Shown here piece by piece: positions 1 to 38,628 of a DNA stretch of 38,628 bases. The notes under the pieces are model-generated. The model was not told where the DNA came from. It was given only the letters and a program-made list of their open reading frames with translations, and did not search any database. This DNA comes from Alphaproteobacteria bacterium. GTDB lineage: Bacteria > Pseudomonadota > Alphaproteobacteria > RF32 > CAG-239. The first letter of the stretch is position 1; the number at the start of each line of letters is the position of its first letter. The DNA lies in contig JAFSUB010000010.1 of assembly GCA_017445475.1 (NCBI GenBank), forward strand, positions 1 to 38,628. Reading direction: 5' to 3'. The translations under genes and the position numbers were made by a program.

Positions 1-24
1 CTCTACCAACTGAGCTATCTGACC
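1..24 (-). tRNA. tRNA 5' part, cut by the window edge
   Basis: Read on the minus strand, the first bases are a 7-nt acceptor strand GGTCAGA, the TA at positions 8-9, D-stem GCTC, D-loop AGTTGGTA and the returning GAG. This is the standard 5' third of a bacterial elongator tRNA. The anticodon lies outside the window, so the isotype cannot be read. It lies downstream of rnhB on the same strand. Confidence 0.8.
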
Positions 25-91
25 AAGCTCAAAAATCGACATACTTATAATGTATAAAAATGCGCTTGTCCAGCACAAAATTGATTTTTTT

Positions 92-724
92 TCACTTTTT
101 TGCACAAAGCAACGCCATAACGGGTTTATACGTTTTTCTGTGCTCGGGACAAATGCCGAATTTTTTTAAGGCTTCGATATGTTCTTTTGTGCCATATCCC
201 GCGTTCTTTTCAAACCCGTAATAAGGATATTTAAGCGCCATTTCTTTCATCAAATTGTCGCGATAAACCTTTGCAACAACGGAGGCGCCGGCAATGGAAT
301 ATGATTTTGAATCGCCTTTGATGACACACCGGTTCAAACAAGAAAATTCTTTGGGTGTTCTGTTTCCGTCAATTAAAGCCATATTGGGTTTAACCTCAAG
401 GTTTGAAACGGCACGGCTCATAGCCAAAAACGTTGCCTGTAAAATGTTGAGCTCGTCAATTTCTTTGGCGCTTGCAAGCCCGATACCATAAGTCAGGTTT
501 TTCTTTTCGGCCTCCTCTTTTATCAGCGCATAAAGCTCTTCTCTGCGTTTTTTTGAAAGTTTTTTTGAATCATCTAAATGCTTTGCCAAATGAGGATGAA
601 TCGGCGTTTTCAAAAAGACAACCGCACCCGCGACAACAGGGCCGACCCATGGCCCGCGTCCGGCCTCATCAACGCCTGCAATCAATCCGTTATATGTGTT
701 TTCAATTTCAAAATCGGGCATCAC
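92..724 (-). CDS. rnhB: Ribonuclease HII
   Basis: Ribonuclease HII cuts the RNA strand of RNA/DNA hybrids and removes misincorporated ribonucleotides from DNA in the cytoplasm. The protein is 210 aa, normal for the family. The N-terminal signature GVDEAGRGP (residues about 17-25) carries the first acidic pair D19/E20. The later acidic residues are in ALIDGNR (about 118) and in the KVYRD block (about 156). The start is one of two adjacent Met codons. It stands alone on the minus strand, with a tRNA downstream and a divergent unknown gene upstream. There is nothing unusual in its sequence. Confidence 0.95.
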   Translation of the reverse strand: MMPDFEIENTYNGLIAGVDEAGRGPWVGPVVAGAVVFLKTPIHPHLAKHLDDSKKLSKKRREELYALIKEEAEKKNLTYGIGLASAKEIDELNILQATFLAMSRAVSNLEVKPNMALIDGNRTPKEFSCLNRCVIKGDSKSYSIAGASVVAKVYRDNLMKEMALKYPYYGFEKNAGYGTKEHIEALKKFGICPEHRKTYKPVMALLCAKK

Positions 725-784
725 TTTTTCACCTTTTGCCCAAATCTATAACACACATTTGCTTTCATATCAAAAAGTTTTTTG

Positions 785-812
785 TTGACTTTTGAAAACG
801 CATCCATAACAC
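785..812 (+). promoter_or_regulatory. Possible sigma70-type promoter
   Basis: TTGACT (785-790), a 16-bp spacer and TAACAC (807-812) lie about 65 bp before the ATG at 877. The -10 box is only a moderate match. Confidence 0.35.
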
Positions 813-876
813 TAAAATCAAAAGCAAACATGCGCTGTTGGCGTCTTAATTTGCAAAACAAAATCGGAAGGATGAT

Positions 877-1539
877 ATGAACGATACCAACTGTTTTCAT
901 AAGTTGTTGCATTTTTTGTTTACAAAAGAAGTATATCGAGAAAATGATTCTCAAATTAAACAATATAAGTTTTGCGGGTTGGTTTTTCTGAAAAAGGAAA
1001 AAACGGTTTATCGAAAAAAGACTTGGTTTTTGGGTTTTCATTTTTGCAAAACAAGGCTTCCGCGGTGGAAGAGAGTAAGAAAAAAACACAATCAGCTGGT
1101 TTTAACAGAATTGTTAAATGACAAACGAATTGTTTTGGATTTTGATTTTGTTTATAAACAACTTGAAGGACTTCCTATTGAAAGCTATGAAATCAGAAAA
1201 ATCAAGCTCAAAGATATCAAACGCGAGTGGTATGACAAAACATATTTGCTTGAAGAATGTTCGCCATATGCTTATTTGAATGGTGATAAACAGAGATATC
1301 AAAAATATGTTGAAGAAAACACCCATTGTTCTCCTTTCGATATGTCCCAAAAAAGATATGACGCACTCATTGCATCACTTGATAAAAAAGGATTTGATGA
1401 AAGGAAAATGCCTGTTATCAATGCAATAAACAATGTCATCATAGACGGACAACATCGCTGCTGCTGGCTTTTAAAAAAATACGGTGGCGATTTTGAACTT
1501 GCCGCATTATTTCTTTACCTCGTGCGAAAAAAATCTTGA
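877..1539 (+). CDS. Unknown protein with ParB-like DGQHR motif
   Basis: 220 aa, with GGAAGGATGAT just upstream of the ATG as ribosome binding site. I do not recognise a named family. Two parts stand out. Residues about 28-60 hold a twice-repeated pattern (KFCGLVFLKK, then WFLGFHFCKT), similar in style to the short Lys-rich FGI-type repeats at the N-termini of some bacterial glycosyltransferases. The C-terminal region has VIIDGQHRCCWLLKKYGGD, which resembles the DGxHR core of the ParB/Srx nuclease-like fold. It has no signal peptide or membrane segment. It sits alone between rnhB (divergent) and typA (same strand, 67 bp downstream). A role linked to surface polysaccharide or nucleotide binding is only a guess. 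Confidence 0.75.
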   Translation: MNDTNCFHKLLHFLFTKEVYRENDSQIKQYKFCGLVFLKKEKTVYRKKTWFLGFHFCKTRLPRWKRVRKKHNQLVLTELLNDKRIVLDFDFVYKQLEGLPIESYEIRKIKLKDIKREWYDKTYLLEECSPYAYLNGDKQRYQKYVEENTHCSPFDMSQKRYDALIASLDKKGFDERKMPVINAINNVIIDGQHRCCWLLKKYGGDFELAALFLYLVRKKS

Positions 1540-1552
1540 AATCACAAAAAAA

Positions 1553-1579
1553 TGCGTTTATAGCTAACGCAAATTTTTT
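1553..1579 (+). terminator. Weak intrinsic terminator
   Basis: TGCGTT (1553-1558) pairs with AACGCA (1566-1571), followed by six T. The stem is short, so termination between the unknown gene and typA may be partial. Confidence 0.4.
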
Positions 1580-1606
1580 AAGAAAATCAAAGAAAGAAGA
1601 ACGAAT

Positions 1607-3424
1607 ATGAGTATGCGAAATATTGCGATTATCGCCCACGTTGACCACGGAAAAACAACGCTTGTCGACGGAATGCTCAAACAAAGCGGCACATTTCGCG
1701 ACAACCAAAAAATTGTCGATTGCGTTTTGGACAGCAACGATTTGGAACGCGAGCGCGGTATAACGATTTTATCAAAATGTACGTCGGTTGAATGGAACGG
1801 ACACCACATCAACATTGTTGACACCCCCGGCCACGCCGATTTCGGCGGTGAGGTTGAACGCATCCTGTCGATGGTTGACGGGGTTGTTTTGCTTGTCGAT
1901 TCTTCCGAAGGGCCCATGCCGCAAACAAAGTTTGTTTTGGGCAAAGCCTTAAAAATCGGCTTAAAGCCGATTGTCGTCATCAATAAGGCCGACAAACCCG
2001 ATGCGCGTCCAGATGAGGTGCTCAACGAGATTTTTGACCTTTTTGTAAGCTTAAATGCTTCGGATGAACAGCTTGATTTTCCGGTTTTGTATGCTTCGGG
2101 GCGCAACGGTTGGGCCGTTCAAGACTTGGGCGACGAAAAAAAGGATTTAACGCCTTTGTTTGAGCTGATTCTGTCTTATGTGAGCGAGCCGAAATGTGAA
2201 AAAGACAAACCGTTTTCAATGCTTGTTACAACACTCGAAGGCGACAAATTTTTAGGCCGCATTTTAACGGGCAAAATTTTGTCCGGAACGCTCAAATTAA
2301 ATGATGCCGTTAAGGTCATTAACGAACACGGCGAGGTCGAGCGCACACGAATTGCCAAGATTTTGGCCTATAAGGGTTTGGATCGGGTGGCTTTGACAGA
2401 AGCTCATGCCGGTGATATTGTGGCCGTGGCGGGGGTGGCCAAAGGCACGGTTGCCGATACCATTTGCGATTATAGTGTCAACACGCCGATTAAGGCCCAG
2501 CCGATTGATCCGCCGACGCTTGCAATGACGTTTTGCGTTAATGATTCTCCTCTTGCAGGCCGCGAAGGCGATAAGGTAACATCGCGTATGATTTGGGACA
2601 GGCTTCAAAAAGAGGCGGAAAGCAACATCGCCCTCAAAATTTCCAAAACCGATAAGACGGATTCGTTTGAAGTGGCGGGCAGGGGAGAACTCCAGCTTGG
2701 CGTGCTGATTGAAACGATGCGCCGCGAAGGCTTCGAGCTTTCGATTTCACGCCCGCGCGTTTTGTTCAAAAAAGACGATAACGGCCAGCTTTTAGAGCCG
2801 ATTGAGGAAGTTGTGGTTGATGTTGATGAGGAATTTTCCGGGACCGTGGTTGAAAAAATGGGGTTGCGCCGCGCCGAAATGACAGATATGATTCCTTCAC
2901 AGCTCGGCGGTAAAGTGCGCCTTGTGTTCAAAGCCCCATCGCGCGGGCTTATCGGCTATCACAGCGAATTTTTAACCGACACGCGCGGCACCGGTGTCAT
3001 GAACCGCATTTTTTACGGCTATGAGCCTTATAAGGGCGAAATTGAGGGACGCCGAACAGGCGTTTTGATATCTTCCGAAAACGGCACGGCCGTTGCTTAT
3101 GCTTTGTGGAAACTTCAAGACAGAGGGCCGATGTTTGTTGAACACAACAGCCCCGTCTATGTTGGTATGATTATCGGCGAACACACAAAATCAAACGATA
3201 TTGAGGTTAATCCGACAAAAACCAAGCAGCTTACAAATATTCGAGCGGCCGGAAAAGATGAGGCAATCGACCTTATTCCGCCAAAAAAAATGAGCTTGGA
3301 ACAGGCGCTTTCCTATATCAGTGCCGATGAACTTTTGGAAGTTACGCCGAAATCATTGAGGCTTCGCAAAAAAATCTTGGATCCGCTTGCGCGCAAAAGG
3401 GCAAAACCTGAAATTGAGTCTTAA
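1607..3424 (+). CDS. typA: Translational GTPase TypA/BipA
   Basis: Ribosome-binding GTPase of the EF-G family, linked to stress and cold growth and to 50S assembly. It is 605 aa against about 607 in E. coli. G-domain motifs are complete: AHVDHGKTT (P loop, residues 10-18), the DxxG region DTPGHADFGGEV near residue 70, and NKADKPDARPDE for base recognition. Domain II and EF-G-type domains III and V follow. The TypA-specific C-terminal domain holds TNIRAAGKDE near residue 545. The start has AAGAAG upstream and the canonical MRNIAIIAHVDHGK beginning. It appears to be transcribed singly or by read-through from the unknown gene upstream. Confidence 0.97.
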   Translation: MSMRNIAIIAHVDHGKTTLVDGMLKQSGTFRDNQKIVDCVLDSNDLERERGITILSKCTSVEWNGHHINIVDTPGHADFGGEVERILSMVDGVVLLVDSSEGPMPQTKFVLGKALKIGLKPIVVINKADKPDARPDEVLNEIFDLFVSLNASDEQLDFPVLYASGRNGWAVQDLGDEKKDLTPLFELILSYVSEPKCEKDKPFSMLVTTLEGDKFLGRILTGKILSGTLKLNDAVKVINEHGEVERTRIAKILAYKGLDRVALTEAHAGDIVAVAGVAKGTVADTICDYSVNTPIKAQPIDPPTLAMTFCVNDSPLAGREGDKVTSRMIWDRLQKEAESNIALKISKTDKTDSFEVAGRGELQLGVLIETMRREGFELSISRPRVLFKKDDNGQLLEPIEEVVVDVDEEFSGTVVEKMGLRRAEMTDMIPSQLGGKVRLVFKAPSRGLIGYHSEFLTDTRGTGVMNRIFYGYEPYKGEIEGRRTGVLISSENGTAVAYALWKLQDRGPMFVEHNSPVYVGMIIGEHTKSNDIEVNPTKTKQLTNIRAAGKDEAIDLIPPKKMSLEQALSYISADELLEVTPKSLRLRKKILDPLARKRAKPEIES

Positions 3425-3515
3425 TTTAAATTTTGAGTGAACATATAAAAAAAATGCTTGATTTTGAGAAGATATGTGTGTATCAATAAAGCCGATTGCT
3501 TCAATTCAAAACGAT

Positions 3516-3591
3516 AGGGGCGTAGTTCAGTTGGTAGAACATCGGTCTCCAAAACCGGGTGTCGTGGGTTCAAGTCCTGCCGCCCCTGCCA
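3516..3591 (+). tRNA. trnW: tRNA-Trp (CCA anticodon)
   Basis: A full cloverleaf can be folded. Acceptor AGGGGCG (3516-3522) pairs with CGCCCCT (3581-3587). The D-stem is GTTC/GAAC. The anticodon stem is TCGGT/ACCGG with loop CTCCAAA, giving anticodon CCA at 3549-3551. The T-stem is GTGGG/CCTGC with loop TTCAAGT. Discriminator G is followed by an encoded CCA at 3589-3591. tRNA-Trp directly before secE is a common bacterial arrangement. Confidence 0.97.
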
Positions 3592-3638
3592 GTTTTTATT
3601 AAAGCAAAGGTTCAACCATAAAATAGGATTTTAGAAAA

Positions 3639-3833
3639 GTGAAAGTCAGTCCGATACAGTTTTTCAGACAGGTTCGTCAAGAGATAAAAAAAATCACTTG
3701 GCCGACAAAAAAAGAAGTTTCGCAGGTTACAACTGTTGTTCTTTTCATTGTTTTTTTAGCGGCGGTGTTTTTCTTTGCCGTTGATGTTGTGTTGGCTGCT
3801 GTTGTCAAACTTGTGTTGGGATTTGGAGCATAA
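3639..3833 (+). CDS. secE: Preprotein translocase subunit SecE
   Basis: Small inner-membrane subunit that clamps the SecY channel. It is 64 aa, the short single-span form typical of alphaproteobacteria. The N-terminal amphipathic part FFRQVRQEIKKITWPTKKEV carries the conserved WPT motif. One membrane helix follows (about residues 31-60). The start codon is GTG at 3639, since the family begins just before this point and no better ATG exists. It lies after tRNA-Trp and 4 bp before nusG, so the two are surely one operon. Confidence 0.95.
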   Translation: MKVSPIQFFRQVRQEIKKITWPTKKEVSQVTTVVLFIVFLAAVFFFAVDVVLAAVVKLVLGFGA

Positions 3834-3837
3834 AAAA

Positions 3838-4371
3838 ATGGCTGCACGTTGGTATGTTGTTAATGTATATTCCGGCTCTGAAAAGAAAGTTGCCGAATCG
3901 CTCAAAGAGCAAGCCGTCTTAAAAAAGATGGAAGATAAAATTTTGGACGTTTTGGTTCCAACCGAAGATGTTGTTGAAATTAAAAAAGGCAAAAAAGTTT
4001 CTTCCGAGAAAAAGTTTTTCCCCGGCTATATTTTGGTTAAAATGGAAATGTCCGACGAAAGCTGGCACGTTGTGAAAAACACACCGCGCGTCAGTGGCTT
4101 TTTGGGCAGCCGCAACAAGCCTCAACCCATTTCCGAAAAAGAGGTTGAGCATTTAATGAAACAAATTGAAGAAGGCATTGAGCGTCCTGAAATCATTGCC
4201 ACATTTGAAGCAGGCGAAAACGTTCGTGTAACCGACGGTCCGTTTGCCTCCTTTGTCGGCGTCGTTGAAGAAGTTGACATGGAAAAAACCCGTCTTAAAG
4301 TTTCGGTTTCCATTTTCGGTCGCTACACGCCGGTGGAGTTAGAATTTTCTCAAGTCGAAAAAATAAAATAA
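3838..4371 (+). CDS. nusG: Transcription termination/antitermination factor NusG
   Basis: Binds RNA polymerase and couples it to ribosomes or Rho. 177 aa from the ATG at 3838 (RWYVVNVYSGSEKKVAE is the normal NusG start). An upstream in-frame start at 3775 would overlap secE and add non-family residues. The NGN domain fills residues 4-115 and the KOW domain the C-terminal 55 residues (GENVRVTDGPFASFVGVVEEV). In most bacteria rplK follows directly. Here the stop codon lies at the edge of a large inverted repeat and no ribosomal protein gene follows, so the usual secE-nusG-rplKAJL-rpoBC string is broken. Confidence 0.97.
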   Translation: MAARWYVVNVYSGSEKKVAESLKEQAVLKKMEDKILDVLVPTEDVVEIKKGKKVSSEKKFFPGYILVKMEMSDESWHVVKNTPRVSGFLGSRNKPQPISEKEVEHLMKQIEEGIERPEIIATFEAGENVRVTDGPFASFVGVVEEVDMEKTRLKVSVSIFGRYTPVELEFSQVEKIK

Positions 4372-4476
4372 AAGCGTATAATGGCTATCTGCTAGGAAGC
4401 TCTTTTGCTTGTGTACCTGTTTTGTACACGTCACAAAAGAGCTTCCGTCGCATCTAGCTCATTCTCCGCTTTTATT
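4366..4476. repeat. Long palindromic element overlapping the nusG stop
   Basis: Two imperfect inverted arms, 4366-4416 and 4424-4476. The inner part is perfect: GGAAGCTCTTTTG (4395-4407) against CAAAAGAGCTTCC (4434-4446). Inside it GTGTAC (4411-4416) pairs with GTACAC (4424-4429). The outer arms share AAATAAAAGCG and AATG blocks. The nusG TAA (4369-4371) lies in the left arm, so the nusG mRNA would end in a very stable hairpin. It may act as a terminator, a processing site or a 3' stabiliser. The right arm is a diverged copy of the 90-bp repeat that follows. Confidence 0.8.
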
Positions 4477-4720
4477 TAGCTTGTACACTGCGAAAACAGG
4501 CTTACGGCTTATTTAGCTCATTATCCGCTTTTATTTGGCCCAAACAGGCTTATTGCCTTATCTACCTTTTTTGTATACGTCGCAAAAGAGCTTACGGCTT
4601 ATTTAGCTCATTATCCGCTTTTATTTGGCCCAAACGGGCTTATTGCCTTATCTACCTTTTTTGTATACGTCGCAAAAGAGCTTACGGCGTATTTAGCTCA
4701 TTCTCCGCTTTTATTTGGTT
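4442..4720. repeat. 90-bp tandem repeat array with diverged flanking copy
   Basis: Two nearly identical 90-bp units at 4501-4590 and 4591-4680 begin with CTTACGGCTTATTTAGCTCA and differ at one base (AACAGG/AACGGG). A third partial unit starts at 4681 and fades near 4720. A diverged unit occupies 4442-4500. The period is a multiple of three and one frame stays open across the units, but it has no start codon or ribosome binding site, so I treat it as non-coding. The stretch 4721-4896 after it is AT-rich with no recognisable feature. Confidence 0.85.
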
Positions 4721-4896
4721 TGAAAAAAAATTTCTGTAATTAAAAAAAATCCTTCAAAGCCTTATTTTAATCGATTCGTTTTCTTAATTTTTTTAAAAAT
4801 GTTGATTTTTAAGCCCGAAAATCGCCTAAAATCTTAACAAAGACCTAAAATTAAGCCTTAAAATGCAAAAAAGTTGTATAACTTCGCAATATTTAT

Positions 4897-4924
4897 TTGA
4901 CATTTGATATAAAACCGCTAACAT
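4897..4924 (+). promoter_or_regulatory. Probable promoter of the HU gene
   Basis: TTGACA (4897-4902), a 16-bp spacer and TAACAT (4919-4924) lie 50 bp before the HU start. The perfect -35 box makes this a good candidate. Confidence 0.55.
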
Positions 4925-4974
4925 CAAGCTTGTGAGGTGTAAAATCCTTATTAACTTATAGAAAGGAAAAAAAT

Positions 4975-5247
4975 ATGAATAAAACAGAATTCGTTGCAAA
5001 TGTTGCAAAAGTAGCTGGCGTTACAAAAGTTGAAGTTTCAAAAGTTTTGGCTGCCGGCATCTCTGTCATCACAAAAGCTTTGAAAAAAGGTGAAACAGTT
5101 CAGATTATTGGTTTTGGTTCATACTCTGTTGCAAAACGTGCTGCCCGCAAAGGTCGCAACCCTGCAACTGGTAAAGAAATCAAGATTCCTGCTTCAAAAG
5201 CACCTAAATTTAGAGCAGGTAAAGCTTTAAGAGACGCAGTTAAATAA
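4975..5247 (+). CDS. hup: HU family DNA-binding protein
   Basis: Small basic nucleoid protein that bends DNA as a dimer. It is 90 aa, the standard HU length. MNKTEFVANVAKVAGVTK is the helical base. GFGSYSVAKRAARKGRNPATG matches the HU signature before the beta arms, and FRAGKALRDAVK ends the chain. AAAGGA precedes the ATG. It is monocistronic: own promoter at 4897, strong terminator at 5276. Confidence 0.96.
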   Translation: MNKTEFVANVAKVAGVTKVEVSKVLAAGISVITKALKKGETVQIIGFGSYSVAKRAARKGRNPATGKEIKIPASKAPKFRAGKALRDAVK

Positions 5248-5275
5248 TTTAACACACACCTTAAAGTAAAAAAAA

Positions 5276-5305
5276 GCGCCGGAAAAATTATTCCGGTGTT
5301 TTTTT
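5276..5305 (+). terminator. Intrinsic terminator of hup
   Basis: Stem CGCCGGAA (5277-5284) pairs with TTCCGGTG (5291-5298, one G-U) around a 6-nt loop, followed by seven T. Confidence 0.85.
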
Positions 5306-5394
5306 GTTTCTGTCTGCTAAAAAAACCTTGCAAAATTTTATAAAAACTTTAAGATGCTATGAAGTGAAAAATTGACTTTAATACAAGGTATCAA

Positions 5395-6750
5395 ATGAAA
5401 AAAAGCTATATCTTTGCGCTTTGTTTGGCGCTGTTCTCATCATCAAGCGCCGGTGCTATATCTCTTTTTGAGGCAATGGGTGAGGCTTATGAGCACAATC
5501 CGACGCTTGAGGGACAGCGTGCTTATTTGCGTTCTGTTGATGAAAATGTTGCCATCGCAAAATCGGGTTATCGTCCCAATCTGTCTCTAAACGGCGGCTA
5601 TTCCGACACACACGCGCACAATGATGTTGTGCCGATTGTAAATGACGGCTATCAAAAAACCGTTTCAGCCAACGTGAGCCAGCCGATATTCAACGGTTTT
5701 TCAACATACAACAGCGTTAAGGCGGCCGACAAAACGGTTAAGGCCGAGCAAAGCAATCTGCTCACGGTTGAACAGCAGGTTTTGCTTTCTGCCGGCACAG
5801 CGTATCTTGATGTTTTAAAAGACGAATCAATCGTCAAGTTGCAAAAAAACAACGAACGGCTGTTAAAAAAGCGTTTGGATGAAACGCGCGAACGGTTTAA
5901 TGTGGGTGAGGTTACAAGAACAGACGTTTCTCAAGCCGAGGCGCGCCACAGCGCGGCCATTTCCGACCTCATAGCGGCAGAGGGCAATTTGGCGGCCTCA
6001 AAAGCGGCCTATCTTCAAATCATCGGAAGTGCCCCCGAAGCTTTGGTCGAGCCGACGGAACTGACAAAGATGTTTCCTGCCTCAATGAATGAAGCCTTAA
6101 ACTATGCCAAAGAGCACAACTATGCCTTAAAAGCGGCAAAAGATAATTTTGACGCGCAGTCGTATAATGTTTCGGCAACCGGCGGTGCTTTGCTGCCGCA
6201 AGTAACGTTTGACGCTTCGGCTTCGCGCGGCAAGTCGGAAGCAAGAAACACGAAAGATCCTGAAACGCACACATACCAATGGGGCGTAAATATGACTGTT
6301 CCGTTATACAACGGCGGTGAAACGCGCGCCAAAATCAGGCAGAGCAAATATCGCAAGTGGCAGGCACACGAGGCTGTTTTAGAGGCTGAACGCAATGTGG
6401 TTTCAAGTGTTACTTCAAGTTGGGAATATATGAATGCAAATTTGTCGCGCACCAAGTCTGTTAAAGATCAAGTCAAGGCGTATGCCATTGCGTTAGACGG
6501 TGTTCAGCAGGAAGAAGCTTTGGGCAACCGGACGGTTTTGGACGTGTTAGATGCATATCAATCTTTGCTTAATGCCAATGTTTCCGAGGTTCAGGCCATG
6601 CGGGATTATTACGTTTCGGGAATGCAGCTGTTGCTTTCGATGGGCAGGCTGACAGCCAAAAATTTGGGGCTTAACGTAGAGTTTTACGATGCTGAAAAGC
6701 ATTCCAAGAAAACGCGCGGCAAATGGCTTTCGCTATCGGCGGACAAATAA
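5395..6750 (+). CDS. tolC: TolC family outer-membrane channel protein
   Basis: 451 aa. An N-terminal signal peptide (MKKSYIFALCLALFSSSSAGA) is followed by two copies of the outer-membrane efflux fold. The first spans about residues 22-215, with NPTLEGQRAYLRSVDENVAIAKSG and QPIFNG. The second spans about 230-430, with NVSATGGALLPQVT and VPLYNGG. It trimerises to form the outer-membrane exit duct for type I secretion and drug-efflux pumps. AAGG stands before the ATG. No pump or membrane-fusion gene is adjacent. The following order, PopZ-type gene then valS, is a typical alphaproteobacterial neighbourhood. Confidence 0.93.
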   Translation: MKKSYIFALCLALFSSSSAGAISLFEAMGEAYEHNPTLEGQRAYLRSVDENVAIAKSGYRPNLSLNGGYSDTHAHNDVVPIVNDGYQKTVSANVSQPIFNGFSTYNSVKAADKTVKAEQSNLLTVEQQVLLSAGTAYLDVLKDESIVKLQKNNERLLKKRLDETRERFNVGEVTRTDVSQAEARHSAAISDLIAAEGNLAASKAAYLQIIGSAPEALVEPTELTKMFPASMNEALNYAKEHNYALKAAKDNFDAQSYNVSATGGALLPQVTFDASASRGKSEARNTKDPETHTYQWGVNMTVPLYNGGETRAKIRQSKYRKWQAHEAVLEAERNVVSSVTSSWEYMNANLSRTKSVKDQVKAYAIALDGVQQEEALGNRTVLDVLDAYQSLLNANVSEVQAMRDYYVSGMQLLLSMGRLTAKNLGLNVEFYDAEKHSKKTRGKWLSLSADK

Positions 6751-6772
6751 GCAGAAAGAAGGGGGACTTGTG

Positions 6773-7027
6773 ATGGACATCAACGAAGAGGTTTCAACCG
6801 AAGAAATTTTAGCATCAATCAGGAGCATATTGCTTGAAAAGCAGGAAGCGTTGTCAAAAGAAGAAATTTTTGAATTAACGCGGGATATGGTTTATAAAAC
6901 GGCCTCTCGGGCCGATTTTGATCGCGTAACAGACGAAATGATTGCAGATGTTGCCTTGCTTTTTGAGCAAGAGGCACGAAAAAACGAAAAAAGCGTTGTC
7001 CGAGTGCGGGCAAAGACAGATTTGTAA
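6773..7027 (+). CDS. Short PopZ/DUF2497-type protein
   Basis: 84 aa from the ATG at 6773, with GGGGG at 6761-6765 as ribosome binding site (an in-frame GTG at 6770 is possible). Residues 7-20 (VSTEEILASIRSIL) match the N-terminal helix of PopZ, the alphaproteobacterial cell-pole organiser, where that helix recruits client proteins. The position directly before valS fits too. It is less than half the length of Caulobacter PopZ. The long acidic/proline linker and the WLDANLP-type C-terminal oligomerisation region are absent; the rest is a helical stretch. It may be a minimal or degenerated PopZ. The gene starts 22 bp after tolC, so the two are probably cotranscribed. Confidence 0.75.
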   Translation: MDINEEVSTEEILASIRSILLEKQEALSKEEIFELTRDMVYKTASRADFDRVTDEMIADVALLFEQEARKNEKSVVRVRAKTDL

Positions 7028-7119
7028 AAGCAAGGCTCTTAATCTGTCTTAAGAAAAATGTGTCGCCCTTTTAAGCAAAAAGGGCATTTGTGTTTGAAAA
7101 ACAATAAATGGAAAGAACA

Positions 7120-9750
7120 ATGTTAGAAAAAAATTATACACCGAAAGATATTGAAGAACGTATATATCAAGATTGGGAAGAAAGCGGCGATTTTAAGCCG
7201 GATATGAGATCATCTGCCGAAGCTTTTTCGATTGTGATACCGCCGCCGAATGTTACGGGATATCTGCACATGGGGCATGCTTTGGACGAAACACTGCAAG
7301 ATATTCTTGTGCGCTATAACAGAATGTGCGGCAAAAAAGTTTTGTGGCAACCGGGAACAGACCACGCCGGCATAGCAACGCAAATGGTGGTTGAAAAGAA
7401 TTTGGCAAAAGAAGGCATATCGCGCCACGATTTGGGACGAGAAAAGTTTATTGAAACGGTTTGGAAGTGGAAGGCCCACTCGGGCGGAACAATTTGCAAA
7501 CAGCTCAGGCGCTTGGGCGCGTCTTGCGATTGGAGCAGAGAGCGCTTCACAATGGACGAAGGGCTTTCGCGTGCGGTGCTCAAAATTTTTGTTTCGCTTT
7601 ATAAAGACGGGCTGATTTATAAGGCCAAAAAGCTTGTCAACTGGGATCCAAAGCTGATGACGGCTGTTTCTGATTTGGAAGTTTTGCAAAAAGAAACAGT
7701 CGGCAAGATGTATTACTATAAATATCCGATTGTGGGCGAAGAGGGAGAATTTGTCCGCATTGCAACCACGCGTCCCGAAACGATGTTCGGCGACACAGCG
7801 GTTGCCATCTCAAAAGATAATGAAAAGCTCAAACATCTGATTGGCAAAAAGTGCAAACTTCCTTTAACCGACAGGGTGATTGACATTATTGCCGATGATC
7901 ATGCCGATCCAGAGAAAGGAACAGGCGCGGTGAAAATTACGCCGGCGCACGATTTTAACGACTTTGAGGTTGGAAAACGCCACAATTTAGAGATGATAAA
8001 CATCTTAAACGAAGATGCAACCTTAAATGAAAACACGCCGTTTGCCGGCTTGTCCACCACAGAGGCGCGTCAAAAAACAATTGAAGCGCTTGACAAACTG
8101 GGTTTGATGGAAAAAATTGAAGATCACCCGATGGTTATCCCTTATGGCGAAAGGTCAAATGCCGTGATTGAGCCGTTGATGACCGACCAATGGTTTGTTG
8201 ATGCGCCGAAGTTGGCAGTTGATGCCATTAAGGCGGTTGAAAACGGCGATATGCAGTTTGTGCCGAAAAATTATGAAAAAACATATTTTGAATGGATGCG
8301 CAACATACAGCCGTGGTGCATTTCGCGCCAACTTTGGTGGGGACATCAAATGCCGATTTGGTATGCGCCCGACGGCACAATTTTTTGTGAAGAAACCGAA
8401 GAAGAGGCGCAAAAAGCGGCTGATAAGCACTTTGGCAAAAAAGTTGAATTAACGCGTGAAACAGATGTTTTGGACACGTGGTTTTCTTCAGGCCTTTGGG
8501 CTTTTTCAACGCTTGGTTGGCCCGATCAAACCGAATATTTGAAAACGTTTTATCCGACATCTGTTTTGGTAACGGGCTTTGACATCATCTTTTTCTGGGT
8601 GGCCAGAATGATGATGATGAGCATGTATATGATGAAAAAAGTGCCGTTTAAGAAGTGTTATATTCACGGTCTGGTGCGTGATGAGCAGGGCCGCAAGATG
8701 AGCAAGTCCAAAAACAACACGGTAGATCCGATGGAAACAATCGAAAAATACGGGGCAGATGCGTTGCGCTTTTTCATGGCGGCCTCCGAAACACAAGGCC
8801 GCGACGTCAACATTTCCGAATCGCGCATTGAGGGTTATCGCAATTTTGCAACCAAGCTTTTCAACGCCGCGCGTTTTTGCGAAATGAACGGTTGCGTGAA
8901 AGCCGATGATTTTGCGCCCGAAAAGGTCGAAGCGCCGCTTAATCGGTGGATTCTTACCAAAGCAGATGCTGCAACATATGAAATCACAAAAAACCTTGAG
9001 GCATTTCGTTTTTCCGATGCGGCAAATGCGGTGTATCAGTTTGTATGGGGCACTTTCTGCGATTGGTTTATTGAGCTTTCAAAACCGGTGTTTTATGGGC
9101 AGGATGAAGCGCAAAAAGCCGAAACACGCGCCACAGCCGCTTTTGTTTTGGATAGGATTTTGCTTTTGTTACACCCGTTTATGCCCTTCATCACGACCGA
9201 AATTTGGAACAAAACAGGAAAAAGAAATGTTAAATTGATTCACGCGCCGTGGCCGAAGGTTGAAGGTGAAAAAAGGCAGGTTGAAGCCATTGATTTTGCA
9301 ATTGATTTAATTGCCGCAATCAGGTCGCTGAGGGCTGATTTGAATGTGCCCGCAAGTGCAAAACCGCGTGTTTTGCTCAAAAATCTCAAAACGGATTACC
9401 TAAAAGACACAGCCTCAATGATAAAATCTTTGGCAAGGCTTGAAAATATTGAGATTTTGCAAGATGATGCTGCCATCACGCAAGACATGGTTCAAGGCGT
9501 GTTTTCGGGCGGTGTCTTTTTAATGCCGTTAAAAGGAATTGTCGATTTTGAGGCCGAGCGTGAGCGCCTTAAAAAAGAACTTTCGCAAATTGAATCAAGG
9601 CTTCAAGGCTATGCGGCCAAGCTTTCAAACGACAATTTTGTTTCAAGAGCGCCGCAAAACGTTGTTGAAGAAGAAAAACGTCGTCAGGCTGAGGCTTTGG
9701 AACAAAAAGTTAAAACAACGGAAGCCTTAAAACGTATTGAAAATTTATAA
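7120..9750 (+). CDS. valS: Valyl-tRNA synthetase
   Basis: Class I synthetase charging tRNA-Val in the cytoplasm. 876 aa from the ATG at 7120, which has GGAAAG six bases upstream; the ATG at 7108 would add four residues. The HIGH motif appears as PPNVTGYLHMGHA near residue 45, and KMSKS as GRKMSKSKNN near residue 525. The editing domain lies between (residues 190-330, with TTRPETMFGDTAVA), then the anticodon-binding domain. The C-terminal Val-tRNA coiled-coil arm is present (residues about 808-876). A hairpin GCCCTTTT/AAAAGGGC at 7065-7085 lies in the short gap before it but lacks a T-run. Confidence 0.97.
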   Translation: MLEKNYTPKDIEERIYQDWEESGDFKPDMRSSAEAFSIVIPPPNVTGYLHMGHALDETLQDILVRYNRMCGKKVLWQPGTDHAGIATQMVVEKNLAKEGISRHDLGREKFIETVWKWKAHSGGTICKQLRRLGASCDWSRERFTMDEGLSRAVLKIFVSLYKDGLIYKAKKLVNWDPKLMTAVSDLEVLQKETVGKMYYYKYPIVGEEGEFVRIATTRPETMFGDTAVAISKDNEKLKHLIGKKCKLPLTDRVIDIIADDHADPEKGTGAVKITPAHDFNDFEVGKRHNLEMINILNEDATLNENTPFAGLSTTEARQKTIEALDKLGLMEKIEDHPMVIPYGERSNAVIEPLMTDQWFVDAPKLAVDAIKAVENGDMQFVPKNYEKTYFEWMRNIQPWCISRQLWWGHQMPIWYAPDGTIFCEETEEEAQKAADKHFGKKVELTRETDVLDTWFSSGLWAFSTLGWPDQTEYLKTFYPTSVLVTGFDIIFFWVARMMMMSMYMMKKVPFKKCYIHGLVRDEQGRKMSKSKNNTVDPMETIEKYGADALRFFMAASETQGRDVNISESRIEGYRNFATKLFNAARFCEMNGCVKADDFAPEKVEAPLNRWILTKADAATYEITKNLEAFRFSDAANAVYQFVWGTFCDWFIELSKPVFYGQDEAQKAETRATAAFVLDRILLLLHPFMPFITTEIWNKTGKRNVKLIHAPWPKVEGEKRQVEAIDFAIDLIAAIRSLRADLNVPASAKPRVLLKNLKTDYLKDTASMIKSLARLENIEILQDDAAITQDMVQGVFSGGVFLMPLKGIVDFEAERERLKKELSQIESRLQGYAAKLSNDNFVSRAPQNVVEEEKRRQAEALEQKVKTTEALKRIENL

Positions 9751-9772
9751 TCACACTATAAGGAGAACAAAT

Positions 9773-10411
9773 ATGAAAAAAACAATTTTAACTGTTATGG
9801 GCGTTTTGGTTTTGAGCGCCTGCGCAACAGATCCCTACACGGGCGAAAGCAAAGTTTCGAAAACCGCATGGGGCACGGGAATCGGCACAGCGGTTGGTGC
9901 GGGTGTCGGTGCTTTAATCGGTGGTGAAAAAGGCGCTTTAATCGGTGCCGGTGTCGGTGCGGCAACGGGTGCGGCAACGGGCGGCTATATGGACATTCAG
10001 GCAAGAAAGTTGCGTGAAAGTCTGCAAGGAACAGGCGTTCAAGTTGCAAGAGATGGCGAAAATATCAGGTTGATTATGCCAAACGCCATCACATTCAACA
10101 CAAATGAAGATGTCATGAAAACAAGCGCCAATAAGGTGATGGATTCGATTGCCGTGGTTGCCAAGGAATACGACAAGACAAACCTTCGAATCGTGGGCTA
10201 CACCGACTCAACAGGCAACGACAAAATCAACATTCCGCTTTCCGAGCGTCGTGCGCTTGCCGTTGCAAACTATATGAAACTTCGCGGCATTGCGCCAAGT
10301 CGTTTGTCTTCCTATGGCATGGGTGCATCAAACCCGATTGCCTCAAATGCAACGCCCGAGGGCAGAGAGCAGAATCGCCGCGTTGAAATTTACTTTACAA
10401 ACGCGCAATAA
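9773..10411 (+). CDS. OmpA-family lipoprotein with glycine zipper
   Basis: 212 aa from the ATG at 9773, preceded by AGGAGAA. The lipobox is VLSAC near residue 17, so the mature protein starts at a lipidated Cys. A Gly-rich zipper segment (about residues 38-80, with repeated GALIG/GAGVGA patterns) is followed by an OmpA C-terminal peptidoglycan-binding domain. That domain shows NLRIVGYTDSTGNDKIN, LSERRALAVANYM and GREQNRRVEIYF. It would anchor the outer membrane to the murein, like the YiaD/Pal-type proteins. It lies 22 bp after valS and ends at a strong terminator. Confidence 0.93.
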   Translation: MKKTILTVMGVLVLSACATDPYTGESKVSKTAWGTGIGTAVGAGVGALIGGEKGALIGAGVGAATGAATGGYMDIQARKLRESLQGTGVQVARDGENIRLIMPNAITFNTNEDVMKTSANKVMDSIAVVAKEYDKTNLRIVGYTDSTGNDKINIPLSERRALAVANYMKLRGIAPSRLSSYGMGASNPIASNATPEGREQNRRVEIYFTNAQ

Positions 10412-10430
10412 TAAGCGATTTATAACAAAA

Positions 10431-10462
10431 AGCCTCTCTTGAAAACCAAGAGAGGCTTTTTT
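10431..10462. terminator. Bidirectional terminator between converging genes
   Basis: A perfect 10-bp stem AGCCTCTCTT (10431-10440) with AAGAGAGGCT (10448-10457), a 7-nt loop, T-run on the right and A-run on the left. It serves the OmpA-like gene and the converging beta-barrel gene. Confidence 0.9.
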
Positions 10463-10486
10463 CATAAAGGAAAACATGATTAACAC

Positions 10487-11296
10487 TTAAAAATAATAGA
10501 AAAGCCCAAGATTGAAATCAATGGTATGGTTTAATTTGCCCCAATCATCCATTTTTGTTCCGTGGTAATCTGCGATTTCCGAGCCTTTTGTATTAATCAA
10601 ATTAAAACGAGCTAAACCGCGCAAAGCCAGATTGTCAGTCATAAAGTACTCCGCACCGACACCAATTCTGAAACCGACTTTATTTTCGCTTTCGCTATCA
10701 CTTTCACTTCCATAAAGGATACCAGAAGAGGAACTACTGACAACACTATACGTCCCTGAATATTTCAATTTGTAAAATCCGACACCGACAGAGCCTAAAA
10801 ATGAAAAGCCCTCATCAACAGGAAGATATCCCAGCAAATCGATTGCAAAAGTTTGCAAATCTGCCTCTGTTTTAAAATTTGCATTATCTGTAAGGTCATA
10901 TCCGGTATAACTGTAATTTGAAGAACCTTTTGCTTTATTTGATTTTTGATAAGAAAGTTCAACTGCAAAATTCGGATGAAATTTCAAACCTGCCGAAAAA
11001 CCCAAAGAATGAAATTTATCATCAAATATTTTATAATTTTCATCACCAAAAAGTGTTATATCATCGTCAAAATCAGCCATTGAATATGCATATGATACGC
11101 CGAGATAGGGGTGAATATAACGGCTTTCGATATACTGCTGCTGGGGTTGCACGGAAGGTGCGGCATTTTGTTGATAATAGTTTTGCTGATAGGGCGTGTG
11201 ATAATATTGCCTCTGATTTTGATAATATTGTGCCTGCGCACTCAAACTCATCAAAGAAATCGCCGAGGCGAGCAATAAAGTTTTTTTCATATTCAT
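10487..11296 (-). CDS. Outer-membrane beta-barrel protein
   Basis: About 269 aa with signal peptide ending LSAQA near residue 22. A Tyr/Gln-rich linker (residues 23-57) comes next, then an eight-strand-type porin-like barrel. The barrel has IHPYLGVSYAYSMADFDDD, FAVELSYQKSN, FSFLGSVGVGFYKLKYSG and VGFRIGVGAEYFMTDNLALRG, and the last residues FNLGLFYYF form a C-terminal Phe signature for BAM insertion. AAAGGA lies 3 nt before this start and 9 nt before a second Met at 11290, which may be the real start. It is preceded by the structured leader at 11325-11480 with its own terminator, so expression is probably attenuated. It resembles the barrels at 33258 and 37546. Cargo unknown. Confidence 0.88.
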   Translation of the reverse strand: MNMKKTLLLASAISLMSLSAQAQYYQNQRQYYHTPYQQNYYQQNAAPSVQPQQQYIESRYIHPYLGVSYAYSMADFDDDITLFGDENYKIFDDKFHSLGFSAGLKFHPNFAVELSYQKSNKAKGSSNYSYTGYDLTDNANFKTEADLQTFAIDLLGYLPVDEGFSFLGSVGVGFYKLKYSGTYSVVSSSSSGILYGSESDSESENKVGFRIGVGAEYFMTDNLALRGLARFNLINTKGSEIADYHGTKMDDWGKLNHTIDFNLGLFYYF

Positions 11297-11324
11297 AAGT
11301 CCTTTCTTTATAAAAGAGTTAAAT

Positions 11325-11354
11325 AAAAAAAACCGTTTTGAAAAAACAAAACGG
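11325..11354 (-). terminator. Intrinsic terminator inside leader copy 1
   Basis: On the minus strand CCGTTTTG (11347-11354) pairs perfectly with CAAAACGG (11333-11340) around six T, then eight T. It lies between the leader RNA and the start codon, so it would switch the gene off when formed. Confidence 0.85.
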
Positions 11355-11480
11355 GGAGCTAGTAAACTGTCCGAGAACAGACTCTCTTATTCGAGCAAAA
11401 TGCCTTATTTCAAGAACTCCCCTCGGCGAGGAGTGCTCTCGGATATTTGAGTGTTTACTAGACACCACGGCAATCTGCCG
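11325..11480 (-). ncRNA. Candidate cis-regulatory leader RNA, copy 1
   Basis: On the minus strand this precedes the beta-barrel gene by about 30 nt. Elements in 5'-3' order are as follows. P1 hairpin GGCA/TGCC (11469-11479). P2 CTAGTAAAC (11453-11461) with GTTTACTAG (11359-11367). Inside it P3 TCCGAGA (11437-11443 read as complement) with TCTCGGA (11370-11376). A P4 hairpin ending in GGGGAG (11417-11422). The core ATAAGGCATT (11399-11408). Then CTCCCC (11353-11358), overlapping an intrinsic terminator. The GGGGAG can pair with P4 or with CTCCCC (a pseudoknot). A second copy at 22690 has the same layout with compensatory base changes. A weak promoter (TTGATT 11511-11516, AACTAT 11488-11493, spacing 17) would start the RNA at P1. 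No known riboswitch class recognised. The rest of the 11297-11603 gap holds only the cupin terminator. Confidence 0.7.
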
Positions 11481-11547
11481 CATAGACATAGTTGCAAATT
11501 TTGCGCATAAAATCAAGCATTATTTTCATTTTATTTGAAAATCATTA

Positions 11548-11585
11548 AAAAAAGCCCCTCTTGAAAAAAAACAAGAGGGGTTTTT
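11548..11585 (-). terminator. Intrinsic terminator of the cupin gene
   Basis: Perfect 9-bp stem CCCCTCTTG/CAAGAGGGG (11555-11563 with 11572-11580), followed on the minus strand by a T-run. It closes the cupin transcript and isolates the leader RNA. Confidence 0.88.
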
Positions 11586-11603
11586 GATCATAAGACAAAG
11601 GCC

Positions 11604-11966
11604 TTAAACCCTGCCGTAAATATCTTCGAATCGGACAATGTCGTTTTCATCTAAATTGTCGCCTGTTTGAATTTCGATAAATTCCATCGGTTCGTCGGTC
11701 GGGTTTTCGATTCGGTGTTTTGTTTCTTTTGCAATATAAACCGCATCATCTTGCCTCACGTCAATAATGTTATCGCCAAGCGTTACTTTTGCGATTCCCT
11801 TAATAATAATCCAATGCTCGTTTCTAAAGTGGTGCAGCTGGAGCGAAAGCTGACTTTTTGGTTTTACACAAATACGCTTAACGCAAAACGTTTCGCCGCC
11901 GTCCAAAACTTCCCAAGTGCCCCACGGGCGTGTGTCATGGTCGCCTTTTTGATATAAATTAGCCAT
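11604..11966 (-). CDS. Single-domain cupin, ManC C-terminal type
   Basis: 120 aa. The whole sequence matches the C-terminal mannose-6-phosphate isomerase cupin of bifunctional ManC/XanB enzymes. It starts RPWGTWEVLDGGETFCVKRI, continues with LSLQLHHFRNEHWIIIKG containing the His/His/Glu/His metal set, and ends TGDNLDENDIVRFEDIYGR. The nucleotidyltransferase domain of ManC is absent, so this is a stand-alone form. Possible roles are mannose-6-P/fructose-6-P isomerisation in surface-sugar synthesis or another sugar-binding task. It is monocistronic, with a GAGG about 12 nt before the ATG and a terminator downstream. Confidence 0.88.
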   Translation of the reverse strand: MANLYQKGDHDTRPWGTWEVLDGGETFCVKRICVKPKSQLSLQLHHFRNEHWIIIKGIAKVTLGDNIIDVRQDDAVYIAKETKHRIENPTDEPMEFIEIQTGDNLDENDIVRFEDIYGRV

Positions 11967-11999
11967 TTTTTTTTCTGCCTCATAAGTTTTTAAATGTTC

Positions 12000-12028
12000 T
12001 TGTTAAAAGGCAATATAAATTGTATAAA
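12000..12028 (+). promoter_or_regulatory. Probable ptsP promoter
   Basis: TTGTTA (12000-12005), 17-bp spacer and TATAAA (12023-12028), 40 bp before the ptsP start. Confidence 0.5.
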
Positions 12029-12067
12029 ATAAAACGCAAGGTTAATTTGTTTTTTTTAAGAGGTAAT

Positions 12068-14296
12068 ATGGAAAAGCAAGATTTAGCTCAAATTATCAAT
12101 CTTTTGCAAACCATTCAGCAGGTCATGCAAAACAATTTTCCGGTTGAACAAAAACTTGAAAATGGAATGCGCGCCATCGCCGATTTTTTCGGTGCGGATT
12201 TTGCGGCTTCATACATCTCTATTGATGAAAATTATCTCACATTGTTTGCAAAATTCGGTGCATTTGACATATCGGAAGATAAAAATTTCAGATTTGGCGA
12301 AGGGTTTGTCGGTGAAGTTGCGAAAACAGAGCAGAGTCTTTCAACGCAAAACGGTAATGAAACAGGCGACGGTTTTCCAAAATTTATGATGGGTGCACCT
12401 TTGTTCCGGTGGGATCAGGTTTCCGGCGTTGTTTTAATCGGATATAGTGCAGAACATCATTTTTCAAATGAACAGGCTCAAAATCTTAAAACCGTTGCAA
12501 TGTTTTTAACAACCGTCTTTTCTTCGGAAGAAATTTCGGCATATCAAAGACGGCTTGCAAAAATCAGCGGTTTTTCATTAAAAGACAGGCTCAAAGGCAT
12601 TGCGGTGAGCAAGGGTTATGCAATAGGCCCCGCTTTGGTTCATCGCCGCAACCGAGAGCTCGCGCAAATTTTTTCGGCCGATGTTGACAGCGAACTTGCC
12701 CTTTTGGAAAAAGCGCGCACGGATATGATTGACAATATGATTGAGGGTTTTGAAAAAAACAACTTCACAAATGGCGAGCATGCCGAAATTATGCAGACAT
12801 ATTTGCTTCTTGCCAAAGACAAAGGCTGGTATAACAAACTTCAATCTCACGTCAAAACGGGCTTAACGGCCGAGGCCGCCGTTGAAAAAGCTTATGAGGA
12901 TATGTGTCAAAAAATGTCGCTTTCTGCCGACATATATTTGAAAGAGCGTTTGAGCGATTTACGAGACATTTCCGACAGGCTGCGTCTGTTTTTGAACGGT
13001 TCTGCCGGCGCCGGTCAGCAAACATCTGACGACATTGTCCTCGTGGCTCAAAGCATGGGCGCAGCCGATTTGATGGATTATGATTACACAAAAATCAGGG
13101 CGCTTGTTTTGGAAGAAGGCACAGCCACAATGCACGTTGCAATTGTTGCCAAAGCCTTAAACATTCCGCTTGTTGCAAAGGTTAAGGGCCTTTTTCGCAA
13201 CATTAAAAACGGCACGCTTTTGGCTGTTGACGGCAACGAGGGTTTTGTTTATGTCAGCCCGAATGAAAAAATTCAGGAAAGTTTTCAACAAAATCAGCAA
13301 AAGCAAAAAATGTGGCGCGATGCGTTGCTCTCGGAGGCCGGCAAAAAGGCCAAAACGCTTGATAAAGTTAACATCAGCCTTAATTTAAACATCGGCCTTG
13401 ACCTTGATATGGAATACATCAAACTCTCAAATTGCGATGGTGTTGGACTGTATCGAACGGAAATTGCGTTTATGAGCTCAAGGCAGCTTCCGACGGTGAA
13501 CCAGCAAGTGGCAATTTACCAAAAACTTTTAACATTGGCCAAGGGCAAAAGAGTTGTTTTCAGAAGCCTTGACATCGGCTCTGACAAACTTTTGCCTTAT
13601 TGGGGCGAGCTCAAAGAAGAAAACCCCGCCATCGGCTGGCGATCTATCCGCATCACTTTAGACAGGCGTGCCCTCTTGCGTGAACAGATGAAAGCTTTTT
13701 TGAAAGCATCTGCGGGCAGGCCGCTTGATGTGATGTTTCCGATGATTTCAAGCTTGGCCGAATTTGTTGAAGCCAAAGAAACGCTTTTTCTTGAATATGA
13801 AAAACAAAAACAAAACAAGCAGGAACTTCCGACAAAGCTCAACGTCGGGTTGATGATTGAGGTGCCCTCCGTTTTGTTTGAATTAGATGAAATCTTAAAA
13901 GAGGCCGATTTTATTTCTGTCGGAACAAACGATTTGGCGCAGTTTGTTTTTGCCTGCGATCGCACAAACGCAAGGCTTCTTGACAGATATGACGTGTTGT
14001 CGGCGCCGTTTTTGAAAGTTATGCGCCACATTGCGCAAAAAGCTGCCGAACATAAGGTTGATTTAAGCGTTTGCGGTGAGATGGCGAGCAATCCGGTTGA
14101 GGCTATGGCGTTAATCGGTCTCGGATATCGCAAGTTTTCCATGGCGGGTTCTTCGTTTGCTTCAGTCAAGAAAATGGTCCGAACAATCAACACGCAGGAA
14201 ATAACGGATTATATCGAAAGCATCTTGGGTTCACGCAAAAAAACGCTTCGTCCGCAATTAGTGGCGTATGCTCATGATCATGCTATTGCAATTTGA
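12068..14296 (+). CDS. ptsP: Nitrogen PTS enzyme I (EI-Ntr)
   Basis: 742 aa from the ATG at 12068, after AAGAGGTAAT. It autophosphorylates with phosphoenolpyruvate and passes phosphate to NPr, feeding the regulatory nitrogen PTS. The N-terminal GAF sensor domain covers about residues 10-165 (ASYISIDENYLTLFA, FRFGEGFVGEVA). The PEP-utiliser N-terminal domain starts at LKGIAVSKGYAIGPA. The phospho-His region is GTATMHVAIVAKALNIP with the acceptor His near residue 356. The C-terminal TIM barrel holds SVGTNDLAQFVFACDRTNARL and CGEMASNP. No ptsH, ptsN or hprK is in the window. In alphaproteobacteria it often sits near prfA, as here. Confidence 0.95.
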   Translation: MEKQDLAQIINLLQTIQQVMQNNFPVEQKLENGMRAIADFFGADFAASYISIDENYLTLFAKFGAFDISEDKNFRFGEGFVGEVAKTEQSLSTQNGNETGDGFPKFMMGAPLFRWDQVSGVVLIGYSAEHHFSNEQAQNLKTVAMFLTTVFSSEEISAYQRRLAKISGFSLKDRLKGIAVSKGYAIGPALVHRRNRELAQIFSADVDSELALLEKARTDMIDNMIEGFEKNNFTNGEHAEIMQTYLLLAKDKGWYNKLQSHVKTGLTAEAAVEKAYEDMCQKMSLSADIYLKERLSDLRDISDRLRLFLNGSAGAGQQTSDDIVLVAQSMGAADLMDYDYTKIRALVLEEGTATMHVAIVAKALNIPLVAKVKGLFRNIKNGTLLAVDGNEGFVYVSPNEKIQESFQQNQQKQKMWRDALLSEAGKKAKTLDKVNISLNLNIGLDLDMEYIKLSNCDGVGLYRTEIAFMSSRQLPTVNQQVAIYQKLLTLAKGKRVVFRSLDIGSDKLLPYWGELKEENPAIGWRSIRITLDRRALLREQMKAFLKASAGRPLDVMFPMISSLAEFVEAKETLFLEYEKQKQNKQELPTKLNVGLMIEVPSVLFELDEILKEADFISVGTNDLAQFVFACDRTNARLLDRYDVLSAPFLKVMRHIAQKAAEHKVDLSVCGEMASNPVEAMALIGLGYRKFSMAGSSFASVKKMVRTINTQEITDYIESILGSRKKTLRPQLVAYAHDHAIAI

Positions 14297-14345
14297 AAAA
14301 AAATGTGTTTTAATGTGCCAAAGGTCAAAATTAGAGGATAAAAAA

Positions 14346-15164
14346 GTGGAAAAAGAACAAAAACAAAGCGAAGAAATGACATTAGACAGCGCAACAACCG
14401 TCGGTTCATTTTTAAAATATATGCGCTTAAAGCAAAAAAAATCTGTTGAAGATGTTGCCGAGAGCTTATATATCCGCAAAATTTACATCAGAGCAATTGA
14501 AGAAGACAATTTTGCCGAGCTTCCTCCAATTCCATACGGCGTGGGCTTTGTGCGTTCGTATGCGGCATATTTGGGCTTAAACGTTGAGCGCATTGTTCAG
14601 TTTTACAAAAATCAGGTACTGCCGAAAAAAGACAAGCCAATTTCTACCATTGTCAAGCAACATTCGCGCGTCACAATGCCGAGCAAGCACCAAATTTATA
14701 TCGGTCTTGCCGCAATTTTGTGCTTGTATGTTTTGTTTATGGGTGTGCGCTATTTTTCGCTCGGAAAAGCAGAGCCGGCAGAAGATGTGCAGACAAGCGA
14801 GGTTGTTGTTGAAGAAGCTGTTGAAGCAAACGATAATGTCAGTTTTTCAGATGGCGAATTTATAGAAGAAAACAACAAAAGTGCGGCGCCAACCGAATCC
14901 GAAGCGCAAGAGCAAAGCGTGCGTCCGACCATTGTTGCAAAGTTTAAGGGGCGTTCATGGTTTGAGCTTAAAGATAACAATCAGGTTTATTTAAGCGGCA
15001 CGTTTGATAAAGATTTTGAATATCAGCTTCCGGATGTTGAAGGACTGATTGTTTCGGTCGGCCGATACTATAACGTTGCGTTTTTTGTGAACGGCGAGCA
15101 GGTTCAAATTGCCGGTCCGAAGCGCCAATACAACGTCAACATTGATGAAGTTTTAGCCCATTAG
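14346..15164 (+). CDS. rodZ: RodZ-like HTH membrane protein
   Basis: 272 aa from a GTG at 14346, chosen because AGAGGAT lies just upstream and the family starts here; a longer frame reaches back into ptsP. The N-terminal HTH of the RodZ type is residues about 16-85 (VGSFLKYMRLKQKKSVEDVAESLYIRKIYIRAIEE is its start, read in parts). The single membrane helix is about 118-140 (IYIGLAAILCLYVLFMGV). An acidic linker and a periplasmic DUF4115-type beta domain follow (SWFELKDNNQVYLSGTFDKD). In other bacteria RodZ links MreB to the envelope. The alphaproteobacterial gene order usually has ispG between this gene and hisS; here ispG is missing. Confidence 0.88.
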   Translation: MEKEQKQSEEMTLDSATTVGSFLKYMRLKQKKSVEDVAESLYIRKIYIRAIEEDNFAELPPIPYGVGFVRSYAAYLGLNVERIVQFYKNQVLPKKDKPISTIVKQHSRVTMPSKHQIYIGLAAILCLYVLFMGVRYFSLGKAEPAEDVQTSEVVVEEAVEANDNVSFSDGEFIEENNKSAAPTESEAQEQSVRPTIVAKFKGRSWFELKDNNQVYLSGTFDKDFEYQLPDVEGLIVSVGRYYNVAFFVNGEQVQIAGPKRQYNVNIDEVLAH

Positions 15165-15168
15165 AAAA

Positions 15169-15216
15169 GCAAGTGCTTCAAGTTGTTGCAAGGCATTAAG
15201 CACTTGCGACTTTTTT
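15169..15216 (+). terminator. Intrinsic terminator after rodZ-like gene
   Basis: Perfect 10-bp arms GCAAGTGCTT (15169-15178) and AAGCACTTGC (15198-15207) with a 19-nt loop and six T at 15211-15216. Confidence 0.7.
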
Positions 15217-15238
15217 GTGATTAAATAAGGAAAAGAAA

Positions 15239-16471
15239 ATGAAAATACAAAACGTTCGCGGAACTTATGACTTATACGGCGATGCCAAACGAAAAGCCAA
15301 AAAAGTGGTTGAAATTGCCTCACAAATGGTTGAAAAATATGGTTTTGAAGAAATCGAAACGCCGATTTTCGAATTTACGGAAGTTTTCGCGCGCAACTTA
15401 GGCGACACGTCGGATATTGTTACAAAGGAAATGTATAGTTTTGAAGACAGGGGCGGCGAAAGCATAACGCTTCGTCCCGAAGGAACGGCAGGTGTCGTGC
15501 GCTCGTTTATCAGTGAGGGTATGCAACAAAATTTGCCTGTCAAGCTTTATTATGCGGGGCCGATGTTTCGCTATGAACGTCCGCAAAAAGGACGTCAGCG
15601 CCAGTTCACACAATTTGGTGTTGAGCTTTTGGGTGTGCAAACGCCGCAAGCCGATATTGAGGTGATTGCAATGGCATACAGCTTTTTAAAAGCCCTTGGT
15701 TTAGAAGAAAGTGTTGTGCTCGAAATTAACTCTCTGGGCGACGAGGAAAGCCGAAATGCCTATCGTGAAAAGTTGGTTTCGTATTTGAAACAACATTATG
15801 ATTTACTTTCAATCGAGAGCAAACAAAGGCTTGAAAAAAATCCGCTTCGCATTTTAGATTCAAAGGAAGAGTGCGATAAAATCGTTGTTGAAAATGCACC
15901 GCTTTATGCCGACAGCCTAAACGAGGCGTCAAAAAACTTTTTTGAAGAAGTTTTAACGGGGCTTGATTTGCTTAAAATTCCATATCGTGTGAACAATCGT
16001 TTGGTGCGCGGGCTTGATTACTATGCACACACTGTTTTTGAGTTTACAACCGATAAACTGGGCGCGCAAGGGGCAGTTTTGGCCGGTGGCCGTTATGACG
16101 GTTTAATTAAAGAAATGGGCGGCGGTGATGTTGCCGGAATCGGCTGGGCATGTGGCGTTGAAAGGCTTTCGATGCTGATGGACACTGATGTTTCTCTTTC
16201 TCGTCCCGTTGCGGTCATTGAAATTGGCGATGAGGTGCACCAAACGGCGCTTCAAACGGCCTATATGCTTCGAAATGCCGGCTATCGTGTTGAACACGCC
16301 TATGGTGGAAACGTCAAAAAACGTATGGCCAAAGCCGACAAAGCCAACGCTTTTGCCGCGGTCATTTTAGGTTCACAAGAGCTGGCCGAGAAAAAAGTAA
16401 CGCTCAAAAACTTGGATACGGGTGAACAAAAACAGGTTTTGCTTGCCGATTTGATAAAGGAACTTGCATGA
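15239..16471 (+). CDS. hisS: Histidyl-tRNA synthetase
   Basis: 410 aa class II synthetase. Motif 2 is [19 protein letters not shown]. The histidine-A motif is [15 protein letters not shown], and motif 3 is in [14 protein letters not shown]. The C-terminal anticodon-binding domain is residues about 315-410. AAGGAAAAGAAA precedes the ATG. Its stop overlaps the prfA start by ATGA, so prfA is translationally coupled to it. Confidence 0.96.
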
Positions 16472-17541
16472 TAAATTTTGATGAAAAACTCGATCAGGTT
16501 GTGCGACGCTTTGAAGAAGTGAACGCGTTGCTTGTAAGCGCCACAAATGCGGACGAACTTGTCAAATTAAACAAAGAGTCAGCCGCGCTTATGCCCGTTG
16601 TTGAAAGCATCAACAAATATCAAGCTTTCAAAAAAAATATGAAAGATGCCGAAGAGTTGATGAATGATGAAAGCTTGGATAAAGACTTAAAAGATATGGC
16701 GAGCCAAGAATATTACGAATTAAAGCAAAAATTGCCTGAAATGGAGCGTGAAATTCAAATTTCTTTGCTGCCGAAACAGGAAGATGATGAAAAAAACGCC
16801 ATTTTGGAAGTACGCGCTGGCACGGGTGGTGATGAAGCGGCTTTGTTCGCGGCGGTTTTGTTTGAGATGTATCAAAGATATGCCTTAAAGCAGGGGTGGC
16901 AGTTTGAGATTTTAGATTCAAATGAAAACGGGCTTGGCGGTTATAAAGAAGCGTCGGCAAAAATTACGGGCACCGATGTTTTTGCAAAACTCAAGTTTGA
17001 GTCGGGGGCACATCGCGTGCAACGCGTGCCGATTACCGAATCTCAGGGGCGTGTTCACACATCGGCGGCAACGGTTGCCGTTTTGCCCGAAATTGAAGAG
17101 GTTGATCTGTTCATCAATCCGGCCGATTTGAAAATTGACATTTATCGTGCATCGGGCGCCGGCGGACAGCACGTCAACAAAACCGAATCGGCCGTTCGTA
17201 TCACACACATTCCAACAGGTGTTGTGGTTCAATGCCAAGATGAGCGTTCGCAATTTAAGAATCGTGAAAAAGCGATGAACCATTTGCGCGCCAAACTTTA
17301 TGATATGCAAAAACAAACCATTGACGCCAACTATTCCGAGAAGCGCAAGTTGCAGGTCGGCAGCGGCGACAGAAGCGAGCGGATAAGAACATATAACTAT
17401 CCGCAAGGGCGCGTAACCGACCACAGAATCAACTTAACGCTTTATAAGCTTGAAGATGTCGTCTCGGGCGAAGCTTTGAGCGAAATTATCGACGCGCTGA
17501 TTACGGCAGATCAGGCCGAACGTTTGGCGGAAATGGCTTAA
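16468..17541 (+). CDS. prfA: Peptide chain release factor 1
   Basis: 357 aa. It recognises UAA/UAG and triggers peptide release in the ribosomal A site. The GGQ loop is in [20 protein letters not shown]. The codon-recognition tripeptide is P-I-T in [21 protein letters not shown], which fits RF1 (PxT), not RF2 (SPF). Full length and uninterrupted. The prmC/hemK gene, which methylates the GGQ Gln and usually follows prfA in this group, is not here. Confidence 0.96.
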
Positions 17542-17605
17542 AACACATTTTTTTATTGACAAATCCGCCAAAAACTGATAGGCCGAAGACATCATTTTTA
17601 TTTTG

Positions 17606-18232
17606 ATGTCTCACCAATTAATCGCTTTCATTATGAACTTTTATACCGCAGTTTTAATCTTACTGATTATGGCGCTTTTGCCTTGGGCTGTGGCACCATA
17701 TCGCGGATATGTCAGATTTTCCGTTTTGATCATGGGTGTTGTGGTATATGCTGTTTTGCTGGTCGGTTTTGATGCGGCGGCGTGTGTTTTGGCCCATCAA
17801 AGCGGCGAAACGTTAAGAACAATTGTGTTGTTTGCAATGCTTGGTGCTTTGGGCTTGATGGCAGACTTTTGGGTGCTTCGAAGATTTTGGCATTGCGAAC
17901 TCAGTCCATGGAAGACGCACAAGATGGAGCCTTATGAATTTGGTTTTTTAAGCCAAACGGAGGTCTATCTCCTCGGCAAGGTTCACATCAAAAAACGCAC
18001 TTTTAAGGTTGTGTTCACGACCATCGTTGCTGAGGGCAGCATTAACGAAACAACTTTAAGCGAGGAGGTCTATGAAAAAATGGACATCTTCTTGAACAAA
18101 AGGCAAAAACAAGCTTTAAGAGAAAATCGCTTAAAACTTCCGGTCATTATTCAAGATTATAATCATTTGGACATGTTTCATTGTCCGACCGTTATGATTA
18201 TAATTGTGCATAAAAAAAACGAATCGACATAA
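17606..18232 (+). CDS. Unknown three-span membrane protein
   Basis: About 208 aa from the ATG at 17606; an ATG at 17633 is the alternative, and neither has a clear ribosome binding site. Three hydrophobic segments lie at about residues 12-32, 38-64 and 72-95. A soluble C-terminal half follows (ELSPWKTHKMEPYEFGFLSQ and a mixed alpha/beta stretch). A possible promoter (TTGACA 17556-17561, 17 bp, TAGGCC 17579-17584) is close upstream. I do not recognise the family. The stop codon lies in the loop of the terminator hairpin. Confidence 0.75.
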   Translation: MSHQLIAFIMNFYTAVLILLIMALLPWAVAPYRGYVRFSVLIMGVVVYAVLLVGFDAAACVLAHQSGETLRTIVLFAMLGALGLMADFWVLRRFWHCELSPWKTHKMEPYEFGFLSQTEVYLLGKVHIKKRTFKVVFTTIVAEGSINETTLSEEVYEKMDIFLNKRQKQALRENRLKLPVIIQDYNHLDMFHCPTVMIIIVHKKNEST

Positions 18233-18250
18233 AATCGATTCGTTTTTTTT
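18219..18250. terminator. Bidirectional terminator enclosing a stop codon
   Basis: ACGAATCGA (18219-18227) pairs with TCGATTCGT (18235-18243). The TAA of the upstream membrane-protein gene (18230-18232) sits in the loop. T-run on the right, A-run on the left, so it also serves rplQ from the other side. Confidence 0.88.
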
Positions 18251-18268
18251 ATGCTTAGGTTTTAAGGC

Positions 18269-18826
18269 CTATTTTTCAGCTTTTTTTCTGGGCTTTGAAA
18301 CCTTCTTTTCAGCCTTCGGCTCTGCCTCTTTTTTCACCTTCTCGGCTTTTTTTTCAGCTTTCGGTTCCAAAGTCGGTGCGGCTTCAGCAGAACCTTGCGC
18401 CTGTTCGGCGGCCAAAGCGGCCTTTTGCTCGGCAACGCGTGCCAAATCTTTTGCACCCTTTGCGTTCACATCTCTGTCAACAAGCTCAATGATGGCCATC
18501 GGTGCACAGTCGCCATATCTGAAACCGGATTTTAAAACGCGTGTATAACCGCCGTTGCGATTTTTGTAGCGTTCTGCAAGTGTTGAAAACAGCTTTGCAA
18601 CAACCTCCTCATTGCGCAAAAATGCCATTGCCAAACGACGGCTGTTCAAATCGCCTTTTTTTGCAAAGGTAATCATGCCGTCAGCAAAAGAACGCAATTC
18701 TTTTGCGCGAGGCAAAGTTGTGTTGATTTGTTCATGTGTCAACAAGGCATTCGTTAAATTTGCGAACAATGCACGGCGTTGACTTTTCGGCATATTAAAT
18801 TTTCTTTGTTTATCACCATGTCTCAT
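18269..18826 (-). CDS. rplQ: 50S ribosomal protein L17 with Lys/Ala-rich tail
   Basis: 185 aa from the ATG at 18826 (MRHGDKQRKFNMPKSQRR is the universal L17 start), with AAGGAAT upstream. A longer frame to 18892 is not family sequence. Residues 1-120 are the L17 core lining the peptide-exit region of the 50S. Residues about 121-185 are a charged Lys/Ala/Glu tail with repeated PKAEKK units. L17 normally ends the alpha operon behind rpoA; here it stands apart from rpoA, with its own long leader (18827-18981) and terminator. Confidence 0.95.
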   Translation of the reverse strand: MRHGDKQRKFNMPKSQRRALFANLTNALLTHEQINTTLPRAKELRSFADGMITFAKKGDLNSRRLAMAFLRNEEVVAKLFSTLAERYKNRNGGYTRVLKSGFRYGDCAPMAIIELVDRDVNAKGAKDLARVAEQKAALAAEQAQGSAEAAPTLEPKAEKKAEKVKKEAEPKAEKKVSKPRKKAEK

Positions 18827-18981
18827 GGCAAAATTCCTTTTCTTCAATTGTGCTTTGCGGGGCAAAGCGGATAAAACCACAGCCTCTGCCACAAACCTTA
18901 AAGCTCATGCACAAAGACCAACTCTCGAGACACGCTTTTAACACATAAAAAACGTGAATGCAAGCAGTTTTTTTTATTTTT

Positions 18982-21489
18982 TTAAATGGGTTTGCAGACG
19001 CCTTTCAGCCACAAACGCTCATCTTTTTTCAAATAAGGCGAAAGGCATTTGAAAACCTTATCATGATAGGCGTTCAGCCACGTTTTCTCTTTTGCGGTTA
19101 AAAGCGCGGCTTTAATCAGCTTCAAATCAATCGGGCAGAGCGTTAAAGGCTCAAAGATGAGTTTGCCCTCATGTGCGCTCGGCACAGTATAATAAAGGTT
19201 TTCAATTCTAACGCCGAAAGCTCCCTTGTTGTAAACACCCGGCTCAATAGATGTAACATAATTTTGCAAAACGGGCGTTTGGTTTGTTTTGTTGATGGCA
19301 AAAGGCGGTTCGTGCACATCTGAAAAATGGCCGACGCTGTGTCCGGTTCCGTGTGCGTAGTCCTGCCCGCTTTTTTTCAAAACATCGCGGCAGATTTTAT
19401 CAAGGCAGCATGCCGGTGTTTTTTTTTCAAATTCGGCACTTGCCAAAGCAATATGCGCCTTTAAAACACGAGTGAACGCGTGTTTCATTTCCTCTTTAAG
19501 AATGCCTAAAGCAAATGTGCGTGTTATGTCTGTTGTGCCGTCATAATATTGCGCGCCGCTGTCTACCAGCAAAAGCGCATTTTTGCTCATTTTTTTGTTT
19601 GTTTTTTTGCATGGCTTATAATGCACAATGGCGGCGTTTTGATTGACACCGGCAATTGTCTCAAAGCTTTTTGAAAAATAGTTTTTAACCTTTTTGCGCA
19701 ATGCATCAAGTTTTTTGGCCACATCAAGCTCGCTTGAATTTTTATAATTTTGTTCAAGCCAGCGGATAAAGCGCACCATGGCAACACCGTCTCTGATATG
19801 CGCGTTTTTAAATCCTTCAATTTCGGTTTTATTTTTTTGCAATTTCATGTTTTCAAGCGCTCGAAACCCCACATCTTCAAGGTTGTTCAAGCTTTGATGC
19901 AAAAAAAGCGGCGTCGTTTCAAAATTGGCAAGAACTTTGCCGCATTTTTTGAGCGCCCGCATCAGCAGATTGATTTGAAAAGTTTCATAAATTTTGAGGT
20001 TGCCGTTTTTTTTGAGCAATCCGAAAGCACGCCAAACAGGCGAACAAGGCAAGTCTTTTGCGCGTTTGTTCGCAAGCCACGAAAGCGCTTGCGGCGAACA
20101 AATCAGGAGCGCATCAAAGCCTTTCGGAAAACTTTTGGACAGCGCCGCGCATTTTTGTGTTGAGCTTATTCCCGCCCATTTCAAAGCGTGGTTAAAAACG
20201 CAGTTTGCGGGTATAAGAGTGCTCATCGGCACACTAAAATCGGCCTGAAGGTTAATGCCCTTTTGCTTGAGGCAAGACCAAAACTTTGCTGAAACGGTAA
20301 GAGGATGAAGCATAAGTTTTTTAAGTTTGCCTGCTGCATAAATGTGCGCAAGAGCTTCGATGGTGTTTGTGCACTCGACAACTTCAATGTTTTCAAAAAC
20401 TTCATATTTTGCCTGAAGGGTATATCTGCCGTCAACCAAAAGCCATGATTTTTGCTGGCCCACAACAAGTGTTCCGGCCGAACCCGAAAAACCCGAAAGC
20501 TCCGAAATTTTATTTTCGGGCTCTAACACGTCCTCGTCGAGAAACATATTGTTTTTCAAAACAAGAAAGGCCTCGTCGGCACGCAGCGTTGTTTGAAGAG
20601 ATTTAAGGCTTTGCCCTTTTTGTAAAAGCACAGCACGCCAATTTTCTTTTTCATACACCTTAAGGCACTTAAAGCCTTTCTTTTCAAAAGCCCCTAAAAC
20701 CCAGCCTTCCTGCTCATCGGTAAATCCAGACAAAACGACATAACCGTTTGAGGTGGTGTGCGAAGCAAAATCTTTTGCCATATCAATCAACGGCCGCGCT
20801 AAAATGTTGGCAACAATAAGCTGATAGGGCTTGTTTTCTTTAACGATTTTTGCCTTAAAACCATTGCTTTTGGCAACGTCAATTAAGCTTTCAAAGCCGT
20901 TTTCGAAAGCGTTTTGCTTTGCAACGCGCACCGATTCCGCATCAATATCGACGGCGGTGATGCGCGTGTTATTTTTTTTCCATTTTTGCGCGCATGCAAT
21001 TGATAAAATGCCCGAGCCTGTGCCGACATCTAAAATTTGATGCGGCGTAAACATCATTTTCGACAAATCCGAAATGGCATCAAGACACAGGCAGGTTGTT
21101 TGGTGTGTTGAGCCGAAAGCCGTTGCCGCATAAACTTTAATGGGAATTTTTTTTGTTTGCGGCACCTTTTCTTCGTGAAATCCGTATATGCAAAAATCAG
21201 ACGTTTCGAAAGGGTTAAATTGAACGGCGGTCAGTTTTAACCAATCTTTGTCTTCAAGGGTTTCAATTTTATATTTCGGCAGCTGAATATTTGCCGCGCG
21301 GGCGGCGTCTAAAAGATGAGCCTCGTCAAAGTTGCCCGCCACATAGCCGACATATTCTTCGCTCTCATCATCTTTATAATTTAAGGCAGACACTTCAAAA
21401 TAAGAATCTAAAAAGGCCAAGACATCTTCTCGGAGTTCTTTGAGCGGTTCAAAAACAACCATTTTTGTGCTTAAAATCATCTCTTGCAT
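18982..21489 (-). CDS. Fusion: PrmA methyltransferase + aminopeptidase P
   Basis: 835 aa with two complete enzymes in one frame. Residues 1 to about 288 are ribosomal protein L11 methyltransferase: VYAATAFGSTHQTT, the SAM loop LDVGTGSGILSIACA (152-166) and IVANILARPLIDMA. Residues about 290-835 are an M24B Xaa-Pro aminopeptidase. The creatinase-type N-terminal half starts at LRADEAFLVL. The pita-bread half shows all metal ligands: Asp/Asp in LLLVDSGAQYYDGTTDITRT, His in GTGHSVGHFSDVHEPP, Glu in TSIEPGVY and Glu in GVRIENLYYT. The two genes are neighbours in many alphaproteobacteria, so loss of one stop codon would fuse them. The junction is tight, with no linker. One polypeptide would methylate L11 and trim X-Pro N-termini, unless it is cleaved. 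Confidence 0.93.
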   Translation of the reverse strand: MQEMILSTKMVVFEPLKELREDVLAFLDSYFEVSALNYKDDESEEYVGYVAGNFDEAHLLDAARAANIQLPKYKIETLEDKDWLKLTAVQFNPFETSDFCIYGFHEEKVPQTKKIPIKVYAATAFGSTHQTTCLCLDAISDLSKMMFTPHQILDVGTGSGILSIACAQKWKKNNTRITAVDIDAESVRVAKQNAFENGFESLIDVAKSNGFKAKIVKENKPYQLIVANILARPLIDMAKDFASHTTSNGYVVLSGFTDEQEGWVLGAFEKKGFKCLKVYEKENWRAVLLQKGQSLKSLQTTLRADEAFLVLKNNMFLDEDVLEPENKISELSGFSGSAGTLVVGQQKSWLLVDGRYTLQAKYEVFENIEVVECTNTIEALAHIYAAGKLKKLMLHPLTVSAKFWSCLKQKGINLQADFSVPMSTLIPANCVFNHALKWAGISSTQKCAALSKSFPKGFDALLICSPQALSWLANKRAKDLPCSPVWRAFGLLKKNGNLKIYETFQINLLMRALKKCGKVLANFETTPLFLHQSLNNLEDVGFRALENMKLQKNKTEIEGFKNAHIRDGVAMVRFIRWLEQNYKNSSELDVAKKLDALRKKVKNYFSKSFETIAGVNQNAAIVHYKPCKKTNKKMSKNALLLVDSGAQYYDGTTDITRTFALGILKEEMKHAFTRVLKAHIALASAEFEKKTPACCLDKICRDVLKKSGQDYAHGTGHSVGHFSDVHEPPFAINKTNQTPVLQNYVTSIEPGVYNKGAFGVRIENLYYTVPSAHEGKLIFEPLTLCPIDLKLIKAALLTAKEKTWLNAYHDKVFKCLSPYLKKDERLWLKGVCKPI

Positions 21490-21580
21490 TTTTTTCTTTG
21501 TTTTGTTATCTTTTTGTTTACCAAATTGAATTTATAATCTATTTTAGATTATGTTTAAACCATTGCAAGAGAATATTCAA

Positions 21581-22342
21581 ATGAAAAAATTACTCACACT
21601 TTTTTGCGTTGCTTTGTTGGCCGCGTGCACATACAGCGAAAACAGTTTCAACTTCATTCCGAGCCGCAATAAACTCTTTATTATTTGGCAGACCGATCAA
21701 ATTTTTTATTATGATGAGGCCTTAAACGGGGAGTTTTTGTCTTCAAGCAAAGTTGTCAGTGAAAACAAAATTGAAAAAGGCAAGGTTTTAATTACGCAAA
21801 CGGACGCTGAAATGGTTTCAACGCACATGTATCGTGCGGATTATTACACCACCGAAAGCGTGAAACCGACACAAAACGGCGTGATGGATTCGGCCTATTC
21901 GCCCTTAAGGATTCGCAAAAACGGAACATATACGGCGTTTGGCGAAGTAACGCATGAGGGACAAACCTATATGTTGGTTCGTGTCGGCAAAACGAATGAT
22001 ATTCTGCTTGTCAAGGGCGACGGCAGCATATATGAACATATCGGCAGAATTGTTGATGGTCGCCTTGCCGTGTTGAGCGCAATGTTTTATCTTGAACCGG
22101 AAGATTTGAAGATGGTTCCGGTTGTGAGTACACGCGTTGAAAATTCAAAAGATAAAAGCGGTTTTTCCCTCACGTATGACGGTTTAGAAAATGACGGTAA
22201 TGACATTGTCTTTACGCTCAACGAAAACGGCACGTCCGAAAAATTGAGATTTTCCGTTTGCGATGAAAGGATAAGAATCCGTGATATGGATATTGATATT
22301 TTTGATGTTTCCGAAAAGAAAATCGAATATATGATTAGATAG
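21581..22342 (+). CDS. Unknown lipoprotein
   Basis: 253 aa from the ATG at 21581, chosen because it begins a normal lipoprotein signal MKKLLTLFCVALLAAC with lipidated Cys near residue 16; an in-frame ATG at 21551 would bury the signal. The mature part is mostly beta, with VSENKIEKGKVLITQTDAEMV, RIRKNGTYTAFGEVTHEGQTY and a C-terminal FTLNENGTSEKLRFSVCDE. I do not recognise the family. It is divergent from the prmA fusion and ends at a terminator. Confidence 0.82.
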   Translation: MKKLLTLFCVALLAACTYSENSFNFIPSRNKLFIIWQTDQIFYYDEALNGEFLSSSKVVSENKIEKGKVLITQTDAEMVSTHMYRADYYTTESVKPTQNGVMDSAYSPLRIRKNGTYTAFGEVTHEGQTYMLVRVGKTNDILLVKGDGSIYEHIGRIVDGRLAVLSAMFYLEPEDLKMVPVVSTRVENSKDKSGFSLTYDGLENDGNDIVFTLNENGTSEKLRFSVCDERIRIRDMDIDIFDVSEKKIEYMIR

Positions 22343-22366
22343 AGAATCTTGTTTGAAAGATGAAAA

Positions 22367-22402
22367 AGGGGGTGAAAATTTCGGTTTTCACCCCTGATTT
22401 TT
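22367..22402 (+). terminator. Intrinsic terminator of lipoprotein gene
   Basis: GGGGTGAAAA (22369-22378) pairs perfectly with TTTTCACCCC (22385-22394) around a 6-nt loop. A GA then a T-run follow. Confidence 0.88.
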
Positions 22403-22477
22403 TTAGATACCGAGCCTGTGCCGAGAAGTTAAAAAAACATCAACCGTCTTTTCTTTTTTTGCGTCGGCGTATATTTA

Positions 22478-22652
22478 AACTGTCACCCCTTTTTTGCATT
22501 AGCAAAAATCAAGGGGTCTTTGAATTAAGTTAAAAAGTATCCGAAGATGGTTTGACGCATTTGCCTTTCAGGCAAAGCGAGCCATGACAGTTTTTGTTTT
22601 TTGAAGATGGCTTGACGTTTTTTAGCAAAAAACGAGCCATGACAGTTGTTTT
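22478..22652. repeat. Cluster of three palindromic repeat hairpins
   Basis: Two tandem copies of a unit begin GAAGATGGYTTGACG and end CGAGCCATGACAGTT. Copy 1 is about 22543-22594 and copy 2 about 22603-22651. In each the outer ATGGYT pairs with AGCCAT past a bulged TGA. The inner stems differ in sequence but still pair: CGC/GCG plus TTTGCC/GGCAAA in copy 1, CGTTTTTT/AAAAAACG in copy 2. A third hairpin (about 22478-22519) has CCCCTT...AAGGGG arms and begins ACTGTCA, the complement of the TGACAGT ends. This is a REP-like palindromic family of unknown role. The stretch 22404-22477 has nothing else recognisable. Confidence 0.8.
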
Positions 22653-22656
22653 TTTC

Positions 22657-22685
22657 TTTACATTTCAAACAAATCTTTGCATAAT
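22657..22685 (+). promoter_or_regulatory. Promoter of leader RNA copy 2
   Basis: TTTACA (22657-22662), exact 17-bp spacer and CATAAT (22680-22685). The expected start, near 22692, coincides with the first base of the P1 hairpin. Confidence 0.65.
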
Positions 22686-22689
22686 GGCG

Positions 22690-22846
22690 TTGCAACCGGT
22701 TGGTTGCGGTGTTTACTAAACATCTTACCAATAAGCTCCACTTTTTGGGGAGTTTCGGATATAAGGCATTAGCACGAATAACGAAAACTGCATTGGTACA
22801 GTTTAGTAGCTCCCCGTTTTGAGATTTTTTTTCAAAACGGTTTTTT
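22690..22846 (+). ncRNA. Candidate cis-regulatory leader RNA, copy 2
   Basis: Same layout as the minus-strand copy at 11325-11480. P1 is GCAACC/GGTTGC (22692-22707). P2 is TTACTAAAC (22713-22721) with GTTTAGTAG (22801-22809). P3 is TACCAAT (22726-22732) with ATTGGTA (22792-22798). P4 CTCC (22736-22739) pairs with GGAG (22749-22752). The core ATAAGGCATT is at 22761-22770. GGGGAG (22747-22752) can instead pair with CTCCCC (22810-22815), which is joined to a terminator. P3 has a different sequence from copy 1 yet stays fully paired, and P2 shows a G-C to C-G exchange. That is direct support for the fold. It lies 30 nt before the ATG at 22877. The ligand or signal is unknown. Confidence 0.72.
22814..22846 (+). 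terminator. Intrinsic terminator inside leader copy 2
   Basis: CCGTTTTGA (22814-22822) pairs with TCAAAACGG (22832-22840), then six T. Its first two C residues overlap the CTCCCC strand of the proposed pseudoknot, so pseudoknot and full terminator compete. Confidence 0.85.
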
Positions 22847-22876
22847 CAACAAATATTAAAAAAGGGAGTTATAACT

Positions 22877-23113
22877 ATGCTTGATCAAGAAATCAGAAAA
22901 ACGCTCGGCCGCCTCATTTTTGAAGAACGCCAAAAAGACAACACGCACGTAGAAGCCTGTTGCAGGGCGCTTAACATAAGCCCGCTTGCGTATGAAAAAA
23001 TAGAACTCGGCCTAAACCGCACAGGCTGGGTAAGGTTTGAAAAAGCCCTCAAATATTTTCATAAAAAAATCAAAATTGAGCTTGTTGACGACAAAACAAA
23101 AGACAAGCTTTAA
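22877..23113 (+). CDS. Small HTH-like protein under leader control
   Basis: 78 aa with a good ribosome binding site (GGGAGTT, 22864-22870). The order EACCRALNISPLAYEKIELG followed by FEKALKYFHKKIKIEL resembles the scanning and recognition helices of an XRE-type HTH, with a short charged tail. This is a weak structural guess; I do not recognise the family. It lies directly behind leader RNA copy 2, is monocistronic, and ends at a hairpin shared with the converging gene. Confidence 0.75.
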   Translation: MLDQEIRKTLGRLIFEERQKDNTHVEACCRALNISPLAYEKIELGLNRTGWVRFEKALKYFHKKIKIELVDDKTKDKL

Positions 23114-23118
23114 GAAGA

Positions 23119-23148
23119 AAACGCTCTCATCGCAAGATGTGAGCGTTT
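23119..23148. terminator. Hairpin between converging genes
   Basis: AAACGCTC (23119-23126) and GAGCGTTT (23141-23148) with inner CATC/GATG around GCAA. The T-runs on both sides are short, so termination strength is uncertain. Confidence 0.6.
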
Positions 23149-23160
23149 GAAAATTTAAAA

Positions 23161-23940
23161 CTATCTTCGACGCGGTCGAGAAGTTTGGTTTTCTGCCTTG
23201 TTTGAAGAGTTTTCGTTTCCTCTTCTGATAGGCCGGCTCTGCGGCGGCGCATTTTGAACTTCAGATGCACCGCTACCGCTTCGCTTGATGCGGCGTGGCG
23301 GCTGATTGTTCGGATTTGCCGGCGGTTTTTGCTCCGGCGGCGTTTGTTTTGGCTGATATATCGGCTTTGAACGCCTTGGTTGCGGAACATATTCCGGCTT
23401 TTGCCTTGGCGGTCTGTATGGCTCATAACGAGGCCAAGGCATCGGCCTATGATAGTAAGGCGGATAATCATAGTGCCTCGGAGGGGTAAGCGGCATTGGC
23501 ACAAAGCGCGGGTTAAACCAGTAATACTCTCTTAAATCGACATATCTTAAATACCGGAAATCAAACCAGTAATTATAATAGGTCGGCAAGGTGTATAAGA
23601 CAGAATAACTGCCGCTTGAACGCGCAAAATAGCAAAAACGCCTCCCTTCGACAAACCAGCCCAACTCGTGTTGATATACGCAGGGTTTGTATGACAAAAC
23701 AGCGTCACGAACCCTTTGTGAAAACAAAAACGCATCAAAAGGCCAAAGCCTGTATATTTGAAAACCTTCGGGCGTGAAAACCAGATATTGATTGTTGTTT
23801 GCTTCAACAATCGAATATCCGTCAAGATGCCATTGGTTGTTGGTTAAAACAACCTCGTTTGGGACAAAAAAGTCATACATCTGTCCCCTTGATACCCATG
23901 CCACCGGCAAGAGCATCAACAATAGAAATAACTTTTTCAT
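23161..23940 (-). CDS. Exported Pro/Arg-rich protein, unknown
   Basis: 259 aa. The N-terminal signal peptide is about residues 1-20 (MKKLFLLLMLLPVAWVSRG). A folded-looking part covers residues 21-140, rich in Tyr, Phe and Trp (YDFFVPNEVVLTNNQWHLDG, YYNYWFDFRYLRYVDLREYY). A low-complexity basic tail covers residues about 150-259, with PPRQKPEYVPQPRRSKP-type runs. No known domain recognised. The tail could bind acidic polymers or the cell wall. A strong promoter (23970-23998) drives it as a single gene, divergent from the CorC-type gene. Confidence 0.8.
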   Translation of the reverse strand: MKKLFLLLMLLPVAWVSRGQMYDFFVPNEVVLTNNQWHLDGYSIVEANNNQYLVFTPEGFQIYRLWPFDAFLFSQRVRDAVLSYKPCVYQHELGWFVEGRRFCYFARSSGSYSVLYTLPTYYNYWFDFRYLRYVDLREYYWFNPRFVPMPLTPPRHYDYPPYYHRPMPWPRYEPYRPPRQKPEYVPQPRRSKPIYQPKQTPPEQKPPANPNNQPPRRIKRSGSGASEVQNAPPQSRPIRRGNENSSNKAENQTSRPRRR

Positions 23941-23969
23941 AATGGGATTAATAAGGATTCAACAAGAAC

Positions 23970-23998
23970 AGTGTATCAGGCAAAAAAACTTTTGTCAA
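23970..23998 (-). promoter_or_regulatory. Promoter, minus strand
   Basis: On the minus strand TTGACA (23993-23998), 17-bp spacer and TACACT (23970-23975). It is 30 bp before the start at 23940. Confidence 0.75.
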
Positions 23999-24033
23999 GC
24001 AAGAATCATTTTTATACAATTCGATAATCGTTC

Positions 24034-24062
24034 TTGACATCACGGCTTGAGAATAATATACT
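24034..24062 (+). promoter_or_regulatory. Promoter, plus strand
   Basis: TTGACA (24034-24039), 17-bp spacer and TATACT (24057-24062), a near-consensus sigma70-type promoter. It is back to back with the one at 23970. Confidence 0.8.
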
Positions 24063-24104
24063 CGGGTCGGTTTTAAAAACAACCTTAGGTAATAAAAGAA
24101 AAAA

Positions 24105-25427
24105 ATGGATCCTTTTTATATATATTTCTTAAAGTTTATTTTTGTTCTCATTTTAGTTTTGTTTAATGCTTTTTTTGTTGTTTCCGAGTTTGCAATTGTG
24201 AAAATTCGGCGCACAAAGCTTGAAGAATTGTCATCAAACGGCAACAAGCGCGCAAAAATCGCCTTGAAAATTACAGAGCATTTAGACAGTTATTTAAGCG
24301 CCATTCAGCTCGGTATTACGTTGGCATCACTCGGACTCGGTTGGGTTGGCGAGCCTGCGGTTGCCAAGCTTTTTGAAGATTTGCTCGGCGGTTTTTTTAA
24401 AGAAAATCCGATTTTGCTGCATTCGGTCAGCTTCGGTGTGTCTTTCGGCCTTATCACGCTGCTTCACGTTGTTTTGGGCGAATTGATACCAAAATCGCTT
24501 GCCATTCAAAAAACAGAAACCTTTGTCTTGAACATTGCGTATCCGCTTTATGCTTTTAAGCGTCTGTTTTATCCGTTTATTTGGGTTTTGGATATGTTAA
24601 CCCTTAAAATTTTGCACTTAATGGGGGTTGAGCCTGCCAAGGAAGAAGATATGGCGCATTCGGAAGAAGAAATTAAGCTGATTGTCAATGCGTCGCAAAA
24701 GGGCGGGGTGATTGACGACACCGAGCGCGACATCATTCAAAATGCAATCACTTTTTCCGAAATTTTTGCGCACGAAGTTATGATTCCGCGCCAAGATATG
24801 CAATGTTTATATTTAGACGACGATTTTAATGATGTGATGAGTTTGGTTAAACGCACGAAACACACGCGTTATCCGCTCTGCAACGAGGACAAGGACAATG
24901 TGGTAGGTATGATTCATATCAGAGATTTGCTTGAACATTGTCAGGAACGTCTTGAAAAGGGAAGGCTCAATAAAATTGCGCGTCAGGTTTTGTTTGTTCC
25001 GGAAAATCAATCTATATCGGAGGTTTTGCACCTGATGATGCGCAAGCACACGCATCTTGCAATTGTGGTTGATGAATATGGCGGAACGGCAGGTATGCTT
25101 TCAATGGAAGATATTTTGGAGGAGCTTGTCGGCGATATTATGGACGAGCACGACATTAACGAAGATGCGGAAATCAGAAAATTGAGCGATTGTGTGTGCG
25201 AGTTCGACGGCAAAGTTTTGGTTGAAGACGCTTATGAATGTATGAATTTACCGGAATGCGAACGCGAAGAAAGCACCATCGGCGGCTATGTGTTTACACT
25301 TTTGGGACGCGCGCCGAAAATCGGCGACAAGGTTGAAGACGAATATTGCACGTATGAGGTGATTTCCGCAGGCAAAATGCGTGTGAAACGCGTTAAGGTT
25401 ATGCTCAAACATCGCGACGAAGCTTAA
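24105..25427 (+). CDS. CorC/HlyC (CNNM-CBS) membrane protein
   Basis: 440 aa. The N-terminal DUF21/CNNM transmembrane domain is about residues 1-190 (FVVSEFAIVKIRRTKLEEL, LGITLASLGLGWVGEP, VLGELIPKSLAIQ). Two CBS domains occupy about 205-330 (VMIPRQDMQCLYLDDDF; VVDEYGGTAGMLSMEDILEELVGDI). The CorC_HlyC C-terminal domain follows (ESTIGGYVFTLLGRAPKIGD). Members are linked to Mg2+ or Co2+ efflux and were called hemolysins by old annotation. Full length; monocistronic with its own promoter. Confidence 0.93.
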   Translation: MDPFYIYFLKFIFVLILVLFNAFFVVSEFAIVKIRRTKLEELSSNGNKRAKIALKITEHLDSYLSAIQLGITLASLGLGWVGEPAVAKLFEDLLGGFFKENPILLHSVSFGVSFGLITLLHVVLGELIPKSLAIQKTETFVLNIAYPLYAFKRLFYPFIWVLDMLTLKILHLMGVEPAKEEDMAHSEEEIKLIVNASQKGGVIDDTERDIIQNAITFSEIFAHEVMIPRQDMQCLYLDDDFNDVMSLVKRTKHTRYPLCNEDKDNVVGMIHIRDLLEHCQERLEKGRLNKIARQVLFVPENQSISEVLHLMMRKHTHLAIVVDEYGGTAGMLSMEDILEELVGDIMDEHDINEDAEIRKLSDCVCEFDGKVLVEDAYECMNLPECEREESTIGGYVFTLLGRAPKIGDKVEDEYCTYEVISAGKMRVKRVKVMLKHRDEA

Positions 25428-25444
25428 AGAATAACACTTAAAAC

Positions 25445-25969
25445 CTAAAAGTGATATAAATTCTGGCAAATCGGGAAATAATAAAAATAAGCGCTTGTTA
25501 AAGCCAAAGCTGCAACAGGCACAAACACTTTTTCAAACGGAAAATGTGCGTGACCGCCGTTTTTCTTCTTCATCCATTGATAAAAGTTTGAAGAAAGAAT
25601 AAGCACAAGTGCGCCGACAATGACGCTGAAGAGGAAGGGGTCTAAATAAAAGATGAAACCGACAACTTCCGAGTGATAGGTCATCTTTCCCATATACATA
25701 AAACCAATCATCGCAACGGACAAAGCAATCAGCAATGTGTCGCGGTAGGGAAAGTGCCAATTTTTTTTATCAAACCATTTGATTGTCCAAAACCCCAAAA
25801 GCGCTAAAAATGCACCGGCCCAAACACCGATGACGCTGTCATCGACACCTAAATGACGGGCAATTTCAAGCGAAGCTCCGACAGCAATCGTGCAAACGGC
25901 ACAGGCGGGGTTTGCAAGAGCAGATTTAAACATCAACAAAGAACACAATAAAACAACTGAAAACAACAT
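25445..25969 (-). CDS. Unknown membrane protein with N-terminal CxxC
   Basis: 174 aa from the ATG at 25969, preceded by AAAGGAAAG; a longer frame to 26032 is unlikely. A signal or first membrane helix (MLFSVVLLCSLLMFKSALA) leads into NPACAVCTIAVGASLEIARHLG, with a CAVC motif just after the export signal. Further helices lie at about residues 48-65, 78-95, 105-125 and 145-165. A His-rich loop (GGHAHFPFEK) precedes the last. The CxxC next to the membrane could be redox-active or bind metal. I do not recognise a named family. It is 17 bp from the converging corC-type gene, with no clear terminator between them. Confidence 0.8.
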   Translation of the reverse strand: MLFSVVLLCSLLMFKSALANPACAVCTIAVGASLEIARHLGVDDSVIGVWAGAFLALLGFWTIKWFDKKNWHFPYRDTLLIALSVAMIGFMYMGKMTYHSEVVGFIFYLDPFLFSVIVGALVLILSSNFYQWMKKKNGGHAHFPFEKVFVPVAALALTSAYFYYFPICQNLYHF

Positions 25970-26038
25970 TTTTCTTTCCTTTTTTTGATTTAATTTTAAG
26001 CGCATTAAAACAGAAACGGTGGCGAAAATCAACTCTTT

Positions 26039-26593
26039 TTAAGCAAGTTGTGCAATTTTTGGTTTGCAACCGCAATAGGTTTGGCTATAGAGCGAAAGTT
26101 CTTTGATGAGTGTTATGCGAAGCTCTTGCATGCCGCCCTTTCGCCCTTCAATTTCAAGGTATGGACAGCCCGTTTGTTTTGAGGCGCGTGCGGCAGCTTG
26201 GTTGACCTGATTTAAGTTTTTATAGCGCGACACGCCCAAAACGGAGCTTACCGCCGTAAATCCGTTGGCAAGGGCATATTCCATCACGCGTTTTAAGCGC
26301 ATTTCAAAGCAAATGTCGCAGCGTTTTCCGCGCTCGGGTGCATCTTCCAGACCTTTGATTAGGGCGCACCAGCGTGCGTTGTCATATTCAAGCTCTAAAA
26401 AAGGCACGCCGTATAAGGCGCATACGCGCTTGTTTTCATCGCGGCGCTTTTCATATTCGGCTGCGGGTGTGATGTTCGGGTTGTAAAACACAACGGAAAA
26501 AGCCCGTTTTTCTTCGGCCATCTTTTTGATGACGGCAACAGAGCAGGGCGCGCAGCAAGATAAAAGCAATATTTTTTCGTTTTTGTTTTCCAT
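26039..26593 (-). CDS. queH: Epoxyqueuosine reductase QueH
   Basis: QueH (DUF208) carries out the last step of queuosine synthesis, reducing epoxyqueuosine in tRNA; it replaces the unrelated QueG. 184 aa from the Met at 26593 (MENKNEKILLLSCCAPCS); starts at 26602 or 26635 are possible, and no ribosome binding site is clear. The family cysteines are all present: SCCAPC near residue 13, the RCDICFEMRL pair near 95, and CGC near the C-terminus. PNITPAAEYEKRRDE is the typical adjacent motif. It lies behind the duplicated uvrA end. Other que genes are not in the window. Confidence 0.93.
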   Translation of the reverse strand: MENKNEKILLLSCCAPCSVAVIKKMAEEKRAFSVVFYNPNITPAAEYEKRRDENKRVCALYGVPFLELEYDNARWCALIKGLEDAPERGKRCDICFEMRLKRVMEYALANGFTAVSSVLGVSRYKNLNQVNQAAARASKQTGCPYLEIEGRKGGMQELRITLIKELSLYSQTYCGCKPKIAQLA

Positions 26594-26665
26594 AAAGCCA
26601 AGCATAATGCGACGGGGCTTAAAAATCAAGGGCAAAAATAGTTTTAAGGTTTTGCCTGTTTTGTG

Positions 26666-26741
26666 TTTAGTTTGTCTTTCAAATACTTGCCTGTCCGGCT
26701 TTTTTTTGATTTGGTGATTTGCTCGGGTGTGCCGAAAGCGA
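26666..26741. repeat. Displaced copy of the uvrA 3' end
   Basis: 76 bp that match uvrA positions 27551-27626 at 71 of 76 bases, without gaps and in the same orientation. Read on the minus strand it encodes [24 protein letters not shown], read in parts, then continues TKQAKP and a stop: a second, separate UvrA C-terminus. It lies between the zeta-like gene and queH and is not part of a full gene. Confidence 0.92.
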
Positions 26742-26745
26742 GGCT

Positions 26746-27195
26746 TTATTTTTCACTGCCTTGCAGAAAAGATAAAATTTCCTGCGCCCTATAACCTGAA
26801 ATTTCTTTCGTTTCCGGTTTTGTATAAGGTTTTTTCATTTTACGAACCGATTGACTCATACTTTTAAAATGCCCCATCATTTCTTCTCGTTTTTCTTGCG
26901 CATCGTTCTGAGAAAGCACAGATTGTCTTAATTCTTTAAGATCTGATATATATTCTTCGGCCGCTTTCGGATGCCAAAGACGAAATTCATCACCATTGAT
27001 TGAAATGATATTGTCATCAGCCAAACTTTTCATAACACTCTCTGTTAAAACACTTTTTCCGGCACCCGGCTGTCCGCCTAAAATATAAACCTGAGGGTGT
27101 GCAACAGGTGTTTTGTCTTGAAATACAAAGTCCCTAATTTCGGCTAAAACTTGATTATGTTCTTCATCAGATAATTTATAATCATCAAAAGGCAT
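26746..27195 (-). CDS. Short zeta-toxin-like P-loop protein
   Basis: 149 aa. Residues 34-48 (PQVYILGGQPGAGKS) are a Walker A loop of the zeta/PezT type with K47. INGDEFRLWHPKA (residues 66-78) matches the catalytic Asp segment GDEFR. Zeta toxins phosphorylate UDP-N-acetylglucosamine and are normally about 250-290 aa. Here the second half, with the key arginines and sugar pocket, is missing and is replaced by a Lys/Glu-rich helical tail. It may be a truncated or inactive toxin, or a short variant. It starts 4 bp after the 93-aa gene, forming a two-gene operon. Confidence 0.82.
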   Translation of the reverse strand: MPFDDYKLSDEEHNQVLAEIRDFVFQDKTPVAHPQVYILGGQPGAGKSVLTESVMKSLADDNIISINGDEFRLWHPKAAEEYISDLKELRQSVLSQNDAQEKREEMMGHFKSMSQSVRKMKKPYTKPETKEISGYRAQEILSFLQGSEK

Positions 27196-27199
27196 TGAG

Positions 27200-27481
27200 T
27201 TATTTTCCTAAATAATAATCTTTAACTTCTTTTGCATAGATGTCGTATATTTTATCTCTGATTTCTTCATCACCTTTATAAAGTCGTTCTCTTTCTTTTG
27301 CGAGAATGTGAAGTTCTTTGTTGAGGCGTTCCAATAATTTTTCATCGCGTTCACCTTCTGGTTTATCTTCCTCATTCATAATGCGTGTGTTGCATATTCC
27401 CATACGGGCTGCCATAATTTCGATTGCTGTGTCGTTTCGCGCAAGCCTTTGCGTTTCTGAATATTCTTTCTTTTCCATCAT
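27200..27481 (-). CDS. Probable antitoxin partner of the zeta-like protein
   Basis: 93 aa, helical and highly charged (LLERLNKELHILAKERERLY). The start at 27481 follows GAAAGGAAAAA. It has the size and position of an epsilon-like antitoxin, upstream of and almost touching the zeta-like gene, but I see no family signature, so the role is inferred from context. The cassette has its own promoter (27514-27541). Confidence 0.7.
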   Translation of the reverse strand: MMEKKEYSETQRLARNDTAIEIMAARMGICNTRIMNEEDKPEGERDEKLLERLNKELHILAKERERLYKGDEEIRDKIYDIYAKEVKDYYLGK

Positions 27482-27513
27482 TTTTTCCTTTCGTTGTCAT
27501 AATTCTTTAACAC

Positions 27514-27541
27514 AGCATATCTTTTAAAACATATCTGTCAA
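27514..27541 (-). promoter_or_regulatory. Promoter of the toxin-antitoxin-like pair
   Basis: On the minus strand TTGACA (27536-27541), 16-bp spacer and TATGCT (27514-27519). The TGA inside the -35 box is the uvrA stop codon, so uvrA ends exactly where the cassette promoter begins. Confidence 0.7.
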
Positions 27542-30363
27542 GATTTTTGATTTAGTTTGTCTTTCAAATACTTGCCTGTCCAGCTTGATTTTGATTTGGC
27601 GATTTGCTCGGGTGTGCCAAAAGCGATGATTTTTCCGCCGCCATCGCCGCCCTCGGGGCCAAGATCAACAATGTAATCTGCCGTTTTTATCACGTCTAAG
27701 TTGTGTTCAATCACAACAACCGTATTGCCTTGCTCGACAAAACGATGCAACACCTTCAAAAGTTTGTTGATGTCATCAAAATGCAGCCCCGTTGTCGGTT
27801 CGTCTAAAATGTAAAGCGTTTTTCCTGTTGCTTTTTTGGCCAGTTCTTTTGAAAGTTTGATGCGCTGCGCCTCACCGCCCGATAAGGTTGTGGCCGGTTG
27901 GCCGAGTTTGATATAGCCCAAACCGACCTCAATTAACAGTTTAAGGCGGTTTTTAATTGAGGGTATCGTTTCAAAAAAGCTGTATGCCTCTTGGGCAGTC
28001 ATATCCAAAACATCGGCAATTGATTTGCCTTTATACTTAACTTCCAAAGTTTCACGGTTGAAACGTTTGCCTTTGCACACGTCGCATTCAACATATACAT
28101 CGGGCAAAAAGTGCATTTCGATTTTTTTAACGCCGTCGCCCTCGCACGCTTCACATCTGCCGCCCTTCACATTAAACGAGAAACGACCTGCCGTATAACC
28201 GCGCGCTTTTGAGGCCGGCAATAAAGCAAACCAATCGCGAATGTGGGTAAAAAGCCCCGTGTATGTGGCCGGATTTGAACGCGGTGTGCGCCCAATCGGC
28301 GACTGGTCGATATGAATGATTTTATCAATGTTTTCAGCCCCTTTGATTGAGGCATATTTGCCAGCCGTTTGGCGCGAGCCGCTCAACACTTTGCTCATTG
28401 CGGGAACAAGCGTTTCCAAAATAAGAGATGATTTGCCGCTGCCCGAAACACCGGTGATGCATGTCATGGTGTTTAAGGGCAATTTGAAATTGATGTTTTT
28501 TAAATTATGTGTGTGAACACCTTTTAATTCCAAAAATTTGCCGCTGCCTTTGCGACGCCTTTTCGGCACGGCAATTTCTTTTTTTCCGGTTAAATAAGCC
28601 GCCGTTAAGCTCTCTTTGCTTTTTAAAACCTCATCAACCGTGCCGGAAGCGACGATATGTCCGCCCAAATCGCCGGCAAGCGGACCCATATCAACCAAAA
28701 AATCGGCCGCTTTGATGGCGTCTTCGTCGTGTTCAACCACAATCACCGTGTTGCCGAGATTGCGAAGGCGTGTTAATGTTTGTAAAAGTTTGTCGTTGTC
28801 GCGCTGGTGAAGCCCGATGGAGGGTTCGTCCAAAACATACATCACCCCCGTGAGCCCCGAGCCGATTTGCGAGGCAAGCCTGATTCGCTGTGCCTCTCCG
28901 CCGGACAGGCCGCCGCTTTGGCGCGACAGTGTTAAATATTCCAAACCGACATTGTTCAAAAATTGTAGTCGCTCAATGATTTCTTTTAAGATTTTGTGCG
29001 CAATTTCCGCTTTCTGTTTTGAGAGTTTGCTTTGAACGCCTGAAAACCATTTTAAGGCATCTTTAACCGACATATTCGAGGCTTCCATAATGTCAAGGCC
29101 CGCAACTTTAACGGCCAAAGCTTCCGGCTTTAAGCGCTTGCCGTGGCAATAAGCACATTCGGCCGCAGATTGATATTTCGAAAGTTCTTCGCGCATTGCA
29201 GGCGATTCTGTTTCTAAAAACCGCCGTTCCATATTCGGTATCACGCCTTCAAACGGGCGATTCGTTTCAAAACGCGAATAATAAATCGGCACATTTTTGC
29301 CTTGAGAACCATATAAAATAATGTTCTTGGTGCTATCGGGCAAATCTTTCCACGGTGTTTTGGTCGAAATTTTAAGATAATCGGCAAGCGAGGTTATTGT
29401 TTGCACATAAAAAGACGAGCGAAAACCATACCACGGCTCAATCGCACCTTGGTCAATGCTCAAATTTTCGTTTGGCACAATTAAGGCCGGATCCATATAA
29501 AGCTTTGCACCTAAACCGTCGCAATGCGGGCAGGCGCCATAGGGATTGTTAAACGAAAACAAACGCGGCTCAATTTCTTCAATCGTAAAACCGGAGATGG
29601 GGCAGGCAAATTTTGAAGAAAAAATTTTGCGCTCAAGACCGTCCGGAAAATCAACAAACAACAAGCCGTCGGAAAGTTTTAAGGCCGTTTCAACCGAGCC
29701 TGTCAAGCGCTCTGTGATGCCGTCTTTGATGATGAGTCTGTCGATAACAACTTCGATGTCGTGCTTTTGGTTTTTGTTTAATGTGGGCACATCTTCCAAG
29801 TCATACATTTTGCCGTCGATGTTGATGCGCTGATAGCCCTGCTTTTGAAGGGCTTCAAATTCTTTTTTAAATTCGCCTTTTTTGCCTCGGGCAATTGGGG
29901 CAAGCAAAATGAGTTTTGTGGCAAGCTCAAGTGCGGTAATTTTATCGACCATTTGTGAAACCGTTTGGGCCTCAATCGGTTTGCCGGTGGCCGGTGAATA
30001 AGGCGTTCCGGCGCGCGCCCAAAGAAGCCGCATATAATCATATATTTCGGTTACGGTGCCGACCGTTGAGCGCGGGTTGTGCGAAGTTGTTTTTTGCTCA
30101 ATCGAAATGGCAGGCGACAAACCTTCAATCGAATCGACGTCGGGTTTTTTCATCAAATCCAAAAATTGGCGCGCGTATGAAGAAAGGCTTTCAACATAGC
30201 GGCGCTGACCCTCGGCATATATCGTGTCAAACGCAAGCGACGATTTGCCGCTGCCCGATAACCCCGTGATGACGGTGAGCTTATCTTTCGGAATGTTGAT
30301 GTCAATGTTTTTGAGGTTGTGTTCACGCGCACCTTTAATTTCAATAAATTTATTTTCAGCCAT
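27538..30363 (-). CDS. uvrA: Excinuclease ABC subunit A
   Basis: 941 aa, the family's normal length. DNA-damage recognition ATPase of nucleotide excision repair. Motifs in order: Walker [21 protein letters not shown] (near residue 33); zinc sites with CPHCDGLG and CAYCHGKRL; first ABC signature [13 protein letters not shown] with [13 protein letters not shown]; second Walker [10 protein letters not shown]; zinc module CEACEGDG...[10 protein letters not shown]; second signature [12 protein letters not shown] with [13 protein letters not shown]. Its last 25 codons are repeated at 26666-26741, so the present C-terminus may have been supplied or displaced by insertion of the cassette. Confidence 0.97.
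27551..27626. repeat. uvrA 3'-end repeat, copy inside the gene
   Basis: Partner of 26666-26741, 76 bp long. The two copies are direct repeats 885 bp apart and enclose the toxin-antitoxin-like pair. Confidence 0.92.
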
Positions 30364-30386
30364 TTTTCCCCCGCACTTTTGCCTTC

Positions 30387-30414
30387 AATATACGCAAACG
30401 GGAATTTAAAACAA
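30387..30414 (-). promoter_or_regulatory. Probable uvrA promoter
   Basis: On the minus strand TTGTTT (30409-30414), 16-bp spacer and TATATT (30387-30392), 23 bp before the uvrA start. I see no clear SOS box, but alphaproteobacterial LexA sites vary. Confidence 0.45.
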
Positions 30415-30443
30415 CAACATTTTAAAAAAAATGAAAATTTTTC

Positions 30444-30472
30444 TTGCAATGTGTAAAATTTTTGGCTATATT
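30444..30472 (+). promoter_or_regulatory. Promoter 1 of the duplicated unknown family
   Basis: TTGCAA (30444-30449), 17-bp spacer and TATATT (30467-30472). The spacer ends in AAAATTTTTGGC, as does promoter 2 at 31465-31493. Confidence 0.6.
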
Positions 30473-30525
30473 TAGGTCTATATTTCATTATTCACTAAAT
30501 TATTAACAAAAAAATCTTTAAGCCT

Positions 30526-30789
30526 ATGACACAGGAAAAAAGACATGAAATCGCGGAACAATTCCGCCAGCAAATTGAAAGGCCGATGCAACGTGCAGAA
30601 GCCATCAGAACCCTAATCGCAAAGCCTGAGTTTGACGAGTCAGACAAGATGCGGATTCGCGAACTGTTGCGCCGAGTTGACTATGCAGACCCCTGCGAAC
30701 AGGAGTACATGGAGCTCTTGGCACGGCTCTTCAAGGAAGATTCTTTGCGTCCCAAGGCTGAGGAGTTTTATAAAAGATGGAACGCATGA
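30526..30789 (+). CDS. Unknown 87-aa helical protein
   Basis: 87 aa, helical and charged (EIAEQFRQQIERPMQRAEAIRTLI, read in parts). No domain recognised, and no strong ribosome binding site close to the ATG. It overlaps the next gene by 13 bp and so is probably translationally coupled to it. Its C-terminal RLFKEDSLRPKAEEFYKRW has the look of a short alpha-helical interaction module. Confidence 0.65.
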   Translation: MTQEKRHEIAEQFRQQIERPMQRAEAIRTLIAKPEFDESDKMRIRELLRRVDYADPCEQEYMELLARLFKEDSLRPKAEEFYKRWNA

Positions 30790-31403
30790 GACTAACGGAC
30801 GAGCAAATTGAGCGCTTGAAGGCACAAGGTGCTGCAAAGCGTGCCGAAAGGCAGGCCAAGAAAGCTAAAGCTGAAAAGGCTAAAGCAGAAGCTGACAAGA
30901 AAGAAGAGCCAAATGTTGCCCTTCCGAAAGATTTGGAAGAGAGGCTTTATAAGATGGGACTTCTTCTTGAAAGAAGTTTTGGGAGTGTCTACAAGGCTCT
31001 GACCGAAGAGCAAGTTGCCGAGCTCAATGAGCTTTTAACGCTCGGAGGGAAAGAGGAGAGGCTTGAAGCCTATAAGCATCACCAGTTCGGATATGAAAAC
31101 ATCATATTCTACGTCTGGAAGCTTAGCGGCGATGCGGCGTTTAAGTTTTTCGATGAAGTGTTGTCGGCGCCTGAGACAGACTTTTCAACCAATTCGCTTC
31201 TGCGAATGGTTGGATGTTTTGCCGATGAAAACCTTCTGACGTTGGTTCAGAGGCATCAGAAGAAGATTTTGAATCAGCAGCCGTTTATGCTTGAGATTTA
31301 TCGTCAAGCAATAGCGGCTCGTTTGAGAAAACCTTTCGGAAGACCGCTTCACGAAGATGAAAAGGAGATTCTTCAAAAACTCTTGAAAATCTTCGGTAAC
31401 TAA
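30777..31403 (+). CDS. Unknown protein, paralogue of the gene at 31544
   Basis: 208 aa. An N-terminal Lys/Ala/Glu coiled-coil segment (residues about 5-45, with repeated KAEKAKAE units) is followed by a globular domain shared with the gene at 31544. Common blocks are LLTLGGKEERLEAYK, FFDEVLSAPETDFS, ENLLTLVQRH and a C-terminal RxxIxxR. AGGAG lies 11 nt before the ATG at 30777; a Met at 30786 overlapping the previous stop is possible. Function unknown, cytoplasmic by composition. Confidence 0.75.
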   Translation: MERMRLTDEQIERLKAQGAAKRAERQAKKAKAEKAKAEADKKEEPNVALPKDLEERLYKMGLLLERSFGSVYKALTEEQVAELNELLTLGGKEERLEAYKHHQFGYENIIFYVWKLSGDAAFKFFDEVLSAPETDFSTNSLLRMVGCFADENLLTLVQRHQKKILNQQPFMLEIYRQAIAARLRKPFGRPLHEDEKEILQKLLKIFGN

Positions 31404-31408
31404 CAAAA

Positions 31409-31440
31409 AAGCTTCGGATGTGAAATCCGGAGCTTTTTTG
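31409..31440 (+). terminator. Intrinsic terminator
   Basis: AAGCT then CGGAT (31409-31419) pair with ATCCG and AGCTT (31425-31435) around GTGAA, then a T-run. Confidence 0.85.
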
Positions 31441-31464
31441 TTTGCAAGGGATATGAGTTTTATC

Positions 31465-31493
31465 TTGACGCGCTTAAAATTTTTGGCTAAAAT
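31465..31493 (+). promoter_or_regulatory. Promoter 2 of the duplicated unknown family
   Basis: TTGACG (31465-31470), 17-bp spacer and TAAAAT (31488-31493). It shares TAAAATTTTTGGCTA with promoter 1, so the promoter was probably duplicated with the gene and may carry a shared operator. Confidence 0.7.
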
Positions 31494-31543
31494 TAGCCTT
31501 ACATAAATTTATGATTAAATTATTTACATAAAAATAAATAATT

Positions 31544-32029
31544 ATGGAAAGAAATCTTAAAGAAAAACTGCACAATTCAGTGGGTTATCTTAACCACGTT
31601 TTTGCGGGCCGTGCGGATTTGACAGATGATGTCATTTCCGAAATTACGGATTTGTTTGAGCTCGGCTCAAAAGAGCAGCGCCTTGAAGCGTACAAGGATT
31701 TTCAAGAATCCTATGAAACGCTGATTTTTCAGGCATGGGATAAGCCCGTTATCGGAGATAAGGCTTTTGCCTTTTTTGACGAGGTTTTGAGTGCGCCGGA
31801 AACAACATTTAGCTGTGCTTCGGTTCTGCGCTTAATGGATTGCCCGAATGAAAACCTGTTAAAGCTTGTCAAAAACCATCGGCAGAAGTTTTTGAGCTTT
31901 AATATGGTGGCGTTTTTGCGAGCTTCAATTACCCGCATTCGCATCACGGGTCCATGGCCGTCATGGCGTCCATGGAGTGCAAAGCAAAAAGCAATTCTCG
32001 CTCAAATTGAGAAATTGCTTCAAGAATAG
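31544..32029 (+). CDS. Unknown protein, paralogue of the gene at 30777
   Basis: 161 aa. It is the domain of the previous gene without the coiled-coil N-terminus: LFELGSKEQRLEAYKDFQESYE, read in parts; FFDEVLSAPETTFS; ENLLKLVKNHRQKFL. An unusual Trp/Pro segment, GPWPSWRPWS, lies near residue 142. Its shortened form and distinct tail suggest divergence after tandem duplication. Function unknown. Confidence 0.75.
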   Translation: MERNLKEKLHNSVGYLNHVFAGRADLTDDVISEITDLFELGSKEQRLEAYKDFQESYETLIFQAWDKPVIGDKAFAFFDEVLSAPETTFSCASVLRLMDCPNENLLKLVKNHRQKFLSFNMVAFLRASITRIRITGPWPSWRPWSAKQKAILAQIEKLLQE

Positions 32030-32030
32030 A

Positions 32031-32066
32031 AAAAAGCTTCGGGTTTGAAACTCGAAGCTTTTTTTC
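32031..32066. terminator. Bidirectional terminator between paralogue 2 and infC
   Basis: AAGCTTCG (32034-32041) pairs with CGAAGCTT (32053-32060), with A-run on the left and T-run on the right. Confidence 0.87.
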
Positions 32067-32068
32067 TG

Positions 32069-32608
32069 TTACATCGGAGAAATCATCATCGACATTTGCC
32101 GGCCTTCAAGTTTTGGCGCTGAATCCACCTTTCCGACCAATTCCAAATCTTCAATAATCTTATCCAAAAGTTCTTTGCCCATATTGTTTGCGCTGAGCTC
32201 TCTTCCCTTAAAGCGCAACGTAAACTTAACCTTGTCGCCTTGGCTTAAAAACTTTTTGGCCTGCTTTAATTTAACGTCATAATCGTGCGTGTCAATCGCC
32301 GGACGCAATTTCAACTCTTTAATATTGACAACTTTTTGATTTTTCTTGGCTTCATTTTTGCGCTTTTGAATTTCATATTTATATTTTCCGAAGTCCAAAA
32401 CTTTGCACACGGGAGGATTGGCTTGCGGTGAAATTTCGATTAAGTCTAAATCAGCATCTTGTGCAATTTCAAGAGCTTGTTTAATTGAAACAATTCCTCT
32501 GTTTTCACCGTTTTGATCAATCAAACGAACCTGTTTTGCCTTAATGTCGGCGTTGATGCGCGGTCCGTCATCGTCGCGTACTGGCGCATGTGTGTTTTCT
32601 GTTGCTAT
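32069..32608 (-). CDS. infC: Translation initiation factor IF-3, AUA start
   Basis: IF-3 binds the 30S subunit and rejects wrong start codons. Family sequence runs past any ATG/GTG/TTG: RINADIKAKQVRLIDQNGENRG lies upstream of the first standard codon. The frame reaches ATA at 32606-32608, exactly 5 nt after a perfect AAGGAGG (32614-32620). From there the protein is 179 aa, against 180 in E. coli. infC in E. coli starts with AUU so that IF-3 represses itself; ATA here implies the same loop. The N-domain is residues 18-90, the C-domain 91-179 (KELKLRPAIDTHDYDVKLKQ). rpmI and rplT, usual neighbours, are absent. Confidence 0.93.
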   Translation of the reverse strand: MATENTHAPVRDDDGPRINADIKAKQVRLIDQNGENRGIVSIKQALEIAQDADLDLIEISPQANPPVCKVLDFGKYKYEIQKRKNEAKKNQKVVNIKELKLRPAIDTHDYDVKLKQAKKFLSQGDKVKFTLRFKGRELSANNMGKELLDKIIEDLELVGKVDSAPKLEGRQMSMMISPM

Positions 32609-32755
32609 TGTAGCCTCCTTAATAAAAATTGATAACAGGGCGTATCTTAATCAAAGAAATGGCGATTATCAAGAAAAATTACAAAGTTTTATGAACAATT
32701 TTTGCTTTTTTGACGTTTTATGTTTTGTGAATAATTTTTTAAAGGAGAAAAAACA

Positions 32756-33148
32756 ATGAAAAAATTTTTATATGCATTTGCTTTTGTTTTGTGTGCCACG
32801 AATGCAATGGCGGAAACCTATTTTGTGATTGATGACAATGGGTATGTAACCGGACAAATGACAACAACCACCACAACATATACCGCACCGGCGCTTGTTA
32901 CAAGCCAGCCGCAGGTTACGGTTGTTCGCTCATCGCCCGTTGTTCAAAACAGTTATTATTATGACAGCTATTCAACGGGTTCGGCTTTTGCCGCAGGTGT
33001 GACAACAGCCGTTATCGGTGCACTTTTGTTTGACGGGTTTCATGTTCGTCATCATCACAAACACAAAGCACCGGTCGTTATTCATCACGGTTCACACCAC
33101 GGCTTCGGACATCACGGAAAACCTGCCGGACACAAACACAAACGCTAA
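32756..33148 (+). CDS. Exported His-rich protein
   Basis: 130 aa, with AAAGGAG before the ATG. Signal peptide MKKFLYAFAFVLCATNAMA, then a Thr/Val/Tyr-rich part. A short hydrophobic Gly/Ala segment follows (residues about 77-92, FAAGVTTAVIGALLFDG). The tail has about a dozen His among its last 35 residues (HHHKHK, HHGSHHGFGHHG). A periplasmic metal-binding or metal-buffering role (zinc, nickel or copper) is an inference from composition. Monocistronic, divergent from infC. Confidence 0.8.
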   Translation: MKKFLYAFAFVLCATNAMAETYFVIDDNGYVTGQMTTTTTTYTAPALVTSQPQVTVVRSSPVVQNSYYYDSYSTGSAFAAGVTTAVIGALLFDGFHVRHHHKHKAPVVIHHGSHHGFGHHGKPAGHKHKR

Positions 33149-33257
33149 AAAAGTTTTAGTGTAAGGTTTTGTAATATTATGTGAGTTGACGTTAAAGGCG
33201 ATATGCTGCTTAAATGAAAACGGATTTTGTTTCAACTAGATATAAAGGATTTATTTC

Positions 33258-33890
33258 ATGAATAAAGTCGTTTTATTGGCAGGTGTGGCCTGCTTATTTG
33301 CAACAAATGTTTTTGCTGCGGATTTTAATCCCTATGTTTCAGCCAAGCTCAAATATGTATACAGTCAGAACAAAGAAAAAATTAAAGGCGTGTATTTGGA
33401 CGAGGCTTTTAAGGAAACCGGTCATCTTAACAAAGGTGTTTTCGGTGGCAGTTTTGCAACCGGTGTTATATCGCCGCTTGAATATGGCGCCGTTCGTATG
33501 GAACTTGAATATGCGCAAAACGCAGACGCTAAAAAAGGCCATGGGGACGAAAAAACAACAATCGAAACCAGAGCCGGTTTTGTGAACGCTTATTATGATT
33601 TTGACCTTAACCAATCAGTTCCTTTAACGCCGTATATCGGCATGGGCTTGGGCTGGGGACATTTTGAAGTTAAAGACGATGAGGGTCCGCTCAAGAAAAA
33701 CGGCTTGGCTTTCAACGTTGGTGCCGGTGTGTCTTATGCAATGAGCAAAAACCTTGCACTTGATACGGGTTATCGCTTTGTGCGCTATGCACCGATTAAA
33801 AAGACCTATAAAGATGATGAAGGAATGCTCAAAGTCAGGACACAATCTCGTGCACATGAGATTTATGCCGGTTTAAGATACAGCTTCTAG
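33258..33890 (+). CDS. Outer-membrane beta-barrel protein
   Basis: 210 aa. Signal peptide ends NVFAA (about residue 21), then an eight-strand-type barrel: FNPYVSAKLKYVYS, GGSFATGVISPLEYGAVRMELEYAQ in parts, TPYIGMGLGWGHFEV, LAFNVGAGVSYAMSKNLALDTGYRFVRY in parts. The ending YAGLRYSF carries the C-terminal Phe. A possible promoter (TTGACG near 33186) lies upstream. Paralogous in style to the barrels at 10487 and 37546. Immune-evasion or adhesion roles are known for such proteins, but none is evident here. Confidence 0.88.
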   Translation: MNKVVLLAGVACLFATNVFAADFNPYVSAKLKYVYSQNKEKIKGVYLDEAFKETGHLNKGVFGGSFATGVISPLEYGAVRMELEYAQNADAKKGHGDEKTTIETRAGFVNAYYDFDLNQSVPLTPYIGMGLGWGHFEVKDDEGPLKKNGLAFNVGAGVSYAMSKNLALDTGYRFVRYAPIKKTYKDDEGMLKVRTQSRAHEIYAGLRYSF

Positions 33891-33910
33891 TTTGTTGGCA
33901 TGAAAAAAAA

Positions 33911-33942
33911 GACCCGTGCTTTTTGTGCGCGGGCCTTTTTTT
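33911..33942. terminator. Bidirectional terminator
   Basis: GACCCGTGC (33911-33919) with GCGCGGGCC (33927-33935), one mismatch and one G-U, then seven T; A-run on the other side for the converging 78-aa gene. Confidence 0.82.
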
Positions 33943-34177
33943 AAATTCTATTGATGCACCATGATGCGATGAGGATATAAACAACCATCAAAACAAGCGG
34001 TGCACTCAATGCGCAAAAAATCCACAGCAGGATTTTAAGCACATCAATCCAGCTTTCCATTGCCGCAACAAGCGAGGCGGCAAGATACAAAAGTGCTGTG
34101 AGAACAGCAGCAGGAAAGGCGAAAACGAAAAGCAATATGATGCTTCCTGTAGCCTTTGAAATTATATCTGGATTCAT
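33941..34177 (-). CDS. Small two-span membrane protein
   Basis: 78 aa with two long hydrophobic segments, residues about 12-38 and 46-72 (SIILLFVFAFPAAVLTALLYL; LLWIFCALSAPLVLMVVYIL). No domain known and the ribosome binding site is weak. It is transcribed toward the terminator shared with the barrel gene. It may be real, but evidence is limited to length, codon use and hydrophobic pattern. Confidence 0.6.
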   Translation of the reverse strand: MNPDIISKATGSIILLFVFAFPAAVLTALLYLAASLVAAMESWIDVLKILLWIFCALSAPLVLMVVYILIASWCINRI

Positions 34178-34263
34178 AACTTAAAATAATTGGTTTGTAA
34201 TTTTGTTTGTTCTGAATTTATGACAAAAAAACAAAAAATGCAAGAATTTTTTTTAAACCGACG

Positions 34264-34304
34264 CAAAAAAGCCCGCGCGTTTTGTGCACAGGCCTTTTTT
34301 TTGC
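34264..34304 (-). terminator. Intrinsic terminator of the 374-aa gene
   Basis: A G/C-rich imperfect hairpin (GCC and CGC arms, 34271-34295) with a T-run on the minus strand just beyond the stop at 34307. Its loop resembles the terminator at 33911. Confidence 0.7.
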
Positions 34305-34306
34305 TT

Positions 34307-35431
34307 TTATCTGATGTGCAAACTGTCAGCCAAAGCTTTTTGCTGCGCAAGCTGTTGTGCGCTCATTGCGTTTGATCCGCTTTCGTAAGGGTTTCTGAAA
34401 TGATTGATTGAAGCCGTGAAAATTGTTTTATCATCGGGGTTTGCGTATCGGGCAAAGTTTTCAAACGGCATCTCCGAAAGCTTTAATGCCGGTGTGTCTA
34501 AAACGGTTGCATCTTGTCCGTTTCGCCACGATTCATAGCGCCTCACATCATCTCTTAAAATGGGAGTCGTCTTACAAGCTTCGCGCATATAGGGCATGAG
34601 CTTTTGTTCCATATCGGCAACATTTTGGTCTTTATAGTATGAACCTTTGGTTGCTTCGGGAGCTGCATTCGGAAAACGCTTTTTTGCTTCTTCCAAAACC
34701 AAACCGATTTCGCCTAAAACTTCGTTTTTAACGGAATCGGGGGCGTTTAAGTGCTCAAGTCTTGCAAAATTATCATAAGCCGAACCCAGAGCCACGGCAA
34801 ACTGCCCGTCATCAAGCGCGGCATATTTGTTTGAGGCATTCATTTTTGCCTTTAACATATCGTTTCTTGCCTTAAGAGAAGCGCGCGCCTGTTGTTGTTC
34901 AATGCCGCGCAGTTCGGAAATTGTTTTTCTAAACCCCTTATGCACGCCGTCGGCAACGCTTATCGGTTTTCTGAACACAACAGATGTTTCCATCAGATTC
35001 TCTTTAAGGCGAGAAGCATCTTCACGCATCACCTGCTTTAAGGTTTTTTTGCCGGTAAGCAAATCGGCGCGGTTTTGAAACGAAGTTGCCATGCTTTCTT
35101 TAACCTTTTCCCACCAACTCTTTTTTTGTTTGGTTTTGAGGCCGACATAGCCGACGGTGTTGCCCTCGCTGTCTTTAACTTCCATTGCGGAAGATGTTTC
35201 ATATTTGGCATTCAAATCGTTTGTTCTGATTTCGTCTTTCACCGATTCTTTAATATTATTCTTAAGGCTTGAAATGATGCTTTTAAAAGAATCAAACTCG
35301 TGTTTAATTTTTGCAATTTCCGAATCGGAATTGGTAACGGATTTGACAACGTCATTAAATTCTTTTTTACCTTCTGCCACATCGGCAAGCTGGCGTAAAA
35401 TCTCAGCTGTGAGTGTTGCTGTGTTTGACAT
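34307..35431 (-). CDS. Unknown 374-aa coiled-coil protein
   Basis: 374 aa, mostly alpha-helical, no signal peptide. Residues 15-75 form a probable coiled coil (VVKSVTNSDSEIAKIKHEF). A short beta segment follows (VKDSEGNTVGYVGLKTKQ), then a long basic helical part (residues 100-225) and a helical C-terminal domain with QLAQQKALADSLHIR at the end. I do not recognise a family. The shape, a helical scaffold with a repeated helix-turn pattern, would suit an effector or structural protein, but this is a guess. Confidence 0.75.
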   Translation of the reverse strand: MSNTATLTAEILRQLADVAEGKKEFNDVVKSVTNSDSEIAKIKHEFDSFKSIISSLKNNIKESVKDEIRTNDLNAKYETSSAMEVKDSEGNTVGYVGLKTKQKKSWWEKVKESMATSFQNRADLLTGKKTLKQVMREDASRLKENLMETSVVFRKPISVADGVHKGFRKTISELRGIEQQQARASLKARNDMLKAKMNASNKYAALDDGQFAVALGSAYDNFARLEHLNAPDSVKNEVLGEIGLVLEEAKKRFPNAAPEATKGSYYKDQNVADMEQKLMPYMREACKTTPILRDDVRRYESWRNGQDATVLDTPALKLSEMPFENFARYANPDDKTIFTASINHFRNPYESGSNAMSAQQLAQQKALADSLHIR

Positions 35432-35466
35432 TTTTGTACCTTTCTTTGCTTTTTTTTATTTTAAGT

Positions 35467-35636
35467 TTAGCGGAGAGTTAGCAAATCATTATGGTACAAC
35501 ATGACCTCGCCGTTTTTAGATTTAAAATCCTGAACATATACGACAAGCTCCCCGCCGCCAAAAGCGGAGAATTTGCTCGGGCGCCTGCCTGCCCAAGCTT
35601 AACGACCAATTCTTCAAGGCCGCATACCATATAGAC
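35467..35636 (-). pseudogene. Frameshifted gene relic
   Basis: On the minus strand two protein-like stretches lie end to end in different frames. The first (about 35581-35636) reads YMVCGLEELVVKLGQAGAR. The second (35467-35580, 38 codons to a TAA) reads SKFSAFGGGELVVYVQDFK and SKNGEVMLYHNDLLTLR. The switch is near 35580, in a GGGC-rich run. No start codon or ribosome binding site is visible, and further upstream a third frame appears coding-like. It looks like the tail of a decayed gene, but it could be chance. The rest of 35432-35797 shows only the terminator at 35735. Confidence 0.35.
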
Positions 35637-35734
35637 TTGCTAAAGTCCGTTTTAAATGCCACTTGGGCATTAAGCCCTTATGACAATTTGGATTATATCA
35701 TCTTTTTTAAAGAAAAGCAAACGAAAAATAGCAC

Positions 35735-35769
35735 AAAAAAGCCGCAGGGTTTTAAGCTGCGACTTTTTT
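35735..35769 (-). terminator. Intrinsic terminator of the 445-aa gene
   Basis: AGCCGCAG (35740-35747) with CTGCGACT (35757-35764), one mismatch; T-run on both strands. It ends the minus-strand gene at 35798. Confidence 0.8.
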
Positions 35770-35797
35770 AAGTTAAAACAGTTTTGAAATCAAAGCC

Positions 35798-37135
35798 TTA
35801 AATATCGGCTTTTCTTCGCCACGCTTTATATTGCTCCAAAACATAATCTTTACCGCGTTTTAAGGCATAGGCTTTGGCATCTTGCTCTTTTTCTATGGCA
35901 TGACGGGCGTTTCGTTCCGTGATTTTAAGGGCTTCTTTGAAATTCTTAAAACCAACCATTTTTGCCGCAATTTCTAAAGCCTTGTGATGGGCAATTTCAA
36001 GCTCTTTTTTAAGATGTTTGGCTTTTTGCTTTAACATTTCGATATAAATTTCGCGCGCCGTCTTTTGCGTTTTTTCAACCTCGCGATAAATAAAATCGAT
36101 GTAATATGGCGGGACATACGACGTATGAGGGACCATTTTTGGAAAAGAATTCATTATGCTTTTAATTAAATAAATGGCAGTCAGCTCTTCAAGCGCATTG
36201 CTGATGACAAGTTTTCCGTCATCAAAAAGAACATACGTGTCATGTTCCGGTATATAATCACCGTCTTTGATTTTCGGATTTGTAACACTGATACATTTTC
36301 GGCCGTTAAAAAGCGTTTTCATATATTCGGTTACATCTTTTAAGGCAGTTTCCGAAAATTCGCGTTTAGGTGTTTCTTTTGCAACCGTTTCTTTCGAAGG
36401 TAAATACCAATCAAAGCTCTTGGCCTTTTCATCTAAAGCCGCTAAATAATCTTGCGGTACATAACGGCGCTTTAAGAAGTAAAAATCAGGATATTCCTTC
36501 CTAAAATGAGAAGGAATCGAGGGATCGGTGATTGGATTTAAGTTTGAATAGTCTTCCGACACATAAAATGAACCATCATCGAATAAAGCTATATAGTCGC
36601 GCACAAAAGGGTCTATTTTACTTGTTTTGGAAGAGGTGAGCAAAACTTGACCTTTTGCAAAGCAATTTTGGACGAATGTTTTTTTATCCGGAATTTTGAC
36701 GGCTTCAAGGTGTGATTCCGGTGAATATTTTAGAACCGCATATTCTGAAATTTGTCTTAAAAATTTATCGTAAGCAAAAAATTCAAACTGTGTTTGCGGC
36801 CCGTAAACTTCCTTGATTTTGTAGCCGTGAAGAGACAGCATACGCTCGATTCTTTTAAATTGTATGCTGTTATCCTTTGTCGGATCAAAGTTGTGGATTA
36901 ACACACCGTTTGAGAAGAACTGAAAAGGTGCGGGATATGAATCAAACGAAAGTGTGGCGACTTTTGAGACCACCCAAGCGTTTTTAAGGTGGTTTTTGTG
37001 CTTGAATTCATGTTTCAAATTCATTTCATAATTAAGTTGAGGTGGAACATAATCATATGAAAAAGTTAAACACGTTCCATCTTGAAAAAGCTTTTCAAGC
37101 GTTACGGGGGTTAAATCTAAAGATAGCGTTTTCAT
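35798..37135 (-). CDS. Unknown 445-aa protein with internal repeats
   Basis: 445 aa, no signal peptide. Three similar blocks can be traced: residues about 20-90 (CLTFSYDYVPP ... FFSNGVLIHNF), 160-250 (IALFDDGSFYVSEDYSN ... YVPQDYLAALDEKAKS) and 280-360 (YVLFDDGKLVISNALEEL ... YVPPYYIDFIYREVEK). Shared features are a FDDG turn between two strands and a downstream YVPxxY helix. The C-terminal 90 residues are a charged coiled coil. Not recognised as a known family. A strong promoter lies 160 bp upstream, so the leader is long. Confidence 0.75.
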   Translation of the reverse strand: MKTLSLDLTPVTLEKLFQDGTCLTFSYDYVPPQLNYEMNLKHEFKHKNHLKNAWVVSKVATLSFDSYPAPFQFFSNGVLIHNFDPTKDNSIQFKRIERMLSLHGYKIKEVYGPQTQFEFFAYDKFLRQISEYAVLKYSPESHLEAVKIPDKKTFVQNCFAKGQVLLTSSKTSKIDPFVRDYIALFDDGSFYVSEDYSNLNPITDPSIPSHFRKEYPDFYFLKRRYVPQDYLAALDEKAKSFDWYLPSKETVAKETPKREFSETALKDVTEYMKTLFNGRKCISVTNPKIKDGDYIPEHDTYVLFDDGKLVISNALEELTAIYLIKSIMNSFPKMVPHTSYVPPYYIDFIYREVEKTQKTAREIYIEMLKQKAKHLKKELEIAHHKALEIAAKMVGFKNFKEALKITERNARHAIEKEQDAKAYALKRGKDYVLEQYKAWRRKADI

Positions 37136-37290
37136 AGCAAAATCTCCTTATCGCGAGGATATAATCTTCTGATGCCTGCCGGTCAAAAATCCTCATTTGT
37201 TTTAAGGGTTTTGCCTTGTATATGTTAAAAGGTTGTCTCGTCCGAGTTTGCCTGTAAAAAGGGCAGGCAGCAAGCGCCAACCATCGCTCT
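37136..37290 (-). promoter_or_regulatory. Long structured 5' leader
   Basis: About 155 nt between the promoter and the start. Reading 5'-3': GCCTGCC (near 37262-37268), GAGGAT (near 37191-37196), GGCAGGC (near 37176-37182) and ATCCTC (near 37155-37160). Strand 1 pairs with 3 and strand 2 with 4, a nested-crossing (pseudoknot-like) pattern. Strand 1 can also form a local hairpin GCCTG/CAGGC. A ribosome binding site AAGGAG lies near 37145. No terminator is seen, so control, if any, would be translational. The rest of 37136-37545 holds only the two promoters. Confidence 0.4.
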
Positions 37291-37297
37291 GATTCAA

Positions 37298-37326
37298 ATC
37301 CTAACAAAAATTGTGTTAATTGTCAA
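37298..37326 (-). promoter_or_regulatory. Promoter of the 445-aa gene
   Basis: On the minus strand TTGACA (37321-37326), 17-bp spacer and TAGGAT (37298-37303). Confidence 0.7.
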
Positions 37327-37437
37327 GAAAAAAAAAGACAACGTCTCAAAGTGCCGTTGTTGTTGGCTTTTACTGAAGAAAAACCATAAAAAACCTGATA
37401 TTATTAATGCACAAGTCGCATATATCATAAAAAGTGC

Positions 37438-37467
37438 TTGACATAAGCATATAACCCCTTATATATT
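37438..37467 (+). promoter_or_regulatory. Promoter of the 37546 barrel gene
   Basis: TTGACA (37438-37443) then TATATA/TATATT at spacing 16-18 (37460-37467), about 80 bp before the ATG. Confidence 0.65.
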
Positions 37468-37545
37468 GAAAAACGGTATAAAGGTATTCTTGAAAAGTTT
37501 GCTTTATATCAAAATGTTTTAAACTACAAAGGAAGGATTTAGCCT

Positions 37546-38223
37546 ATGAAATCATTAGTAACGCTAACAGCGATTGCTTTGGCAGCAACATGTGTTTCTG
37601 CTTCGGCAGCAACATTAGAATATAAACCTTATGTCGGTTTTGATTTGGGATATATGAAACTGCATTCCCAAAGAGGAAACATTAATATTCCTCGGCCACC
37701 GTTAAGTATTAAACTTCACTCATTGTTTAAAGACCATCAATACACAGGCACATTCGTTGCCGGTGCACGCCTCGGCGAACATTTCGGTGTGGAAGCTTTC
37801 GTTCAAAGAGGTAAGGAAGAAAAACAAACGATTGATCTTGCAAAATATGGTCTGGATACGTCCGATATTCCGGTTGGCATCAAACCGCAAACCACAACAC
37901 AGCTCAACTTCGCTTGGGGTTTGGACGTGAACGGATATTTGCCCGTGGCAGAAAAGCTGGAATTAACGGCCGGTCTCGGTGTTGGTTTTTATAACTTCAC
38001 ACACGGTGTAACGGGTAGCCTTGTCGGAACACCTCTCAATCTTCGCATTCAGCAGGAAGAAGACAATGTTCTCGGTGTGAGAATGAGCCTCGGTGCAGAA
38101 TATAAGTTAAACGAAAACTGGTCAGCCAAAACAAATTTCCGTTATGTCAGGCTTGATCCGGGTGCGCTTGAGTGGACAGACAACATAAAAGAATTTACGG
38201 TTGGTCTTCGCTACGCATTCTAA
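37546..38223 (+). CDS. Outer-membrane beta-barrel protein
   Basis: 225 aa. Signal peptide ending SASAA (about residue 22), then barrel strands: LEYKPYVGFDLGYMKLHS, TFVAGARLGEHFGVEAFVQRG in parts, LTAGLGVGFYNFTHGVTGSL and VRMSLGAEYKLNENWSAKTN. The end FTVGLRYAF gives the C-terminal Phe signal. It shares GLGVGFY and GAEY blocks with the barrel at 10487, so they are probably paralogues. Own promoter and terminator; AAGGAAGGA before the ATG. Confidence 0.88.
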   Translation: MKSLVTLTAIALAATCVSASAATLEYKPYVGFDLGYMKLHSQRGNINIPRPPLSIKLHSLFKDHQYTGTFVAGARLGEHFGVEAFVQRGKEEKQTIDLAKYGLDTSDIPVGIKPQTTTQLNFAWGLDVNGYLPVAEKLELTAGLGVGFYNFTHGVTGSLVGTPLNLRIQQEEDNVLGVRMSLGAEYKLNENWSAKTNFRYVRLDPGALEWTDNIKEFTVGLRYAF

Positions 38224-38239
38224 TCAAATTATGCTTATT

Positions 38240-38278
38240 AAAGATTCCGAATCTTGAAAACGATTCGGAATCTTTTTT
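38240..38278 (+). terminator. Intrinsic terminator
   Basis: AAAGATTCCGAATC and GATTCGGAATCTTT form a near-perfect stem with a T-run. The stretch 38279-38450 after it is very AT-rich with no gene. Confidence 0.9.
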
Positions 38279-38453
38279 AAGTTTAAAATGATTCGACGCA
38301 CATTATATTTTATTTTTAGATTGTTTTTTGTTGTTTTTTGTGTTACAATAAGCTCGTTTCTTTCCGCAAAACGGTTTTCCACAAGAAAAAAAATCGTTAG
38401 TTCAATATGATAAATAAATTTGAAAAATTTTTAATTTTTTTTAAAAAAAAGTA

Positions 38454-38482
38454 TTGACAGAGGGGAGGGGATGGACTATAAG
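38454..38482 (+). promoter_or_regulatory. Strong promoter near the window end
   Basis: TTGACA (38454-38459), exact 17-bp spacer and TATAAG (38477-38482), with an AT-rich tract just upstream. It is one of the best matches in the window. The transcript would start near 38489 and run off the edge. Confidence 0.75.
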
Positions 38483-38552
38483 CACACTCACCGGTTTTTA
38501 GAAGGGGACTTTTTGAGCCGGAGGTTATAGAACAAGTGAATAGGAAGAGGAT

Positions 38553-38594
38553 ATACAGGCAGCGTGCTTTAACAATAAAGAACGAGGTCTGTAT
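38553..38594 (+). promoter_or_regulatory. Hairpin over a start codon in the leader
   Basis: ATACAG (38553-38558) pairs with CTGTAT (38589-38594), and GCTTT with AAAG inside. The 3' arm holds the GAGG ribosome binding site and the AT of the ATG at 38593, so the start would be masked. A second CCGG/CCGG stem lies near 38491-38521. Confidence 0.4.
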
Positions 38595-38628
38595 GAAAAA
38601 AAGGAACCTGAAAAGAAATTCTTTATGA
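38593..38628 (+). CDS. Possible 11-codon leader peptide
   Basis: MKKRNLKRNSL then TGA at the very last base. GAGG is 6 nt upstream. The last bases are ATGA, so a following gene could start there in overlap. Too short to judge. Confidence 0.25.
   Translation: MKKRNLKRNSL

Follow-up and report, generated by a model that had tools for sequence, protein, structure and literature searches.

The window, that is, the whole 38,628-nucleotide stretch of DNA analyzed here, carries on its minus strand a fused prmA-app gene at positions 18982–21489 (stop codon included), an 835-codon frame that is open from its ATG to its stop. For comparison, the longest stop-to-stop frame in 100 shuffles of the window was 237 aa. 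The gene is present in one copy in the window genome, a 1.33 Mb draft that is 99.6% complete. A Pfam search of the fused protein placed PrmA at residues 47–291 (1.9e-47), Creatinase_N_2 at 427–500, Peptidase_M24 at 559–767 (1e-43) and Peptidase_M24_C at 777–835, all above their gathering scores. The initial annotation had described one 835-codon frame encoding a full L11 methyltransferase and a full M24B aminopeptidase with all five metal ligands, and the open frame, the Pfam domains and an alignment to C. elegans APP-1 bear this out, with the two halves at about residues 1–291 and 295–835.

Downstream of the fused gene, on the same strand, lies rplQ (L17; PF01196; 18269–18892, minus), which is also found downstream of the fusion in G003, G005, G006 and G007. 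The L17 protein of the window has a long Ala/Lys/Glu-rich C-terminal tail and matches the NCBIfam 'sunset domain variant' below the cut-off. On the other side, a divergently oriented, unnamed lipoprotein-like ORF of 263 aa (21551–22342, plus) has no Pfam or NCBIfam match; its place next to the fusion is conserved in all eight genomes that have the fused gene, and in G020 it adjoins the split pair. Elsewhere in the window, positions 26746–27195 encode a short P-loop protein of 149 aa, which has a zeta-toxin-like match.

The two halves and their join

The PrmA half (residues 1–291; 20617–21489, minus) was delimited by the PF06325 match, by alignment to 1ufk/3grz and by its last strand. It passes the PF06325 gathering score (162.6 vs 22 bits) and misses the NCBIfam prmA equivalog cut-offs (165.4 vs 244 and 123.2 vs 183 bits). 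We take these low NCBIfam scores as divergence of the PrmA half, and because the cut-offs are missed, we claim a PrmA homologue whose substrate would presumably be L11. The half contains the motifs DVGTGSG (154–160) and NILA (228–231) as well as H129, which aligns with T. thermophilus H104 as counted on the alignment to 1ufk/3grz. D154, G156–G160, N228–A231 and H129 are invariant in the six full-length fused proteins, and V155 varies. The Pfam alignment to PrmA starts only at residue 47; the structure model predicts a folded beta-alpha domain at residues 8–65, a possible counterpart of the N-terminal L11-recognition domain. In the fused proteins, as in nearly all split family relatives, the SAM loop AFGTGxH lacks one residue (AFGSxH), and the full-length loop is retained in the family row L018 and in the order- and class-level rows. 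Judging from these alignments, the short loop is a trait of the family, unconnected to the fusion.

The aminopeptidase P half (residues 295–835; 18982–20607, minus, stop included) comprises Creatinase_N, Creatinase_N_2, M24 and M24_C, the last three scoring 47.3, 150 and 80.3 bits against gathering scores of 29.7, 23 and 28.9 bits, respectively. Its M24 catalytic domain (PF00557; 19189–19815, minus) contains D643, D654, H717, E749 and E763, which we take to be the metal ligands of M24; they align with C. elegans APP-1 (4s2r) and are invariant in the six full-length fused proteins. Aminopeptidase P works on Xaa-Pro N-termini. The domains, ligands and fold point to an M24B aminopeptidase P of the cytosolic type, which would cleave Xaa-Pro peptides.

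An AlphaFold2 model of the fused protein, made from a 70-row alignment, has a mean pLDDT of 94.9 and a pTM of 0.87 and comes without an inter-domain error estimate. The top Foldseek matches of the model are human, Plasmodium and C. elegans aminopeptidase P (human APP1 3ctz, E 1.6e-50, TMt 0.77), and T. thermophilus PrmA appears from rank 36 with a TMt of up to 0.78. In the model, the last PrmA strand occupies residues 284–291 and the first peptidase helix residues 295–299, so that the join is a short loop. The halves are therefore joined directly, as the initial annotation had stated, with about three residues between them, and the join lies at about residues 292–294 (20608–20616, minus) rather than at residue 288. 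This site of the lost prmA stop and the lost downstream ATG was placed from the codons of the eight fused genes, the split relatives and the model. We also scanned the window gene for start codons in a region that begins 60 codons ahead of an NNMF motif in the peptidase half and ends 80 codons beyond it. The methionine of this motif is the sole in-frame ATG and no Shine-Dalgarno-like match precedes it, in agreement with the earlier remark that the join has no ribosome binding site.

The fused frame across one genus

The search for the same fusion in related genomes found it in seven others of the genus, so that, with the window included, 8 of the 11 genomes of the genus have a match to the fusion protein and all eight are open in one frame across the join. 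Two of these genes (G001 and G004) are truncated by contig ends past the join, leaving six full-length copies, whose alignment has 835 columns. The five other full-length copies are 52–59% identical to the window protein, and the two cut copies are 47–61% identical to it over the pieces that match. Because the copies have diverged to 47–61% identity, we consider the fusion old and maintained.

A sequencing or assembly artefact, in which a missed stop or a frame error merges two separate genes, might be suspected in a 27-contig draft, the more so as nothing but a stop or a slight shift of frame keeps the genes of the split relatives apart. However, the frame is open at this site in eight genomes of the genus, the other seven fused proteins are as little as 47% and at most 61% identical to that of the window, and the codons at the former ATG position differ among the fused genes. 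It is not credible that identical errors arose independently, and we give an artefact practically no chance; the concern that a stop was lost or the frame was wrong at the junction is contradicted by the seven other genomes. A 'TAA' in G003 sits directly ahead of its ATG.

A profile search of contigs retrieved 79 loci from named genomes, 7 of them fused and the others either split pairs or loci with the peptidase alone; a single-sequence search of the same contigs gave none. The seven fused loci (RUG14252, UBA9814, Reindeer_2_mag_112, RGIG10106 from yak rumen, UBA1254, RUG11221 and RUG803) are apparently the same genomes as those of the genus set. Among the matches listed, the fusion is confined to a single genus of gut bacteria recorded from ruminants, and a prmA-app fusion was not reported in the literature searched.

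Another reading keeps the fused frame and obtains two separate enzymes from it, either by cleavage of the product or by additional synthesis of the peptidase from an internal start. In G004 and G005, an in-frame TTG just ahead of the join, 25 codons before the NNMF motif, is preceded by GGAGG, and some internal initiation is possible there; some other fused genes have an ATG near the join that the rest do not share, and the join is a short loop in the model. Nevertheless, the eight fused genes have no start codon with a Shine-Dalgarno at a commonly shared place. The only start-type codon near the join that is common to all eight is that of the NNMF methionine, which has no Shine-Dalgarno match before it and lies about 20 residues inside the peptidase fold, and the model contains no long exposed linker. 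Separate enzymes are thus unlikely. The intact motifs and the fold suggest that the product is a single uncleaved polypeptide with both activities.

In three members of the genus (G002, G008 and G009), a full PrmA and an aminopeptidase P are both missing, and the only M24 protein in each is a shorter one. Since G008 and G009 also have no rplQ match, a missing contig is the likely cause in these two genomes, which are uninformative on loss. The absence looks real in G002 (99% complete), which is also without the divergent neighbour, because its rplQ is present, in a rearranged neighbourhood next to an alpha/beta hydrolase. Both enzymes are absent from this nearly complete genome, and therefore the fusion is dispensable. 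In a UvrA tree, G002 and G008 are nested within the fused clade.

The UvrA tree contains 25 genomes; G009 and G010 gave no match to UvrA, and G025, whose UvrA is split into two pieces, was left out. The genus is monophyletic in it (100/100) and joins with the genera g5 and g6, also at 100/100. G019:C13 and G030:C3 each carry a further UvrA-like gene, with 38% identity to the window UvrA. ValS was dropped as a marker, as its matches in G001, G002 and G014 reach only about 30%. The best match of the window valyl-tRNA synthetase is about 30% in these three genomes and 42% in G027, compared with 72–91% in most other family genomes searched; the low matches suggest replacement by a distant ValS or its absence.

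At a UvrA identity of 84–88%, fused pairs average 57.1% identity in PrmA and 55.4% in the peptidase, and split pairs 60.5% and 51.8%, respectively; at like UvrA distance, the divergence of the fused protein is within the split-pair range. When all pairs are averaged, the PrmA/UvrA divergence ratio is 3.59 in fused vs 2.52 in split pairs, and because of this higher ratio the PrmA half of the fused protein may be mildly relaxed.

Split pairs in relatives and the origin of the fusion

The family search gave matches in 146 of 152 genomes. Among the family matches listed, none outside the genus is fused, and each match spanning both halves holds at least one stop; in each of the 24 family loci spanning both halves that we examined outside the genus, the stop lies between the genes. 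A stop separates prmA and the peptidase gene in all 44 split pairs examined outside the genus. An ATGA four-base overlap is found in 10 of the 44, among them all four that were examined in g5 and g6, the nearest genera, and a stop and an ATG abut in one frame in 8, the remainder being spaced or in other frames; 22 of the 44 pairs were chosen for spanning in one frame, so these proportions are no survey. Four-base overlaps are described in PMC10666635 as a typical setting of termination-reinitiation coupling.

The adjacency of the two genes in other alphaproteobacteria, which the initial annotation had pointed out, was confirmed in 12 of 23 class-level genomes, where they are adjacent on the same strand. 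Eight of the others have both genes apart or on different contigs, and three are without a clear match to one or both. We also searched 385 genomes of the class with PF06325. Among the rows listed, nine long PrmA frames, four of more than 700 aa (G383, G465, G217 and G246) and five of 484–660 aa, contain no peptidase in the PrmA frame, and two of the nine that were run against Pfam have PrmA and other methyltransferase models only.

Taking the open frames, the tree and the split relatives together, we conclude with a probability of roughly 0.87 that this is a genuine genus-wide prmA-app fusion, which most simply arose once in the ancestor of the genus, with loss of the internal ATG and likely little or no advantage. 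The ancestral state would have been conserved adjacent, probably translationally coupled genes for PrmA and a cytosolic-type aminopeptidase P. The prmA stop would then have left the frame, through either a small indel within an ATGA overlap or the loss of an in-frame stop. The indel is the likelier of these two routes, because all four g5 and g6 genomes examined have the ATGA overlap. Afterwards, the internal ATG would have drifted away, and the fused genes now have other codons at its former position. From then on, most or all of the peptidase would be produced as the C-terminal half of the 835-residue protein, and fixed 1:1 production would have replaced reinitiation-coupled production, likely with little or no selective advantage.

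Predicted activities and relation to known systems

In the fused protein, the N-terminal half would trimethylate L11 before ribosome assembly and the C-terminal half would remove N-terminal residues from Xaa-Pro peptides, the two working independently in a fixed ratio on one chain. Two independent enzymes so arranged would be the simplest account of the intact motifs and the model. As stated in PMC3347575, E. coli PrmA trimethylates free L11 at Ala1, Lys3 and Lys39, and its loss gives no noticeable phenotype, its cellular role being still unclear.

L11 starts with Met-Ala-Lys-Ser-Lys in the fused genomes in which it was found and in the split relatives examined, with Thr for Ser in G167. None of the 16 L11 proteins found in the 18 genomes searched (G004 and G135 gave no L11 match) has an Xaa-Pro N-terminus. 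The Ala after Met, the nearby lysines and the EFCK lysine, presumably the counterpart of Lys39, are all kept in the L11 of the genus. A working link between the PrmA and peptidase activities was considered and found to be unsupported, as L11 of the genus is without an Xaa-Pro N-terminus.

Such a link would have the peptidase half prepare or follow the modification of L11 or other ribosomal proteins, or be brought to unassembled ones. It would fit the old adjacency (12 of 23 class-level genomes) and the persistence of the fusion within the genus. On the other hand, L11 starts with Met-Ala-Lys and therefore offers no expected aminopeptidase P site, and its N-terminal stretch is altered neither by the fusion nor by the loss of both enzymes in G002, which makes functional coupling very improbable. 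It would be a long shot that the L11-binding domain of PrmA delivers the peptidase to ribosomal proteins that are nascent or not yet assembled, and that the adjacency reflects a joint role of L11 methylation and Xaa-Pro trimming in translation quality control.

The fusion is best read as lineage-specific and probably near-neutral or stoichiometry-keeping, a real but modest evolutionary curiosity that is functionally ordinary. Its interest is that of a clean natural case of a coupled overlapping gene pair becoming one gene: sister genera hold overlapping, abutting in-frame and spaced split forms, and the fused form is limited to a single clade. In addition, the fusion hints, so far only weakly, at a possible link between the two enzymes in alphaproteobacteria.

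The N-terminal half resembles PrmA (PF06325; T. thermophilus 1ufk/2nxc/3cjt) in its fold, its DVGTGSG and NILA motifs and the histidine aligned with H104, the base proposed in PMC3347575. It differs in carrying a C-terminal peptidase, in an AFGTGxH loop that is one residue short and in scoring below the NCBIfam cut-offs. The C-terminal half shares Creatinase_N_2, M24, M24_C and the five ligands with cytosolic aminopeptidase P (human XPNPEP1, 3ctz; C. elegans APP-1, 4s2r) but is without its own start codon and is attached to the C-terminus of PrmA. Bifunctional PrmC/TrmB (NCBIfam NF002421), compared by description only, likewise combines a protein methyltransferase with a second enzyme in one polypeptide, whereas the enzymes are others. 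Finally, the ATGA overlap in 10 of the 44 split pairs is like that of the coupled overlapping pairs in PMC10666635, while the pair in this genus is now one frame.

Follow-up and report, generated by a model that had tools for sequence, protein, structure and literature searches.

The 157-nt leader RNA encoded at positions 22690-22846 of the window (the whole stretch of 38,628 nucleotides that was analysed) very probably represents a new class of cis-acting, riboswitch-like transcription attenuators, as judged from comparison of sequences. The original prediction had described this copy and a second one in the window as a leader with a competing terminator. Two copies by themselves were too few to prove covariation, whereas 188 sufficed. 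The elements named for copy 1 (promoter, P1-P4, the core ATAAGGCATT and CTCCCC fused to the terminator) are all present in the sequence, as are the replacement of P3 between the two copies (TACCAAT/ATTGGTA in copy 1, TCCGAGA/TCTCGGA in copy 2) and an internal C-G/G-C swap in P2. A promoter had been placed before both copies; TTTACA/CATAAT of copy 1 bears this out, whereas that of copy 2 is a poorer match to the consensus. That account is here extended by the number of copies, the confinement to a single order, the surface proteins among the targets and a second local hairpin (GGUG..CAYC). The unit reads, 5' to 3', as promoter, 5' hairpin, predicted bistable RNA, terminator and a start codon about 63 nt past CUCC, with the following parts.

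22657-22685 (+): candidate sigma-70-type promoter of copy 1, from sequence; TTTACA 22657-22662, 17-nt spacer, CATAAT 22680-22685
22690-22846 (+): leader RNA copy 1, 157 nt; covariance-model core 22708-22819, 107.2 bits
11325-11482 (-): leader RNA copy 2; model core 11349-11466, 93.1 bits
22692-22707 (+): P1, 5'-terminal hairpin of copy 1, GCAACC/GGTTGC
22708-22721 (+): P2 of copy 1, 5' strand; covariation
22708-22714 and 22718-22724 (+): P2a, local alternative hairpin of copy 1, GGTGTTT/AAACATC
22726-22732 and 22792-22798 (+): P3 of copy 1, TACCAAT/ATTGGTA; two-sided changes in 7/7 pairs
22735-22739 and 22747-22752 (+): P4 of copy 1, GCTCC/GGGGAG, the putative anti-antiterminator hairpin
22747-22752 (+): 5' strand of the putative antiterminator, GXGGAG (GGGGAG in copy 1); X at 22748; potential partner 22810-22815; X-X' covariation
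22754-22757 and 22782-22785 (+): P5 of copy 1; covariation
22758-22765 and 22775-22781 (+): internal loop inside P5 of copy 1, GATATAAG/CGAATAA; invariant unpaired positions
within 22754-22785 (+): P6 of copy 1, a small hairpin
22788-22801 (+): CTG...CAG bracket flanking the P3 3' strand, invariant; candidate alternative hairpin P7
22801-22813 (+): P2 3' strand, with CTCC pairing with the 5' GG(U/A)G; covariation
22810-22815 (+): CTCCCC, that is CUCCX'C, common to the P2 base, the antiterminator and the terminator base; X' at 22814, which within the terminator has 22840 as its partner
22814-22846 (+): intrinsic terminator of copy 1, from sequence; CCGTTTTG...CAAAACGG, then T6
copy 1 RNA: invariant unpaired nucleotides GAUAUAAG/CGAAUAA, CUG and CA
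22877-23113 (+): gene behind copy 1, a 78-aa small protein of an XRE-like group, itself without a Pfam match
10487-11296 (-): gene behind copy 2, an exported protein whose group matches OMP beta-barrel families

Both leaders form much more stable folds than their dinucleotide shuffles, with z-scores of -4.7 for copy 1 and -5.4 for copy 2. Just upstream of the promoter of copy 1, at 22541-22646, the window holds two similar hairpin units (gaagatggYttgacg...cgagccatgacag) that resemble a small repeat.

Comparison across copies argues strongly for the helices of the leader, and covariation in further homologues held in independent sets of sequences. An alignment of 106 copies to the model had standard pairs in 97.8% of its pair cells, compared to 72.4% after shuffling; two-sided changes occurred in 26 of the 32 pairs, and the covariation score was 0.697, against 0.070-0.086 in slid versions of the alignment. 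A set of 57 copies, mostly from more divergent genera, kept 94.7% of its pair cells and scored 0.626 for covariation (0.086 when slid). Both alignments had been fitted to the structure, a bias in favour of structure, but the margin lies far above the slid controls. RNAalifold, applied to an unfitted MAFFT alignment of 21 copies, gave two-sided changes in 16 of 27 pairs. Seventeen unpaired positions are at least 95% identical across the copies.

Individual helices differ in their behavior. In 159 of 188 copies, P1 forms a perfect stem of 6 bp or longer; shuffled controls gave 5. The first five pairs of P2a are complete in 164 of 188, compared to 28 in the control, while within the main set alone covariation of P2a was not above shuffling. 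Other genera carry a coordinated U-A to A-U change in P2a, and leaders that start with GGAG have CUCC as the partner; this GGAG/CUCC change may be a single coordinated event. P7 (CUG..CAG) is invariant apart from one compensatory case, which makes support for it weak, and we do not regard it as a proven helix. Immediately upstream of P1, the promoters of the listed copies resemble one another in their -35/-10 arrangement. Plain counting of -10 elements gave no more than in shuffled AT-rich sequence, and hence the promoter call is based on the -35/-10 arrangement. P3 changes faster than the other parts throughout the family: between copies with 85-90% identity in the remainder, 40% of the P3 sites differ and 4-14% of the P5 sites. 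This could be due to free drift, diversifying selection or template switching. In one tandem pair (L349, 347-453 and 590-697) all seven P3 pairs differ and the positions sampled in P2 and P5 match exactly.

The expression platform was predicted from an alternative pairing of GGGGAG with either P4 or CTCCCC, and this pairing covaries across the copies. CUCCX'C, which lies directly behind P2 and ends in the base of the terminator, is a potential partner of the P4 3' strand, GXGGAG. The X-X' combination was Watson-Crick in 153 of 177 copies (GC 90, AU 42, UA 14, CG 7) and GU in another 12, the four pair types all being represented in several genera; the mean in shuffled controls was 69, and shuffles within genera gave a mean of 99 and a maximum of 121. 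In a genus g8 example, P4 is UCCAC/GUGGA and the antiterminator GUGGAG/CUCCAC. Here and in other copies X is paired in both helices, as competing helices require. Genus g10 has U-U at X in 9 of 11 copies, in a different register, and the exact antiterminator helix there may therefore be shifted. A U-run follows CUCC in 187 of 188 copies, in keeping with a terminator; in genus g9 (L342:213-300, L343, L344) some terminator hairpins seem to be split by a long loop insert. The comparative data point to P4 and the antiterminator as mutually exclusive helices, and covariation supports a terminator/antiterminator switch.

With the antiterminator imposed, the predicted folds contained P2a and often a hairpin resembling P7; the median cost was 12.4 kcal/mol. 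By simple folding, the ON fold is less stable than the OFF fold by 1.4-31 kcal/mol, and it would thus need kinetic or ligand help. In copy 1, the antiterminator takes away only the two basal G-C pairs of the terminator. We infer that the units are transcribed from their promoters and control termination in the cell, in the direction proposed here and in response to a ligand. Transcription would begin with P1. The OFF fold would have its 5' half paired over long range with its 3' half through P2 and P3; P4 would sequester the antiterminator strand GXGGAG, the 5' GG(U/A)G would hold CUCC, and the terminator would form. In the ON fold, GXGGAG would pair with CUCCX'C and remove the base of the terminator stem; the 5' end would close on itself as P2a, CUG/CAG would possibly close round the P3 3' strand as P7, and RNA polymerase would read through into the gene. 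The signal would bind the invariant unpaired nucleotides GANAUAAG/CGAAUNA, CUG and CA.

The position of the leader before genes is borne out across the copies. In 159 of 188 copies, CUCC is followed by a Shine-Dalgarno sequence and ATG no more than 150 nt away, at a median distance of 63 nt (quartiles 59-67). A small HTH-like gene downstream, as described for copy 1, proved typical: the open reading frame was of at most 130 aa behind 93 of the 188 leaders, many of these matching XRE-type HTH families, larger behind 51 and prepilin-like behind 8; the remaining leaders lacked a clear gene, were part of a tandem array or lay at the end of a contig (about 33 of 188, in tandem units or at contig ends, lack an evident adjacent gene). 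The small frames form a divergent group that matches XRE/Cro-C1-type HTH families (HTH_25 in 19 of 52, HTH_3 in 17 of 52) and is HipB- or DdrO-like in profile comparison with structures. A BspA-type LRR_5 match was found in 31 of 58 larger frames; further matches were to outer-membrane barrels, to Lcl_C or to the motif of prepilin methylation. In the genus of the window, many of the downstream genes encode BspA-type LRR surface proteins, alongside prepilins and outer-membrane proteins. In genome G008, 26 of 63 leaders stand directly before a same-strand LRR_5 gene, and none does with the strand flipped. The prepilin-like proteins (behind leaders at L104, L119, L027, L143, L018, L032, L042 and L340, in two genera) have a common start, GRSM(V/I)EMLGVLA(I/V)IGVLS. 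With two competing folds, the leader probably decides the transcription of genes whose products are small DNA-binding regulators or surface proteins.

This arrangement bears on two other readings. The terminated 157-nt transcript might act in trans as a stand-alone small RNA, the gene behind it being incidental. Complete promoter-to-terminator units of constant size fit such a role, as do tandem arrays of up to four units with a gene behind the last only (L349). However, a small RNA needs neither a constant distance and orientation relative to SD and ATG, as seen in 159 of 188 copies, nor the strand-specific association with LRR_5 genes, nor a covarying antiterminator helix that overlaps the terminator, and we regard this reading as improbable. 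Attenuation by ribosome stalling on a leader peptide is far less likely still. A GTG frame is open through the leader in both copies of the window, but it is open in only 17 of 151 copies, no commoner than in shuffled sequence (16.3) or in the other frames (16 and 12); we found no conserved short open reading frame and rejected the explanation. Tandem arrays of two to four complete units occur at L349:101-961 (genome G041), L350, L351, L352, L343, L148, L152 and L155, each unit with its own promoter and terminator and, as far as seen, a gene only behind the last.

The family is dense in its carriers and narrow in its range. By blastn, ten matching places came up in the genome of the window and many others in its genus. 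With the covariance model of the core, the counts were 9 in the window's genome, 85 in G003, 63 in G008 and 31 in G007; with a second covariance model they were 85 in G003 and 64 in G008. Members were found by covariance-model search in 65 of 101 genomes of the bacterial family, and carriers made up 97 of 153 genomes and 14 of 17 genera of the order, with 1-85 copies per genome of about 1.2-1.8 Mb. To our knowledge, one copy per about 16 kb in a reduced genome of 1.4 Mb would be exceptional among known riboswitch classes. Matches in a class-wide sample of 385 genomes were confined to the window's bacterial family and one weak match, and a phylum-wide sample of 398 genomes had a match in the window's own genome alone; the leader family is essentially absent from the rest of the Alphaproteobacteria. 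We treated a weak match outside the order (G317, L100, 38 bits), which has no P1, promoter and terminator layout, as chance. A DNA-pattern scan of named genomes returned at least 89 stretches, titled as uncultured proteobacterial MAGs, mostly Alphaproteobacteria; several of the matches listed came from the rumen or gut of named animals, and one from Methylomonas among them was provisionally treated as chance. The carriers, RUG13121 and RGIG5118 among them, belong to an order of uncultured bacteria from gut and rumen, which we take to be RF32 in GTDB. One copy (L301:1501-1615, G047), about 190 nt upstream of an mnmG-like frame (tRNA modification) and apparently without a good terminator, is probably decayed.

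Such numbers, up to 85 copies in one genome, and the location of several copies close to contig ends could also suggest a mobile or repeat element, dispersed through the genome and bearing a promoter and a terminator. We consider this very unlikely. Copies within one genome are only about 60-71% identical on average, yet their pairing is conserved, and they keep a constant distance and a single orientation to the genes that follow them. The same DNA pattern was absent from the viral contigs searched, a blastn search of plasmids was negative, and the one match to phage records was of 47 nt over the terminator region in a single record. A mobile or phage origin was rejected on these grounds, the copies being old and diverged. 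Contigs end shortly downstream of the leader at L106, L110, L123, L141, L149, L152, L173, L338 and L354, mostly after about 30-130 nt and within 1 kb in L106, as if assemblies broke at the repeated leader or gene starts.

The proposal that the leader belongs to no Rfam class was upheld. Across the whole window, a tRNA was the sole match to reach its gathering score in Rfam 15; permissive scans of both copies gave sub-threshold chance matches only, and no family reached the gathering threshold in 16 further divergent members. The ribosomal protein L10 leader (RF00557) aligned by chance to the terminator region of copy 2, at 18.3 bits and thus below its gathering score of 44. A T-box leader was likewise rejected, with no Rfam match and with HTH and surface-protein genes downstream. 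We found no earlier description of the family in the open-access literature, subscription journals being outside this coverage. Together, the Rfam negatives and the covariation support the prediction of a riboswitch-like leader with a competing terminator.

Of the features expected of a riboswitch, conserved structure with covariation was found, and an expression platform with mutually exclusive helices is indicated by the pairing patterns. We compared the family with riboswitches of the transcription-terminating kind (orphan riboswitch candidates; review PMC7266159). It resembles them in its conserved structured core with invariant unpaired nucleotides, in the predicted competition of terminator and antiterminator helices and in its place in the 5' leaders of many mRNAs. 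It is unlike them in that it targets XRE-like regulators and surface proteins instead of one metabolic pathway, reaches 85 copies in about 1.4 Mb, is confined to one bacterial order and begins at the 5' end of the transcript. The c-di-GMP riboswitches occur in many copies per genome, ahead of surface, pilus and regulator genes. The new leader is also multi-copy before such genes but, unlike them, matches no Rfam class. GGDEF is present in 10 of 11 genomes of the window's genus, with about one clear GGDEF protein each; G009, a relative without a detected leader, also has a GGDEF protein. The presence of GGDEF speaks neither for nor against c-di-GMP as the ligand.

The target genes point to no single metabolite or metabolic pathway. 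This, together with the large invariant unpaired core, would suit an antiterminator whose fold is set by an RNA-binding protein and not by a small molecule; a search for CsrA brought up no candidate protein, and we hold this reading to be doubtful. None of 16 carrier genomes yielded a CsrA gene, although a very divergent CsrA could escape detection; a Csr/Rsm type of control is therefore unlikely, and we set a CsrA target aside on this basis. Among triggers, we judge a small molecule the most likely, at roughly an even chance, a protein clearly less so, and another RNA the least favored of the three. A fuller reading of the attenuator is conceivable, although we lean slightly against it: a new riboswitch class, probably with a signalling-type ligand, whose regulon would span the order and comprise dozens of small XRE regulators and of surface proteins, and whose fast-changing P3 may give each copy its own identity.

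The covariation of the antiterminator makes the mechanism directly testable by a compensatory mutant of a few bases. If the leader senses a metabolite or signal, it would be the main leader-based control layer now visible in this uncultured lineage of the gut and rumen, and that control would be aimed straight at genes of surface display and regulation.
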